IMG/VR virus record: IMGVR_UViG_3300008107_000371
Span: 1-46,530 of that record
Source of the DNA: a virus
Length of the DNA stretch: 46,530 nucleotides
Reading direction: 5' to 3' (one strand)
How positions within the stretch are numbered: position 1 is the stretch's first letter; each line of letters opens with the position of its first letter. The position numbers were made by a program, and so were the translations under genes. This document shows, piece after piece, positions 1-46,530 of the stretch. Under the pieces are notes generated by a model, which saw only the letters and a list, made by a program, of their open reading frames with translations, made no database searches and was not told the DNA's origin.

Positions 1-369
1 CTTGAGTCGCAATTAGATTTCTGGAAAGGTATTATTCGTAAGATGGAAAAAAATAACTCTGATCGAATGAGTATTACTCTTGAAAATTACAAAGCACAAG
101 TTAAAGACGAATTGTGGATTCACGGTCAAGATAACATTACAAAAAAATCACTAGACAGAATTGTATCCTTCAAGTGCTCTAAAGAGTTACTTAACGCAAC
201 TGAAACTTTGCAGGTTAATACTATGTTTGGTCCAATCACACTTAAATTTTCTCAGTGCCCGCTATTGAATTATCCTATAGGTATTGAAGGTGGACAAGAA
301 GCTCAAACTATCTTTAATAAAGCATATAACGAAATCTCTAAAAAGTTTTCATTTGGGAATAGATTTTAA
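1..369 (+). CDS. hypothetical phage protein, 5' end outside the window
   Basis: The frame is open to base 1. An internal ATG at 43 would give 108 residues, but it has no ribosome binding site at a normal distance (the purine run GGAAAGG is about 15 bases away). The residues before it (LESQLDFWKGIIRK) look like real protein, so I treat the gene as continuing from outside. The visible part is mixed alpha/beta in character with no signal peptide or membrane segment. Its stop overlaps the start of the next gene by one base, which suggests a co-transcribed unit with the spanin-like genes. I do not recognise the function. Confidence 0.6.
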   Translation, partial: LESQLDFWKGIIRKMEKNNSDRMSITLENYKAQVKDELWIHGQDNITKKSLDRIVSFKCSKELLNATETLQVNTMFGPITLKFSQCPLLNYPIGIEGGQEAQTIFNKAYNEISKKFSFGNRF

Positions 370-611
370 TGGACAGCACTAACTTACTGTATCCACTTCT
401 TATGTTAGTCTTAGGAGCGATTGGATATCGCTTCTATACTGACCGGAAAAGTACTCAAATCTCTGAAAGAGAAAAGATTCTTAAAGATGAGTATACCAGT
501 AAAGAAAAGACTCTAGAGCATATTCATAAAGAATTGACTGGAGTTGAGTTGGAAGAAAAAAAGAAAACTGAGGCTGAAGTCTTAGATTTTTGGAATGGTA
601 AAAAGAAATGA
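369..611 (+). CDS. small membrane-anchored coiled-coil protein, possible lysis accessory
   Basis: An 80-residue protein with one N-terminal membrane segment (about residues 5-22), followed by a highly charged Lys/Glu-rich helix to the C-terminus, a likely coiled coil. This layout is seen in inner-membrane spanin subunits and in small phage proteins next to lysis genes. It overlaps the preceding gene by one base and the following signal-peptide gene by ATGA. The next two genes encode an exported coiled-coil protein and a small lipoprotein, so a role in envelope disruption is plausible. That is inference from topology and position. It has no recognisable catalytic motif. Confidence 0.65.
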   Translation: MDSTNLLYPLLMLVLGAIGYRFYTDRKSTQISEREKILKDEYTSKEKTLEHIHKELTGVELEEKKKTEAEVLDFWNGKKK

Positions 612-973
612 AATACTACGTGTTAAGCCTACTCATTCTATTTTTTAATTTCGCGGGCTGGTCATGTCCTAGCAACGTGACTAAGCTTAACAAAGGCGAA
701 GCCGCTCCTTGTACTGGTTATCTATTTAATCCTGAAACTGAGCTTGAGGCAAGGATTGCCATTCAGTCATCTCAAAAGAAAGATCAGATTGTAAAGATCC
801 AGGAAGAGATGCTCGGTATTCAAGATGAGCGAGTTAAGAATTTTCAGGATGAGAATGAAGCTTTGCAGAAGAAGCTTAAGGTTAGGGAAGATGAGCGGTA
901 TTTAAGCGGCGCCGCTGGATTTTTAATTGGAGCAATTCTTACAGGATTTATAGCATCAAATGTCGGTCGTTAA
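608..973 (+). CDS. exported coiled-coil protein with C-terminal membrane anchor, spanin-like
   Basis: A 121-residue protein with an N-terminal signal sequence (about residues 1-19, Cys at position 20), a short Cys-containing segment (KGEAAPCTGYLF), a long charged coiled coil (about 45-95) and a C-terminal hydrophobic segment rich in Gly/Ala (about 98-117). The predicted product has its coiled coil in the periplasm, held by a C-terminal membrane segment. The short segment resembles one I associate with phage lysis-region proteins, from memory. The sequence before the first Cys (GWSC) is not a good lipobox. It overlaps both neighbours, the next being a lipoprotein. A spanin-complex role is likely but unproven. 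Confidence 0.65.
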   Translation: MKYYVLSLLILFFNFAGWSCPSNVTKLNKGEAAPCTGYLFNPETELEARIAIQSSQKKDQIVKIQEEMLGIQDERVKNFQDENEALQKKLKVREDERYLSGAAGFLIGAILTGFIASNVGR

Positions 974-1196
974 ATACATCTTACTCCTATTATTACTATC
1001 ATCCTGCATGTCTAAGTCACCTCGTGAATCTCACGATAACTTTCAGTCTGGTTGTATGTACGGTATGCTTTCATACACAAATGTAACAGGACATATTTAT
1101 AAAATTCGTCAGTTAGAAAATGTAATGCGATACGAAGTTGATTTTGCCAAGGACTATTGTGAAAAAAGCTTTGAAAACCAATTTAGCGGGGATTGA
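960..1196 (+). CDS. small lipoprotein, candidate outer-membrane spanin subunit
   Basis: A 78-residue protein starting with a hydrophobic signal and a clear lipobox (LLSSC, acylated Cys at residue 16). The mature part is about 62 residues and contains three more Cys. Its 5' end overlaps the exported coiled-coil gene by 14 bases, and its 3' end overlaps the next gene. Small lipoproteins overlapping an inner-membrane coiled-coil gene are the usual arrangement of two-component spanins in phages of Gram-negative hosts. A superinfection-exclusion lipoprotein is the alternative. Topology is directly visible; function is inferred. Confidence 0.6.
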   Translation: MSVVKYILLLLLLSSCMSKSPRESHDNFQSGCMYGMLSYTNVTGHIYKIRQLENVMRYEVDFAKDYCEKSFENQFSGD

Positions 1197-1563
1197 CGAG
1201 TTAAAAAAACTTGCCTCGCGCAAAATTAAAATTGGCCAAGACATTGGCATTGACGAAGCCCAGCGTTTCATGAACGCTCATAACCTAACTAAAGGGTCAA
1301 CTTCTATTATATTTACTTATGTTTATTATAAGTATGTTGAATGGCGAAAAAGCGACGGAAAACATTACATTTCACGAAGGCACTTCGGTAAACAAATCAG
1401 GCGCTACCTTAACCCTGGAAAAACTCGAATAGGATCTACTAACTACGTAACTTATAAACTTGAGGGCATGGATCGCCCACAGGATTTAACATTAGCATGG
1501 AAGCAGTTGTGGTATGAGCAGCAAAAAACCCCTAGTAAAAAGAAAAAAACACGCAGACCTTGA
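1159..1563 (+). CDS. small basic phage protein, putative DNA-binding (winged-helix-like)
   Basis: The longest frame starts at a TTG at 1138, but an AAGGA at about 1150 sits directly upstream of an in-frame GTG at 1159, which I take as the start (134 residues). After a Lys-rich N-terminus containing LKKLASRKI comes a pattern of the form Y-x-Y-x-x-W ... ISRRHFGKQIRRYL ... G-x-x-x-Y-V-T-Y-K-L. This resembles a small domain often seen in phage proteins and in the C-terminal DNA-binding part of phage primase-like proteins. The C-terminus is very basic. It overlaps the lipoprotein gene and the next gene, so it is part of the same rightward unit. The DNA-binding assignment is inference. Confidence 0.6.
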   Translation: MKKALKTNLAGIDELKKLASRKIKIGQDIGIDEAQRFMNAHNLTKGSTSIIFTYVYYKYVEWRKSDGKHYISRRHFGKQIRRYLNPGKTRIGSTNYVTYKLEGMDRPQDLTLAWKQLWYEQQKTPSKKKKTRRP

Positions 1564-1996
1564 TCCACTCTACATGCCTAGAGTTAGACGAGAGTTTGTT
1601 GATCACGATTACGTTTCACAACTAAGCCCGTCTGAAAAAGACTGGTTATCTAAGTTTGACTCTGAATACTATGGTGCTAGTATAAAGAAAACTAAAAAAG
1701 GTACAATTCGAAAAGAGCACTTACATAGCGTTAATGACGGTTATGCTAAACAACTGTATGATGCTAACAATAAAAGAAATAACGATTTATTTGGAGTAAC
1801 CAGGATTAATGGTCTTTTAGAAAATATCGAAGGACAACACGACGGTATAGGTATCGCTGACTATACTAAGTCAGAAGATGCCATGGTGGCATTAATTAAT
1901 CAGAAACAAGAACTTAAAACAGCTTATCTAGCATTAGTTTGTTTTATTGCTCAAGTTTTAATACTTCGATCTAAAAGAAAAAAAACAAAAAGATGA
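1514..1996 (+). CDS. conserved phage protein of unknown function
   Basis: A 160-residue, charged, soluble-looking protein. The segment DYVSQLSPSEKDWLSKFDSEYYGA followed later by a Y-D-A-N-N-K-R-N-x-D-L-F pattern matches a recurring phage family that I know only as uncharacterised. The C-terminal about 25 residues change character: a short hydrophobic stretch and then a run of Lys/Arg. The stop overlaps the start of the GIY-YIG gene, so the original 3' end may have been altered when the endonuclease gene arrived. It overlaps the upstream basic protein gene by 50 bases in another frame. No enzymatic motif is visible. Confidence 0.65.
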   Translation: MSSKKPLVKRKKHADLDPLYMPRVRREFVDHDYVSQLSPSEKDWLSKFDSEYYGASIKKTKKGTIRKEHLHSVNDGYAKQLYDANNKRNNDLFGVTRINGLLENIEGQHDGIGIADYTKSEDAMVALINQKQELKTAYLALVCFIAQVLILRSKRKKTKR

Positions 1997-2583
1997 TTAT
2001 ATACGAAATTTATAATATTGTAAATCATAAAAGATACATAGGTCAAACTGCCATAGATTTTAGACAAAGAATATGGGCACACAGTGGTTCACTAAGAAAA
2101 AATAAACATTATAATAATCACTTACAAGCTGCGTGGAATAAATATGGTGAGAAAAGTTTTCAATTTAATATACTTTCTAAAACCTGTATCGGTTTATTAG
2201 ATTATATGGAACAATATTATATAAAAAAATACAAAACTATGGATATTAAATTCGGATATAATAAAACAACCGGAGGACATTTTAATAAAAGTCATAGTGC
2301 TGAAGTTAGATTAAAAATATCTAAAGCTAGAATAGGTAAAAAATCAAAGTACCCTGCGTGGAATAAAGGTAAAAAATATAAATGTAGAAAACTAAGCGAA
2401 CAATCTAAGCTAAATATAAGTAAAGCTCATTATATGAATATAAAAGTAATGTGTGTAGAAACTGGTGAAATTTTTAGATCTATTACTGTAGCTGCTAGAC
2501 ATTTTAAATTAACATCTTGGTACATAAAAGAATCTTTGCGAGGAAAGAATGCTAAAAGATCGTTAACTTTTAAATATATCTAA
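1993..2583 (+). CDS. GIY-YIG homing endonuclease (copy 1)
   Basis: A 196-residue free-standing GIY-YIG nuclease. The N-terminal catalytic domain has IYEIYN (about 3-8) and YIG (15-17), candidate catalytic Arg24/Arg26, Glu73 and Asn90. The middle is a Lys-rich region typical of NUMOD-type DNA-contacting modules, and the C-terminus (from about residue 150, VMCVETGEIFRSITVAARHF) looks like an intron-encoded-nuclease repeat that reads DNA as a helix-turn-helix. It cuts DNA and promotes its own spread. It overlaps the preceding gene at ATGA and converges with the holin-like gene, their 3' ends overlapping by 21 bases. The gene is more AT-rich than its neighbours, which fits lateral entry. Confidence 0.9.
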   Translation: MIIYEIYNIVNHKRYIGQTAIDFRQRIWAHSGSLRKNKHYNNHLQAAWNKYGEKSFQFNILSKTCIGLLDYMEQYYIKKYKTMDIKFGYNKTTGGHFNKSHSAEVRLKISKARIGKKSKYPAWNKGKKYKCRKLSEQSKLNISKAHYMNIKVMCVETGEIFRSITVAARHFKLTSWYIKESLRGKNAKRSLTFKYI

Positions 2584-2844
2584 TAATCCGAGCTGTTGTA
2601 GCCCAAGTAATACTGCTCCGAGAACGCCGAGAATCCAAAAAGCGCCTTGGACCATCGAAACGTGGGAAATCAAAGGCTTAATCTCTTGATTCATTTTTTC
2701 CATATCTAATTCGAGTTTTTCTTCTAGAGTTTCACTACGTTTGATATGAATTTCTAACTGCGTATTGTACACTGCCAGATGAGTTTTAATTTCAGTTAAG
2801 TCTTCTTGGATAGCGTCTAACTTGTCATCAAGGTTCTTGTTCAT
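2563..2844 (-). CDS. holin-like XhlA-type membrane protein
   Basis: A 93-residue protein. The first about 60 residues form an amphipathic, charged helical region with repeated Leu spacing (LDAIQEDLTEIKTHL ... LETLEEKLE-like pattern). They are followed by HVSMVQGAFW and one membrane segment at about 68-88. An N-terminal coiled coil, a H-V-x-M-V-x-G-A motif and a single C-terminal membrane helix are the layout of hemolysin XhlA-like phage proteins, which act in the cytoplasmic membrane during lysis. It is the last gene of the long leftward structural operon, overlapping the upstream gene by 17 bases. The lysis role is a family-based inference. Confidence 0.65.
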   Translation of the reverse strand: MNKNLDDKLDAIQEDLTEIKTHLAVYNTQLEIHIKRSETLEEKLELDMEKMNQEIKPLISHVSMVQGAFWILGVLGAVLLGLQQLGLLDIFKS

Positions 2845-4516
2845 CTTGGCTCATCTCCGGTTGAAAATCGAGTTCTTCTAAATCACTTCTTACATTAGGC
2901 TGCTGCAATGCAGCAAAAATTAAAGCTTGTCTTTTCTTAATGTCCGGACTGTTTGCTATAGCCTGAAACATTTTAGCAGTTTGAGATTTACCTTTTGATA
3001 CTAATTTAGGAATTAGACTATTCACGGCTTTATCGTCTCGAACAATAGACTTAGCGAAATCATCAAATCCTCGTGTAGCTTTACCAGCTAACACTGAAGC
3101 TTGTCTAGTTAAAGCACCGGCACCACCAGTAATGGCAGAAACTAATCCTGTAGGAGAAGCTGTTCCTGATTGAATACCTTCATTCTTTAATTTTTTACTT
3201 AGTTCTAGGTTACGGAGTTCATCACTTAATTGTATAGATTTCTTCATGTTAGAAAAACCTGGAACTTGAGTACCTCGCATACCAGGAGTCTTCTCAATAC
3301 CTTCAAAGAATTTTTGACTTTGACCATAGTTAGCAGTTCCAGCAGGAGCCTCTAATCTAGTTAATGATTGTTCAGCAAGTTTTTCCATTTCAGCCGGAGA
3401 TAATCTAGCCAAATCTGGAGCAGCTTCTCCCGTTAATAATTTAAGCATTTCGTTTTCATCACGAATAGATCGTCTAACTGTAGATAGTTCAGGACTTTGT
3501 TCGTATACTTTGTTTTTAATCAAGCTTTGATATTCTTTTAAAAGACCTTCTAATCTGGTATCTTTATTCAAAGCAGCTTTATCAATATTTTCAGTAAGCT
3601 GTTTTTCTAGCATTTTGTAATCTTCGCCAGAAACTTTAGAACCTTTCTTAAATACTCGCTCAATTTGTTTTTCGGTATTTTTAATTACAGGTTCAGCCGT
3701 TGCCACAGCTTCTTTTTTTAATTGATCCAATTGATTTAATAAGTTAACAGTCTCATCTTTAACATCAACATCTCGGATATTAGATAAAAGTTGATCTCTT
3801 TTTTGTATTTTATTAAAATTACTTCGATCTACTTCAGAAACTATATCTTTAGTTGTGGAAAGTGCCTTACCTCTAAGATCTGCAGTATCAGAAAAATCGA
3901 CTCCTTGACGTGTTTTTTTAAATAAATCAACAATATCAGAACCAAGTTCACTTTTCTTAAAAGCTTTCTTAGCTCCTTTTAATGCCGCTCCACCAAGAGG
4001 TATTGCTGCACCAATTGCACCACCTATTAAAGTATCTTTTACTACATTAGATGTTTCAGGAAGTTCTTCTGAGGTTCCTAAAGAAGTAGCTCCTCCAGTT
4101 AATCCTCCAGCTAATGCACCTTTTGCAACTTTAGTACTAAGTTTAGCTCCAGTGCTAGCAGCACCTAAAGGAATAATAGCACTACCAACTAACTCGCCAG
4201 TTCCAAATAATTTAGGGTTAGCTTTTTCCGCTTCTCTTAAAATTTGTCGTTCTTCATTTCGAGCTTGAGTATATAATGAATCGGTTGGTCCAATGTCTCC
4301 AGTAAATCCTTGATCAAGTAAAGCTTTATTAGACTCTGTAACACTAGGAAGCCCAACAAACGGAGCAAGCTTATCAAGAGCCGCTTGAATTCCTCCAGAT
4401 AATTCATCTGAAAATCCTAAAGTAGCACCTTGTTGAATACCTCTACCCAAACTTTCTAGCTTGGAAGGTTCCTGATTTGTTTCTTCTTCGAATCCTAAAT
4501 CTTTATAATCTTCCAT
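2828..4516 (-). CDS. putative internal virion (DNA-ejection) protein
   Basis: A 562-residue protein. The N-terminal part (about 15-185) has alternating polar and Gly/Ala-rich hydrophobic stretches, the pattern seen in virion proteins that insert into the host envelope. The middle (about 200-400) is a long charged region with coiled-coil character. A second Gly/Ala-rich segment lies near 455-490. The C-terminus is acidic. It is the last large gene of the structural block, directly after three other proteins of this type, and its start is 3 bases from the previous stop. There is no catalytic motif. An ejection-protein role fits the podovirus-like layout but is inference. Confidence 0.6.
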   Translation of the reverse strand: MEDYKDLGFEEETNQEPSKLESLGRGIQQGATLGFSDELSGGIQAALDKLAPFVGLPSVTESNKALLDQGFTGDIGPTDSLYTQARNEERQILREAEKANPKLFGTGELVGSAIIPLGAASTGAKLSTKVAKGALAGGLTGGATSLGTSEELPETSNVVKDTLIGGAIGAAIPLGGAALKGAKKAFKKSELGSDIVDLFKKTRQGVDFSDTADLRGKALSTTKDIVSEVDRSNFNKIQKRDQLLSNIRDVDVKDETVNLLNQLDQLKKEAVATAEPVIKNTEKQIERVFKKGSKVSGEDYKMLEKQLTENIDKAALNKDTRLEGLLKEYQSLIKNKVYEQSPELSTVRRSIRDENEMLKLLTGEAAPDLARLSPAEMEKLAEQSLTRLEAPAGTANYGQSQKFFEGIEKTPGMRGTQVPGFSNMKKSIQLSDELRNLELSKKLKNEGIQSGTASPTGLVSAITGGAGALTRQASVLAGKATRGFDDFAKSIVRDDKAVNSLIPKLVSKGKSQTAKMFQAIANSPDIKKRQALIFAALQQPNVRSDLEELDFQPEMSQDEQEP

Positions 4517-4518
4517 TA

Positions 4519-6108
4519 TTATTCACCAAGCTCTTTAAAGCCACGTTTTTTAGCAGCTTCTAGTTTAGATCTAGGGATAGATCCAGTTTTACCTTCAGGA
4601 CTAATTACTCTCACTTTATCTTCACCAGAACCTCCCTTATTAGGAGTTGTTGTGGTATATAACATTTTAGATAAATCATTAGATTTAATATTTAAATTAG
4701 GATCAATATAATCTTTAAGATTAGCAGCTTTTTGATTAGCTATATTCTGAACTTGATCTTGTTGTTGTTTTCGATAACTATCCAAAGCTTGAGCTAATTG
4801 AACAACTTGTTCTTTACTAAAAGTACCAGTACTTAAAGCTGAAGCATAATCTTCGGCTGAATTAAATATACCTTGTCGTACAACATATCTCTCAACGTCC
4901 TTATCAGTTAATACGCCTTTTTCAAAAAGTCTTGTAATTGCTGCTGCGGCAATAGGTTTTCCTGCTGGATTTTTTTCAGCAAGATCTAACATTTGTTTAG
5001 TACCATCTAATCCGGCAATAACTTTACGAGCTTCTTCAGTTTCTTTATTAAAATCTTGTTTTGAAGCTTGGATTAATTTCTTAGTTGCTGGATTTAATTT
5101 CTTATTGATATCAAAAGCTGTTAATGGCTTATCTTGAGAAGTTTTTTCAGAGTCAACAGGAACAGAAGATTTACTTACATTCTTAGGACCTACAGATAAG
5201 TTAGCAGGATTTAAACCTATAAGTTCACCAGTATTTGGATCAGTTCTAAATTGATTTGCAAATCCAGCAGTCCCTAAATCTCTAACTTCTTCACCAGTTC
5301 TAGTATCAAAAGCTTTTAATCTAATATTACCACTTTCATCTTGTACTCGTTCAAAACGAACTTGAGGTTGCATTTGTTTAGATGTAAAGTCAAAACCTAA
5401 TCTTTTAAGTTGACTAGCTGACATATTTTCAAATTGATTGATATCAAAACTAGGATTTATCTTCTTCATCATTTCTTTAGCACGTTCTCTAGCAAATTTA
5501 GAAACATCAGATTTAGGGTCTTGTTCACTAATCTCACCATAAGCTCGCATACTAGTACTAAAATTCTCAAGTGGCATATCCGCTTGTTTACTTAAAGCTT
5601 GGAGTGCGCCTTCATCAGGACGAACGTCAGCATTGCCCATACGAGAAATACCCTGATTAGCCATCATACCCGCACGTAACAGGATATTATTTAATCCTGC
5701 GCTATCACGATTTTTTAAAATTTCCTGCAGTTTATCATATGAGAAATCAATACCATCTCGCGGATTATTAATGTTTTGTTCTATAGTTTTAACATCAGGA
5801 ATTATTTGATTAGGTTGTTCACTTGCTGGCTGTCTAATCTCATCTTTAACGGCCATAACTGGAGCTTGATCTCTAATATTAGGAGAATCTGAAGGATTAG
5901 ATAACGCTTGATATTGCTTTAAAACGGTATTCATTTCTTCAAGTTTGTTAGATCGAACTATAGGTTTACCATAAAAATCAATTTGTGAAGGATATGGACC
6001 AATGGAAGCATTAGGGTCTTCCATCAAAATAGGATCTTGTTCAGTTCCCATTAACTTATCTCTATCGTAAGCATTTAGTAATGGGTTAAATGGTTGTTTC
6101 CTATTCAT
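4519..6108 (-). CDS. putative internal virion protein, unknown function
   Basis: A 529-residue, polar, Lys/Gln/Asn-rich protein with no signal peptide or membrane segment. The N-terminus is Pro/Asn-rich and probably disordered; the rest is mainly helical, with scattered small domains. It lies between two proteins of the same compositional type and is separated from each by 1-2 bases, so it is translated as part of the structural operon. I do not recognise a named family. Position after the tail nozzle and next to Gln-rich proteins suggests it is packaged in the virion or helps ejection. Confidence 0.55.
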   Translation of the reverse strand: MNRKQPFNPLLNAYDRDKLMGTEQDPILMEDPNASIGPYPSQIDFYGKPIVRSNKLEEMNTVLKQYQALSNPSDSPNIRDQAPVMAVKDEIRQPASEQPNQIIPDVKTIEQNINNPRDGIDFSYDKLQEILKNRDSAGLNNILLRAGMMANQGISRMGNADVRPDEGALQALSKQADMPLENFSTSMRAYGEISEQDPKSDVSKFARERAKEMMKKINPSFDINQFENMSASQLKRLGFDFTSKQMQPQVRFERVQDESGNIRLKAFDTRTGEEVRDLGTAGFANQFRTDPNTGELIGLNPANLSVGPKNVSKSSVPVDSEKTSQDKPLTAFDINKKLNPATKKLIQASKQDFNKETEEARKVIAGLDGTKQMLDLAEKNPAGKPIAAAAITRLFEKGVLTDKDVERYVVRQGIFNSAEDYASALSTGTFSKEQVVQLAQALDSYRKQQQDQVQNIANQKAANLKDYIDPNLNIKSNDLSKMLYTTTTPNKGGSGEDKVRVISPEGKTGSIPRSKLEAAKKRGFKELGE

Positions 6109-6109
6109 A

Positions 6110-7138
6110 TTACTTCCTATTCAAATAATCTTTACTATATTGCGTAGTTCCACCAGCAGCATCAACACTTCCAGCAACTGTAGGCTTCATTTGACCAAAA
6201 GCACTTAATCCTGTACCAACAGCGTTACCAATTTGACCATATCCAGCTTGAGTGTTGGAGGCTTGTTGACCGTACATATTAGCTAAATTACTCTGTCCAC
6301 CAGCAATACCACCAGCCCGACTTAATTCATTCTGGAATTGTTGTTGATTAAGACCTTTGTTAAATTGTTGCTGTTGATTTCTCAACCCAACATTCTGTTC
6401 GGAAATTCTTTGTCTATTACCAAGATTTTGTTGTTGTGCTAAGTTTTGATTAGCGACATTTCTTTGTCCAATATCTTGTTTATTCATAACATTATATTTA
6501 GCCATGGCATCACGAGCTGCAGCTAAATTAGATTGCTCACCATAGTCCTGACTTCTTAAATTTCCACTCATCTGAGACATAGCTTCAAGTGCTCCAAGTC
6601 TAGCCTGTTCTTGACGGCCAGCCATATCTAAATCCTGTAACGCTTGTCTATCAGCTGCTTCTTGTGAACTCATCGCTCTTAATGCAATCTCTGCACCAGA
6701 ACCACCCTGACCACGCTGAGCTAAATTTTGCAGGATTCCTTGTTGTCTTGATTGTTCGGCTTGATTAGAATTTCGGCGGGCTAACTCAAAAGCAGCAAGA
6801 TCAGCTTGGCTCAGGCCAGTTTGTGATTTATCAGCAATTGCTTGAAGTGCGGTCATTTGATTTTGTCTAAGTCTAGGATCAACTTGTACTTGTTCTAAAG
6901 CACTAGGACCTAGGTCTAAAGATTGTTCAAGGAGTGGATTATATTGTCCTGTCAGTAGATACTCTTCAAGAGCCAGTCTTTCTAACTCAGGAAGTTTTAT
7001 GTTAGAGTATGCTGCCGCTGCTCTTTTTGCCGCATCTTCAGCTTGTTTCGCTGCTCCAGCGGCTTGATTTTGGCCTACTAATCCACCTATAACAGGAGCA
7101 GCTACTGAAGCTAACGCCATCATTGTCATCGGGTCCAT
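6110..7138 (-). CDS. Gln/Ala-rich putative DNA-ejection protein
   Basis: A 342-residue protein with an N-terminal hydrophobic stretch (MTMMALASVAAPVIGGLVG) followed by an Ala/Lys helix. A long Gln/Ala/Asn-rich helical region comes next (about 90-270), and the tail is Gly/Gln-rich. A hydrophobic glycine-containing N-terminus plus a long Gln-rich helix is a common look for podovirus ejection or pilot proteins. It sits between the 847-residue and 529-residue proteins with gaps of 4 and 1 bases. No enzymatic residues are evident. Function is inferred from composition and place. Confidence 0.6.
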   Translation of the reverse strand: MDPMTMMALASVAAPVIGGLVGQNQAAGAAKQAEDAAKRAAAAYSNIKLPELERLALEEYLLTGQYNPLLEQSLDLGPSALEQVQVDPRLRQNQMTALQAIADKSQTGLSQADLAAFELARRNSNQAEQSRQQGILQNLAQRGQGGSGAEIALRAMSSQEAADRQALQDLDMAGRQEQARLGALEAMSQMSGNLRSQDYGEQSNLAAARDAMAKYNVMNKQDIGQRNVANQNLAQQQNLGNRQRISEQNVGLRNQQQQFNKGLNQQQFQNELSRAGGIAGGQSNLANMYGQQASNTQAGYGQIGNAVGTGLSAFGQMKPTVAGSVDAAGGTTQYSKDYLNRK

Positions 7139-7142
7139 ATTA

Positions 7143-9686
7143 TTAACCTCGTCCCATTCTAGCTAAAATTTGCTCTGAAGTCATAGGACCAGATTTTCCT
7201 GCTTGAGTGGTATTTAATTCACCTTGTCCAGGATTACGTCCATAAACTTGCGAAGCAATTCTTTTTTGTGTTTCAGCAGCTTGCTGATTTTGTAAATTTG
7301 ATAAATAATCTTTATACGTTTGATCTTGACTCAGTGCTTGACCTAAAGACGCAGCATCTTGATCAGTGATTTGTCTAGCTTGAGATGCAGCTAATTGATC
7401 TTGGAGTAACCCGCCCATATCGAAACGACTTCTACCACCACTAGCAGCGCGAGAATCAGCAGCACTTACTCTATCTCTATATTGCTGTGTCTCAAGGAAT
7501 CTATTTTTTAAATCCTGATTAATTTGGTTACTTAAAGTATCCGCTGAAGCAGCTTGTTCCCGAGATTGAATTTCTCCGAACTCTTTATCGCTAGTTAAAT
7601 ATCTTTGTTGATCGATTAAAGCTTGTCTTGCTGCTTGTTGTGCTGCAGTTCCGCCAGTACGACTCATTTCAGCAATTTGTTCACGAGTTAAAGGACCGCC
7701 AGTAGCAGCAGCCTGTTCAATAGATTGACGTTCGAACATAGGATTATAAAATCCTTGTTTAGTCCCTTCACCCTGAACATTAGTTCTATAACCAAATTCA
7801 CGAGCTTGGTCTTCTAATGCTGAAGAACCTTGTTGCACTCCGCCTTCAGTTAAGTAATTACTAAATCCTTGGTTAGCTAAATAGTTTTGCAAAGCTTGTC
7901 CTGTAGCTGCTCCTTCAAATCCTTGTCTGGTTTGATCTCCATAAATACCGCCGCCGATTGTACGACCAATAACATATTGTTGACCTTTAGCAGTATCATT
8001 ACCACCACCAGAACCAAAAAGAGAACTTGATAATTGCCCCAGTAAATTAACTGGAGTTGATAGAAAATTTCCTAAAGCTCCGCCGCCGTCTATCTGTCTA
8101 ATTGCACTTGTAGCATTATTTAAAGTATCGGTAATATTTCTTGTATCACCTAATCCAGTTAATGCAGATAATACTGGAGCCCTAGTAGCTAGAAGCGCAG
8201 ATCCATATTGTTGAAGTGCATTTAAATTTCCGCCGGAGCCATCGTTAAATTGTACTTGAGCACGTCTATAATAATCAGGATTCTTTAAGTAGTCAGCAAG
8301 TGAAACGTAACCTGCACCTTTTACACCCTCAACATATCCTGTACCGCCTTCAATAAGACGATTACCAGCTTGCTTCATGAAATCTTCTTGAGCTTTAGCA
8401 ATACGACCTTGCAAAGAAGCAGCGTCTTCTTTTTGAGAAAATCCTGCGCGGTTAATATCAGAAGCTCTTTGTAGTTCATACTCAGGTTGGCTAATACCAC
8501 GAAGACGAGCAAGTGCATCGTATTCAGTAACATTCTGCTGTGTTGCCACGTCTCTAAAATCTTGAGCACGACGACCTTCAATATTAGCAACTTGACCTAA
8601 GTTTAAATCTTTGTCATTAAACACATTAAATGTTTGTTGACCGCGCTGCAGTCCAAATTGTTCAAATAAAGGTTTATTGAATTGATATTCTTTTTTAGTG
8701 ATACCATACTTGTTTTTAAATTCATCATCAGTGACGGCTTTATTGTAGAAATCAATAAAAGTAGAACCTGACTTAATACCAGCTTCTAAATCTTTATTAA
8801 ACCCTTCAACCTGACCACTGAGATCAGTTTTAAATCTATTAATATTCGTTTGTGTAGTTCCAGTGATATCTGCAGCTAATTTAGATTCATCAGCAATTAC
8901 TTGCTCAATTGACTTACCTTGAGCTGCAGCACGAGCTTGTAAATTTCTTACATTGCTCTGTTCATTTTGAATTTGATTTTGTAAGTTCTGGATATTTTGA
9001 CCATTAGACTGCAGGAGTAAGTTATCTAATCTACTTTGACCTTGAGAATAACCAGCTCGATTTTTTCCACCAAAAGCTTGATTCAACAAACCGATACGAC
9101 CAATCTCTGATCCAACAGCTTCACCCTGAGCACCAACTTGAGTACCTAAATCAACATTAGCTTGACCGAAGGCTTGATTCTGAGCTTGAAGGGCTCTTTC
9201 ATCTACGGCCTGACCAGTTCTAAACTGTCCAACTTGTTCAACATTTCCCGCTTGATTAGCGAAATCAACGGCACGTTGTGCAGTGAACTCAGGAGCTGAT
9301 AGTTGCTGGTTAATATTTTGACCAGTTTGTAGAGTTTGTTGTCCGGTTTGAATCCCTTGTTGACCAGTAGTTTCAGCTTTTTGAGCTTGTTGCTGCAAAG
9401 GATTTAACGATTTTTGTATACCCTTTTGAACCGCAGCAGTGGTTCTTTCTCCAGCACCTTGATTGGCTTGTACATATTTTTGTAAGTTTGTGAATCGTCC
9501 TGACCCTTTTTGAGTCGGAGCTGGAGCGCCTGTAGGACTATCTGACCCAACTGAGGATTGTTGCTGCATTGGTTGTAAAGGTGATGGAGGAGGACCAGCA
9601 GGAGGATTTTGTCCACCTTGGGCATTCGGGGTAAGGTTATTCTGATTTTGACCCTGGTCGTCAGGAGTGTTTGCTAAGAATGCCAT
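7143..9686 (-). CDS. large Gln-rich internal virion protein
   Basis: An 847-residue protein. The N-terminal about 150 residues are very rich in Gln, Pro, Gly and Asn and look disordered. A Gln/Ala helical region follows, then a more ordered middle (about 300-520). A Gly/Ser-rich hydrophobic patch lies at about 545-620, and the C-terminal part is again Gln/Ala-rich. The start ATG is preceded by the 12-base element TTAACTTGTTAA five bases upstream instead of a purine-rich ribosome binding site. The gene follows the tail nozzle gene group and heads the ejection-type block. I infer a virion-internal protein that enters the host with DNA. No lytic transglycosylase motif was seen. Confidence 0.6.
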   Translation of the reverse strand: MAFLANTPDDQGQNQNNLTPNAQGGQNPPAGPPPSPLQPMQQQSSVGSDSPTGAPAPTQKGSGRFTNLQKYVQANQGAGERTTAAVQKGIQKSLNPLQQQAQKAETTGQQGIQTGQQTLQTGQNINQQLSAPEFTAQRAVDFANQAGNVEQVGQFRTGQAVDERALQAQNQAFGQANVDLGTQVGAQGEAVGSEIGRIGLLNQAFGGKNRAGYSQGQSRLDNLLLQSNGQNIQNLQNQIQNEQSNVRNLQARAAAQGKSIEQVIADESKLAADITGTTQTNINRFKTDLSGQVEGFNKDLEAGIKSGSTFIDFYNKAVTDDEFKNKYGITKKEYQFNKPLFEQFGLQRGQQTFNVFNDKDLNLGQVANIEGRRAQDFRDVATQQNVTEYDALARLRGISQPEYELQRASDINRAGFSQKEDAASLQGRIAKAQEDFMKQAGNRLIEGGTGYVEGVKGAGYVSLADYLKNPDYYRRAQVQFNDGSGGNLNALQQYGSALLATRAPVLSALTGLGDTRNITDTLNNATSAIRQIDGGGALGNFLSTPVNLLGQLSSSLFGSGGGNDTAKGQQYVIGRTIGGGIYGDQTRQGFEGAATGQALQNYLANQGFSNYLTEGGVQQGSSALEDQAREFGYRTNVQGEGTKQGFYNPMFERQSIEQAAATGGPLTREQIAEMSRTGGTAAQQAARQALIDQQRYLTSDKEFGEIQSREQAASADTLSNQINQDLKNRFLETQQYRDRVSAADSRAASGGRSRFDMGGLLQDQLAASQARQITDQDAASLGQALSQDQTYKDYLSNLQNQQAAETQKRIASQVYGRNPGQGELNTTQAGKSGPMTSEQILARMGRG

Positions 9687-9690
9687 ATAA

Positions 9691-9702
9691 TTAACTTGTT
9701 AA
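9691..9702. promoter_or_regulatory. TTAACTTGTTAA palindromic element before the 847-residue gene
   Basis: A near-perfect palindrome (TTAAC-TT-GTTAA) in the 21-base gap between two leftward genes, ending five bases from the ATG of the large Gln-rich protein. The same element recurs at five other gene boundaries in the window. There is no good -10 hexamer at the right distance, and transcription from here would start inside the gene. An operator, RNA-processing or translation-level element is therefore more likely than a promoter. Confidence 0.45.
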
Positions 9703-9707
9703 TTCCA

Positions 9708-10127
9708 TTAGCCTATTAGTTCTAAGGTCAATACATATTGACTATTATTTTGCAGTCCAGTGACGGCCAAAACCTGGATTACATTTTGAGAAACCACCGT
9801 ATAACTTAAAAAAGGTGCCCCTGTTGGAAACACCGTATTAGGACTCTTGCTATTAATTGCCCGAATAACATTAACCCCTCTAGGTGCCCCTGTTTGAAGA
9901 GAATGTCTAACTTGAGGTAAGTTACTAACTTGTCCTGTCGCACCAATATTCACGTTAACTGTAACTAGATCTCGGTTTAAATTTTCAAAATCTATAGACT
10001 TAGTTAAGGCGAAATAAAAAGCATCAGCTAGGTCATTAAATGGATCACTAATCTTAGCGATAATAGTTTGTTCGTCAGTAGTAAAATCTTCAGTCCTGAT
10101 TTTTTTAGGTATCTCTATCCTGGCCAT
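9708..10127 (-). CDS. small structural protein of the tail region
   Basis: A 139-residue, beta-rich protein with no signal or membrane segment. It starts at the stop of the large nozzle-type gene (overlap of one base) and is followed, after a short gap with the 12-base palindrome, by the Gln-rich block. The C-terminal half (FLSYTVVSQNVIQVLAVTGL and on) reads like a beta-sandwich edge. Position suggests a tail or tail-needle accessory protein. I do not recognise the family. Confidence 0.55.
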   Translation of the reverse strand: MARIEIPKKIRTEDFTTDEQTIIAKISDPFNDLADAFYFALTKSIDFENLNRDLVTVNVNIGATGQVSNLPQVRHSLQTGAPRGVNVIRAINSKSPNTVFPTGAPFLSYTVVSQNVIQVLAVTGLQNNSQYVLTLELIG

Positions 10128-13100
10128 TATAGATATCCTCTAGTGCTTACAACTCTATAAGTTAAACTTATACCATATATTGAGAATTTTTCTCTGGCTA
10201 TGGAATGCATAAACTTTACATTTAAAAATCTACAACGCTGCTTTTGTCTAGGAATCAACGTTCTGAAAGGAACTGGAGCACCTACTCCGCCCCAGTTTTG
10301 TTGTCCCCAATTAAATTGACCCCAATCGCCATTACCACGTCCCATAAATTCGATTTCTTCAAAAAATGGAGATAAGTCAGACGAGTAGGCAAGAACTGCA
10401 TCAGAATAATTTGTATTCTCAAACATGATTGTGCCTTCTCTAAAGTGCTTTGTCATGGACGGATCACCAGCAAATTGTGGAGCATATTGTACAATCGTAT
10501 CGAAAGATTTATATAAAATAAACGGACCTTCCATAAGAGGAAGTGCTTTATCAAATAGAGTTATTGTATTTTCAACTTTGTCAACTTCTATAATCCTGGA
10601 TTCAAACTCGTTAGTTCCTGTTGAAGTTTTATAATTAGTAAAAAATATTCCAGGATCAGCGTTCAGTTTTGTCATGATAATATTGAAACAGGATTGCATG
10701 TCTCTAAAATCGTTGACTATAGTTTGTACTGTACCACCAGAACCATTTGTATTTATAACAGCGTTAATTGTAATGGTTGTGGCAGACTGAGCAACAACTT
10801 GATAAGTACCATTGATACTAGGAGTTGTTCCACTACCAGAAATTGTTACAAAACGATTTACTAATATTGCGTTAGATGAAAAGCTTAATACAACCTGACT
10901 AGAAGTATGTGTGGTGCCAGTAATTGTCTGCGTATAGTTAGCAACACTAGAGGCATAATTTGTAAAAGTAGCAGCAGGATCTGCGTCTAACTTAGTGGCA
11001 AGTCCAACAACTTTATTTCTAGGATTCTGTCCAGCAACAAATTCTAATGTTGAAAAATAATTAGGCAGGACTGGTGAGATTGCCGCTTTTATTGAATTAT
11101 CATTATCCAGCTTATTCAACATTTGATTGTATTGAGTAGATGTTAGATACTGAGTTTGTACAACACCATCACCAACAGCGGATTCACCGAGTGCACCAAT
11201 ATTCAGTAAGCCGTCAGACACTCCATTAGCTAAGATGTTTAGTGTGTATTCCCTATCAGCAAAATCTGTTCTAGTTAGAGTTTTTCTTTCTTTTTCAATA
11301 TAATTAATGTCCCCAGCTCCAAGGTACATCTTATCATCAGCAAAATTTACTATGCCGCAAGTTTTACTAGTGTTCCATCTTGTCCAAGAATTTGTAAATG
11401 TGTTATATCTATAACATTGAGTTGGTACTGTATCATTAGGGCTAGTAACTGTCCAAAGATGATACGATCTTTCTGATTCGTAAGGTACACCGAATGTCTG
11501 GGTAGTAAAAGCATAATTTTCGCGTGTAATTTCTTTAATTCTATTTTCAATTGGACGAGATATAACTTGTACGCCGCCGTCAGTAACGGTGACCACACCT
11601 TGAGAAGTCAGGACATATATCTGATTATTAAGTACGGCTCCACTATCAGAAGCAAGAATAACCGCACTAAAATCAAATCCGGCAACAAAAAATGGGGCAG
11701 CGTCACCACTTAGTCTATAAATCCCGTCTTCTTTAAAAACGAATAGAGATTCTCTAAGCGCGATGATTCTTCTAATTTCCTTATCTTTAGGTCCAATATC
11801 AACATAGTTAAGCAATGGAACTGCTTCTGGTTGTTGAAACTTAGAGTAATAGATACGATTAGGAATTGATTCGTTACTTGAAATTACGGAATTTACGTTA
11901 GTACCAGGAAGAGTTGGGTTAAATTCGCCGCCAGTTGCTGTACTATTAGCAAAAATATAAAATGATGGATCAGTTATGTCACGAGCTTCAAATAAAATTT
12001 TGCCCGGAATATCATTAAATCCTGATTGATAAAATGCATTAACTAGGTTACTTTGAACGTTTATAACTTTAACGATGGATAGAGCGGCTTGTTCAATCTG
12101 TTGCGATGTACTTGGTCCATTCTGATTAACTCCCGGAACTCTAGGAAGAAAGATGAAATTTGAGGCAGCATTTTCCCCAGTACCACTAGTTAAGTTAGTA
12201 TAGGTTAAAGAAGCGCCAACTGTGTCAATTGAAGGTGTAGTTACAGGACCGTTGTTAGCCCATGCTATTGCAATTGTAGTACTAGCTCCGGTAGGATTAA
12301 AATCCCCGGTATTATCAATTTCTGTTTTAGCTATTTGAGCTATATTTGTAATATTTACAGTGGCAGAAATATCTAATTCAATATTAATTTTTCCCGCAAC
12401 ATTGGGCTCTAAATCATTTACAGGATTATTGTTAAACCAGAATAGATATGATCGCTCATTATTAGCTGAATCTAGTGTAAAATATTTAGCTGTGGCTGGT
12501 GAACCATTATGGTAATCAGTTTTATTACCACTAAATACTAAATTGCCGGTTTGATTAGTGCCTCGAAAAGTGTAAGTTTCAATTGTTGTTCCGTCAGTTA
12601 TCTTTAAAGCTGAAGTCCCTGTGATAAAATCATCAACTGCCAATAAATCAATTTCTAGTCGTTGTACAGTTGAAGTGTTAGCATAAAATGCGAAGTTTTT
12701 ATATGTGGCAATGTCTTTAGCAAAAGGCGGTTTTTCATTAGCTTGACCAATACCTTCTCCACCATTAGGATTTGTATAGAGTGGTGCTCCAGTGACAGCA
12801 ATATCTTCAGGAGTAATATCACTTAATCCTGTAATTTCACCAGCAGTAATTTGCGCACTAGTTGGAAAATCTTCAAGTACAAGAAACATGTCATCACCTG
12901 GATCAATAGGATCAGGATTTTGTGATGCAACTCGGGTTCGATATACTTGATAAAAATCGCTAGTGGTTACACCATCAGGAATTGGGAAAGATAACGTTGC
13001 AGTGGCACTAGTTGTCCCAAGATTTTCAATTACAACTCTGTTTGATGGAACTCCCAGGATTAAGTTGTCATTATTATCTCGTTTACCCCAGAGAAGTCTA

Positions 13101-13609
13101 TAAGCAACTTTACTTTGTCCTGGTAAAAAGCCAGGATTTGCGTAGTTAACTTGAGCTTGTAGATCTAATGCTTTAATTCCACCGGCTTGTTGAATACTAA
13201 GTCCAGAAAACTGAGAAGCGTTTGCTGCCGAGATTTTTTTAATACCTTCATTTGTGGCAATATATAAGTTACCATTTTGTTCGAAAGATTTAAGCCTAAG
13301 TCCTGTATCAGCTTCATTTATAGGGTTAGCTGATGTGAAATTGGTAAATATCCCGGAACCATTATCCCATTGAATGTTGGTTAGTACGTGGCGCAAAACT
13401 CTATTCTTATAATTAATTAATTGCTTAGATCGGTCATTAGAAGTACCAAATTCATTACCATAGACGAAATAGCCACGGCGCGGCTCTATTGTTTGATCAC
13501 GATCAATGTTAACATTAAGAGCTTCTAATAAAGCGCCAGGACTAAGATTGAAGTAGTTAGTAAAATTATTGAGGCCCGAGCTACGTATTACTACCTGCTG
13601 AGATGACAT
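10127..13609 (-). CDS. tail nozzle / packaged-DNA stabilisation protein (P22 gp10 or T7 gp12-like)
   Basis: A 1160-residue protein, mostly beta. The N-terminus (GLNNFTNYFNLSPGALLEALN, then RRGYFVYG) and the central region (about 580-720: YYSKFQQPEAVP, KEIRRIIALRESLFVFKEDGIYRL, then repeated short blades) match the propeller-type protein that closes the portal channel and forms the short-tail nozzle in podoviruses. Inserted beta domains enlarge it: a segment around 330-500 and an Ig-like stretch near 935-975. A motif of the form K-L-[DN]-A-D-P-x-x-x-F-T-N-Y occurs twice in the C-terminal third, suggesting an internal duplication. It lies directly downstream of the adaptor gene, as expected for head-tail assembly. 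The family assignment rests on pattern and position. Confidence 0.75.
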   Translation of the reverse strand: MSSQQVVIRSSGLNNFTNYFNLSPGALLEALNVNIDRDQTIEPRRGYFVYGNEFGTSNDRSKQLINYKNRVLRHVLTNIQWDNGSGIFTNFTSANPINEADTGLRLKSFEQNGNLYIATNEGIKKISAANASQFSGLSIQQAGGIKALDLQAQVNYANPGFLPGQSKVAYRLLWGKRDNNDNLILGVPSNRVVIENLGTTSATATLSFPIPDGVTTSDFYQVYRTRVASQNPDPIDPGDDMFLVLEDFPTSAQITAGEITGLSDITPEDIAVTGAPLYTNPNGGEGIGQANEKPPFAKDIATYKNFAFYANTSTVQRLEIDLLAVDDFITGTSALKITDGTTIETYTFRGTNQTGNLVFSGNKTDYHNGSPATAKYFTLDSANNERSYLFWFNNNPVNDLEPNVAGKINIELDISATVNITNIAQIAKTEIDNTGDFNPTGASTTIAIAWANNGPVTTPSIDTVGASLTYTNLTSGTGENAASNFIFLPRVPGVNQNGPSTSQQIEQAALSIVKVINVQSNLVNAFYQSGFNDIPGKILFEARDITDPSFYIFANSTATGGEFNPTLPGTNVNSVISSNESIPNRIYYSKFQQPEAVPLLNYVDIGPKDKEIRRIIALRESLFVFKEDGIYRLSGDAAPFFVAGFDFSAVILASDSGAVLNNQIYVLTSQGVVTVTDGGVQVISRPIENRIKEITRENYAFTTQTFGVPYESERSYHLWTVTSPNDTVPTQCYRYNTFTNSWTRWNTSKTCGIVNFADDKMYLGAGDINYIEKERKTLTRTDFADREYTLNILANGVSDGLLNIGALGESAVGDGVVQTQYLTSTQYNQMLNKLDNDNSIKAAISPVLPNYFSTLEFVAGQNPRNKVVGLATKLDADPAATFTNYASSVANYTQTITGTTHTSSQVVLSFSSNAILVNRFVTISGSGTTPSINGTYQVVAQSATTITINAVINTNGSGGTVQTIVNDFRDMQSCFNIIMTKLNADPGIFFTNYKTSTGTNEFESRIIEVDKVENTITLFDKALPLMEGPFILYKSFDTIVQYAPQFAGDPSMTKHFREGTIMFENTNYSDAVLAYSSDLSPFFEEIEFMGRGNGDWGQFNWGQQNWGGVGAPVPFRTLIPRQKQRCRFLNVKFMHSIAREKFSIYGISLTYRVVSTRGYL

Positions 13610-13618
13610 GAGTGTTAC

Positions 13619-14575
13619 CTATCTTCCTGATCTACCAGTTGTTCTACCTCGACGAAGAACACCTCGACGATTCACAATTTTTAATGGAGAAGCCTCAACT
13701 CTATCATTGATGATGGTTTGTGTTTTTTGTTCTAACTCAGCTAATTTCACATTAGCCGCTTGTAAACCTTCTTGATCTCCAAGAGATTCTAAGCAACGAG
13801 CAGCAACTCTATGAGCAAGAACAACATGCAAGTCACTAGGAACTTGAGGAATTGCAGCAGTTTCTGCAATACAAACGTGATCTCCAATTTTTAAAGTACT
13901 AGGAATATCTGTTGTTGCAAAAGTAATAACCTTAGTAGTACCGTTTAATCCAGTGGCAACTAAATCTTTTTTTAATGTTCTATGAGGGGAAATCACAGAT
14001 ACAAAGTCGAATTTTTGTTGTGTGGAAAAATCATTGGGTACATTAGATAAAGCAATCTCTCCAGTTAATAAATTAATATCACTAATTACTCCGACATCTT
14101 TTAATAAGACTAGTCTATTAGGTCTCATGTAGTATGAGAATCTAAAAAAACCTGGAGTTAATGGAGCAGAAGTTGGGGTCAGGATTACTTGATTGTTTTG
14201 TATATAGTAAGTATAACCTTTGTTTGAATAGTTATAACTTGTGTTGTAATCTGGAACAAAATCAATCGGTATACGAACCATCTCGTAAACATTACCTGAG
14301 TTATCAACGTAACTTAAATCTCTAAGTTTATTTCCTGTAGCTCTAGCTGGAATTTCGTATCTATTGATATTAGGATCAATTACTATGTCGTCAGATGTTA
14401 AGAAATAATCTTCATGCGCAACAAGTACCGAAGGTACAAGACCTGTATCCATTTCTTCATTAGCAAAAGCTAAAAAATCCTCGTCGGTGAAGGTAGAATT
14501 CGATTTGGGCAAACCAGCCCGTCTAACAGCAGATTTAATAATCTCATTGCTAGTCATATACGATTTAGGAATCAT
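13619..14575 (-). CDS. head-tail adaptor (tail tubular A / gp4-like)
   Basis: A 318-residue protein. The N-terminal helix (MTSNEIIKSAVRRAGLP ... DEDFLAFANEEM) and the later H-R-V-A-A-R-C-L-E helix are typical of the adaptor that plugs onto the portal ring in short-tailed phages. The C-terminus is Arg/Gly-rich (RRGVLRRGRTTGRSGR). The start at 14575 has AAGGATGG about eight bases upstream, inside the end of the GIY-YIG gene that overlaps it by 11 bases. It is followed after nine bases by the nozzle gene. The role in closing the packaged head is inferred from the family and from gene order. Confidence 0.7.
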   Translation of the reverse strand: MIPKSYMTSNEIIKSAVRRAGLPKSNSTFTDEDFLAFANEEMDTGLVPSVLVAHEDYFLTSDDIVIDPNINRYEIPARATGNKLRDLSYVDNSGNVYEMVRIPIDFVPDYNTSYNYSNKGYTYYIQNNQVILTPTSAPLTPGFFRFSYYMRPNRLVLLKDVGVISDINLLTGEIALSNVPNDFSTQQKFDFVSVISPHRTLKKDLVATGLNGTTKVITFATTDIPSTLKIGDHVCIAETAAIPQVPSDLHVVLAHRVAARCLESLGDQEGLQAANVKLAELEQKTQTIINDRVEASPLKIVNRRGVLRRGRTTGRSGR

Positions 14576-15293
14576 AACGAGACCATCCTTGAATTGAAAA
14601 ATTAGAATAATACAATTTTCTAGCCTGTCTTTCGGATATATTTAAAAAATTAGTTAAATTATTAATACTGTTCATGGTTATAATTTTTGACTCTTTTTTA
14701 ATTTTAAATATTTTTGAATTTGGTGCAGTTTTTCTTACGTATGATTTAGCTAAATCAAGATTAAAATCAGATTTATTATACATTAAATAGTTTTTATGTG
14801 CATATCCCCATTTAATAGAACATTTAACTGTTGCATAATTGATACTTAATTTTCTAGCAACTTCAGCTTTACTTTCAAATTCTAATATAGTTTGATTATC
14901 TATGCAGTAAACAATGACGGGTTGTCTTTTATAAATGTTAGCAATTTTTAATTTTTGTTTTAAATCTTCAGTTCTTTTTACTCCCTTACAAGTAGAAAAA
15001 CCTCTGACTCCATCCCCACCTTCAGTACAATTGTAACCAAAATTTCTATTGTTACTATTATATTCAGAGATATAATGTCTTTCTTTTATATAAAGTTCTT
15101 TGCGACTATCAGCATTATCTATTACATCAATTTTAATATTTAACCAACCATATTTTCTTATAGCACAAGAAACTGGATATTTGTGACCGTGTCTAGCTGA
15201 ATATCTATGACCACGCATTCTAGCGTCTAGTTTACCAATGGTAATTCCAATGTAAACTTTATTATTAGGGAAAGTCATACGATATACTAACAT
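14565..15293 (-). CDS. GIY-YIG homing endonuclease (copy 2)
   Basis: A 242-residue free-standing nuclease. The catalytic domain has VYRMTFPNNKVYIG at the N-terminus, candidate catalytic Arg25, Glu71 and Asn88 (in FGYNCTEGGDG). A Lys-rich linker and a C-terminal module (about 125-235: FESKAEVARKL and SINNLTNFLNISERQARKLY) look like one or two helix-turn-helix DNA-reading repeats. It sits in the leftward structural operon between the acidic Met-rich gene and the adaptor, overlapping the adaptor start. It has diverged well away from copies 1 and 3, so it is not a recent local duplicate. Confidence 0.9.
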   Translation of the reverse strand: MLVYRMTFPNNKVYIGITIGKLDARMRGHRYSARHGHKYPVSCAIRKYGWLNIKIDVIDNADSRKELYIKERHYISEYNSNNRNFGYNCTEGGDGVRGFSTCKGVKRTEDLKQKLKIANIYKRQPVIVYCIDNQTILEFESKAEVARKLSINYATVKCSIKWGYAHKNYLMYNKSDFNLDLAKSYVRKTAPNSKIFKIKKESKIITMNSINNLTNFLNISERQARKLYYSNFSIQGWSRYDS

Positions 15294-15296
15294 TGG

Positions 15297-15608
15297 TTAC
15301 TTCTTCATCATTTTTTTAAGCATCATTTTTTTTTCTTCGTCAGACATCATCTCTTCTTCGTCGCTCTCCATGTCATCTTCTTCTTCCATCATATCATCGT
15401 CTTCTTCGCCCATAGGCATATCTTCAACGACATCTTTAGCCTTATCAAGACCTTCTTCAAGACCAGCTTTATCTTTAGCCATGACGGATACTTTTTTCAT
15501 CTCACCCATCATCTTTCCAGTCTTATCTTTCATCTCGCCCATAGCCATTTGCATTAGTTCTTTAAGAACATCCATTTTGGCTTGCTTACTCATTTTTTTG
15601 TCTTCCAC
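15297..15608 (-). CDS. Met-rich, charge-segregated small protein
   Basis: 103 residues from a GTG, or 98 from the in-frame ATG at 15593. GGGGA precedes the GTG and GGAAG precedes the ATG, so the start is open. The N-terminal half is Lys/Met-rich and helical, the middle is an uninterrupted Glu/Asp/Met acidic stretch, and the end is Lys/Met (KKMMLKKMMKK). It has no membrane segment. Small acidic proteins of this type next to fibre and adaptor genes could be assembly chaperones. I do not recognise a family, and the opposite-strand frame (Ser-rich) is a composition shadow. Confidence 0.55.
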   Translation of the reverse strand: MEDKKMSKQAKMDVLKELMQMAMGEMKDKTGKMMGEMKKVSVMAKDKAGLEEGLDKAKDVVEDMPMGEEDDDMMEEEDDMESDEEEMMSDEEKKMMLKKMMKK

Positions 15609-15623
15609 TTCATCTTCCCCTTT

Positions 15624-16187
15624 TTAAGTTAAAAAGCCAATTAAGGCTAATAAAAAATTAAATATAAATCCATACATTACCCATTTAGGTAATCTTTCGT
15701 GTACACGGACGATTTCACTTATAGGTTGTTTTTCGTTTTTTAGAGAATTAATATCCCGGCGAAATCTTTCGTTAACAAATTCCTGACCTTTTTGTCCCTG
15801 CTCTATAACTGCCATAACACCTTGAATTAAACTTCGAATATCTCGATCATCATAGTTTTCGTGTACGGTAATTTGCTTGACTGGTATTTCTAATTTTAAA
15901 TTCTGCAACTGACATTCAATTTGATGTAACTTTTCAACTTGATCATTCTGTATATCACGAACTTCATTTAAAGATTCGTAAGTTGTAATTCTTAAGTCTT
16001 CCATTTTATCAGGAAGGTCATAAACTAATTCTTCCAGGATTACTAAACGATTATCTTGCAGAGGTAATTTATTTTGTTCAGGAAAATAGGGTAATTGCAC
16101 GGTTTCAACTGTAAGCTCCTTTAAATCTGGAGGATTTACAACAACAATAGAATCTAAGTTTCCAGGACCAATAATTACCTTACCCAT
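15624..16187 (-). CDS. membrane-anchored coiled-coil protein of the structural operon
   Basis: A 187-residue protein with a short beta/loop N-terminus, a charged helical middle (about 45-165, coiled-coil character) and a single hydrophobic segment at the very C-terminus (about 169-187), followed by only a few residues. This is a tail-anchored topology. Its start lies one base after the stop of the 156-residue gene, so it is co-translated. It could be a virion protein or an envelope-active accessory. I do not recognise the family. Confidence 0.55.
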   Translation of the reverse strand: MGKVIIGPGNLDSIVVVNPPDLKELTVETVQLPYFPEQNKLPLQDNRLVILEELVYDLPDKMEDLRITTYESLNEVRDIQNDQVEKLHQIECQLQNLKLEIPVKQITVHENYDDRDIRSLIQGVMAVIEQGQKGQEFVNERFRRDINSLKNEKQPISEIVRVHERLPKWVMYGFIFNFLLALIGFLT

Positions 16188-16658
16188 TTAATTCCCCACT
16201 ATATATAAGTCATAAGTGCCGGATGTAATCGCCGCTGCGGTTATAACACGACATCTCACTGCATTCAAGTTTGCAATTTGTGTTCCACTTATAACTGTAC
16301 CAGAAACTAACGAAGGTGTCAATGTTATAGTCGTATTTATCCAAATATTATCGCTAATATGTGGGGAAAATTGCAGAGTTAAGAGTTGTGGGCCAACTAT
16401 GGTGGAAGTTGAATTGCTATGCATGTTTATAATGTTAATTCCACTCACATCAAATGCTGCAACAATTGTGCCAGTATTAGCATTAGTCAGTGAAGTCTTG
16501 GAAGCCACTTGACGCCGGTAGGCGGAGACGCTATCTCCATCAGTAGCATCTAGTTCTATGGAAAAAGAAGTTGCAGAACCAGGCACAGTTTTAAGTGACT
16601 GACTCGTTTCGTCATAAGCTCCTTTTAAAATTTGTCCTAAATCTAGTTTGCTACTCAT
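16188..16658 (-). CDS. fibre-region protein with KLDLGQILKGAYDE N-terminal module
   Basis: A 156-residue protein. The N-terminal segment (SSKLDLGQILKGAYDETSQSL) is closely similar to the start of the 173-residue protein at 42499-43020 (KLDANQVLKQAYDDANNRL), the first gene of the other fibre locus. The remainder is Thr/Ser/Ile-rich beta. The shared N-terminus probably binds a common virion partner while the C-terminal beta part differs. It follows the 478-residue fibre gene and precedes the tail-anchored protein. A fibre adaptor or small fibre role is inference. Confidence 0.6.
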   Translation of the reverse strand: MSSKLDLGQILKGAYDETSQSLKTVPGSATSFSIELDATDGDSVSAYRRQVASKTSLTNANTGTIVAAFDVSGINIINMHSNSTSTIVGPQLLTLQFSPHISDNIWINTTITLTPSLVSGTVISGTQIANLNAVRCRVITAAAITSGTYDLYIVGN

Positions 16659-16678
16659 ATATAGTTATCCTTTAATTA

Positions 16679-18115
16679 TTAAACTGAAGTTATAATCGCC
16701 CGAAATTTAATTGTGGAAGAAACAAAGCCAGCATAGCTATTGTTTTGATATTGAATTTGTCCGGCGTTAGTAATTGAGAACACATGTCCTGAATCATCAC
16801 CATTAGATGTAACTGATATATCCCAATCAGCACCACGCTGCACTCCTCTTATAGTGAATACTTCAAATAAATCCGTAGTTGCATCAACTGCAACACTTAC
16901 AAGTGACTCAAAACTTCTTACAACACCGTTTGCAAAAGCAAAACCTGTAACATTGGCAGCAGCAGCTTGATTATTCGCGGCAGAAAATGAAGTAAGACCA
17001 ATATCACCCGCAGTTGAATTTGAAGAGATTGTAATTGAACCCGCACCATTAGTTACAGTGATTCCTGTACCTTGAGTGATCGCAGCTAAACTATATCCTG
17101 TACCGTTACCAATTAGAAGCTGTCCATTGCTCGCAGATGCTCCGCTCACGCCAGTGCCACCACGAGAAACATTTAAGAGAGCTTCAGAGGACATTACACC
17201 AGAACCGTCATTGATTACAACATGGTTAGCTGTTCCAGAAGCTAATTTAGTTCTAGCAATAGCAGCAGCTACTGCAATATCGGCGTTGACAATACTTGTT
17301 GCTAAGTTTAACTTAGAATACGCAATTGCTGCCGAATTTGAAATCTGTGCATTTGTAATACCAAGATCAGCAACTTTAACGCCAGTACCAGACTGAGAAA
17401 GAGTTGTGCCGTCAATTTGTAAAGAAAACTGATTACCAGCAAGAGTGATACCTGTTCCAGAAGCTGTATAAAGAACATTTGAAAATTGAGCAAAAGCGAT
17501 TGCTGTAGACCCTAGAGTGCCTCCGGCGTCCGATGTACAAACAAATCCTCTATCTCCGTTAACAGTACCTTCAGAGACAAATACCGCAGCAGAAACAACT
17601 TCTGCCCAAGTATCCATATCTGTAGCACGAGTCCATGGTCCAGCAGAAACAATGTATATACCATTCTGAGAAGCAGTTGATTGATCCTTAACTAAAACTC
17701 GGTCTAACGCAACTAGAGATCTGCCATCAACAGTTTGAGTGCCTGATAATGTTAAATTGGCAGTTGAAGCGGCCCTTACATATTGTTTCCAGGATAATCC
17801 TTGAGCAACAGCATCAACATAGTTTTTAGTGGCAGCATCTTGGGCAGTAGTTGGATCAGCAAGACCTGTAATCTTGTTAGTACCACCCATTGCAATCGCG
17901 CCGGACATTGTTCCGCCAGATAAATTTAACTTAGCATTAAGCTGAGTTTGAACTGATGAAGTTGTACCAGAAAGAAATGCTAATTCCGAATCAGTTACAG
18001 TGCTCTGTACTAGTTGATTTGATGCGTTAATTACTAATGCGCGACTTGCTGTTACCGATGGTAACGTTAACGTACTATCAATCTGTGCTGTGCCTCTTAC
18101 TCTAAAAACACCCAT
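16679..18115 (-). CDS. tail fibre protein
   Basis: A 478-residue protein built of fibre modules. An N-terminal beta repeat region (TLPSVTASRALVINASNQLV ... LAFLSGTTSSVQTQLNAKL) is followed by the T-K-N-Y-V-D-A-V linker. Then comes a domain with VLVKDQSTASQNGIYIV and TRATDMDTWAEVV that also occurs in the 416-residue gene at 22149-23399. Next is a Ser/Gly/Ala-rich shaft (AIAYSKLNLATSIVNADIA, VSRGGTGVSGASA), and a C-terminal tip domain (GHVFSITNAGQIQYQN) is shared with the 170-residue protein at 23433. It binds host surface structures by analogy with known fibres. Receptor unknown. Confidence 0.75.
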   Translation of the reverse strand: MGVFRVRGTAQIDSTLTLPSVTASRALVINASNQLVQSTVTDSELAFLSGTTSSVQTQLNAKLNLSGGTMSGAIAMGGTNKITGLADPTTAQDAATKNYVDAVAQGLSWKQYVRAASTANLTLSGTQTVDGRSLVALDRVLVKDQSTASQNGIYIVSAGPWTRATDMDTWAEVVSAAVFVSEGTVNGDRGFVCTSDAGGTLGSTAIAFAQFSNVLYTASGTGITLAGNQFSLQIDGTTLSQSGTGVKVADLGITNAQISNSAAIAYSKLNLATSIVNADIAVAAAIARTKLASGTANHVVINDGSGVMSSEALLNVSRGGTGVSGASASNGQLLIGNGTGYSLAAITQGTGITVTNGAGSITISSNSTAGDIGLTSFSAANNQAAAANVTGFAFANGVVRSFESLVSVAVDATTDLFEVFTIRGVQRGADWDISVTSNGDDSGHVFSITNAGQIQYQNNSYAGFVSSTIKFRAIITSV

Positions 18116-18128
18116 AAAATATACCTCT

Positions 18129-18461
18129 TTAAATTACTAACAATAATCCAGCAAATCTTAAATCAGGACTACTTGGTACTTGTATACTTACATCTCCTGA
18201 TACATTTATAATAATACTTTGAACATTAACTAACTCATAATTTCCAGCGATTAATTCATAAATCTGCACATTAGGATTTGTTCCTCTTGTATGTACAGCT
18301 TGAGTTATGGTGATACTATAATTACCGTCAGATGGTGAACCCCATGATGTTGTAGCATTAAAGACACTCGTGTATCTTTCAGCAGGACCACCGCCTCCTC
18401 CGCCTCCACCTGATCCGGTAAAATCAAGCTCTCCAGTAAAAGGATTAAAAGTTAAACCCAT
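18129..18461 (-). CDS. small tail protein with Gly-rich hinge
   Basis: A 110-residue protein. The N-terminus GLTFNPFTGELDFTG is a motif I have seen at the start of short fibre-associated phage proteins. It is followed by a run of eight to nine glycines acting as a hinge and then a beta domain of about 80 residues. It has no signal or membrane segment. It is separated by 13 bases from the fibre gene and by two bases from the 85-residue gene upstream. Likely a small fibre or collar component; the exact role is unknown. Confidence 0.55.
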   Translation of the reverse strand: MGLTFNPFTGELDFTGSGGGGGGGGPAERYTSVFNATTSWGSPSDGNYSITITQAVHTRGTNPNVQIYELIAGNYELVNVQSIIINVSGDVSIQVPSSPDLRFAGLLLVI

Positions 18462-18463
18462 TT

Positions 18464-18721
18464 TTATGCAATTCTTTCTGCGGAATTAACTTCTTCTTTA
18501 GAACTAGTTGCGTATGTAACTCGAATTGTCATAAGTAGATTTGATCCATCAAAATAACTATAATCATCAGTTGTAGAATTAACCACAGCTCTTTCAATCT
18601 TATGTCCAATTTTACCTTGCACAAATCCTGAAGTTGTCTTACTAGCAAGTTCTGGATTAAATTCTAATTTTTGTATTTGCTCATAATCAAGTTTACTTGG
18701 AGCTTTAGTTGTATTACTCAT
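18464..18721 (-). CDS. small hypothetical protein in the fibre operon
   Basis: An 85-residue protein, beta-rich in the second half (DDYSYFDGSNLLMTIRVTYA). Its ATG overlaps the stop of the 53-residue basic protein (ATGA), indicating translational coupling, and its end is two bases from the next gene. No family recognised. The location among fibre genes suggests a virion or assembly accessory. Confidence 0.5.
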   Translation of the reverse strand: MSNTTKAPSKLDYEQIQKLEFNPELASKTTSGFVQGKIGHKIERAVVNSTTDDYSYFDGSNLLMTIRVTYATSSKEEVNSAERIA

Positions 18722-18879
18722 TTAGATTTAATTCTTTCTTTAAGTTTACTAAATCTTTTCTTACCCACATTACCTTTAGTCATCTCAGCAGCTTCTTTTT
18801 TAGAGAGACCAGGAGCTTTAATAGATCCTGATTCAACTGCTTTCATGAATTTAAATTGCTGTTTACTGCGAACTGGCAT
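18718..18879 (-). CDS. very small basic protein (DUF3008-like)
   Basis: A 53-codon gene in the gap between the long fibre gene and the 85-residue gene. The start is ATG at 18879 and the stop is TGA at 18718-18720, overlapping the next ATG. The protein begins MPVRSKQQFKFMKAVESG and continues with an LSKKEAAEMTKG-type segment and a Lys/Arg-rich end. This pattern (S-K-x-Q-x-x-F-M ... S-x-K-E-A) resembles the short DUF3008-type proteins found in phages and bacteria, function unknown. It fills the gap with correct spacing on both sides, which supports it being real. Confidence 0.6.
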   Translation of the reverse strand: MPVRSKQQFKFMKAVESGSIKAPGLSKKEAAEMTKGNVGKKRFSKLKERIKSK

Positions 18880-18880
18880 A

Positions 18881-21800
18881 TTAGATTCCTATCTTTTGCA
18901 CTGCTATATACTGCGTTCCAGAACCAACTCCAGTAGCTGCTATTGTTGAAGATGTTAAGCTTCTTACATCAATATAATCACCGGCATTTAATTCAACAAT
19001 TGGAGCACCAATACAAACAATACCGTTACCACTAGTTCCAATATAAGCATCAACAGAACCATTTTTATATAAAGACCATTCAACAACAGAAGCCGAACCG
19101 GCATATAAACAAGTATTTATTCTATATAAACCTCGAACGGGTGCTGTAAAACGCCAAGAACCTCCGGTAGTAACTGCATTGTGAGTGTCAAATACTTTTG
19201 TTGCGCCATTTACAGGCGTAGAAGTAGAAGAGGTAGCTCCTACTAGTACAGTATATCTTGCAGCAACAGTTTCAGTCGATGTAATTGAAGCAGGGTTTGC
19301 AACTCTATCAACAGCTATTCTACACTGATAATTTCCGGCTGAGTAAATTACATCAGCACTTGTTGTTGATCTAAAAGTAATTAAATCTCCAGCAACAAAT
19401 TGATTAGTTGCAGTTCCGCCTTGGACATATAGTGCTTGACCTGATGCGAGCATCTGCAATCGAGTCCCATTTTTAAAAATAGCAAGATAATTGTCTGTGT
19501 TACAAAACCATTCAGAAACTTTAAATGTATAAGTGCCACTTATTGGTATTCTATAAGTTCCTGTTGCTGGTGTATAAGCTGCGTGAGAATCAAAACTGAC
19601 TGATGGAAAAAGAATATTTACGCCAGAAGTTTGGGCTAAATTAGCAGTATTCGAACCAAAAACAGCAGATACAATCCTTTGGTCATTAACATCACTCGAT
19701 TGAACTTGTGCAGACCAGCCTTGGATTGGAATAAATAACTTAGCTCCAAAACCTAAAGTTGCAATACTTAATGCAAAACTAGAACTCTTCCAAATATCAT
19801 AAGTTGAATAACTAATTTCAGCTACAAATCTGATCTGAGTCGAACTGTAGGCGTAACCAACAAATCCCCCTCTTGCTGTACCGTCACCTATAGTTCCATA
19901 TCCTAGGAATGAAGGATGTCCTTGTGCTGGCGCTCCACCAGTTGAAACGCTTCCGAAAGAACCATTAAAAGATGGTTTAATATTAGTATCAATACTAAGT
20001 CCTGCTGGAAGAGATATTAAATATTCTCCAGATCCAGCACTACCTCCAGTAGTTTGATGATACTGCAAATCAACTTCAATTCCATTTCCAACTCTTCTCC
20101 ATAGAAGAGCATCTCTTGATATAGTACCCTTTGTTGGAGCAGTTGTTGTTGCACCGATAGTAATTGGTCCAGCATTTTGCCAATCAGTAATTGGAGTTCC
20201 ATAGCTAAGAGTAGTAGGGCTTACAACTACATTATCAATTTTAAGGCTATATGCATTCGCTGAAGTGGTAGAACAATGAAAGATCAATCTATAAGAATTT
20301 GAATCCGCACTTGATTGAAAGTTCGAAACAAACTTATCAGCAACAACAGTAGAACCACCAAAGATTTTGTAAGTAGTTGGCTGAATCAAACGAGCGTTAG
20401 TTACATCATATACCCATACAGTCACGTCTGAGTCAGTAGTTTGTCCACCAGCTACGAATGTTCCACTGTTTACAATTGAATCAAACTGAATTTGAAGCAC
20501 TTTAGACTTAGATGAGTTATCAATTGTGAAATCGTATGAAGCTCCTTGTCCCTGACGATTAGCAGCGTCCTTAGCAAAAATAAAAGATGCAGCTCCTCTT
20601 AAAGGATTAGAAGTATTTCTAGTAAATGTTACGTTTGGCGAACCGCCAGCACCGTCTACAGGAGCAGCGCCTGCAGCGTCAGCATACGTAGCCCAACCCA
20701 CAACACCAGTTAAAGCATCACCGTTTGTGATTGAATTAAAAGTATCAACGAAGTTATTGATTGTAGTAACAGTCGTAACGTCAGAAACTCTTTCTACAGA
20801 TATTTGACCATTAAAAGTAGAAGAAGTAGCAGAAACATCAGGTCTAACATCAATAAAATCGCCCGAATTTAACGATACAGAATAGCTTCCAATTGAGGCA
20901 GCAGTGGAATTGAAAGAGGTTTGAACAAAACCATCAAGAACACTGTTTTTATAAACACTATTGTTAGTTGTAGTGCCGCCAGAATAAACATGAAAACCGA
21001 CTTTATAAATTCCCGAAATAGGAGCTGTGAATCTCCAACCTGAGCCAGTTGTAACAGCAGAATTAGTGTCATAAATTCTAGTTGCTGCATTCCATGGAGT
21101 AGTAGTTGAAGCAGAAACTCCAGTTGCAATTGTATACTTTGCCGCAACAGTTGGTTGAGTGACAAGGTTTGCACCGATTGCAGGTGAAGTTGTCCAGCCA
21201 GCGATTGGAATATTAGCGAAAAACGAAGTAATAGTTCCGTTAGCAGAAGTTTGATTTCCGTTAAGTTTAGTTAATGCTGCTGCAGCGTTATAACCACCGA
21301 ATGTTACATATCCAACGGAGGGTTCAATTAAAGTTTGGGCATAGGCAACAGAAGAAACGTTATATAAAACTAATCCACCACCTGCAGTTTGAATATTTGG
21401 TATTACTGATGTATCCGCACTAACGAGTCCTGAAGGTAATCCAAGTCTTGCTTCTACTGCTGTAACAGTACCTGCAGTAAATCTTCCTCTAATTTCGGCA
21501 GAATTTCCAACTCTTCTCCAAACAGCTTCAACTGCTGTAATAGTACCAAAACCTTGAGTTGTTGGAGTGTATCTTTGCCAATCTGTAATAATCGCATCAG
21601 TACTTAAAACTAAATTAGATCGTTCAACAGCAACATTATCAATCTCTAAAGCATAAGCCGCAGCAGACGTTGTAGCACAATGAAAGATAAGTCTATAAGA
21701 AGATCCAGATGTCGCGTTAAAATTACTGATAAATCTAAAAGAATTCGTTGTAGAGCTTGCGAGTAATCTATAACTAGAAGGTTGAATTAAAACGCCATTT

Positions 21801-21898
21801 GTAACGTCATAGATCCAAACAGTAATATCGCTGTCGGTAGTACTACCTCCAGCTGCAAATGTTCCAGAAGCTACAATATAATCAAAGCTAATCTGCAT
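18881..21898 (-). CDS. receptor-binding/fibre tip protein with duplicated domains, 5' part displaced by a frame change
   Basis: 1005 residues from the first usable ATG. However, the same frame is open up to 22174, and those upstream 92 codons encode the first half of domain A. The protein has two copies of a jelly-roll-like domain A (copy 2 near 20200-20760, marked by GWATYADAA and DAANRQGQGASYDFTID). It also has three C1q/TNF-like trimer-tip segments (each with W-R-F-T-A-P-[IV]-x-G-[IL]-Y or a related P-I-S-G-T-Y motif). Domain A copy 1 is cut by the ATG choice. The most likely product is a fusion with the 416-residue fibre gene by a +1 shift, or the gene is broken. Role: host recognition. 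Confidence 0.7.
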   Translation of the reverse strand: MQISFDYIVASGTFAAGGSTTDSDITVWIYDVTNGVLIQPSSYRLLASSTTNSFRFISNFNATSGSSYRLIFHCATTSAAAYALEIDNVAVERSNLVLSTDAIITDWQRYTPTTQGFGTITAVEAVWRRVGNSAEIRGRFTAGTVTAVEARLGLPSGLVSADTSVIPNIQTAGGGLVLYNVSSVAYAQTLIEPSVGYVTFGGYNAAAALTKLNGNQTSANGTITSFFANIPIAGWTTSPAIGANLVTQPTVAAKYTIATGVSASTTTPWNAATRIYDTNSAVTTGSGWRFTAPISGIYKVGFHVYSGGTTTNNSVYKNSVLDGFVQTSFNSTAASIGSYSVSLNSGDFIDVRPDVSATSSTFNGQISVERVSDVTTVTTINNFVDTFNSITNGDALTGVVGWATYADAAGAAPVDGAGGSPNVTFTRNTSNPLRGAASFIFAKDAANRQGQGASYDFTIDNSSKSKVLQIQFDSIVNSGTFVAGGQTTDSDVTVWVYDVTNARLIQPTTYKIFGGSTVVADKFVSNFQSSADSNSYRLIFHCSTTSANAYSLKIDNVVVSPTTLSYGTPITDWQNAGPITIGATTTAPTKGTISRDALLWRRVGNGIEVDLQYHQTTGGSAGSGEYLISLPAGLSIDTNIKPSFNGSFGSVSTGGAPAQGHPSFLGYGTIGDGTARGGFVGYAYSSTQIRFVAEISYSTYDIWKSSSFALSIATLGFGAKLFIPIQGWSAQVQSSDVNDQRIVSAVFGSNTANLAQTSGVNILFPSVSFDSHAAYTPATGTYRIPISGTYTFKVSEWFCNTDNYLAIFKNGTRLQMLASGQALYVQGGTATNQFVAGDLITFRSTTSADVIYSAGNYQCRIAVDRVANPASITSTETVAARYTVLVGATSSTSTPVNGATKVFDTHNAVTTGGSWRFTAPVRGLYRINTCLYAGSASVVEWSLYKNGSVDAYIGTSGNGIVCIGAPIVELNAGDYIDVRSLTSSTIAATGVGSGTQYIAVQKIGI

Positions 21899-22174
21899 GA
21901 ATTTAGATTTAGATGCTTCATCAATTGAAAACTGATAGCTTACACCTTGACCTTGACGATTAACCGCATCTTTAGTAATTAAAAAACTATTTTGACCAGA
22001 TAGAGGAGTAACAGCAGTTGTAGTGATTGTGACAGCAGGAGATCCACCAGTTCCATCAACAGGAGTTGCTTGAGCCGCATCAGCATAAGCTGCCCATCCA
22101 GTGGTTCCAGATTCTGCATAACCATTCAGGATAAAGTTGTCTTCATCTTTAGTTGCTTGAATTCTCCACTGATG
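21899..22174 (-). other. in-frame coding extension of the long fibre gene without a usual start codon
   Basis: From 22174 down to 21899 the frame of the long fibre protein is open. Translated, it gives DEDNFILNGYAESGTTGWAA, then ADAAQATPVDGTGGSP, then KDAVNRQGQGVSYQFSIDEA, matching domain A copy 2 further down. No ATG, GTG or TTG occurs in this stretch. The upstream fibre gene stops at 22149 in the frame one base away, leaving a 26-base overlap (22149-22174) in which a +1 shift could join the two. Confidence 0.8.
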
Positions 22175-23399
22175 TTACAAAAGCTTCATTCCATCTAGAA
22201 GCACTAGCTCCAAGGTCTCTTGTATTATCACCACTTGGAAGTAAATCTTGATTGATTGCAGTTGGTGAAGTTAAGTTAGACAAATCTCGTAATGCTGCGT
22301 TTGATGCACCAGAAAAAGCTGTCCAGTTAATATTATCAGTGTTAAGAGTCAGGACGCCGTTTCCTGTAACAACAAAACCTTTACCGATATTAGCTGTACC
22401 TTGAGTTGTAAACGTATAGTTACCAGCAGAAACTTCAGCAACTGGAGTTCCGTCCATGTCAGCAGCGCGTGTATATTGAGCCACAGCAGTATATGTGTAA
22501 ATACCATTTTGTTTAGCGTCAGTTTGATCTTTAACTAAGATGCGCATTCCAACAGTTAACGCAACTCCATCAAGAGTAGTTGGTGCAGAAGTAAATCGTC
22601 CATTACTAGGAGTGGTCGCATAAGTCGCACCGAGATCGGCAGTTGTTGCAACATTCACAGATTCTTTAGGGTCAAGACCTGCAGCAACGCTATCAACGTA
22701 TTGTTTTGTGGCAGCACCAAGAGCAACAGAAGGATCGGCATTCAGGATAAGGTTTCCTGTCATAGTGTCGCCAGCTTTAGCTACTTTAGAATCAATTTGA
22801 GTTTGAATTGCAGAAGTTACACCATTAACAAAAGCTAGTTCCGAATTTGTAGTTACTGAATGAGTTGGTAATCCGTTAGCATCTGAAATTAATGCACGAT
22901 TTGCAGTAATTGCAGCACTCTCAACAATTTGACCACCAGAAGATACGATATTGCGGTTATTATTTAAAGCTGTAGAAGAATTAGTTCCACCTTTAGCAAC
23001 AGGAAGTACAGTGATTGTTGGTTCTTTAGCGTTTAACTGATCTTGAACATTTGAAGTGACTGAGTTAATATATTGGAATTCAGTACTTGAAACTGATCCA
23101 TCGGCAATCTTAGTAGCGTCAATCGCAGCAGCGGCTTTGATATCAGCGTTTTCAATATTTGTAATTGTATTGCTATCAGCATCAATCGTTTTATTAGTAA
23201 TAGCGGCAGTATTATTAGTTCCTAGTAGAGTCGTAGTTGCATCAGGTAGTGTGAGTGTTCGATTCACGGTTTGACTAGACTGGATTGTTGTTGTAGTACT
23301 AGCTGTACCATTAGGAACTATGGTGATTTGATCAGGGGTTATAGTACCCTCACGTTTTATGACCAAACCTTTTAAAATTTTAAAAAATCCAAAAGCCAT
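22149..23399 (-). CDS. tail fibre protein, probably the N-terminal part of the long fibre
   Basis: A 416-residue protein. The N-terminal segment (MAFGFFKILKGLVIKREGTI) is followed by repeated fibre shaft modules (ANRALISDANGL, ELAFVNGVTSAIQTQID). Then comes the T-K-Q-Y-V-D-S-V linker and the domain with ILVKDQTDAKQNGIYTY and TRAADMDGTPVAEVSAG shared with the 478-residue fibre. The end (LGASASRWNEAFVTSVENSSN) is a connector that normally runs into a further tip domain. GGAGAAGAT precedes the start. It stops where the next domain's coding begins in the +1 frame, so it is probably the 5' part of a longer fibre. Confidence 0.75.
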   Translation of the reverse strand: MAFGFFKILKGLVIKREGTITPDQITIVPNGTASTTTTIQSSQTVNRTLTLPDATTTLLGTNNTAAITNKTIDADSNTITNIENADIKAAAAIDATKIADGSVSSTEFQYINSVTSNVQDQLNAKEPTITVLPVAKGGTNSSTALNNNRNIVSSGGQIVESAAITANRALISDANGLPTHSVTTNSELAFVNGVTSAIQTQIDSKVAKAGDTMTGNLILNADPSVALGAATKQYVDSVAAGLDPKESVNVATTADLGATYATTPSNGRFTSAPTTLDGVALTVGMRILVKDQTDAKQNGIYTYTAVAQYTRAADMDGTPVAEVSAGNYTFTTQGTANIGKGFVVTGNGVLTLNTDNINWTAFSGASNAALRDLSNLTSPTAINQDLLPSGDNTRDLGASASRWNEAFVTSVENSSN

Positions 23400-23432
23400 T
23401 TTCTATCTTCTCCATTGGAAACTGTAATAATA

Positions 23433-23924
23433 TTAAGGACTTAAACTTCGTGCAGCAAAATTAAGCACACCAGAATATCCGCCGCCGCCATTATCTATCT
23501 GATTACTTACATACTGTACTTGTCCTAGATCCGTAATTGTAAATACAACACCAGAGTTACCATTAGTTCTTTGTGACAAGAGCCATTTAGAACCAGGAGC
23601 TGCTGAGTTATCGTAATTTAAAAAAATGGTACCATCCTCAGTGTTTCCACTTGGATTATCAGTTGATATACGGTATATTGAATAAGTAACGTTTGTTGCG
23701 CGTACTAATGTTGGATCAAAGTTCATACCATTTACGTCTACCGGAACAGCGACGTTATCGTTAATTGTAGCAGTGGTAGAAAGTATATCGCCAGGAGCAA
23801 CTAAGGTGTTTAGAGTGTCAACAATGGCAACAATAAGTCCTGTAGCGTCTTCAGACCAGTTTGGATCTTCCCCGTTCTCAGGATAATTATATGTAACTCC
23901 GTTGAGGGTTAAGGGTATAGCCAT
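23433..23924 (-). CDS. small fibre-associated protein, first gene of the leftward tail operon
   Basis: The longest frame begins at a TTG at 23945, but that codon lies upstream of a strong AAGGAGA at about 23934-23940. The ATG at 23924 nine bases after it is the likely start (163 residues). The N-terminus (MAIPLTLNGVTYNYPENGEDPNW) is an anchor seen on short phage fibre proteins. The C-terminus (GVVFTITDLGQVQYVSNQ) is the same tip fold as in the 478-residue fibre. It is the first leftward gene after the divergent control region with the inverted repeat. Role: part of the host-recognition apparatus, inferred. Confidence 0.65.
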   Translation of the reverse strand: MAIPLTLNGVTYNYPENGEDPNWSEDATGLIVAIVDTLNTLVAPGDILSTTATINDNVAVPVDVNGMNFDPTLVRATNVTYSIYRISTDNPSGNTEDGTIFLNYDNSAAPGSKWLLSQRTNGNSGVVFTITDLGQVQYVSNQIDNGGGGYSGVLNFAARSLSP

Positions 23925-23948
23925 TAAGAAATTCTCCTTGATCAATAG

Positions 23949-23969
23949 AACTTGTTAAAATAACAAGTT
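23949..23969. promoter_or_regulatory. 9-bp inverted repeat between divergent genes
   Basis: AACTTGTTA-AAA-TAACAAGTT: two perfect 9-base arms with a 3-base loop, in the 50-base gap between the leftward fibre operon (start 23924) and the rightward endolysin island (start 23975). Each arm is a copy of the element found at other gene boundaries. It is well placed to be an operator controlling both directions. A transcript hairpin is less likely because no T-run follows on either strand. Confidence 0.55.
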
Positions 23970-23974
23970 TAAAT

Positions 23975-24169
23975 ATGATGGATGACCCAAAAGAAAAAGC
24001 CAAATTACTCAATCAAATTAAAGTACTTAAAATGAAACTACGTAAGGCTAACATCGAGAAAGATCAAGCCTTTGTCAGTGGATTTGAGGAAGGGTTTGAC
24101 CACGGAATGCTACATCAACTATATGCTGAAGAACTTGAGAAGTTCAAGCATGATGGGGAGGGGCATTGA
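23975..24169 (+). CDS. small charged helical protein upstream of the endolysin
   Basis: A 64-residue Lys/Glu-rich helical protein (KEKAKLLNQIKVLKMKLRKA, then FVSGFEEGFDHGM). It starts at ATG 23975 (or the adjacent ATG at 23978), five bases after one arm of the inverted repeat and without a purine-rich ribosome binding site. Its stop overlaps the TTG start of the peptidase gene (TTGA), so the two are coupled. No family recognised. It has no signal peptide or membrane segment, so it is not an obvious holin. Confidence 0.55.
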   Translation: MMDDPKEKAKLLNQIKVLKMKLRKANIEKDQAFVSGFEEGFDHGMLHQLYAEELEKFKHDGEGH

Positions 24170-24609
24170 TAACACTTGATATGTGGATTACATCCAGCGG
24201 TAGATATCCTGATAGAGCTAAGAGTCCTGAGTTAACCGACGAGGTTAAGAAAAACGCACAGGACTTAATAGATCGGGTTAATGCACTATTAACTGAAATT
24301 GGTTGGACCGAGAAGATTGATATAAGCTCGGGGTTTAGACCATCCGGTGTAAATGCCAAAATAGCTAATGCCGCAAAAAAATCGGCCCATATGAGTGGCC
24401 GCGCTTTAGATGTGTTTCAACCTAAAGATAATAATAAGCTAGGTAAGTTGATTAGAGAAAAGCAGAACAATGAAGGTGTTAAAGGAATTTTAGGTCGTCA
24501 CGGACTTATGATGGAATCTTTAGAGGCCACAGTTGGAAAATTCTCGAATTGGACACATCTTGACACTGTAAAACGATCTGAACGACCAAGTATGGAGTTT
24601 AAACCTTAA
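24166..24609 (+). CDS. D-Ala-D-Ala carboxypeptidase-like endolysin (peptidase M15)
   Basis: 147 residues from a TTG that overlaps the preceding stop, with GGGGAGGGG just upstream. The ATG at 24181 is too far from that site. Zinc-peptidase M15 signature: ISSGFRP (about 53-59), S-A-H-M-S-G-R-A-L-D with His75 and Asp82 as zinc ligands, and W-T-H-L-D with His131. These enzymes cut the peptide part of peptidoglycan. The short length and lack of a signal peptide or wall-binding domain fit a cytoplasmic endolysin that needs a holin. It sits in a small rightward island, away from the holin-like gene at 2.6 kb. Confidence 0.85.
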   Translation: MITLDMWITSSGRYPDRAKSPELTDEVKKNAQDLIDRVNALLTEIGWTEKIDISSGFRPSGVNAKIANAAKKSAHMSGRALDVFQPKDNNKLGKLIREKQNNEGVKGILGRHGLMMESLEATVGKFSNWTHLDTVKRSERPSMEFKP

Positions 24610-24612
24610 CAT

Positions 24613-24912
24613 ATGGCTAGATTTAAATTAATTAAAGAAAATATGGGATGTAATGATCCAAGACCATCACCTCGCCCCGGAAAAAAGAAAGTTGTTAAAG
24701 CTTGTGAAGGTGATCAACAAAAGATTGTGCATTACGGCGCTGATGGATATGGCCACAATTATTCAAAAGAAGCTAGAAAATCGTTCCGAGCCCGTCATAA
24801 CTGCGATGAACCAGGAAGTAAGCTCGGTGCTAGGTATTGGGCTTGTAAAGACCTTTGGGCTGGACCTAAAGGTGAAAAACGAGCCCCAAAAAAAGGTGGA
24901 CCTAGAAAATAA
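24613..24912 (+). CDS. small basic Cys-containing phage protein
   Basis: 99 residues, rich in Lys, Arg, Gly and Cys. Segments such as RPGKKKVVKACEGDQQK, HYGADGYGHNYS and KSFRARHNCDEPGSKLGARY, followed by W-A-C-K-D-L-W, form a recognisable conserved pattern that I have seen in small proteins of T4-like and other aquatic phages, of unknown function. Cys spacing could bind zinc. It follows the endolysin after four bases. Two related-looking small basic genes lie just beyond the GIY-YIG gene, which has probably inserted into this group. Confidence 0.65.
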   Translation: MARFKLIKENMGCNDPRPSPRPGKKKVVKACEGDQQKIVHYGADGYGHNYSKEARKSFRARHNCDEPGSKLGARYWACKDLWAGPKGEKRAPKKGGPRK

Positions 24913-24913
24913 T

Positions 24914-25630
24914 ATGAGTTATAATATTGATATGATTAGAGAAGGTTGGATTTACGAAATTAGATGTATAATTAATAATAGAGTATACATAGGCTCAAGT
25001 TTAGATTATAAAAATCGAATATCAAATCATATTAATAAACTCAACAAAGGTAATCATAGAAACGAACATTTAAATAGGGCTTGGAAAAAATATGGTCAAA
25101 ATAACTTTAGATTCTCTGTAATAGAGTATTTTCCGAAAATTACACATGAAAAACTTAGAGAAATAGAACAAACGTGGTTAGATTGTATTACTGATAAATT
25201 TAATATTTCCACAAGTTCGAGATGCCCTTATTTGGGCACAGATCATTTTAAAAAAATGCATAAAGCCTCTAAAGAAGCTAGTTCTATGGAATGGTTAATA
25301 ACTAATCCTGACGGAATAGAAATTAAGATAAAAAGTCTAAGAAATTTTTGTAATGAAAATAATTTACAAGTAAGTTCTATGCATAAAGTTGCTCAAGGTA
25401 AACGAAGTCATCATAAAAAATGGAAATGTAGATATATAAATGATAATGAACCTAGATATGTTTCTAATAAAGGTATGTATTATTTAATAGAAAAAGACGG
25501 TAAACAATCTATTGTAAGAAATTTAAGCAATTTTATGCGTGTAAATAATTTAATTAAGAAAAATGTCTACAAAGTAATAGATACTGATAAATATTATCAA
25601 GGTTACAAAATTAAAAGTTTAGGAAATTAA
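24914..25630 (+). CDS. GIY-YIG homing endonuclease (copy 3)
   Basis: The frame is open far upstream across the basic-protein gene, but homology begins at the ATG at 24914, just after that gene's stop. This gives 238 residues. Catalytic domain: GWIYEIRCIINNRVYIG (about 11-27), candidate Arg35, Glu85 and Asn97. The C-terminal part (about 130-235) has helix-turn-helix-like modules (IKSLRNFCNENNLQVSSMHK, RNLSNFMRVNNLIKKNVYK) that read the target DNA. It is inserted among three small basic genes. It resembles copy 1 more than copy 2 in the catalytic core. Confidence 0.88.
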   Translation: MSYNIDMIREGWIYEIRCIINNRVYIGSSLDYKNRISNHINKLNKGNHRNEHLNRAWKKYGQNNFRFSVIEYFPKITHEKLREIEQTWLDCITDKFNISTSSRCPYLGTDHFKKMHKASKEASSMEWLITNPDGIEIKIKSLRNFCNENNLQVSSMHKVAQGKRSHHKKWKCRYINDNEPRYVSNKGMYYLIEKDGKQSIVRNLSNFMRVNNLIKKNVYKVIDTDKYYQGYKIKSLGN

Positions 25631-25631
25631 A

Positions 25632-25820
25632 ATGAGTCGTTTCACTAAAATCAAAAAAGAAATATCTGGTAAAACAGCGGACGGTTCTAAGCCGACTAAT
25701 CCTAAACTATACGCTCAAGTAAAATCTGAAGCTAAGAAAAAGTTTGATAGGTGGCCTTCAGCTTATTCGTCCGCATGGTTAGTTAAAAATTATAAAGCTC
25801 GTGGCGGGAAATATTCATGA
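25632..25820 (+). CDS. small basic protein (DUF5872-like)
   Basis: A 62-residue Lys-rich protein. The pattern K-x-K-F-D-R-W-P-S-A-Y-S-S-A-W-L-V-K-x-Y-K-x-R-G-G-K-Y matches the short DUF5872-type sequence I recall from large phages and giant viruses (F-x-x-[YW]-P-S-A-Y-A-x-A-x-[LM]-V-x-x-Y-K-x-R-G-G). The function is unknown. It overlaps the next gene by four bases (ATGA), and the two are probably co-translated. Confidence 0.65.
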   Translation: MSRFTKIKKEISGKTADGSKPTNPKLYAQVKSEAKKKFDRWPSAYSSAWLVKNYKARGGKYS

Positions 25821-26053
25821 AGAGATTCGGTGGAATTAAACGTTGGATGGCCGAAAAATGGACAGCTCAGGATGGATCTGAGTGTGGAAATTATAAAGGA
25901 CCTGGACAAGTTAAATGTCGGCCTAGTAAAAAAGTAAATGAAGACACTCCTGTAACTTGGAAAGAACTTAGTCCTTCCGAAAAGAAAAGGGCTATTGGCG
26001 ATAAGAATAAAGTTGGATCTAAAACATCTAAAGTTAAATTTTCTCGGAAGTAA
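25817..26053 (+). CDS. small basic Cys-containing protein
   Basis: A 78-residue protein with W-M-A-E-K-W-T-A-Q-D-G-S-E-C-G-N-Y and V-K-C-R-P-S-K-K segments followed by L-S-P-S-E-K-K-R-A. These resemble the small basic family often next to DUF5872 genes (K-W-x-x-E-x-W ... E-C-G ... P-K-C-x-P). The two Cys may bind metal. Its 3' end overlaps, tail to tail, the HNH-fusion gene by 20 bases. The function is unknown; a nucleic-acid-binding role is suggested only by charge. Confidence 0.6.
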   Translation: MKRFGGIKRWMAEKWTAQDGSECGNYKGPGQVKCRPSKKVNEDTPVTWKELSPSEKKRAIGDKNKVGSKTSKVKFSRK

Positions 26054-27524
26054 CAGCTTCTCTTTTAGGATAAGGTAAAGATTCCCAACTTTTTTTAATT
26101 TTTTGTTTACCGTAATTTAGTAATAAAACATATTTATGTTTTAATAAAGATTCCACTTTTTTAACCGATTTTATTTGTGCTAGAGCGTATATCTTTAATT
26201 CTTTTGAAACTTCTTTATAATTTAAAAATCCAGTAGAGCTAACCCATTGAGGATTCCATTGTATACCTAGTTCTTTGGCATATTTTCGAAACATGGATGC
26301 ATTTATAAAATGTCTTCGACTTACTTTTCTTCCATTACTAAGTATATAACTATATTTAGAACCAAATTTACGACCTAAGTAATCGAAATTACATGCCTGA
26401 TAGATAGTACCTATTTCACCAGCTTCAGGATCACTGTAAGCAGTAAATATACGTTTATTAGTATTTTTAATCATCCATTTACATGCAAAAGATACTAATT
26501 TTGAATTTAAATTTTTAGGCGACCAAGCCGAAGCTGCCCCTCTTTGAATGTACGCTTCAAACTCCCCAAATTGATTTTCAGCAGGCTCAGATAACATAAC
26601 AACTCCAGCCAATTCTCCTTTCCATCTAGCTGTAAATACCCATTTAACACCAAATCCTGCAGTTCCTAGCCACTCATATTTTTCAATAAATTGTCTATGC
26701 TCTGGACTAAATTTCTCATGTTCTAGTGTAAAATCTGTACATTTTAAATCTAAAGGATACTTTAATGTATCTTCTTCTAGATGTAAATCTCTTTTAAATT
26801 TTTGCCAGCATTTTAACATCTTATTATTTTTTGACTCATTTGTGCGAGCTTCTAAAGGTTGTAAATTCGTATAGTGACATAATTCATACATTTGTTTTTC
26901 ATTTTGAGCGGAAGCTAGTGGTATGATATGATCTATATGCCAAAATTCTCCTTTATTTTCCCAAGTCATTCCGGGTTTAAATTGGGACTCTATATGTTTT
27001 ACAAGGAACTCCTTACTACACCCTATATATTGAGCAAAAGTATTCTCCTTACTCCATTCTCTGTATTTTAACATTTCCGCAAATCTTTTGCGTATAGAAA
27101 TGCTTAAATAAAATCTAGGATCTTCTTTTCTTTTCCGTTTTTGATATTCCCTCTGTTTAACTCTAATAACAGCTTTATTGTCTTGCTTATATTTTTTTAC
27201 TAATGCTTTATTTTCTTTTTTGTAAATACTATTATATTCTTTGATTTTTAATCGATTGTTTTTTCGCCAATTACGATTATATTCATTAATAGTTTCTTTT
27301 TTTTCAGCTCTATGCAGGAGAATATTTTCTTTGTTTTTATCGTAGTAGGCCGAAGCTTTTTGTTTGCGTTCATCTCTATATTTTGCATACTGTTCTCTTT
27401 GTTCTTGTTTTTTACAAGAACTGCAATAAGTGTACCTAACTTCGGTTTTTTTATTTATAATCGGAAAATCTTCAATTTTACAGATATTTTTACATTTTGG
27501 GCAAGTTTTCTCTAAATAATTCAT
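26034..27524 (-). CDS. HNH homing endonuclease fused to a conserved phage C-terminal domain
   Basis: An ATG at 27539 is possible, but its codons contain the GAGGAG site that serves the ATG at 27524 (496 residues). Domains, numbered from the longer start: zinc ribbon with Cys13, Cys16, Cys39 and Cys42; a long Lys-rich helix (50-140); an HNH core with W-H-I-D-H at 200-204, N-L-Q-P-L at 225-229 and N-x-x-K-N-N around 234-240. A separate domain follows at about 275-420 (KYEWLGTAGFGVKWVF, RGAASAWSPKNLNSKLV, AYSDPEAGEIGTIYQACNF). That last part I recognise as a stand-alone conserved phage protein, possibly GNAT/Mom-like in fold. It follows the capsid terminator. Confidence 0.8.
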   Translation of the reverse strand: MNYLEKTCPKCKNICKIEDFPIINKKTEVRYTYCSSCKKQEQREQYAKYRDERKQKASAYYDKNKENILLHRAEKKETINEYNRNWRKNNRLKIKEYNSIYKKENKALVKKYKQDNKAVIRVKQREYQKRKRKEDPRFYLSISIRKRFAEMLKYREWSKENTFAQYIGCSKEFLVKHIESQFKPGMTWENKGEFWHIDHIIPLASAQNEKQMYELCHYTNLQPLEARTNESKNNKMLKCWQKFKRDLHLEEDTLKYPLDLKCTDFTLEHEKFSPEHRQFIEKYEWLGTAGFGVKWVFTARWKGELAGVVMLSEPAENQFGEFEAYIQRGAASAWSPKNLNSKLVSFACKWMIKNTNKRIFTAYSDPEAGEIGTIYQACNFDYLGRKFGSKYSYILSNGRKVSRRHFINASMFRKYAKELGIQWNPQWVSSTGFLNYKEVSKELKIYALAQIKSVKKVESLLKHKYVLLLNYGKQKIKKSWESLPYPKREAVTSEKI

Positions 27525-27592
27525 ACCTAAACTCCTCATATTTTAAGTATAGAGTTTTTCAAAGAGAAAGTCAAGACGTTATTTAAAGAAAT

Positions 27593-27619
27593 AAAAAACC
27601 CCAAGCATTGCACTTGGGG
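27593..27619 (-). terminator. rho-independent terminator after the capsid gene
   Basis: On the minus strand, CCCCAAG-TGCAATG-CTTGGGG forms a 7-bp GC-rich stem with a 7-base loop, followed at once by six T. It lies about 30 bases past the major capsid stop and separates the abundant capsid transcript from the downstream HNH-fusion gene. Confidence 0.88.
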
Positions 27620-27649
27620 TCAACATTTAAGTTATTGATTTTATTCAGG

Positions 27650-28867
27650 TTAATTGACGATATTGATTACGATACAATTTTTACCTGGAGCATAACAAAA
27701 CAAACTCTGATCGGAATAGGCTCTCAATTCAACCCCCGCATTATCATTTAGTTCTCTAAAGAACTCATCTCCGCTGCCTGGACGTTTGAAAGTGATATCA
27801 GTAGAACCAATTCGCATCATTTCGTCTGTAGAAACAAGGTAAGCATAACCTTCTTTTACGTAGTTAGATGGGATGATTTCAACTTCACCGTTTTGTGAGT
27901 AAAACTTAATCTGACGTGATCCGTTTTCAGAAACGTTCTTGTCATAAGAGTAGTCATACTTACGTAAAGCAGCTTCATCTGTCATCAAAGCAGCCCAAGT
28001 TTTAGGAGAAAGTAAAAGAACCAACTTACCATCCAAACCTTTAGCAACTGGCAAAGCGATTGCTTCTTGAATTTTTTCAAAAGACAATGCAGCAGCAGCA
28101 GCGTCATAAGAATTTGCTCTCCACAAAGAGTATTGGCTAGCATCGATGTCAAACAAAACACCAGAGTTAGTCAAGATTTTGTGTAATCCTGGCATTTCTT
28201 TTCCGTAAGAACCTTTTTCCCATAATACGTCAGAAGCAGCAACGCCAGCAGCAACAGCAGCATCAAGAGTTAATTGACGAGCAATTAAATCAACGCCATT
28301 GATTGAAGCAGTTTGTTGCAAAACTCCAGAAGGATTTCTGATTTCAAGAATCATGTCTTCTGCACCAGTCCAGATACCAGCAGCAAATTCTGCAGTCGTG
28401 ATAACTAGGTTATTTCCAGATTTAGAAGCAACAGTTCCAAGACCCATCTGTCCGTACATAAGGCGAATTTCTAATTTCTTAGAAAATGAACGCATCATGT
28501 TTTCAACAACAACTTTAGTTGCTTGACCGAAAGCTTTTTCGCTTCCAACAGAACGGGAAATTGCAGCATAACCGATAGAAGTTCGTAGTACCATCTGGTA
28601 ACCTTTAACGATTGCTTCCTTAGTTTTACCAGCAACAGCAGCGTTCAATGCATAAGCATCTTCATCTGGTCCAGCAAAAGTAATTCCATGCTCTTGGCCC
28701 AAAATTACTGGTTGTGAGTATTGTTTACCAATTTGTGCTTCTCGTCCAGAAAATGGAACAAGAGTCAACATTTTATAAGCTTCAGGAATCAGATTCTCCA
28801 ATTTAGAAGCATAGATGACTTTAAAAAAACCATTAAGTGTCTGTAGTGTATTAGCTGTAGAACTCAT
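27650..28867 (-). CDS. major capsid protein
   Basis: A 405-residue protein directly after the decoration and scaffold genes and followed by a strong terminator, the classic position of the capsid gene. The N-terminal arm (LQTLNGFFKVIYASKLENLIPEAYKMLTLVPF) is helical, the middle is mixed alpha/beta with an Ala-rich helix near 265-280, and the C-terminal part (EVEIIPSNYVKEGYAYLVST, then ITFKRPGSGDEFFRELND) reads like the P-domain strands of the HK97 fold used by P22/T7-type capsids. It forms the icosahedral shell. The family is inferred from position, length and pattern; the exact group is not certain. Confidence 0.85.
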   Translation of the reverse strand: MSSTANTLQTLNGFFKVIYASKLENLIPEAYKMLTLVPFSGREAQIGKQYSQPVILGQEHGITFAGPDEDAYALNAAVAGKTKEAIVKGYQMVLRTSIGYAAISRSVGSEKAFGQATKVVVENMMRSFSKKLEIRLMYGQMGLGTVASKSGNNLVITTAEFAAGIWTGAEDMILEIRNPSGVLQQTASINGVDLIARQLTLDAAVAAGVAASDVLWEKGSYGKEMPGLHKILTNSGVLFDIDASQYSLWRANSYDAAAAALSFEKIQEAIALPVAKGLDGKLVLLLSPKTWAALMTDEAALRKYDYSYDKNVSENGSRQIKFYSQNGEVEIIPSNYVKEGYAYLVSTDEMMRIGSTDITFKRPGSGDEFFRELNDNAGVELRAYSDQSLFCYAPGKNCIVINIVN

Positions 28868-28885
28868 ATATTATTTACCTTTCAA

Positions 28886-29302
28886 TTAGATTTTAGCGTT
28901 GTATTTAAGTTCAACCATCAATTCAACTGAAGCAGATGAAAAGTCTTGGTTTGAATCAATGTTTAAGAATAAGCGACCACCAGCAGAAACTCCTGAAGTT
29001 ACAACAACAGTTCCAACAGAAGGTGTTACGTTAACTTGATAGATTTTTTCAACTTGATCGTCGAAAAGAAGACCGCAAATGCCTGTAGCATCAACAGGAG
29101 TTGTAAAAGCAATTCCTGATTCGATAGCATCAGCTTCAGCAGTTTGTCCTTGACATCGCAAAATTGCAACATCTGGAATGTCGGTTTCTAAAACTTTATT
29201 CGCAGGAGTTGCGTTAGAGTTTACTTTAACCTTAAAGATGACCGATTCATTTTTAAGGAGGTGTCCGTGAAGACTAGCTTTTTGTCTAAATTCGATAGCC
29301 AT
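28886..29302 (-). CDS. putative head decoration / capsid-associated protein
   Basis: A 138-residue, beta-rich protein just upstream of the capsid gene (18-base gap) with AAAAGGAAA before its ATG. Its composition (Val, Thr, Ser, Gly; few Cys) and short length match head decoration or stabilisation proteins encoded next to capsid genes. It lies downstream of a 178-base non-coding region with a plausible promoter, so it and the capsid protein may be expressed more strongly than the upstream packaging genes. It has no motif specific enough to name a family. Confidence 0.6.
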   Translation of the reverse strand: MAIEFRQKASLHGHLLKNESVIFKVKVNSNATPANKVLETDIPDVAILRCQGQTAEADAIESGIAFTTPVDATGICGLLFDDQVEKIYQVNVTPSVGTVVVTSGVSAGGRLFLNIDSNQDFSSASVELMVELKYNAKI

Positions 29303-29480
29303 TTTATTTCCTTTTTATAGTTTGTTAAATTTGATTAATTCGTAGTTTATCCGGGCAAGTCTCTTTTACTCTAAGATACCTATCCATCCTTACGGGTAGG
29401 AAAGGGTCTACACCATATGTATAGACCAACTCACGTATAATTACATATCAATCATCCTAACTTGTTAAAATCACGTAATC
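29303..29480 (-). promoter_or_regulatory. non-coding control region before the decoration and capsid genes
   Basis: A 178-base gap, long for this genome. On the minus strand TTAACA (29468-29463), 17 bases, then TGTAAT (29445-29440) is a fair sigma70-type promoter with one mismatch in each hexamer. Its -35 is part of the recurring CTAACTTGTTAA element (29457-29468). Further on, GGTCTA (29405-29410) and TAGACC (29422-29427) form a hairpin with CATATG in its loop. A weaker hairpin lies at 29379-29400. It could provide strong late expression of the capsid genes. Confidence 0.5.
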
Positions 29481-30449
29481 TTATAAGTTCTTAAAGAAGT
29501 CCCGCATTGTCTGTTTTTTAGCCTCTTTAGGTTCACTCTTAGAAGAAGACCCAGTATCGACTATATCAGCTTTAACCGGAGCATCAGGAGTTTTAGGCCC
29601 ACGTTTAGATAAACGCTTCTTTCTAAGTCTATCCAGATTCTGCTTACCAATGATATCTTCCATAATGTCTTCTGTAGAGCTGTCAAAATATGATCGTAAT
29701 TCTTCTTTCCATTGTCTTTCAACAATTGGTAAGATATCGTTAACAGTTACATCATCATATCCCGCGTCAATTGCGTCCATCATAGTCTTAGCGACCATTG
29801 CGTAGACTTTAGGATTACCTTTAGGTAACTTTACCTTTGAACTCTCTAAAGCTTGACTAATTTGATTTTCAACATCAGCGGCATGTTTATTTCTAAGAGA
29901 TTCCATCTGAGCTTGCTCTTGAGCTTTTTTATATTGCTCGGCATCTTTTTTATACTTTTCAAGCTCTTTAGTTAGCTTCTCTTTTTCAAGCTGTTCAGGA
30001 GATTTCTGCATCTCTTCAACTTTTCTTTGAAGACGCTTCGTTGCCATATCGTCAACATTAAGTCCAAGCTGCTCTAATACTGATTCAGGATCTTGTTGTA
30101 ATTGTTGGAAAAATTGGTCTACCTGACTCTTATATCCTGTAAATTCTTTGACTCGCTTATCAAAAGCTTTAGATTTTTGGAGATGGCGTCGTAATGATTC
30201 ATCGTCATTAAAATCTAGTTCTTCTTCAGTTTCTTCCCCATCAACTTTAAGCTTAAGTCTTTTTTTAAGCTCTTTAGCTTCAGCTTGACTAATCTCGCCA
30301 GCTTCTTCAGCGGCATCAATAACGTCAGCATCACCTTCAGCGGCTTCTGCTTGAATTGGCGCATTATTTTGCGGGGCAGTTGATTCAGCACTGCTTGGTG
30401 CTGGAGTTGCCTGTGGTGTAGCCGCAGGACTTGCGTTTTCTGTAGACAT
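29481..30449 (-). CDS. scaffolding protein
   Basis: A 322-residue protein. The Ala/Pro/Ser-rich flexible N-terminus is followed by an acidic segment (EELDFNDDESLRRHLQ) and a long coiled coil (about 130-205, repeated Lys/Glu/Gln). A helical region comes next, and the C-terminus is basic (RKKRLSKRGPK, ending MRDFFKNL). An acidic, coiled-coil, helical protein with a basic end just before the capsid gene is the standard profile of an internal scaffold that binds capsid subunits during procapsid assembly. AAAAGGAGA precedes the start by a normal spacing. Confidence 0.8.
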   Translation of the reverse strand: MSTENASPAATPQATPAPSSAESTAPQNNAPIQAEAAEGDADVIDAAEEAGEISQAEAKELKKRLKLKVDGEETEEELDFNDDESLRRHLQKSKAFDKRVKEFTGYKSQVDQFFQQLQQDPESVLEQLGLNVDDMATKRLQRKVEEMQKSPEQLEKEKLTKELEKYKKDAEQYKKAQEQAQMESLRNKHAADVENQISQALESSKVKLPKGNPKVYAMVAKTMMDAIDAGYDDVTVNDILPIVERQWKEELRSYFDSSTEDIMEDIIGKQNLDRLRKKRLSKRGPKTPDAPVKADIVDTGSSSKSEPKEAKKQTMRDFFKNL

Positions 30450-30504
30450 TTGTATAGTCTCCTTTTTGTTTTAAAACTATCCGAAGTAATTTTCGGGTAA
30501 GTAG

Positions 30505-30948
30505 TTATTTCTTTTTTATTTGTTCTAAATAAGCTTCAAACTTAGCTCGATTTTGTGGATCAGCAAGTCTTGGGTCCATATCAACTGGATTTCTAGCTTT
30601 AGGAACCTGCATAGGGGGCTCTTGCATTTGTTGACGAGTTATAACATCCTGTAGGGCTTGTCTTTTAGCTTTGTCTTCAGCTTGAAGTTTTTGTACTTCT
30701 TCTGTTGACATACCTCCAGTATCAATTTCACCTAACGGAGCTGAATTACCAGGTCCAAAGTATGAACCCATTTTAGCTTTAGTTGTTACATCTTGAGGAA
30801 TCGCTGATTCTGGAGCGCCAGAAGAAAAAACTCCCATAATAGCATCCATTGCTGCACTTGGCATATTTTTCAACTTTTCCATTGCTTCAGCATTTCGCTG
30901 ATCATATATTTCCATCATTTTTTTATCATCTAATTTATTTCGGGGCAT
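30505..30948 (-). CDS. hypothetical head-region protein
   Basis: A 147-residue protein with a helical Lys/Met-rich N-terminus, a low-complexity Gly/Ser/Pro middle and a Gln/Lys-rich helical end. It overlaps the preceding lysozyme gene by 14 bases and precedes the scaffold gene by 55 bases. It has no signal peptide or membrane segment, and I do not recognise a family. Its position in the portal-scaffold interval suggests a minor head or assembly protein. Confidence 0.5.
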   Translation of the reverse strand: MPRNKLDDKKMMEIYDQRNAEAMEKLKNMPSAAMDAIMGVFSSGAPESAIPQDVTTKAKMGSYFGPGNSAPLGEIDTGGMSTEEVQKLQAEDKAKRQALQDVITRQQMQEPPMQVPKARNPVDMDPRLADPQNRAKFEAYLEQIKKK

Positions 30949-31726
30949 TGTTTTTAAACCTCTTTAATAAGTCGTATTTGTCTAATTCGTTTGTTACATC
31001 AACTGGTTGGGATTCAAAAGAATCACTTGGACTAATGTATTCTTGTGTTAAATCTGGCACCACGTTTGGTACTTGAGCTGTTAAATTATTTTTAATCTTA
31101 AAATAGGGATAACCAGATGGTGGAGTTGTCGAGGGATTAAGAAATGGATATTGAGCTAATAACTTTCGCTTATCTAATGTATCCGGTCTATCCTTAAAAA
31201 TGTTTCTAAGTTCTTCTGATTCCGCTATGTTAAGCTCTGGTAGTTTACCTCCAGTAAATAACTCAGCTTCCTCAAGTCTTCTTTTAGCAAGTCCAGCATT
31301 TTTTTCTTTATTACTTCTAACTAAAATTTCGCGAGCAGCACTTTCCTTATCGCCAGATTGGATATATTTAGTCAGATTAGGGCCAATTAATTTAGGAGAA
31401 TTATATCGTAATGAAGTAAGTGCCGCAATCTCGTTATCGCTAAGACCGTAATCACCAAATTCTTTTTCAATAGCTCTTTGATTAATATCAATAAGTTGTT
31501 TTTTAATATCAATAGCCTGATCTTTATCCAGAATTACTTTACCGCTACGAATATCTTCAGGGTCATACCCGCTTGCTGCAAGTATTCCTCTAGTCTCAGG
31601 AGCGTCTAAATTGAACCCAAATCCTGCAGTATCAATACCTTTAATGTCTTTATACACGCCGGAATCATAACCTTCAAACTTAGCTAAAGCTTCAGTGGCC
31701 ATATCTCTGGCCTGTTTTTTCTTCAT
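30935..31726 (-). CDS. GH24 (T4-type) lysozyme, probably virion-associated
   Basis: A 263-residue protein. The T4-lysozyme signature is at the N-terminus: FEGYDSGVYKDIKGIDTAGFGF, with Glu18, Asp27 and Thr33 spaced 9 and 6 residues apart, as in the catalytic Glu-Asp-Thr of T4 lysozyme. The catalytic domain covers about the first 170 residues; the rest is a Pro/Asn-rich extension. It cleaves the glycan backbone of peptidoglycan. It has no signal peptide. Its ATG overlaps the portal stop, and it lies inside the head operon rather than with holin or spanin genes, so a virion enzyme used at entry is more likely than the main endolysin. Confidence 0.8.
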   Translation of the reverse strand: MKKKQARDMATEALAKFEGYDSGVYKDIKGIDTAGFGFNLDAPETRGILAASGYDPEDIRSGKVILDKDQAIDIKKQLIDINQRAIEKEFGDYGLSDNEIAALTSLRYNSPKLIGPNLTKYIQSGDKESAAREILVRSNKEKNAGLAKRRLEEAELFTGGKLPELNIAESEELRNIFKDRPDTLDKRKLLAQYPFLNPSTTPPSGYPYFKIKNNLTAQVPNVVPDLTQEYISPSDSFESQPVDVTNELDKYDLLKRFKNNAPK

Positions 31727-33789
31727 TATTGCGAATTCCTCATAGCTAAATCCTGCGGATTAGAAGGAATCGGGAGAGGTTGTCCTGGAATCGGAGGTGG
31801 TTGAGCCACGCTAGGCATCCTTACATTAACACCCATTTGTGCGTCTTGAGTTGAAATTCCTCCGCCTTGTGGTGGGGCTAAATTTTCTTGAACAGCACTT
31901 TGCTCCATAGATGCTTGACTAGGTTGTTGTTCGCTTTGTGGTCCAATTGGTGAACCACCAGACGGTCCTAGCGGTTGCTGACCAATAATCTGTAATAGAT
32001 TAGGATCAACTGTCTGTAGTAATAGGACGTGCTCTTGTATATGCGACATGACACGCTCAACTAGCTCAGGATTAAGACGTAATTCAGGATCAGATAATAC
32101 TGCGGCATGTTCTTTAATATGGAGAGTATGTTGATCAACATAAGCTGTTACTACATCTTCACCATTCATAAGACGCTCGTTCTCACCACGAACTAAGAAA
32201 AGCTCACTCTGAGTATCTTCAGTCATAACGTCTAATTGACCGGTTTTCATAACGGTAAAATACTCTTCAGGAGTCTTTAAAAGACCCATTTGAAGCATTT
32301 GTTCTGCCATCTCAACTCGACCAGCAGCACTATTAGCTAGAGGATTACCAACATCAACGATAACTCTGTTTACAGAAGCTAAATCATCTCCTGTAAATTC
32401 CTTCATATAGCTACGATTGCGGTTACCAACAATTGTTGCCACCCGAGGAACACTAGCGAAATCTTTAAGCATATTAATAATGCCCGTGCCAGTATCTTCA
32501 ATCAGCATAACGTAAGATTGTTGTAACTGAGAAATGTACTGCAATGTCATTGATTGTAAAAGAGCTAAGGCATTACCAGATCGCAGTTGTGGATCAGGTT
32601 TACCCCGAGATACAGCGTTAACTCCTGATAATGTTTCCATACCTTTTTCTAGCATTCCGACAAAATTAAAAGTTTCAGATGGAGTTGAGGTAAGCTGTAA
32701 GGCTTTAAGTTCTGCACCAGGAGCAAGTTCGATTAAATTCATGCCACCAGATACTTCGCTGATATTTACGTTAGAACCTTGAGTGGTAACTAAGTTTTGT
32801 ACGGCAAAAGCTGCGTTATTAGTTAAGATTGCGGAATACATAGCGTTAAGCGCATCCTGTAAAGGAAGTAAATCAAACATATCAGTGTATGCTAGTGGAG
32901 TTCCCAAGATGTCGGCATATTTCATTTGATATACAGGAAGAGACCTGTATGGCATCGGAGTATCGAGCAGGATAATGTCGGTATCTAGGAATAGTAAGTA
33001 ACGTCCATCTGGCATACTCTCACTTCGTTTATGAAAAAACTCATAAACCGGAACTAATTCAGTGGCATCTTTCATATAACTATCGATGAATACATTTTGT
33101 AGTTCTGCTACAGTTTGTAATTTCTCGATTTTATCTCGATATTCAGGATATTTAGCTGCGATGTCGAATTTATTTTTAAAACTGCGAGTAACAACCCAGT
33201 CATGGTCATCGTCTTCACGGTTTAAATCAAAAAATACGTTAAAAGGGGATAGGTTAGAAAACTCAATGTCACCCTCTCTGATGTCAATTCCTAATTCTTC
33301 GTTGAAGTCATAAACTTCGCCAGACATAGAGTTCCACTCAGCTTTAATATATCCTGAACCGAACACAACGGCGGATTCAACAGCCTTCCTTAAATACTTT
33401 TCCAAGCGTTTGTCACGCATGTAGTAATCAAGAAGTCCATTTGCTAGTTTTGTTTGAACTAAGGATTTATAATCGGTGTTAATTGCTCGGGCTTGCATTG
33501 CAGGACGTGTTGCTGTAATGATTGAGATTATTGTTCTTGCGATGTTTCGAATTTGATTCACTGTCATTTCTGACAATTCGCCTTGTTCACCACCAAAACT
33601 AATTCCATGCGCGTTTTCAAAACTATTATACGAAGCTCCGTAATATGCGAGCCACATCATTCTTAGCTTATCCAGATAGCCATTCATCCGCAAATTATCA
33701 AACCAGCTATTAGCTCGGTCCAATACAATTGATGCGGTATCTTTGGCGTCTTTTGCTGCGAAATACTTGGATTCAGACACTTTTTCCAC
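31726..33789 (-). CDS. portal protein
   Basis: 687 residues from the GTG at 33789. A second in-frame GTG at 33780 has AAGGTGG directly upstream and may be the true start. The N-terminal half is mixed alpha/beta, with FDNLRMNGYLDKLRMMWLAYYG, an R-N-I-A-R-T-I-I-S helix and DWVVTRSFKNKFD, typical of large P22-type portals. The C-terminal third is helical and ends in a Gln/Pro-rich tail. It lies immediately downstream of TerL. It forms the dodecameric ring at one vertex through which DNA is packaged and ejected. Confidence 0.85.
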   Translation of the reverse strand: MEKVSESKYFAAKDAKDTASIVLDRANSWFDNLRMNGYLDKLRMMWLAYYGASYNSFENAHGISFGGEQGELSEMTVNQIRNIARTIISIITATRPAMQARAINTDYKSLVQTKLANGLLDYYMRDKRLEKYLRKAVESAVVFGSGYIKAEWNSMSGEVYDFNEELGIDIREGDIEFSNLSPFNVFFDLNREDDDHDWVVTRSFKNKFDIAAKYPEYRDKIEKLQTVAELQNVFIDSYMKDATELVPVYEFFHKRSESMPDGRYLLFLDTDIILLDTPMPYRSLPVYQMKYADILGTPLAYTDMFDLLPLQDALNAMYSAILTNNAAFAVQNLVTTQGSNVNISEVSGGMNLIELAPGAELKALQLTSTPSETFNFVGMLEKGMETLSGVNAVSRGKPDPQLRSGNALALLQSMTLQYISQLQQSYVMLIEDTGTGIINMLKDFASVPRVATIVGNRNRSYMKEFTGDDLASVNRVIVDVGNPLANSAAGRVEMAEQMLQMGLLKTPEEYFTVMKTGQLDVMTEDTQSELFLVRGENERLMNGEDVVTAYVDQHTLHIKEHAAVLSDPELRLNPELVERVMSHIQEHVLLLQTVDPNLLQIIGQQPLGPSGGSPIGPQSEQQPSQASMEQSAVQENLAPPQGGGISTQDAQMGVNVRMPSVAQPPPIPGQPLPIPSNPQDLAMRNSQ

Positions 33790-33799
33790 CTTGGTTAAT

Positions 33800-33811
33800 C
33801 AAACTTGTTAA
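33800..33811. promoter_or_regulatory. CAAACTTGTTAA element between terminase and portal
   Basis: A variant of the recurring 12-base element (TTAACTTGTTAA), here overlapping the stop of the terminase gene and lying about 20 bases upstream of the portal start, ahead of AAGGTGG. No -10 hexamer fits at a promoter distance, so a role as operator, processing site or translation-level element is more likely. Confidence 0.4.
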
Positions 33812-35286
33812 TATTTCTTTTTATTCTTAGGTACAAAAGACTTACCCCATTCCTTAAATGTCTTCTTACCTTCAGATTCAGGAATTTCATTTATAAATAG
33901 ATCGTCAGGGCTAATTCCGTAGTATTTATACCCATTAGGATAGGGATTACGATTCATATCTATGTTACGAATTAGATAACATAACGCCATAACACCGTCG
34001 TAGTGACCATGAGCTTCAGAGCGTTTAAAGTCTTTCCGGGTTTTATCCCAAGATGCATGTTTTAAATGCTGAACTAGGGTTTTACATCTAGGATGAATGA
34101 TTACCCGGTTTGATTGGATCAACATACGGAGTTGATTAATCTGCATGTCGCGATTATCTTTTTGTGTAGGCATAAAATAGAGCTGGTGTAGTCTATTTAA
34201 ATCGTTGATGACGATTAAGTTATTATCGGACACCCTAAGTGTCGGTTTTTCTTCTTGCCCGGTACGTTTATTATACCAAAGATTTTTTTCCCGCTCTTTT
34301 ATGGAATCAGCTAGTGCGTCAGTTGTCATAGTCGGGCCGTTCATGATTAGTTCATCTTCAATTACAACAACCCCATTTTGAAAATCATAAAAAGCGAACA
34401 GAACGAAAGTGTAATCTACGAACCCAATATCCATTGCAACATATTTGTCGCAAAAATCGGGACGATGCCAAGGCACAACACAATCCTGCTCATAATCATC
34501 AGTAAATTCAGGAACCACTGTGGAGTTATTATTATTCTGAATCTTACACATATATTCTGTTTGAAAAGCACTATCTTGCTCATTACCATTATACCTATCA
34601 TTAAGAATTTTATTATACCTGTGTTGATCTATAATAGGTTCTTCATCCTGTTTACTAAATTCTAAAGCATCTTTAACTGTTCTAACTATTAAGGCATCTT
34701 TTATCGCAGCAACTTTCATTCTTTCAATAAACTCATGTTCAGCATTTGGTGGAGTAGTAGATGCTAGAATCATCTTTCCTCCTGTAGTGTCAGTAGTTGG
34801 GCCAATAATTGATTGAATAATATAAGTTAGATTATCACAAAATCCGGCCTCATCAATTAAGGCTAGATCACACGATCCTCCTCGTAATGATTCGGCGTTA
34901 CCTCCGTCAGTTCCGGCAAGTTGAATCTGTGAACCATTAGGAAATTCTATTACGTTATCTTTACCATTAAATTTAGGTTTTATATCTTTAGGACAATCTT
35001 CAATCAGTCTATAAAAATCAACTAAAACATTTGTTCTAATCATTTTTTGTGTGGGTTGTGAAAATTTAACTAAAGCTCTAGGTTTCTTAATACAAAGCTC
35101 CATAGCTAAAATTAGAAACGTAGTGGTCTTCCCATACCTCCGGGAAGTATTAATAACGACAGTGTCATTTTTATTATTTTTAATAAAATAATACAATTCT
35201 TTTTGAGCGGTTTTTAATTTCCATTCAAGATCTCCAGCTGTCCATAATTTTTTTCTTGCCGCTAAAATTTGTTTTTCTATGGACAT
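33808..35286 (-). CDS. terminase large subunit (TerL)
   Basis: A 492-residue packaging motor and nuclease. ATPase part: Walker A SRRYGKTT (48-55), Walker B LALIDEAGF (141-149, Asp145 and Glu146), coupling motif STTP (176-179). Nuclease part: A-M-D-I-G-F with Asp286, S-D-N-N with Asp354 and H-Y-D-G-V-M with Asp430, which would form the RNase-H-like metal site. The residue set is complete. It lies between the putative small subunit and the portal gene, the usual order. It translocates DNA into the procapsid and cuts concatemers. Confidence 0.93.
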   Translation of the reverse strand: MSIEKQILAARKKLWTAGDLEWKLKTAQKELYYFIKNNKNDTVVINTSRRYGKTTTFLILAMELCIKKPRALVKFSQPTQKMIRTNVLVDFYRLIEDCPKDIKPKFNGKDNVIEFPNGSQIQLAGTDGGNAESLRGGSCDLALIDEAGFCDNLTYIIQSIIGPTTDTTGGKMILASTTPPNAEHEFIERMKVAAIKDALIVRTVKDALEFSKQDEEPIIDQHRYNKILNDRYNGNEQDSAFQTEYMCKIQNNNNSTVVPEFTDDYEQDCVVPWHRPDFCDKYVAMDIGFVDYTFVLFAFYDFQNGVVVIEDELIMNGPTMTTDALADSIKEREKNLWYNKRTGQEEKPTLRVSDNNLIVINDLNRLHQLYFMPTQKDNRDMQINQLRMLIQSNRVIIHPRCKTLVQHLKHASWDKTRKDFKRSEAHGHYDGVMALCYLIRNIDMNRNPYPNGYKYYGISPDDLFINEIPESEGKKTFKEWGKSFVPKNKKKY

Positions 35287-35293
35287 AACTAAG

Positions 35294-35779
35294 TTATTCT
35301 TTAATTGGAATAATTTTACGAGATGCTAGTTTTTTTAAATCTTCAGTGTTACTTGGTAACTTCTCATAATCAGCATCTATTGTGGTTGGACTACCTTGAG
35401 ATAATCTTTTATTTTTAACCAGGAGATCGTATTTTTTAATTTCTTCAAGAGTTAGATCCCTGGACATAGCGATGATCTTTAAAGATTCTAATTGTCTAAG
35501 AGCAATCATCTCCTCGTCAGTGACATGCTGAGTAAAAGGAGTGACGTTTGGTACAACTCCAGTGAGTAGTTCTTGTAAATGCCTTATTTCTTGATCTTTT
35601 TTATCTAAGGCCAGGAGTGCTTTATTAAGCGCGTCGCCCATAGCAACAGAATCTTTTTCCATTTGTAATAAACGAATACGCAGAGTATTTAACTCCGCTT
35701 GATCTGCCATGTCTTGAATTGATACTAAATTACTATCAGAAGAACCGTTTTCCGGGCTCTTTTTGGATTTGCGCGACAT
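35294..35779 (-). CDS. putative terminase small subunit or packaging accessory
   Basis: A 161-residue protein with a disordered Ser/Asn-rich N-terminus, a coiled coil (about 30-75), an acidic E-E-M-I-A-L-R-Q-L-E-S-L segment and an L-T-L-E-E-I-K-K-Y-D-L-L-V-K-N pattern. Phage genes with that last pattern often stand directly before TerL, from memory. The small subunit recognises the packaging site, and position supports that role here. No clear helix-turn-helix is visible, so the assignment is tentative. Its end shares the nonapeptide LKKLASRKI with the basic protein at 1159. It overlaps the upstream membrane-protein gene by 44 bases. Confidence 0.55.
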   Translation of the reverse strand: MSRKSKKSPENGSSDSNLVSIQDMADQAELNTLRIRLLQMEKDSVAMGDALNKALLALDKKDQEIRHLQELLTGVVPNVTPFTQHVTDEEMIALRQLESLKIIAMSRDLTLEEIKKYDLLVKNKRLSQGSPTTIDADYEKLPSNTEDLKKLASRKIIPIKE

Positions 35780-36044
35780 TACTTGTGTCCTTCTTTAATT
35801 GAAATGCTTTGTCTAGTTTGATACCGTTAATCATGTCTCTAACTAAAGCTATTTCCTGTTTCAGAAGGTCATACTCTTCAATTTTCTTTCTAGACATCCA
35901 GCGTTTATACGCAATTAATAAGGATATCACTAGTAGAGCTATTGAATCACCAACTGAAGCACCCATTGCTATTAGCCTTATAGAGAATGCCATGAACGCC
36001 ATTTCTGGTAGCCAGGCATACATTTGCTCATTAAGCTTCTGCAT
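35736..36044 (-). CDS. small membrane protein, first gene of the packaging operon
   Basis: A 102-residue protein with AAAGGGAG about eight bases before its ATG. Two hydrophobic segments (about 15-28 and 32-46) are followed by a charged cytoplasmic helix that includes K-K-I-E-E-Y-D-L-L-K-Q-E. It is the first gene after the divergent control region at 36045-36189. Two short membrane helices plus a charged tail are compatible with a holin, but its place ahead of terminase is not the usual one. I cannot name it. Confidence 0.6.
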   Translation of the reverse strand: MQKLNEQMYAWLPEMAFMAFSIRLIAMGASVGDSIALLVISLLIAYKRWMSRKKIEEYDLLKQEIALVRDMINGIKLDKAFQLKKDTSNVAQIQKEPGKRFF

Positions 36045-36189
36045 TATATATGCTCCCTTTATTTTTAAGAGGTATTATTTAATTGCGTTAAAGCCTTGTT
36101 GTGTGTTACACTTTATCCATATAGGATGATTGCCACTTGCAATTTACGTAATAAATCTCTATTACTAGAACTTGTTAAAAGGAGAACTT
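36045..36189. promoter_or_regulatory. divergent control region between packaging operon and rightward island
   Basis: 145 non-coding bases between two divergent genes. It contains AGAACTTGTTAA (36167-36178), the recurring element. Read leftward, its TTAACA with TTTATT 17 bases later makes a weak promoter. It also contains the palindrome TTACGTAA (36144-36151). Rightward, TTGTTG, 17 bases, then ATATAG, or TTGCAA, 17 bases, then TATTAC, are possible but imperfect promoters. Both directions must be transcribed from here. Confidence 0.45.
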
Positions 36190-36822
36190 GTGGACGCAGT
36201 AAAACATATATTATTACTACCTTTTAGACTAGTGATTGAATACTGCAAGCTAATGTTTGCAAGAAATATGCCAAAGTCTAACATTTTTGCCCGAGCAGTA
36301 CACTCTCCAGGAAGTGATTTCTCCTTGTTTGGCGAAGATTTAGTAGGACATTCACTGGCTGGTAAGGGTAAGGTGCTAAATTCGTATTTTACAAATGGTG
36401 CAACGAATCTTTTAAACTGTGGTCTACCTAAAAAGTATATTTATAATCCTTACGAGGATGAATTTACTAAAATGGATAGTCAATTGACTGATATTGGAGC
36501 ATTAAGCTTGACTGATTTTGAAGTTAAAGAAAACGATGCTCTTTTATCACTTGAAATTGAACAAGCAATGGCTTATCATAAAGATAATGTATGGAATTTA
36601 TCAACCGATGAGGCTATTTGTCTTATGTCTCTATATAAAGTGTTAGGTTCTGGGTTAGTTTATCCTCATGTTCAATATAATACACTTTTAAAGATATATT
36701 TAATTAACATTATACTAAGACCATACACTAACAACACAGCAACTAAGATTGCAATGCAGAGTTTAGCCAGAAAAACTAACCATAAACTATGGAAAGTACT
36801 GTCATGCTTGAATCCATATTAG
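36190..36822 (+). CDS. unknown protein of the rightward island
   Basis: The frame is open from a TTG at 36172, but AGGAGA at 36179-36184 lies just before the in-frame GTG at 36190, which is the likely start (210 residues). A hydrophobic N-terminal segment (about 4-20) could be a membrane anchor. The rest is mixed, with an acidic middle and a helical end. I recognise no family or motif. It is the first of four rightward genes lying between the packaging operon and the second fibre locus, a moron-like position. Confidence 0.55.
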   Translation: MDAVKHILLLPFRLVIEYCKLMFARNMPKSNIFARAVHSPGSDFSLFGEDLVGHSLAGKGKVLNSYFTNGATNLLNCGLPKKYIYNPYEDEFTKMDSQLTDIGALSLTDFEVKENDALLSLEIEQAMAYHKDNVWNLSTDEAICLMSLYKVLGSGLVYPHVQYNTLLKIYLINIILRPYTNNTATKIAMQSLARKTNHKLWKVLSCLNPY

Positions 36823-37088
36823 TTTTTATATGTTTTAAAGAGAATATTACTTGTCAGGAAAATGCCAAGGCTTATTATGAGTATAAACCTGAGTTAAAAG
36901 TAGTAAAAAACAACATAGAAAAAAAAATTCGCAGCATTTCAGGGGAGAAGGTTTATAAATACCTATATCCTGTCGTAGTAACGTTGTATTTAAATCAAGA
37001 ATTTACAGTGCCAATTGCAAAAAGTACGTATCTAGATACCAACAAAAACCTAGACTTTGGTAGATTAAGGTGGACATATGAGTTCTGA
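36789..37088 (+). CDS. unknown small protein
   Basis: 99 residues, or 94 from the ATG at 36804, which has GGAAAG upstream. It overlaps the previous gene by 34 bases and the next by 11. The hydrophobic N-terminus (LESILVFICF) is short; the rest is charged and then beta-like (KYLYPVVVTLYLNQEF). The two Cys residues are close to the N-terminus. No family recognised. Confidence 0.45.
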   Translation: MESTVMLESILVFICFKENITCQENAKAYYEYKPELKVVKNNIEKKIRSISGEKVYKYLYPVVVTLYLNQEFTVPIAKSTYLDTNKNLDFGRLRWTYEF

Positions 37089-37323
37089 TAAAAATGACTA
37101 CGAGATTTTGATGCAAATTACAGAACTTCTTAAAGAAATAGGTTGGGACATAGCAATTCCTATGGATGAAGGTAATGAGGATGGTAAGGTTCATGGTATC
37201 ATCGCAGGAAATTCACAGTTTATTGCTGAAATTTTAAAAGATTATCAATATGAGTTGTTCAGTATGGAGGAAGACGCTAATGGTAACCTTCCTGAACCGG
37301 AAAAGAAAGGGACGTTCCATTGA
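37078..37323 (+). CDS. unknown small acidic protein
   Basis: An 81-residue acidic protein with an alternating helix/strand look (LMQITELLKEIGWDIAIPMD, GIIAGNSQFIAEILKDY). Its fold resembles the 77-residue protein at 43442 in size and layout (a short alpha/beta protein with an I-A-E-I motif), though I cannot show homology. It overlaps both neighbours, the last four bases forming TTGA with the next start. Function unknown. Confidence 0.5.
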   Translation: MSSDKNDYEILMQITELLKEIGWDIAIPMDEGNEDGKVHGIIAGNSQFIAEILKDYQYELFSMEEDANGNLPEPEKKGTFH

Positions 37324-37532
37324 GCTTTTTAACTATATTTGTTATTATTATTGGATTTATCGTGTCGTTTATGTTGGGTGTTTATTGGGGATCAGAACAA
37401 ATTAAATATAGAGCTTTAGCTTATATGACGCACTTCCTGAACTTTTTATCTGAAGAAGTTGGATTGGAAGAAGCTACACGGATTTCTGATAAATGGAGTA
37501 GAAAACAAGAGCGAGAAGCAAAAAAAAGTTAA
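37320..37532 (+). CDS. small membrane protein with cytoplasmic tail
   Basis: 70 residues from a TTG overlapping the previous stop, with AAAGGGA about eight bases upstream. One N-terminal membrane segment (about 2-22, ending G-V-Y-W-G) is followed by a charged helix ending in Lys/Arg/Glu. It is the last gene of the rightward island and converges on the second fibre locus. A pinholin-like or exclusion role is possible; nothing in the sequence decides this. Confidence 0.5.
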   Translation: MSFLTIFVIIIGFIVSFMLGVYWGSEQIKYRALAYMTHFLNFLSEEVGLEEATRISDKWSRKQEREAKKS

Positions 37533-37617
37533 CATATGCCATCCATGGATCTATGCGCTGCTTTAATTTACGTTTTTTAGTTAAAGTACTTTCTTTAATA
37601 GGACTTAGTTTTGCCAT
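37474..37617 (-). CDS. possible very small membrane protein at the end of the fibre locus
   Basis: A 47-codon frame starting at ATG 37617, 26 bases after the stop of the 171-residue gene and on the same strand. It begins MAKLSPIKESTLTKKRKLKQ and ends in a hydrophobic segment (about 29-42). Upstream is only an A/G-rich stretch, not a clear ribosome binding site. It overlaps the end of the rightward membrane-protein gene in the opposite sense by 59 bases. A basic N-terminus with one membrane helix is plausible for a real protein, but the frame may be chance. Confidence 0.35.
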   Translation of the reverse strand: MAKLSPIKESTLTKKRKLKQRIDPWMAYVNFFLLLALVFYSIYQKSV

Positions 37618-37643
37618 TTTTTCTTTTTTTCTAGTATAATTGT

Positions 37644-38159
37644 TTATAGTGTCGCTGGTATTAAATCGGTATTTTTCTTAATGGCACTTAAGTCAGAATT
37701 CAGATTAGTTATTTCGGTACTTAAATCATTTACAAGTGTTTGAAATACTGACGCTAAATTTCCGCTTGCTATAGCCGTAGAAGTTAATATTACCGTATTA
37801 GTATCTGATACATTTTGAGATGATACGGCTCTAACTCCAAAGGTATATATCTGACCATTAACAAAGTAAGTTAATCCATCTCCAAGTTGAAAGACATTTC
37901 CTGTTACGACGGTTTGTTTGGTCGTTGAAACCCAATTGGAATTTACAAAAAGAGATACAGCAGATACTGATCCAAGAGCTACATACATCCTATATTCGAC
38001 AGGCAACGCAGAAGTTCCTGTTGCTGCTGACCAAGTAATGGCGAATGATCCATCATTCTTTGGAGTAACTGATGAAATACCGCTAAATGTCGGAGCTGTT
38101 GTATTTGCCGTAACTGATGACGTAAATTTCTTTTGAGCACTGTTAGCTAGATATCCCAT
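37644..38159 (-). CDS. small beta protein with fibronectin-III-like domain
   Basis: A 171-residue protein. Residues about 20-125 have the FnIII-like layout (A-P-T-F-S-G-I ... F-A-I-T-W-S-A-A-T ... V-E-Y-R-M-Y-V ... I-Y-T-F-G-V-R-A-V). It ends in a helical tail (FQTLVNDLSTEITNLNSDLSAIKK). Such domains decorate phage tails and fibres and may bind carbohydrates. Its start overlaps the end of the 900-residue gene by one base. Confidence 0.65.
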   Translation of the reverse strand: MGYLANSAQKKFTSSVTANTTAPTFSGISSVTPKNDGSFAITWSAATGTSALPVEYRMYVALGSVSAVSLFVNSNWVSTTKQTVVTGNVFQLGDGLTYFVNGQIYTFGVRAVSSQNVSDTNTVILTSTAIASGNLASVFQTLVNDLSTEITNLNSDLSAIKKNTDLIPATL

Positions 38160-40837
38160 TAGAACTCCCTAATCGAAGGAAATGCTTCAGCAGTTGGTGC
38201 AGGATTTACTAGTACCCTTATTCTTGTCCCGACTGTATTTGGAATGGTCCCAAGAGAATTCCAGCTAGTGCCGCCGTTTGTTGAATACTCGAAAGCTGTC
38301 GGATTTACAGATGTATTAGCTGAGAAAATTGTTGAGCCAGTTAAATCTAGCACTCTAGCGTATAATGTAGGAACACTTGCTGAGTATGCGCTTACCAAGT
38401 AAAAAGAAGCATAACTAGGGGAAGATGTCCCTTGTGTTGAATTGTCTACATCAATAACCCAGTTGTCAGAAGATTCACCTGGTGGAAGATAAGCGTACAC
38501 AATATCATTAACCTGAGCTGGTGTTTGCGTATCAAGCGAAATCACCTGATAGGTAATACAGAATTGGTAAAATGGGCCAATTGCAATGCTCGTTAAATCT
38601 TGAGATGTGTTTATTCTTGTCCAGCCATTAGGAGCAGAAGCTGTCGGAATATTAGCAGTATTAAATATTGAATCAGAAGATGTAGATGCTGATCTTATCC
38701 AGAAATTAAGATTTCCTGTAATGTCATGCAATTCCTCTATTGAAAGAATCGACTCTAGGATTGTTCCTGGAAGTTCTTGTTTAATAGGAGATATAAGAGC
38801 AGAAACTCCAAAGCCAGCCTCAGATAAAACGTCTACAGCTATAACTCCACGTTGACCAGTACTGCCACCAGAAAGAAACATCCAACCAGCTTTAAACTCT
38901 AACCCTAAAACAGTGTTTAAATATCCACCATAAATAGTAGGTAAATTTAGAGTTTCATAATACTGATTATCCGTTCCACCAAAAGACGCTGTTATGAAGT
39001 TATTCTGAAGCGGTTTAATTATAACTGAAGGTGCAGTTGCTCCCAAAAACATAAGTTGATCGATACATTCCCCGGTTCCGATTCCCCCGTATCTCCCAAA
39101 CGCCGCCGTTGGTGCAACAACATCAATTCCGGTCCCTATTAAATTAGAGGTTGTTAATGATGTCCAGTTGTTTGTTCCAAAGACTAAGGAGCTTGCTGTT
39201 GTGGTTGAATTTGCTCCTGCCGAAATAACGATAGAACCCACTCCCACTGATGTAATTGTAACACCCGCTGGAATAGCTGGGCCGATTACTGACATACCAG
39301 CAGCAAGTCCAGTGGTTGACCCCATGCCTGTTACTGATGTTGAACCTAAAGTTGTGTTTCCTGTTGTGCTAAGAACAATTAGATCTGAAAGTCTTCCAAG
39401 GTATAAGTTGGACGAGGTTACAATAGATAAGCAATCTTGATTATTTAATGTTGCGTTTTGAGGAGCAGAAATTGGTCGAGCATAGTTAACTATGTTAGAC
39501 TGAAGAAGAGTACCAGTAAGAGCAGGCAACATACCAGCGATAGGTGTTCTCCCTACGAACTGATTTGTACTTGTTCCAAATGCTCTTAGCATTGAAAACC
39601 CTGACAATGACTGAGTTGGTGCTGTTAAAGCTGCGCCCGTAGTTGTCGATAAGTTAAAATGGAATAGTCCGGCTACCGCATCTGAGAAAGTTACTGTCGC
39701 ATTACCTGTTCCAGCGGTTCTTGTTAATGTTCCTGACGATGGTGGAGTTTGCGGATTGGTTGCTTGTGCTGGAAGTGACAAAGACCCTATAAAGCTAGTT
39801 GCACCAATAGACGCGGCTGTTACAACTGTGAAAATTAAAGTCGCTGGGCCGACTACGATTGTGTAAGTAGAGTTAGCAGAAATCCCTGATGTCAGTGCAG
39901 TACATGTAAATGTGAAAAGTCTTTGAGCGTCCCTAGTAAAGTAGACATTGGAAGTTGTTTGAAGTGTTCCTGATGCCCATGTTGCAAAAGGTGTAGGGAC
40001 GTTTACTGATCCAGTTTGAAGGCATACCGGCTCACCGTTTGTACCTGAATATCCAGGCATTGTCGCACTTCGAAAATGAGCGGATGGGGATGTATTTGTG
40101 TAAGCTGACACTTGAGATGTAATTCCGTTTATGATCTGCCCGTCTACATTCGGAGTCGTTGCCATTTCCCAAACCATTGCGTTAGGCGCAGCGACTGTGT
40201 TCGCCATTGCATAGAGCTTAGTATTGACTGCCCCGCTTGCGGCCAGATAAGGGATGTCTATTCCCCACTGAGTATGGTTAAATCCGGTAGGTGAGTTTAC
40301 ACCATAGTAATCTGATGATTGAAGAAGATAAATTGCGTTCTGACCCGGGCCAGATGCAGGGAATAAGTTAAATCCTGCGTTGGTAAACTCAGAAACTGTA
40401 CAATAAGCAACATAAACACCAGAATTTATTGCAACAGAGCCAGTTGTACTTAGAAATATTCTTATATTTGTCCCGTCTGAAGTTACCGAAAAACCTCTTG
40501 ACGTAGAAGTAGTTGCTGCGGAGTTTGCAAGGTTTAATACAACCTTTCCTACATAAGAACTATCACCAGTTTCTTTATTAAAATTAAACAATGAGATTTG
40601 CGGAGCTGCTGCACTTGTAGATTGTAACACAAACAATTGATTCTGCATTGGGGCAAAATATGTATAACTTGGAGCTATTGATGCCAGAGTGTTTACATCG
40701 ATAAACTTTGAGAGAGATGGCCCGATAACTTGCTTGCCGTTAAGCGTTTTCTGCCTTGCTCGACCAAGTGTTGAGGTTTTAGTTTTATCGTATGTTGTCG
40801 ATATTGATGATTGCAGCCCTACTAATTTACTCTTCAT
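38159..40837 (-). CDS. large tail protein, probable receptor-binding component
   Basis: The ATG at 40861 would place GGAAGG inside the coding sequence; the ATG at 40837 lies right after it and is the likely start (892 residues). The protein is nearly all beta, rich in Ser, Thr, Ala and Gly, with short propeller- or sandwich-like repeats. A basic N-terminus (LVGLQSSISTTYDKTKTSTL) probably attaches to the virion. The middle contains a TTGNTTLGSTSVTG and GMSVIGPAIPAGVTITSV segment seen in bacterial surface and phage tail proteins. It overlaps the preceding 79-residue gene by 11 bases. Host binding is inferred from composition and the fibre context. Confidence 0.65.
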   Translation of the reverse strand: MKSKLVGLQSSISTTYDKTKTSTLGRARQKTLNGKQVIGPSLSKFIDVNTLASIAPSYTYFAPMQNQLFVLQSTSAAAPQISLFNFNKETGDSSYVGKVVLNLANSAATTSTSRGFSVTSDGTNIRIFLSTTGSVAINSGVYVAYCTVSEFTNAGFNLFPASGPGQNAIYLLQSSDYYGVNSPTGFNHTQWGIDIPYLAASGAVNTKLYAMANTVAAPNAMVWEMATTPNVDGQIINGITSQVSAYTNTSPSAHFRSATMPGYSGTNGEPVCLQTGSVNVPTPFATWASGTLQTTSNVYFTRDAQRLFTFTCTALTSGISANSTYTIVVGPATLIFTVVTAASIGATSFIGSLSLPAQATNPQTPPSSGTLTRTAGTGNATVTFSDAVAGLFHFNLSTTTGAALTAPTQSLSGFSMLRAFGTSTNQFVGRTPIAGMLPALTGTLLQSNIVNYARPISAPQNATLNNQDCLSIVTSSNLYLGRLSDLIVLSTTGNTTLGSTSVTGMGSTTGLAAGMSVIGPAIPAGVTITSVGVGSIVISAGANSTTTASSLVFGTNNWTSLTTSNLIGTGIDVVAPTAAFGRYGGIGTGECIDQLMFLGATAPSVIIKPLQNNFITASFGGTDNQYYETLNLPTIYGGYLNTVLGLEFKAGWMFLSGGSTGQRGVIAVDVLSEAGFGVSALISPIKQELPGTILESILSIEELHDITGNLNFWIRSASTSSDSIFNTANIPTASAPNGWTRINTSQDLTSIAIGPFYQFCITYQVISLDTQTPAQVNDIVYAYLPPGESSDNWVIDVDNSTQGTSSPSYASFYLVSAYSASVPTLYARVLDLTGSTIFSANTSVNPTAFEYSTNGGTSWNSLGTIPNTVGTRIRVLVNPAPTAEAFPSIREF

Positions 40838-41066
40838 TAGGTACCTTCCTGTAATTTCCATTTATGTAAGAAGGGGAGAGTATAATATTAGAATAAGCTT
40901 CCCCGTCAGTTTTAACAAGTATCTGGACGAATTGATTAAGTTCATCACTAACTTCAAATTTTGAACCGTTTTTAGGGTCTAAAGGAAAAAGCCCGCTCTG
41001 GACTTCAACCCAGTCACCTTTTTTTATGTCTATCAATTCACCGGTCGAAATAATATATTGTGCCAT
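40827..41066 (-). CDS. small beta protein of the second fibre locus
   Basis: A 79-residue protein (AQYIISTGELIDIKKGDWVE, then VQSGLFPLDPKNGSKFEV, then a strand-rich end). It looks like a small beta-barrel, with the G-D-W-V-E-V segment resembling an SH3-type turn. It lies between two large tail genes, six bases after one and overlapping the next, so it is translated with them. Possibly a fibre chaperone or connector. No family named. Confidence 0.5.
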   Translation of the reverse strand: MAQYIISTGELIDIKKGDWVEVQSGLFPLDPKNGSKFEVSDELNQFVQILVKTDGEAYSNIILSPSYINGNYRKVPNEE

Positions 41067-41072
41067 ATTTAC

Positions 41073-42506
41073 CTATGAATAATTTATCGATGTTAAATTT
41101 CCTGACGTATATGACAATGTTTTCGTTGTTATACCCGCCAATTCAGGTGGAAGATTTCCACTTAATACAATTGATGTCAGTAACCCTGATGTATAATTAA
41201 AAGTCTTAACTATAGAAGTAGACCCACTTGTCGTGTAGGTAATCGATGACAAAACACCACCAGAATATGACAAAGAATAAGGATATGACCGAATGTTCTT
41301 AGATACTTTTTCGAATTTGTTTAGGTCTTTTGATAGATCCGATGTGTTATCAACATTAGATAGCCCTACAGCAGCTTTATCTAACGTCTGAAATGTTTTA
41401 TCACCACGATAATACTGTGATGTTGTCCCGGCAGTAATGATTGGCTCTTTACCCGCTAATCCTGGAACGGTTGGAAGATCCGCTGTGCCACTTAAATCAC
41501 CAGCTAATTTAATCTTTCCTTTAATTAATGTTGTAGCGTCTGGAGTAGTTACACCACTAACAGCAGTATCAACGTATGACTTAACGGCGTTCTGTGTTGG
41601 GTAAAGTGTGTCTGATGTGCCAAGTGTTGTTGTTGTCGATTTGTTTGCAACATTTTCAGGAGTGAATCCTAATGCGTCTTGCTTACCATTCCACGTTGAT
41701 TTTTCTGTATCTGTAACAAATCTGTATGATGGAGTTTGAACAATGTTTGCAGGATTTGTGGCGTCAGTATTTGGAACATTACCAAGACCAACATCAGTCT
41801 TAGTTAGTGTGTGATTCTTCCATAGCTGAGTTGCTGATTCATATTGAATGACTTGGCCATTAGTTATGCCATTGATTAGGACATTATGAAGCTCCTGAAG
41901 CTCAAAACCATTCTGAATAGTTACAATGATTTTCCCTTGTGTGGGACTTGATCTGACCACATAACCGATGAAAACTGCATGATCTGGAGCAGAGGGGCGA
42001 GTAGTTGTGACTAAACCTGGAGTTGTTGGAGATAACCATAAAAGATCGCCAGCCGTGAATCCTGATGTATTTAGGTTATCAATCTCACCATTATGAACGA
42101 CTGACCCATTTGAATTGTTATTAATTACTAAGGGGGTTACCCCGAAAGTCTTTGACGAGTTTGGATCATTGTTTCCCTGAGCCAGGGAAATGTTTGGCTC
42201 ATTTCCAGTCGATCCACTAATGTAAACAACACGAAAAGCTTGAATTGGAACGCCTGTGGAGTTACGACAAGTGAAAGCCACCGCCCCAGCACCAGTGTCA
42301 CCCTTAGCCGCCAATAATTGCCAATATGTAGTATTTGTTGGGACGTTACCAGTAGTTGTCTGAAGGGCCACATACGATGAGCCATTATAGCTTACCGACA
42401 TTCCAGGTTGATAAGTCGTGCCAGACGAAAACTCGCCCTGAAAGTTAGGGCCAGTTAAAGTTAAAGAAATCGGATCTAATAGTTTAACAATCTTAAAATC
42501 AGACAT
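41073..42506 (-). CDS. tail fibre protein with carbohydrate-binding-like N-terminal module
   Basis: A 477-residue protein. Near residues 25-70 there is a module of the form G-T-T-Y-Q-P-G-M-S-V-S-Y-N-G-S-S-Y-V-A-L and T-Y-W-Q-L-L, like the chitin-binding CBM5/12 fold found in fibres. A collagen-like G-D-T-G-A-G follows. Next is an alpha/beta segment (about 85-215) and the D-V-G-L-G-N-V-P-N-T-D-A shaft repeat common in phage fibres. A stalk with T-Q-N-A-V-K-S-Y-V-D leads to a beta-repeat tip (S-Y-S-G-G-V-L-S-S-I-T-Y and S-Y-T-S-G-N-L-T-S-I). It overlaps the previous gene by eight bases. Role: adsorption. Confidence 0.75.
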   Translation of the reverse strand: MSDFKIVKLLDPISLTLTGPNFQGEFSSGTTYQPGMSVSYNGSSYVALQTTTGNVPTNTTYWQLLAAKGDTGAGAVAFTCRNSTGVPIQAFRVVYISGSTGNEPNISLAQGNNDPNSSKTFGVTPLVINNNSNGSVVHNGEIDNLNTSGFTAGDLLWLSPTTPGLVTTTRPSAPDHAVFIGYVVRSSPTQGKIIVTIQNGFELQELHNVLINGITNGQVIQYESATQLWKNHTLTKTDVGLGNVPNTDATNPANIVQTPSYRFVTDTEKSTWNGKQDALGFTPENVANKSTTTTLGTSDTLYPTQNAVKSYVDTAVSGVTTPDATTLIKGKIKLAGDLSGTADLPTVPGLAGKEPIITAGTTSQYYRGDKTFQTLDKAAVGLSNVDNTSDLSKDLNKFEKVSKNIRSYPYSLSYSGGVLSSITYTTSGSTSIVKTFNYTSGLLTSIVLSGNLPPELAGITTKTLSYTSGNLTSINYS

Positions 42507-43020
42507 AAGTTAAACCTGCTCTATTATTCCAAACATTATTAAAGCTATCAGAAGCGTTTTTAATAGATACGCCTGACGTTAAATCAATCTTTTTTATCTG
42601 CCACTTAGGTTCATTATCTAATGCACCAAAATATGCTTGACCTATATAAAGAAGAGTAGGTGAAACCTGATCCACTCTTAAAGATCCTGAAATAGAAAGA
42701 TTATCAATAGTTTGTACTGGTTCTGTAATTTTAGCATTTAAGGAACCGTCAGAGTTTATATCAAGAGTGTTAACGCCATCACTAATTGCTATATTATCAC
42801 CATCAGCAGCACTGACTTCTATCTGCAGATTTCCTGTTATGTTTGTATTAATAGAACCGTCAGGATTGACAGTTAAAGGATCACCAGTATTAGCATCGAC
42901 GATTGAAACATCACTGATACTGGCCGATACCGTAGCATCGACTCTAAGTCTGTTATTAGCATCATCGTAGGCTTGTTTTAAAACCTGATTAGCATCTAAT
43001 TTTGTACCAATTGAACTCAT
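42499..43020 (-). CDS. fibre-locus protein with KLDANQVLKQAYDD N-terminal module
   Basis: A 173-residue protein and the first gene of the second leftward fibre locus. The N-terminus (SSIGTKLDANQVLKQAYDDANNRL) closely matches the 156-residue protein at 16188. The following residues (DVSIVDANTGDPLTVNPDGS, then ISDGVNTLDINSDGSLNAKI) form two short beta repeats with D-G-S-[IL]-N turns. The C-terminus (about 110-173) is a small beta domain. The ATG is preceded by TTAACTTGTTAA instead of a normal ribosome binding site. A likely connector between virion and fibre. Confidence 0.6.
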   Translation of the reverse strand: MSSIGTKLDANQVLKQAYDDANNRLRVDATVSASISDVSIVDANTGDPLTVNPDGSINTNITGNLQIEVSAADGDNIAISDGVNTLDINSDGSLNAKITEPVQTIDNLSISGSLRVDQVSPTLLYIGQAYFGALDNEPKWQIKKIDLTSGVSIKNASDSFNNVWNNRAGLTYV

Positions 43021-43166
43021 ATACTTAACTTGTTAACATTTGGATTATTTCATAATCCTCAGTTGGAAATTACTCTGGCGAAGGCGTCCTAGGCCCTCCC
43101 TCAAAATAATTGTTGCAACATTATAAAATCCTGGTAGACTTAAAGACTATAAGGAGAAATTTATTT
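43021..43166. promoter_or_regulatory. divergent control region before the second fibre locus and the right-hand small genes
   Basis: 146 non-coding bases. TTAACTTGTTAA (43025-43036) sits four bases from the leftward ATG. A second inverted repeat, GGATTAT-TTC-ATAATCC (43042-43058), has a perfect 7-base stem. A perfect TATAAT lies on the minus strand (43125-43120), overlapping a TATAAA on the plus strand (43122-43127), so both directions could start here, though -35 sequences are poor. AAGGAGA (43151-43157) serves the rightward GTG at 43167. Confidence 0.5.
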
Positions 43167-43442
43167 GTGGTTTATACGTATTATATAGCTTCAAAACATT
43201 TTTATACTAACGGTAAATATGTTAGAATTAATAAGGTAATGGAAGCTGTCGCTCAAGGTGCAGAGTTAAGAACATATCCTAATGATCCTAGTGTTATTCC
43301 TAATCTTTTATTTTCTTGGGTTAGGGCGTCTAACACCCCGAAAGAATTGGAAAGAAGACATTTAATAGCCAATAAGAACCCTGAATATATAAAAGCTTTT
43401 TTAAAAAATAAACCTTCTAATAACGCAAATAGAGAAAATTAA
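43167..43442 (+). CDS. unknown small protein, first gene of the right-hand rightward unit
   Basis: The frame is open from 43110, but AAGGAGA at 43151-43157 lies nine bases before the in-frame GTG at 43167, giving 91 residues. The protein is mixed, with V-V-Y-T-Y-Y-I-A-S-K-H-F-Y-T-N-G-K at the N-terminus and a Lys/Arg-rich helical end. No family recognised. Its stop overlaps the next ATG by one base. Confidence 0.5.
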   Translation: MVYTYYIASKHFYTNGKYVRINKVMEAVAQGAELRTYPNDPSVIPNLLFSWVRASNTPKELERRHLIANKNPEYIKAFLKNKPSNNANREN

Positions 43443-43675
43443 TGGAACGTATAAAATTTAGACAACATGCAGAACGAATCATTGAGAGACTCGGTTACTC
43501 AGGAAAAATCGACATTGCTTTTGAGAGGGAGCGACTTATGAGTCCTGCAACATTAACGCTTATATTAAACAACGGCGATATCCTGGCAGAAATCGAAACT
43601 CCTACTAAAACTAAAGTTGAGCAAATCATTAAACAATTAGAAGAGAATGGGAAACTATCTAATGAACTACGATAA
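43442..43675 (+). CDS. unknown small protein
   Basis: A 77-residue alpha/beta protein (FRQHAERIIERLGYSGKIDI, then TLTLILNNGDILAEIETPTK, then a helical end). It overlaps the previous gene by one base and the next by 14. No signal or membrane segment. Its layout (helix, strands, helix) resembles the 81-residue protein at 37078, but no homology can be claimed from reading alone. Confidence 0.5.
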   Translation: MERIKFRQHAERIIERLGYSGKIDIAFERERLMSPATLTLILNNGDILAEIETPTKTKVEQIIKQLEENGKLSNELR

Positions 43676-43928
43676 CAATACAACAATATATTTTGACTGG
43701 GAAGCTGGCGTTTGGATGATATCTGATGCCTATGGTAATGTTTCCGAATGGAACGGGGTTAGCTCCGACGCTAACGAATTTCCTAATGATTATCCTACCT
43801 TACCTTCAGGAACAAGGTCAGATATGGACACTTCAACTTGGGGTTGTTCGCACGATTGGGCGGTGTATGACTCAGGTTTTAAAAGATTTGAATACTGTAA
43901 AAAATGTAATACTGAGAGGTCTGTGTAA
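43662..43928 (+). CDS. small protein with C-terminal zinc-ribbon-like motif
   Basis: 88 residues from the ATG at 43662, or 93 from the ATG at 43647, which has a purine run too close to it. The Trp/Asp-rich N-terminus (YFDWEAGVWMISDAYGN) is followed by G-C-S-H-D-W-A-V-Y-D-S-G-F-K-R-F-E-Y-C-K-K-C-N, a Cys/His set that could bind one zinc. I have seen that ending in small phage proteins of unknown role. It overlaps the preceding gene. Confidence 0.55.
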   Translation: MNYDNNTTIYFDWEAGVWMISDAYGNVSEWNGVSSDANEFPNDYPTLPSGTRSDMDTSTWGCSHDWAVYDSGFKRFEYCKKCNTERSV

Positions 43929-43929
43929 A

Positions 43930-44163
43930 ATGAAAAACTCTGCTAATGTTATAAAATTTTGGCTGTATACAATTATAATCTGGTCCATCGTATTACTTAT
44001 GTCGTTATATTGCTTTTTTGATTCAAAATTAGACAATCTAAATAATATGATTGAAGTTCATGCACAAAACGGTTATGTTAATGGTTGTATAAAACAAGGT
44101 GGAGGTAGGTACAAATGTATGGATCTATCTGCTGAGTACGTTAAGGAGATTTTTACTAAATGA
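43930..44163 (+). CDS. small single-span membrane protein
   Basis: The frame is open from 43726 across the previous gene, but the upstream part has no homology-like character. The ATG at 43930, two bases after the previous stop, gives a 77-residue protein with one membrane segment (about 8-30) and a Cys-containing soluble end (NGYVNGCIKQGGGRYKCMDL). The C-terminal domain is probably periplasmic, given the charge pattern. Function unknown. Confidence 0.5.
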   Translation: MKNSANVIKFWLYTIIIWSIVLLMSLYCFFDSKLDNLNNMIEVHAQNGYVNGCIKQGGGRYKCMDLSAEYVKEIFTK

Positions 44164-44387
44164 TGATGATGACACCAGGCAATATTTATAAGCATAAAAA
44201 TGCGCGGGACATAGTTTTCTATTGTATAGCAATTAGATCAGACGGTACAGCACTTGGACATTATATGAATTGTCATTACAAAGAAATTGGCGCACGACCA
44301 GATTTATTTTATTGTACAGACGATATTTTTACTATAGACTATAAAGAAGGAGATTGGAGTTTTTATGAAAGCGCAACTGATATTTAA
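44160..44387 (+). CDS. unknown small protein
   Basis: 75 residues from the first of four consecutive ATG codons at 44160; AAGGAG lies about ten bases before it. The strand-rich sequence has scattered Cys and His residues (FYCIAIRSDGTALGHYMNCH and FYCTDDIFT). It has no membrane segment. It overlaps its neighbours by a few bases on each side. No family recognised. Confidence 0.5.
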   Translation: MMMMTPGNIYKHKNARDIVFYCIAIRSDGTALGHYMNCHYKEIGARPDLFYCTDDIFTIDYKEGDWSFYESATDI

Positions 44388-44616
44388 CCTAGATGATCCA
44401 GATGATAGAGATAGCCACCAAATGGCGGTAAAAGCTAGAGACATGACCATTGCTCTGTCTGAGATTAGAATGCGGATGTTTAGGCCCAGTCGCAAGCATG
44501 GGTTCAATGACGAGTATTTAAATCAAATTAACGACGCTAATCCTGAGCTTTTTGCGAAACTTGAAACTATGTTTAACGAAATCTGTGAAGAATATGATGT
44601 AATGGAGTATACATAA
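44365..44616 (+). CDS. unknown small helical protein
   Basis: An 83-residue protein, acidic and helical (LDDPDDRDSHQMAVKARDMT, then LETMFNEICEEYDVMEYT). GAAGGAGA lies upstream of its ATG at 44365 within the previous gene's end. The N-terminal segment (F-N-L-D-D-P-D-D-R-x-x-H-x-x-A) recurs in small phage proteins I cannot name further. It shares one base with the next gene. Confidence 0.55.
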   Translation: MKAQLIFNLDDPDDRDSHQMAVKARDMTIALSEIRMRMFRPSRKHGFNDEYLNQINDANPELFAKLETMFNEICEEYDVMEYT

Positions 44617-44825
44617 TGAAGATAAGCCTGGTAGAATTAGAGACCGCAATTAAGCATATTAAGGAAAACTCATTTGACATGTCCGTCTCTATCAGAGAAG
44701 ATAGTAAGATGATTAAGATTGTAGTTGGGTCAAAAGCTGGCTCACTTATTGAGTATGACTTATATGATGAGGAATTAAATACCTTCGCTAAGGTAAGAGA
44801 GAGTCGGGAATTATGCCTAAAGTAA
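44616..44825 (+). CDS. unknown small protein
   Basis: A 69-residue protein (KISLVELETAIKHIKENSFD, SIREDSKMIKIVVGSKAGSL) of alternating helix and strand. It starts at the stop of the previous gene and overlaps the next by 13 bases. No motif, membrane segment or signal is visible. Confidence 0.45.
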   Translation: MKISLVELETAIKHIKENSFDMSVSIREDSKMIKIVVGSKAGSLIEYDLYDEELNTFAKVRESRELCLK

Positions 44826-45004
44826 ATCTATTCGAACTAATCCCCAAGTTTCTAATCTCATATTTTATTGCAACATTTGTTTTTGACGAGCTTGGCTACA
44901 GTGTTAGTAGTTTTATTATTGGCATATTAACTTGTCTATCAACACTTGCAATTATAGATTATCTATTAGCTGCTAAGGAGTCCGGCGATAATGAAAAAAT
45001 TTAA
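44813..45004 (+). CDS. small two-span membrane protein, holin-like size
   Basis: A 63-residue protein with two hydrophobic segments (about 8-26 and 31-52), a short turn between them and a charged C-terminus (AKESGDNEKI). Two spans and a short charged end are seen in some holins, and the next gene is a lipoprotein. There is no endolysin next to it, however, and small two-span proteins have many other roles. It overlaps both neighbours. Confidence 0.5.
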   Translation: MPKVNLFELIPKFLISYFIATFVFDELGYSVSSFIIGILTCLSTLAIIDYLLAAKESGDNEKI

Positions 45005-45257
45005 CCTTATCATCCTGGGATTATTCTTATTAAGTTCATGTAACGACTCATCACAACCTTTCTTAAAAGAAAAGCGATATAAGATTTATATTGTATTTGG
45101 TGAGGGAGTTGGGCTCACTTATTTATGCGATAGTTATGATTCTTATTACCTTAGAGCGTCTAACTGTGAGGATAATCAAGCACAAAAAATTCAAAGACTA
45201 TTATTAGGAACACATCTAGTAGAAATAACTGACAGAGAAAAGGAACTTACACAATGA
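44991..45257 (+). CDS. small lipoprotein
   Basis: An 88-residue protein with a signal and lipobox (F-L-L-S-S-C, acylated Cys17). The mature part is about 71 residues with two more Cys that could form a disulfide. It overlaps the two-span membrane gene by 14 bases and the exported-protein gene by four (ATGA). Candidates are superinfection exclusion, outer-membrane spanin or receptor masking; the sequence does not decide. Confidence 0.6.
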   Translation: MKKFNLIILGLFLLSSCNDSSQPFLKEKRYKIYIVFGEGVGLTYLCDSYDSYYLRASNCEDNQAQKIQRLLLGTHLVEITDREKELTQ

Positions 45258-45901
45258 AATACATTTTAATATTATTATTAGTAGTACCAGGAATTAGTCA
45301 GGCACAATTCACCACAGGAGCTAGTGAGTCTAATAAAGAAGGCTTCCTAACACTAGGATATACCACACACAAAAACCCTAAAAATCCAGGAATTCTCAGA
45401 GGATACGGCTACGGTTTAGGGCAACTAGAGTTAGGACGGACATGGAATGTTCGGGCACAAAATTCTGGCGGATATAAACTTCACGGACTTGAGCCAAACT
45501 CCAAGGAAGGCTTCTCAACTCTAATTGGTCTTGAACCATTTAACGGATCTTTTAATGTTGGTAGCAGCAGACTAGGTAATAAGTATCATTATAATCCTGG
45601 AGCAGCGTTTGGAATTGAGCTTAACGGCAATGGGTATGCAGTGGTTGTGGTTGGAAAAATTGGCGGGAGTGTTAGTAACTTAGATGAAACTAACGGACAA
45701 GCATATACCCCTGACTATACATATACTAGAAGTTACTCAGCTTACCTTTCTGGTCCTGGAGCCATTAGTGCTGGATATAACCATTTATGGAGACGCGGGG
45801 TGGTTACTCATAGCAGTAACGTTATGCTACTAAATACAGTTAATTTTACATACCAAGACAGCATTAAAGAAAAACTATACACAGTGACGATTGATCTATG
45901 A
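45254..45901 (+). CDS. exported beta-rich protein
   Basis: A 215-residue protein with a signal peptide (MKYILILLLVVPGISQA, cleavage after residue 17). The mature part is Gly/Tyr/Asn-rich, with alternating hydrophobic strands (FLTLGYTTH, GYGLGQLELG, AVVVVGKIGG, YSAYLSGPGAISAGY) and a final strand ending in Leu. This pattern is compatible with a periplasmic or outer-membrane beta-barrel-like protein, but the strands are few for a barrel. It overlaps the lipoprotein gene and the next gene, so all are co-translated. Phage envelope proteins of this kind can block later infections; this is inference. Confidence 0.6.
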   Translation: MKYILILLLVVPGISQAQFTTGASESNKEGFLTLGYTTHKNPKNPGILRGYGYGLGQLELGRTWNVRAQNSGGYKLHGLEPNSKEGFSTLIGLEPFNGSFNVGSSRLGNKYHYNPGAAFGIELNGNGYAVVVVGKIGGSVSNLDETNGQAYTPDYTYTRSYSAYLSGPGAISAGYNHLWRRGVVTHSSNVMLLNTVNFTYQDSIKEKLYTVTIDL

Positions 45902-46149
45902 AAAATGCATTAGAATTAAAAGCCTTACATCAAAAGAAAAAGATTACCTCGTCTAACTTTAACAAAGTCTATGATCGTATTCTTGATGCATTCTCTGATG
46001 AGCAGTCTCAAGTTGAAATTACTGATGTTATCCTGACTAAGGGTGACATAGAAACTTTAAAAGGTTTACAGTTTAAGGTTGACATAATTAAAACACATGG
46101 TATTCTTGGGACAGGACGTTCCGAGAAATACGTAATTAATTGGAGTTAA
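45898..46149 (+). CDS. unknown small protein
   Basis: An 83-residue protein with a Lys-rich helical N-terminus (MKNALELKALHQKKKIT) and a strand-rich C-terminal half (VEITDVILTKGDIETLKGLQ, then FKVDIIKTHG). Its ATG overlaps the stop of the exported-protein gene (ATGA). No signal, membrane segment or motif. Function unknown. Confidence 0.5.
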   Translation: MKNALELKALHQKKKITSSNFNKVYDRILDAFSDEQSQVEITDVILTKGDIETLKGLQFKVDIIKTHGILGTGRSEKYVINWS

Positions 46150-46152
46150 TAA

Positions 46153-46377
46153 ATGAATACAGCAGAGGCAGTTAAGCAATTAGTATCAGCACTTAAAAAT
46201 GACTCAGGTTATTATTATAGTTGGCAAGCAAATATAGCCATGGCGTTTAAAGATGAAATGTCAAGAGAAGGCATTACATTCCCACAACTACATAGTGTAG
46301 CTAATAAAGCTGCTATTAATTTTCTGGATATTCTTATGAAGGATGTAAATACTGATGAAACTACTATTCTTCGGTGA
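46153..46377 (+). CDS. conserved small phage early-type protein
   Basis: A 74-residue helical protein. The core N-D-S-G-Y-Y-Y-S-W-Q-A-N-I-A-M-A-F-K-D-E and the following L-H-S-V-A-N-K-A-A-x-x-F-L form a pattern I have seen in small proteins of many large phages, function unknown. It overlaps the next, edge-cut gene by 23 bases. Confidence 0.6.
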   Translation: MNTAEAVKQLVSALKNDSGYYYSWQANIAMAFKDEMSREGITFPQLHSVANKAAINFLDILMKDVNTDETTILR

Positions 46378-46530
46378 CAAACCATCCACAAAGAATATAG
46401 ACCCTAAGATACCATTCCTTGGTACTCAGTCAGCCAAACGTCTAAACCGTTGGTTTAATATGATTGCGGCTGAGATGGCATTACTTGGTGTTGAAGTGGA
46501 ATTTCATGTTAGGAACAGTCATGAACCTGA
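46355..46530 (+). CDS. start of a uracil-DNA-glycosylase-like gene, cut by the window end
   Basis: 58 codons from the ATG at 46355 to the edge, with no stop. The protein begins K-L-L-F-F-G-D-K-P-S-T-K-N-I-D-P-K-I-P-F and continues G-T-x-S-A-K-R-L-x-x-W. The G-D-x-P-S ... D-P-x-x-x-F-x-G-T pattern is like the N-terminal motif of uracil-DNA-glycosylase-superfamily proteins carried by phages (family-4/5-like, where G-[ED]-x-P lies near the catalytic loop). A repair or base-handling enzyme is plausible. The downstream histidine loop that would confirm it is outside the window. Confidence 0.55.
   Translation, partial: MKLLFFGDKPSTKNIDPKIPFLGTQSAKRLNRWFNMIAAEMALLGVEVEFHVRNSHEP

Follow-up and report, generated by a model that had tools for sequence, protein, structure and literature searches.

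Laboratory strains of phage lambda carry a frameshifted side-tail-fibre gene, stf (PMC10721106). In a biofilm-like setting, in which rapid adsorption carries a cost, selection readily yielded such frameshifts, which made up 15 of 19 stf mutants (PMC2762979). A +1 change of frame at a stop codon can also be made by the ribosome, as is known from the tail shaft genes of the Listeria phages PSA, A118, and A500 and from RF2; the known phage sites read CCC_UGA, and the RF2 site reads CUU_UGA with a Shine–Dalgarno (SD) sequence just upstream (PMC5009743). The locus described here, a tail fibre gene divided between two reading frames, was compared with both types of system and with the fibre gene of an annotated podovirus (MW202898).

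The window, that is, the whole stretch of DNA analysed, is a linear IMG/VR virus record of 46,530 bases. It originates from a tailed phage with genes for terminase, major head protein, and portal, the last matching PHROG portal and head–tail adaptor families. In a 501-aa protein encoded at 26034–27539, the N-terminal half matches endonuclease VII families and the C-terminal half matches Mom-like DNA modification proteins. Three homing-endonuclease-like genes (GIY-YIG/HNH) are located at 1993–2583, 14565–15293, and 24653–25630, two of which flank the fibre cluster. All fibre frames are read on the minus strand, and the features of the split gene are as follows:

22149–23399, minus strand: N-terminal fibre half of 416 codons, with attachment and collar repeats and the connector RWNEAFVTSVENSSN; stop codon TAA
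22149–22174, minus strand: 26-base overlap of both frames; the stop of the downstream frame lies just before 22174, that of the upstream frame at 22151–22149
18881–22174, minus strand: C-terminal fibre part, an open frame of 1097 codons with no usual start before 21898
21614–22147, minus strand: d1, first predicted beta-sandwich of the CBM4/16/22 type (AlphaFold, Foldseek, 67 viral relatives)
21896–21898, minus strand: first ATG of the downstream frame, residue 93, opening the fifth strand (92–104) of d1; no SD sequence
20204–20746, minus strand: d2, second copy of the domain, about 61% identical to d1
19451–19636, minus strand: C1q-like jelly-roll head of the second tip block (Pfam PF00386, E 9.9e-10, residues 847–908 of the open frame)

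The upstream ORF runs from 23399 to 22149, encodes 416 amino acids with the C-terminal end ...DLGASASRWNEAFVTSVENSSN-stop, and matches PHROG families of phage fibre and virion structural proteins. Relative to it, the downstream frame is shifted by +1, and the frame change must lie within 22149–22174, provided that no other stop codon was lost or gained. The geometry reported in the first-pass annotation was right: the frame is open from 22174, lies at +1, and overlaps by 26 bases with a 416-residue ORF that ends in the connector at 22149. It had also noted that the downstream frame has no usual start, and neither ATG, GTG, nor TTG occurs in the first 92 codons of this frame (22174 to the ATG at 21898). 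Of all gaps between ORFs of 60 aa or more in the window, the one from 21899 to 22148 is the longest, at 250 bp. Codon usage in the gap 22150–21899 is that of coding sequence in the downstream frame (log-odds +0.66 per codon), whereas the other two frames score −0.42 and −0.71 per codon and both contain stops; GC3 of the gap is 0.15 versus 0.18 in the rest of the gene. With the coding signal, the ORF-free gap, and the domain copy described below, the observation is far from chance.

The first domain, d1, comprises residues 10–187 of the open frame. A domain recurring about 1.4 kb further on had been claimed from the letters alone, and the comparison of d1 with d2 bears this out (61.7% identity over 174 residues, E 4e-61). 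An AlphaFold model of d1, built with an alignment of 33 relatives, is a single beta-sandwich of ten strands with a mean pLDDT of 92.9. The best Foldseek matches were CBM4-2, CBM16, and CBM22 (E about 1e-7 to 1e-6, TM normalized to the query about 0.55–0.63); further matches of d1 were fibre and minor tail proteins of phages, in part annotated as CenC-like. No carbohydrate-binding module (CBM) family of Pfam matched the downstream frame at E 0.1, so that d1 is CBM-like by its predicted fold only and sugar binding is putative. Four of the ten predicted strands (27–31, 49–53, 63–68, and 76–83) precede the ATG at 21898. Since this codon stands at the beginning of the fifth strand, a product starting there would be devoid of these four strands, in agreement with the earlier statement that the ATG cuts the domain in two. 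The fibre region 18881–22147 contains two tandem tip blocks, each consisting of a CBM-like domain, a linker, and a C1q-like head region; most relatives have one.

A census of loci bearing the CBM-like domain yielded 67 viral loci. The domain lies in frame behind at least 28 upstream codons in all of them, and a canonical start is present on the domain-bearing frame in 66; in the analysed gene, nine codons precede d1, with no start among them. The exception, L139 (about 5820–5830), displays an apparent ATT start 6 nt after AGGAG, aligned exactly with the ATG of its homologue L141, and is probably either an ATT start or a base error, as judged from this alignment. Among the domain-bearing contigs retrieved, relatives of both halves were found in one continuous ORF in nine (L124, L135, L097, L123, L153, L108, L089, L100, and L201, the last being MW202898), as the first-pass annotation had proposed to check. 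All nine are distant, about 30–66% identical in parts, and on these proteins an intact ancestral state appears probable. Two further contigs (L026 and L077) match both halves more distantly. The relatives of the upstream ORF continue for at least 88 residues beyond the shared module, compared with about 50–56 in the analysed protein. An out-of-frame arrangement at the junction was present in none of the 67 loci, all of them distant relatives. Neither a second copy nor a near relative of the junction was detected among viral contigs, a phage collection, and genome contigs, searched with the downstream frame, the upstream ORF, the domain alignment, and two degenerate DNA patterns. Relatives found via the major capsid protein were short contigs only, none of which reached the fibre. 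Matches to the pattern DEDNF were mostly to one unrelated phage protein, and those to RWNEAFV were unrelated. A second +1 split pair of fibre genes, suggested by a 41-base overlap in the annotation of MW202898, was rejected as ordinary because the downstream gene has its own GGAG...ATG and signal-peptide-like start and is a complete fibre. In L184 (3700–4060; Bdellovibrionales), the domain is devoid of its front and a homing-endonuclease-like ORF lies just before the break, which is a different event.

The in-frame relatives, the abnormality of both halves when taken alone, and the domain that would be cut at the ATG at 21898 make it very probable that the two frames belong to one fibre gene, broken by a single frame change in the linker before the first tip block; the idea, raised initially, of a single fibre of roughly 1500 residues with one +1 change is thus well supported. 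Such a gene would encode a receptor-binding tail fibre in which a collar region precedes two tandem copies of the tip block (CBM-like domain and C1q-like head region), and the frame of the gene may have been lost through an indel or through an out-of-frame recombination join in the linker. From the sequence as printed, ribosomes would make only a tipless stub of 416 residues, and the tip part would remain untranslated or nearly so. We infer that the change is recent and non-programmed; its recent origin is suggested by the lack of further stops in 1097 codons and by the intact coding bias, although both would be consistent with continued synthesis of the protein by another route. The locus looks like a broken or mis-assembled ordinary fibre gene and not like a new way of reading genes.

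The likeness to stf of lambda PaPa extends to two points. In both, a frame change divides a long fibre gene, leaving an N-terminal ORF and a frame for the C-terminal part. Other adhesins remain on the lambda virion, and further fibre-like genes are present in the window at 16679–18115 and 41073–42506. Adjacent frames that are continuous in relatives, the mark of a stf-type split, were found here in the nine distant fusions. In contrast to lambda, for which the intact ancestor and the loss of the fibre are proven, the analysed gene is known from its contig sequence and from distant relatives, and the lambda phage and its fibre are unrelated in sequence, as far as searched. By analogy, stf may serve as a precedent for a natural change. 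The 'caprin-2 domain protein' of MW202898 (UOF83102.1) likewise combines collar repeats with a CBM-like domain and a C1q-like head region, but its ORF is uninterrupted, with a normal start (GGAG...ATG) and a single CBM-like domain.

The +1 relation and the short overlap ending on a stop codon would be expected if ribosomes slipped by +1 near AGC-AAC-UAA-A and produced both tipless and full-length fibres, and L151 likewise passes into the +1 frame at -AC-TAA, albeit within the domain and thus at a different position. The Listeria phages PSA, A118, and A500 (tail shaft; also capsid in PSA) resemble this locus in that a phage structural gene comprises two ORFs in +1 relation, meeting at a stop codon. 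There, however, the shift uses a CCC proline codon and yields an additional product of a major structural gene, whereas the analysed junction has neither such a codon nor a stimulator and shows no conservation. Neither CUU_UGA nor CCC_UGA is found in the overlap, and there is hence no site of the RF2 or PSA type. No codon of the overlap allows re-pairing of the tRNA in +1 or −2: the middle base is mismatched in the best candidates (AAC to ACU, AAU to AUU), and every sense codon fails at least one of the first two positions. An SD-like stimulator at RF2 spacing is absent, the sole GGAG being located about 12 nt before the stop. The predicted folding of the downstream RNA (pseudoknots aside) was −12.2 versus −10.1 ± 2.6 for shuffled sequence and −20.6 versus −17.1 ± 3.1, which is within about 1.1 standard deviations. 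Programmed slippage, as offered by the first-pass annotation, is therefore very unlikely, and it is most unlikely that, in an environmental podovirus-like phage, the proportion of full-length to tipless receptor-binding fibres is governed by a programmed +1 shift at a non-classical NAC-UAA-A site. A separate downstream gene initiated at a non-canonical codon (ATT 22162, ATC 22132, or CTG 22129), whose translation might be coupled to termination at 22149, was considered in view of the ATT of L139, by which such a start may occur in this gene family. Most genes of the analysed phage have SD strengths of about −3 to −9 kcal/mol, and the three candidates reach only −0.9 to −1.0 kcal/mol, compared with the AGGAG of L139. 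The product would carry no N-terminal attachment part, unlike the other relatives, and the upstream fibre would be left without a tip. Start codons of this type had also been suggested beforehand; with −1.0 kcal/mol as the best SD value near the domain start, they are a weak option, and we regard this separate gene as quite unlikely. Two real genes with the second starting at the ATG at 21898, the earliest canonical start of the downstream frame, are hardly credible: this ATG has an SD strength of zero, forming no duplex with the anti-SD sequence, and translation from it would drop four of the ten strands of one folded domain and leave untranslated 250 bp whose coding character is clear.

Switching often affects receptor-binding genes, and the tandem duplicated tip, together with a direct repeat of 16 nt (22123–22138 and 22739–22754), might point to a phase-variable or switchable fibre with a slipped-strand tract or an invertible or silent cassette. 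The repeat (15 of 16 positions identical) adjoins the junction and encodes NLILN and NFILN in the two fibre frames. About one repeat of this quality is, by estimate, expected by chance in 8.1 kb. The overlap contains only AAA and GAGA, with homopolymers of at most three bases and no longer tandem repeats; inverted repeats do not exceed 30 nt (70–88% matched), and no recombinase was recognized among the proteins scanned. Without a repeat tract at the frame change, the phase variation that had been put forward is extremely improbable. For the interruption of a single fibre gene, its place is informative. The frame change sits at a module boundary, ahead of the first of the two tandem tip blocks, where an out-of-frame recombination join would be expected; a random indel or sequencing error would fall that near to a boundary with a chance of a few per cent, according to a rough estimate. 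Such a position speaks for a biological join, but would also be compatible with two separate genes.

A natural change, either an indel or an out-of-frame join, and an assembly error have about equal chances. A single further contig of this population was found, L182 (IMGVR_UViG_3300008113_005513); it is 100% identical where aligned, and the fibre lies outside its coverage. It is missing 179 bp (window 30125–30303) and 112 bp (31369–31480) inside two genes of the head region, which breaks both genes. These deletions may be either an assembly fault or real; on account of the two gene-breaking deletions, faulty assembly probably does occur in this population. In L151 (6330–6400), a plain +1 frame change is located inside the CBM-like domain at ...TAC-TAA-C, and a search for relatives of this split matched L151 alone. 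The frameshift of L151 and the deletions of L182 indicate that frames broken by mutation or by assembly occur in this material.

If the change is not real, the locus would illustrate that a metagenomic contig showing a +1 overlap and no start codon most often contains an indel. If it is real, it would be a wild case of lambda-like fibre loss or module shuffling in an environmental virus. In addition, a CBM-like domain that recurs in the fibre tips of phages has been delineated, with 67 viral contigs carrying it.
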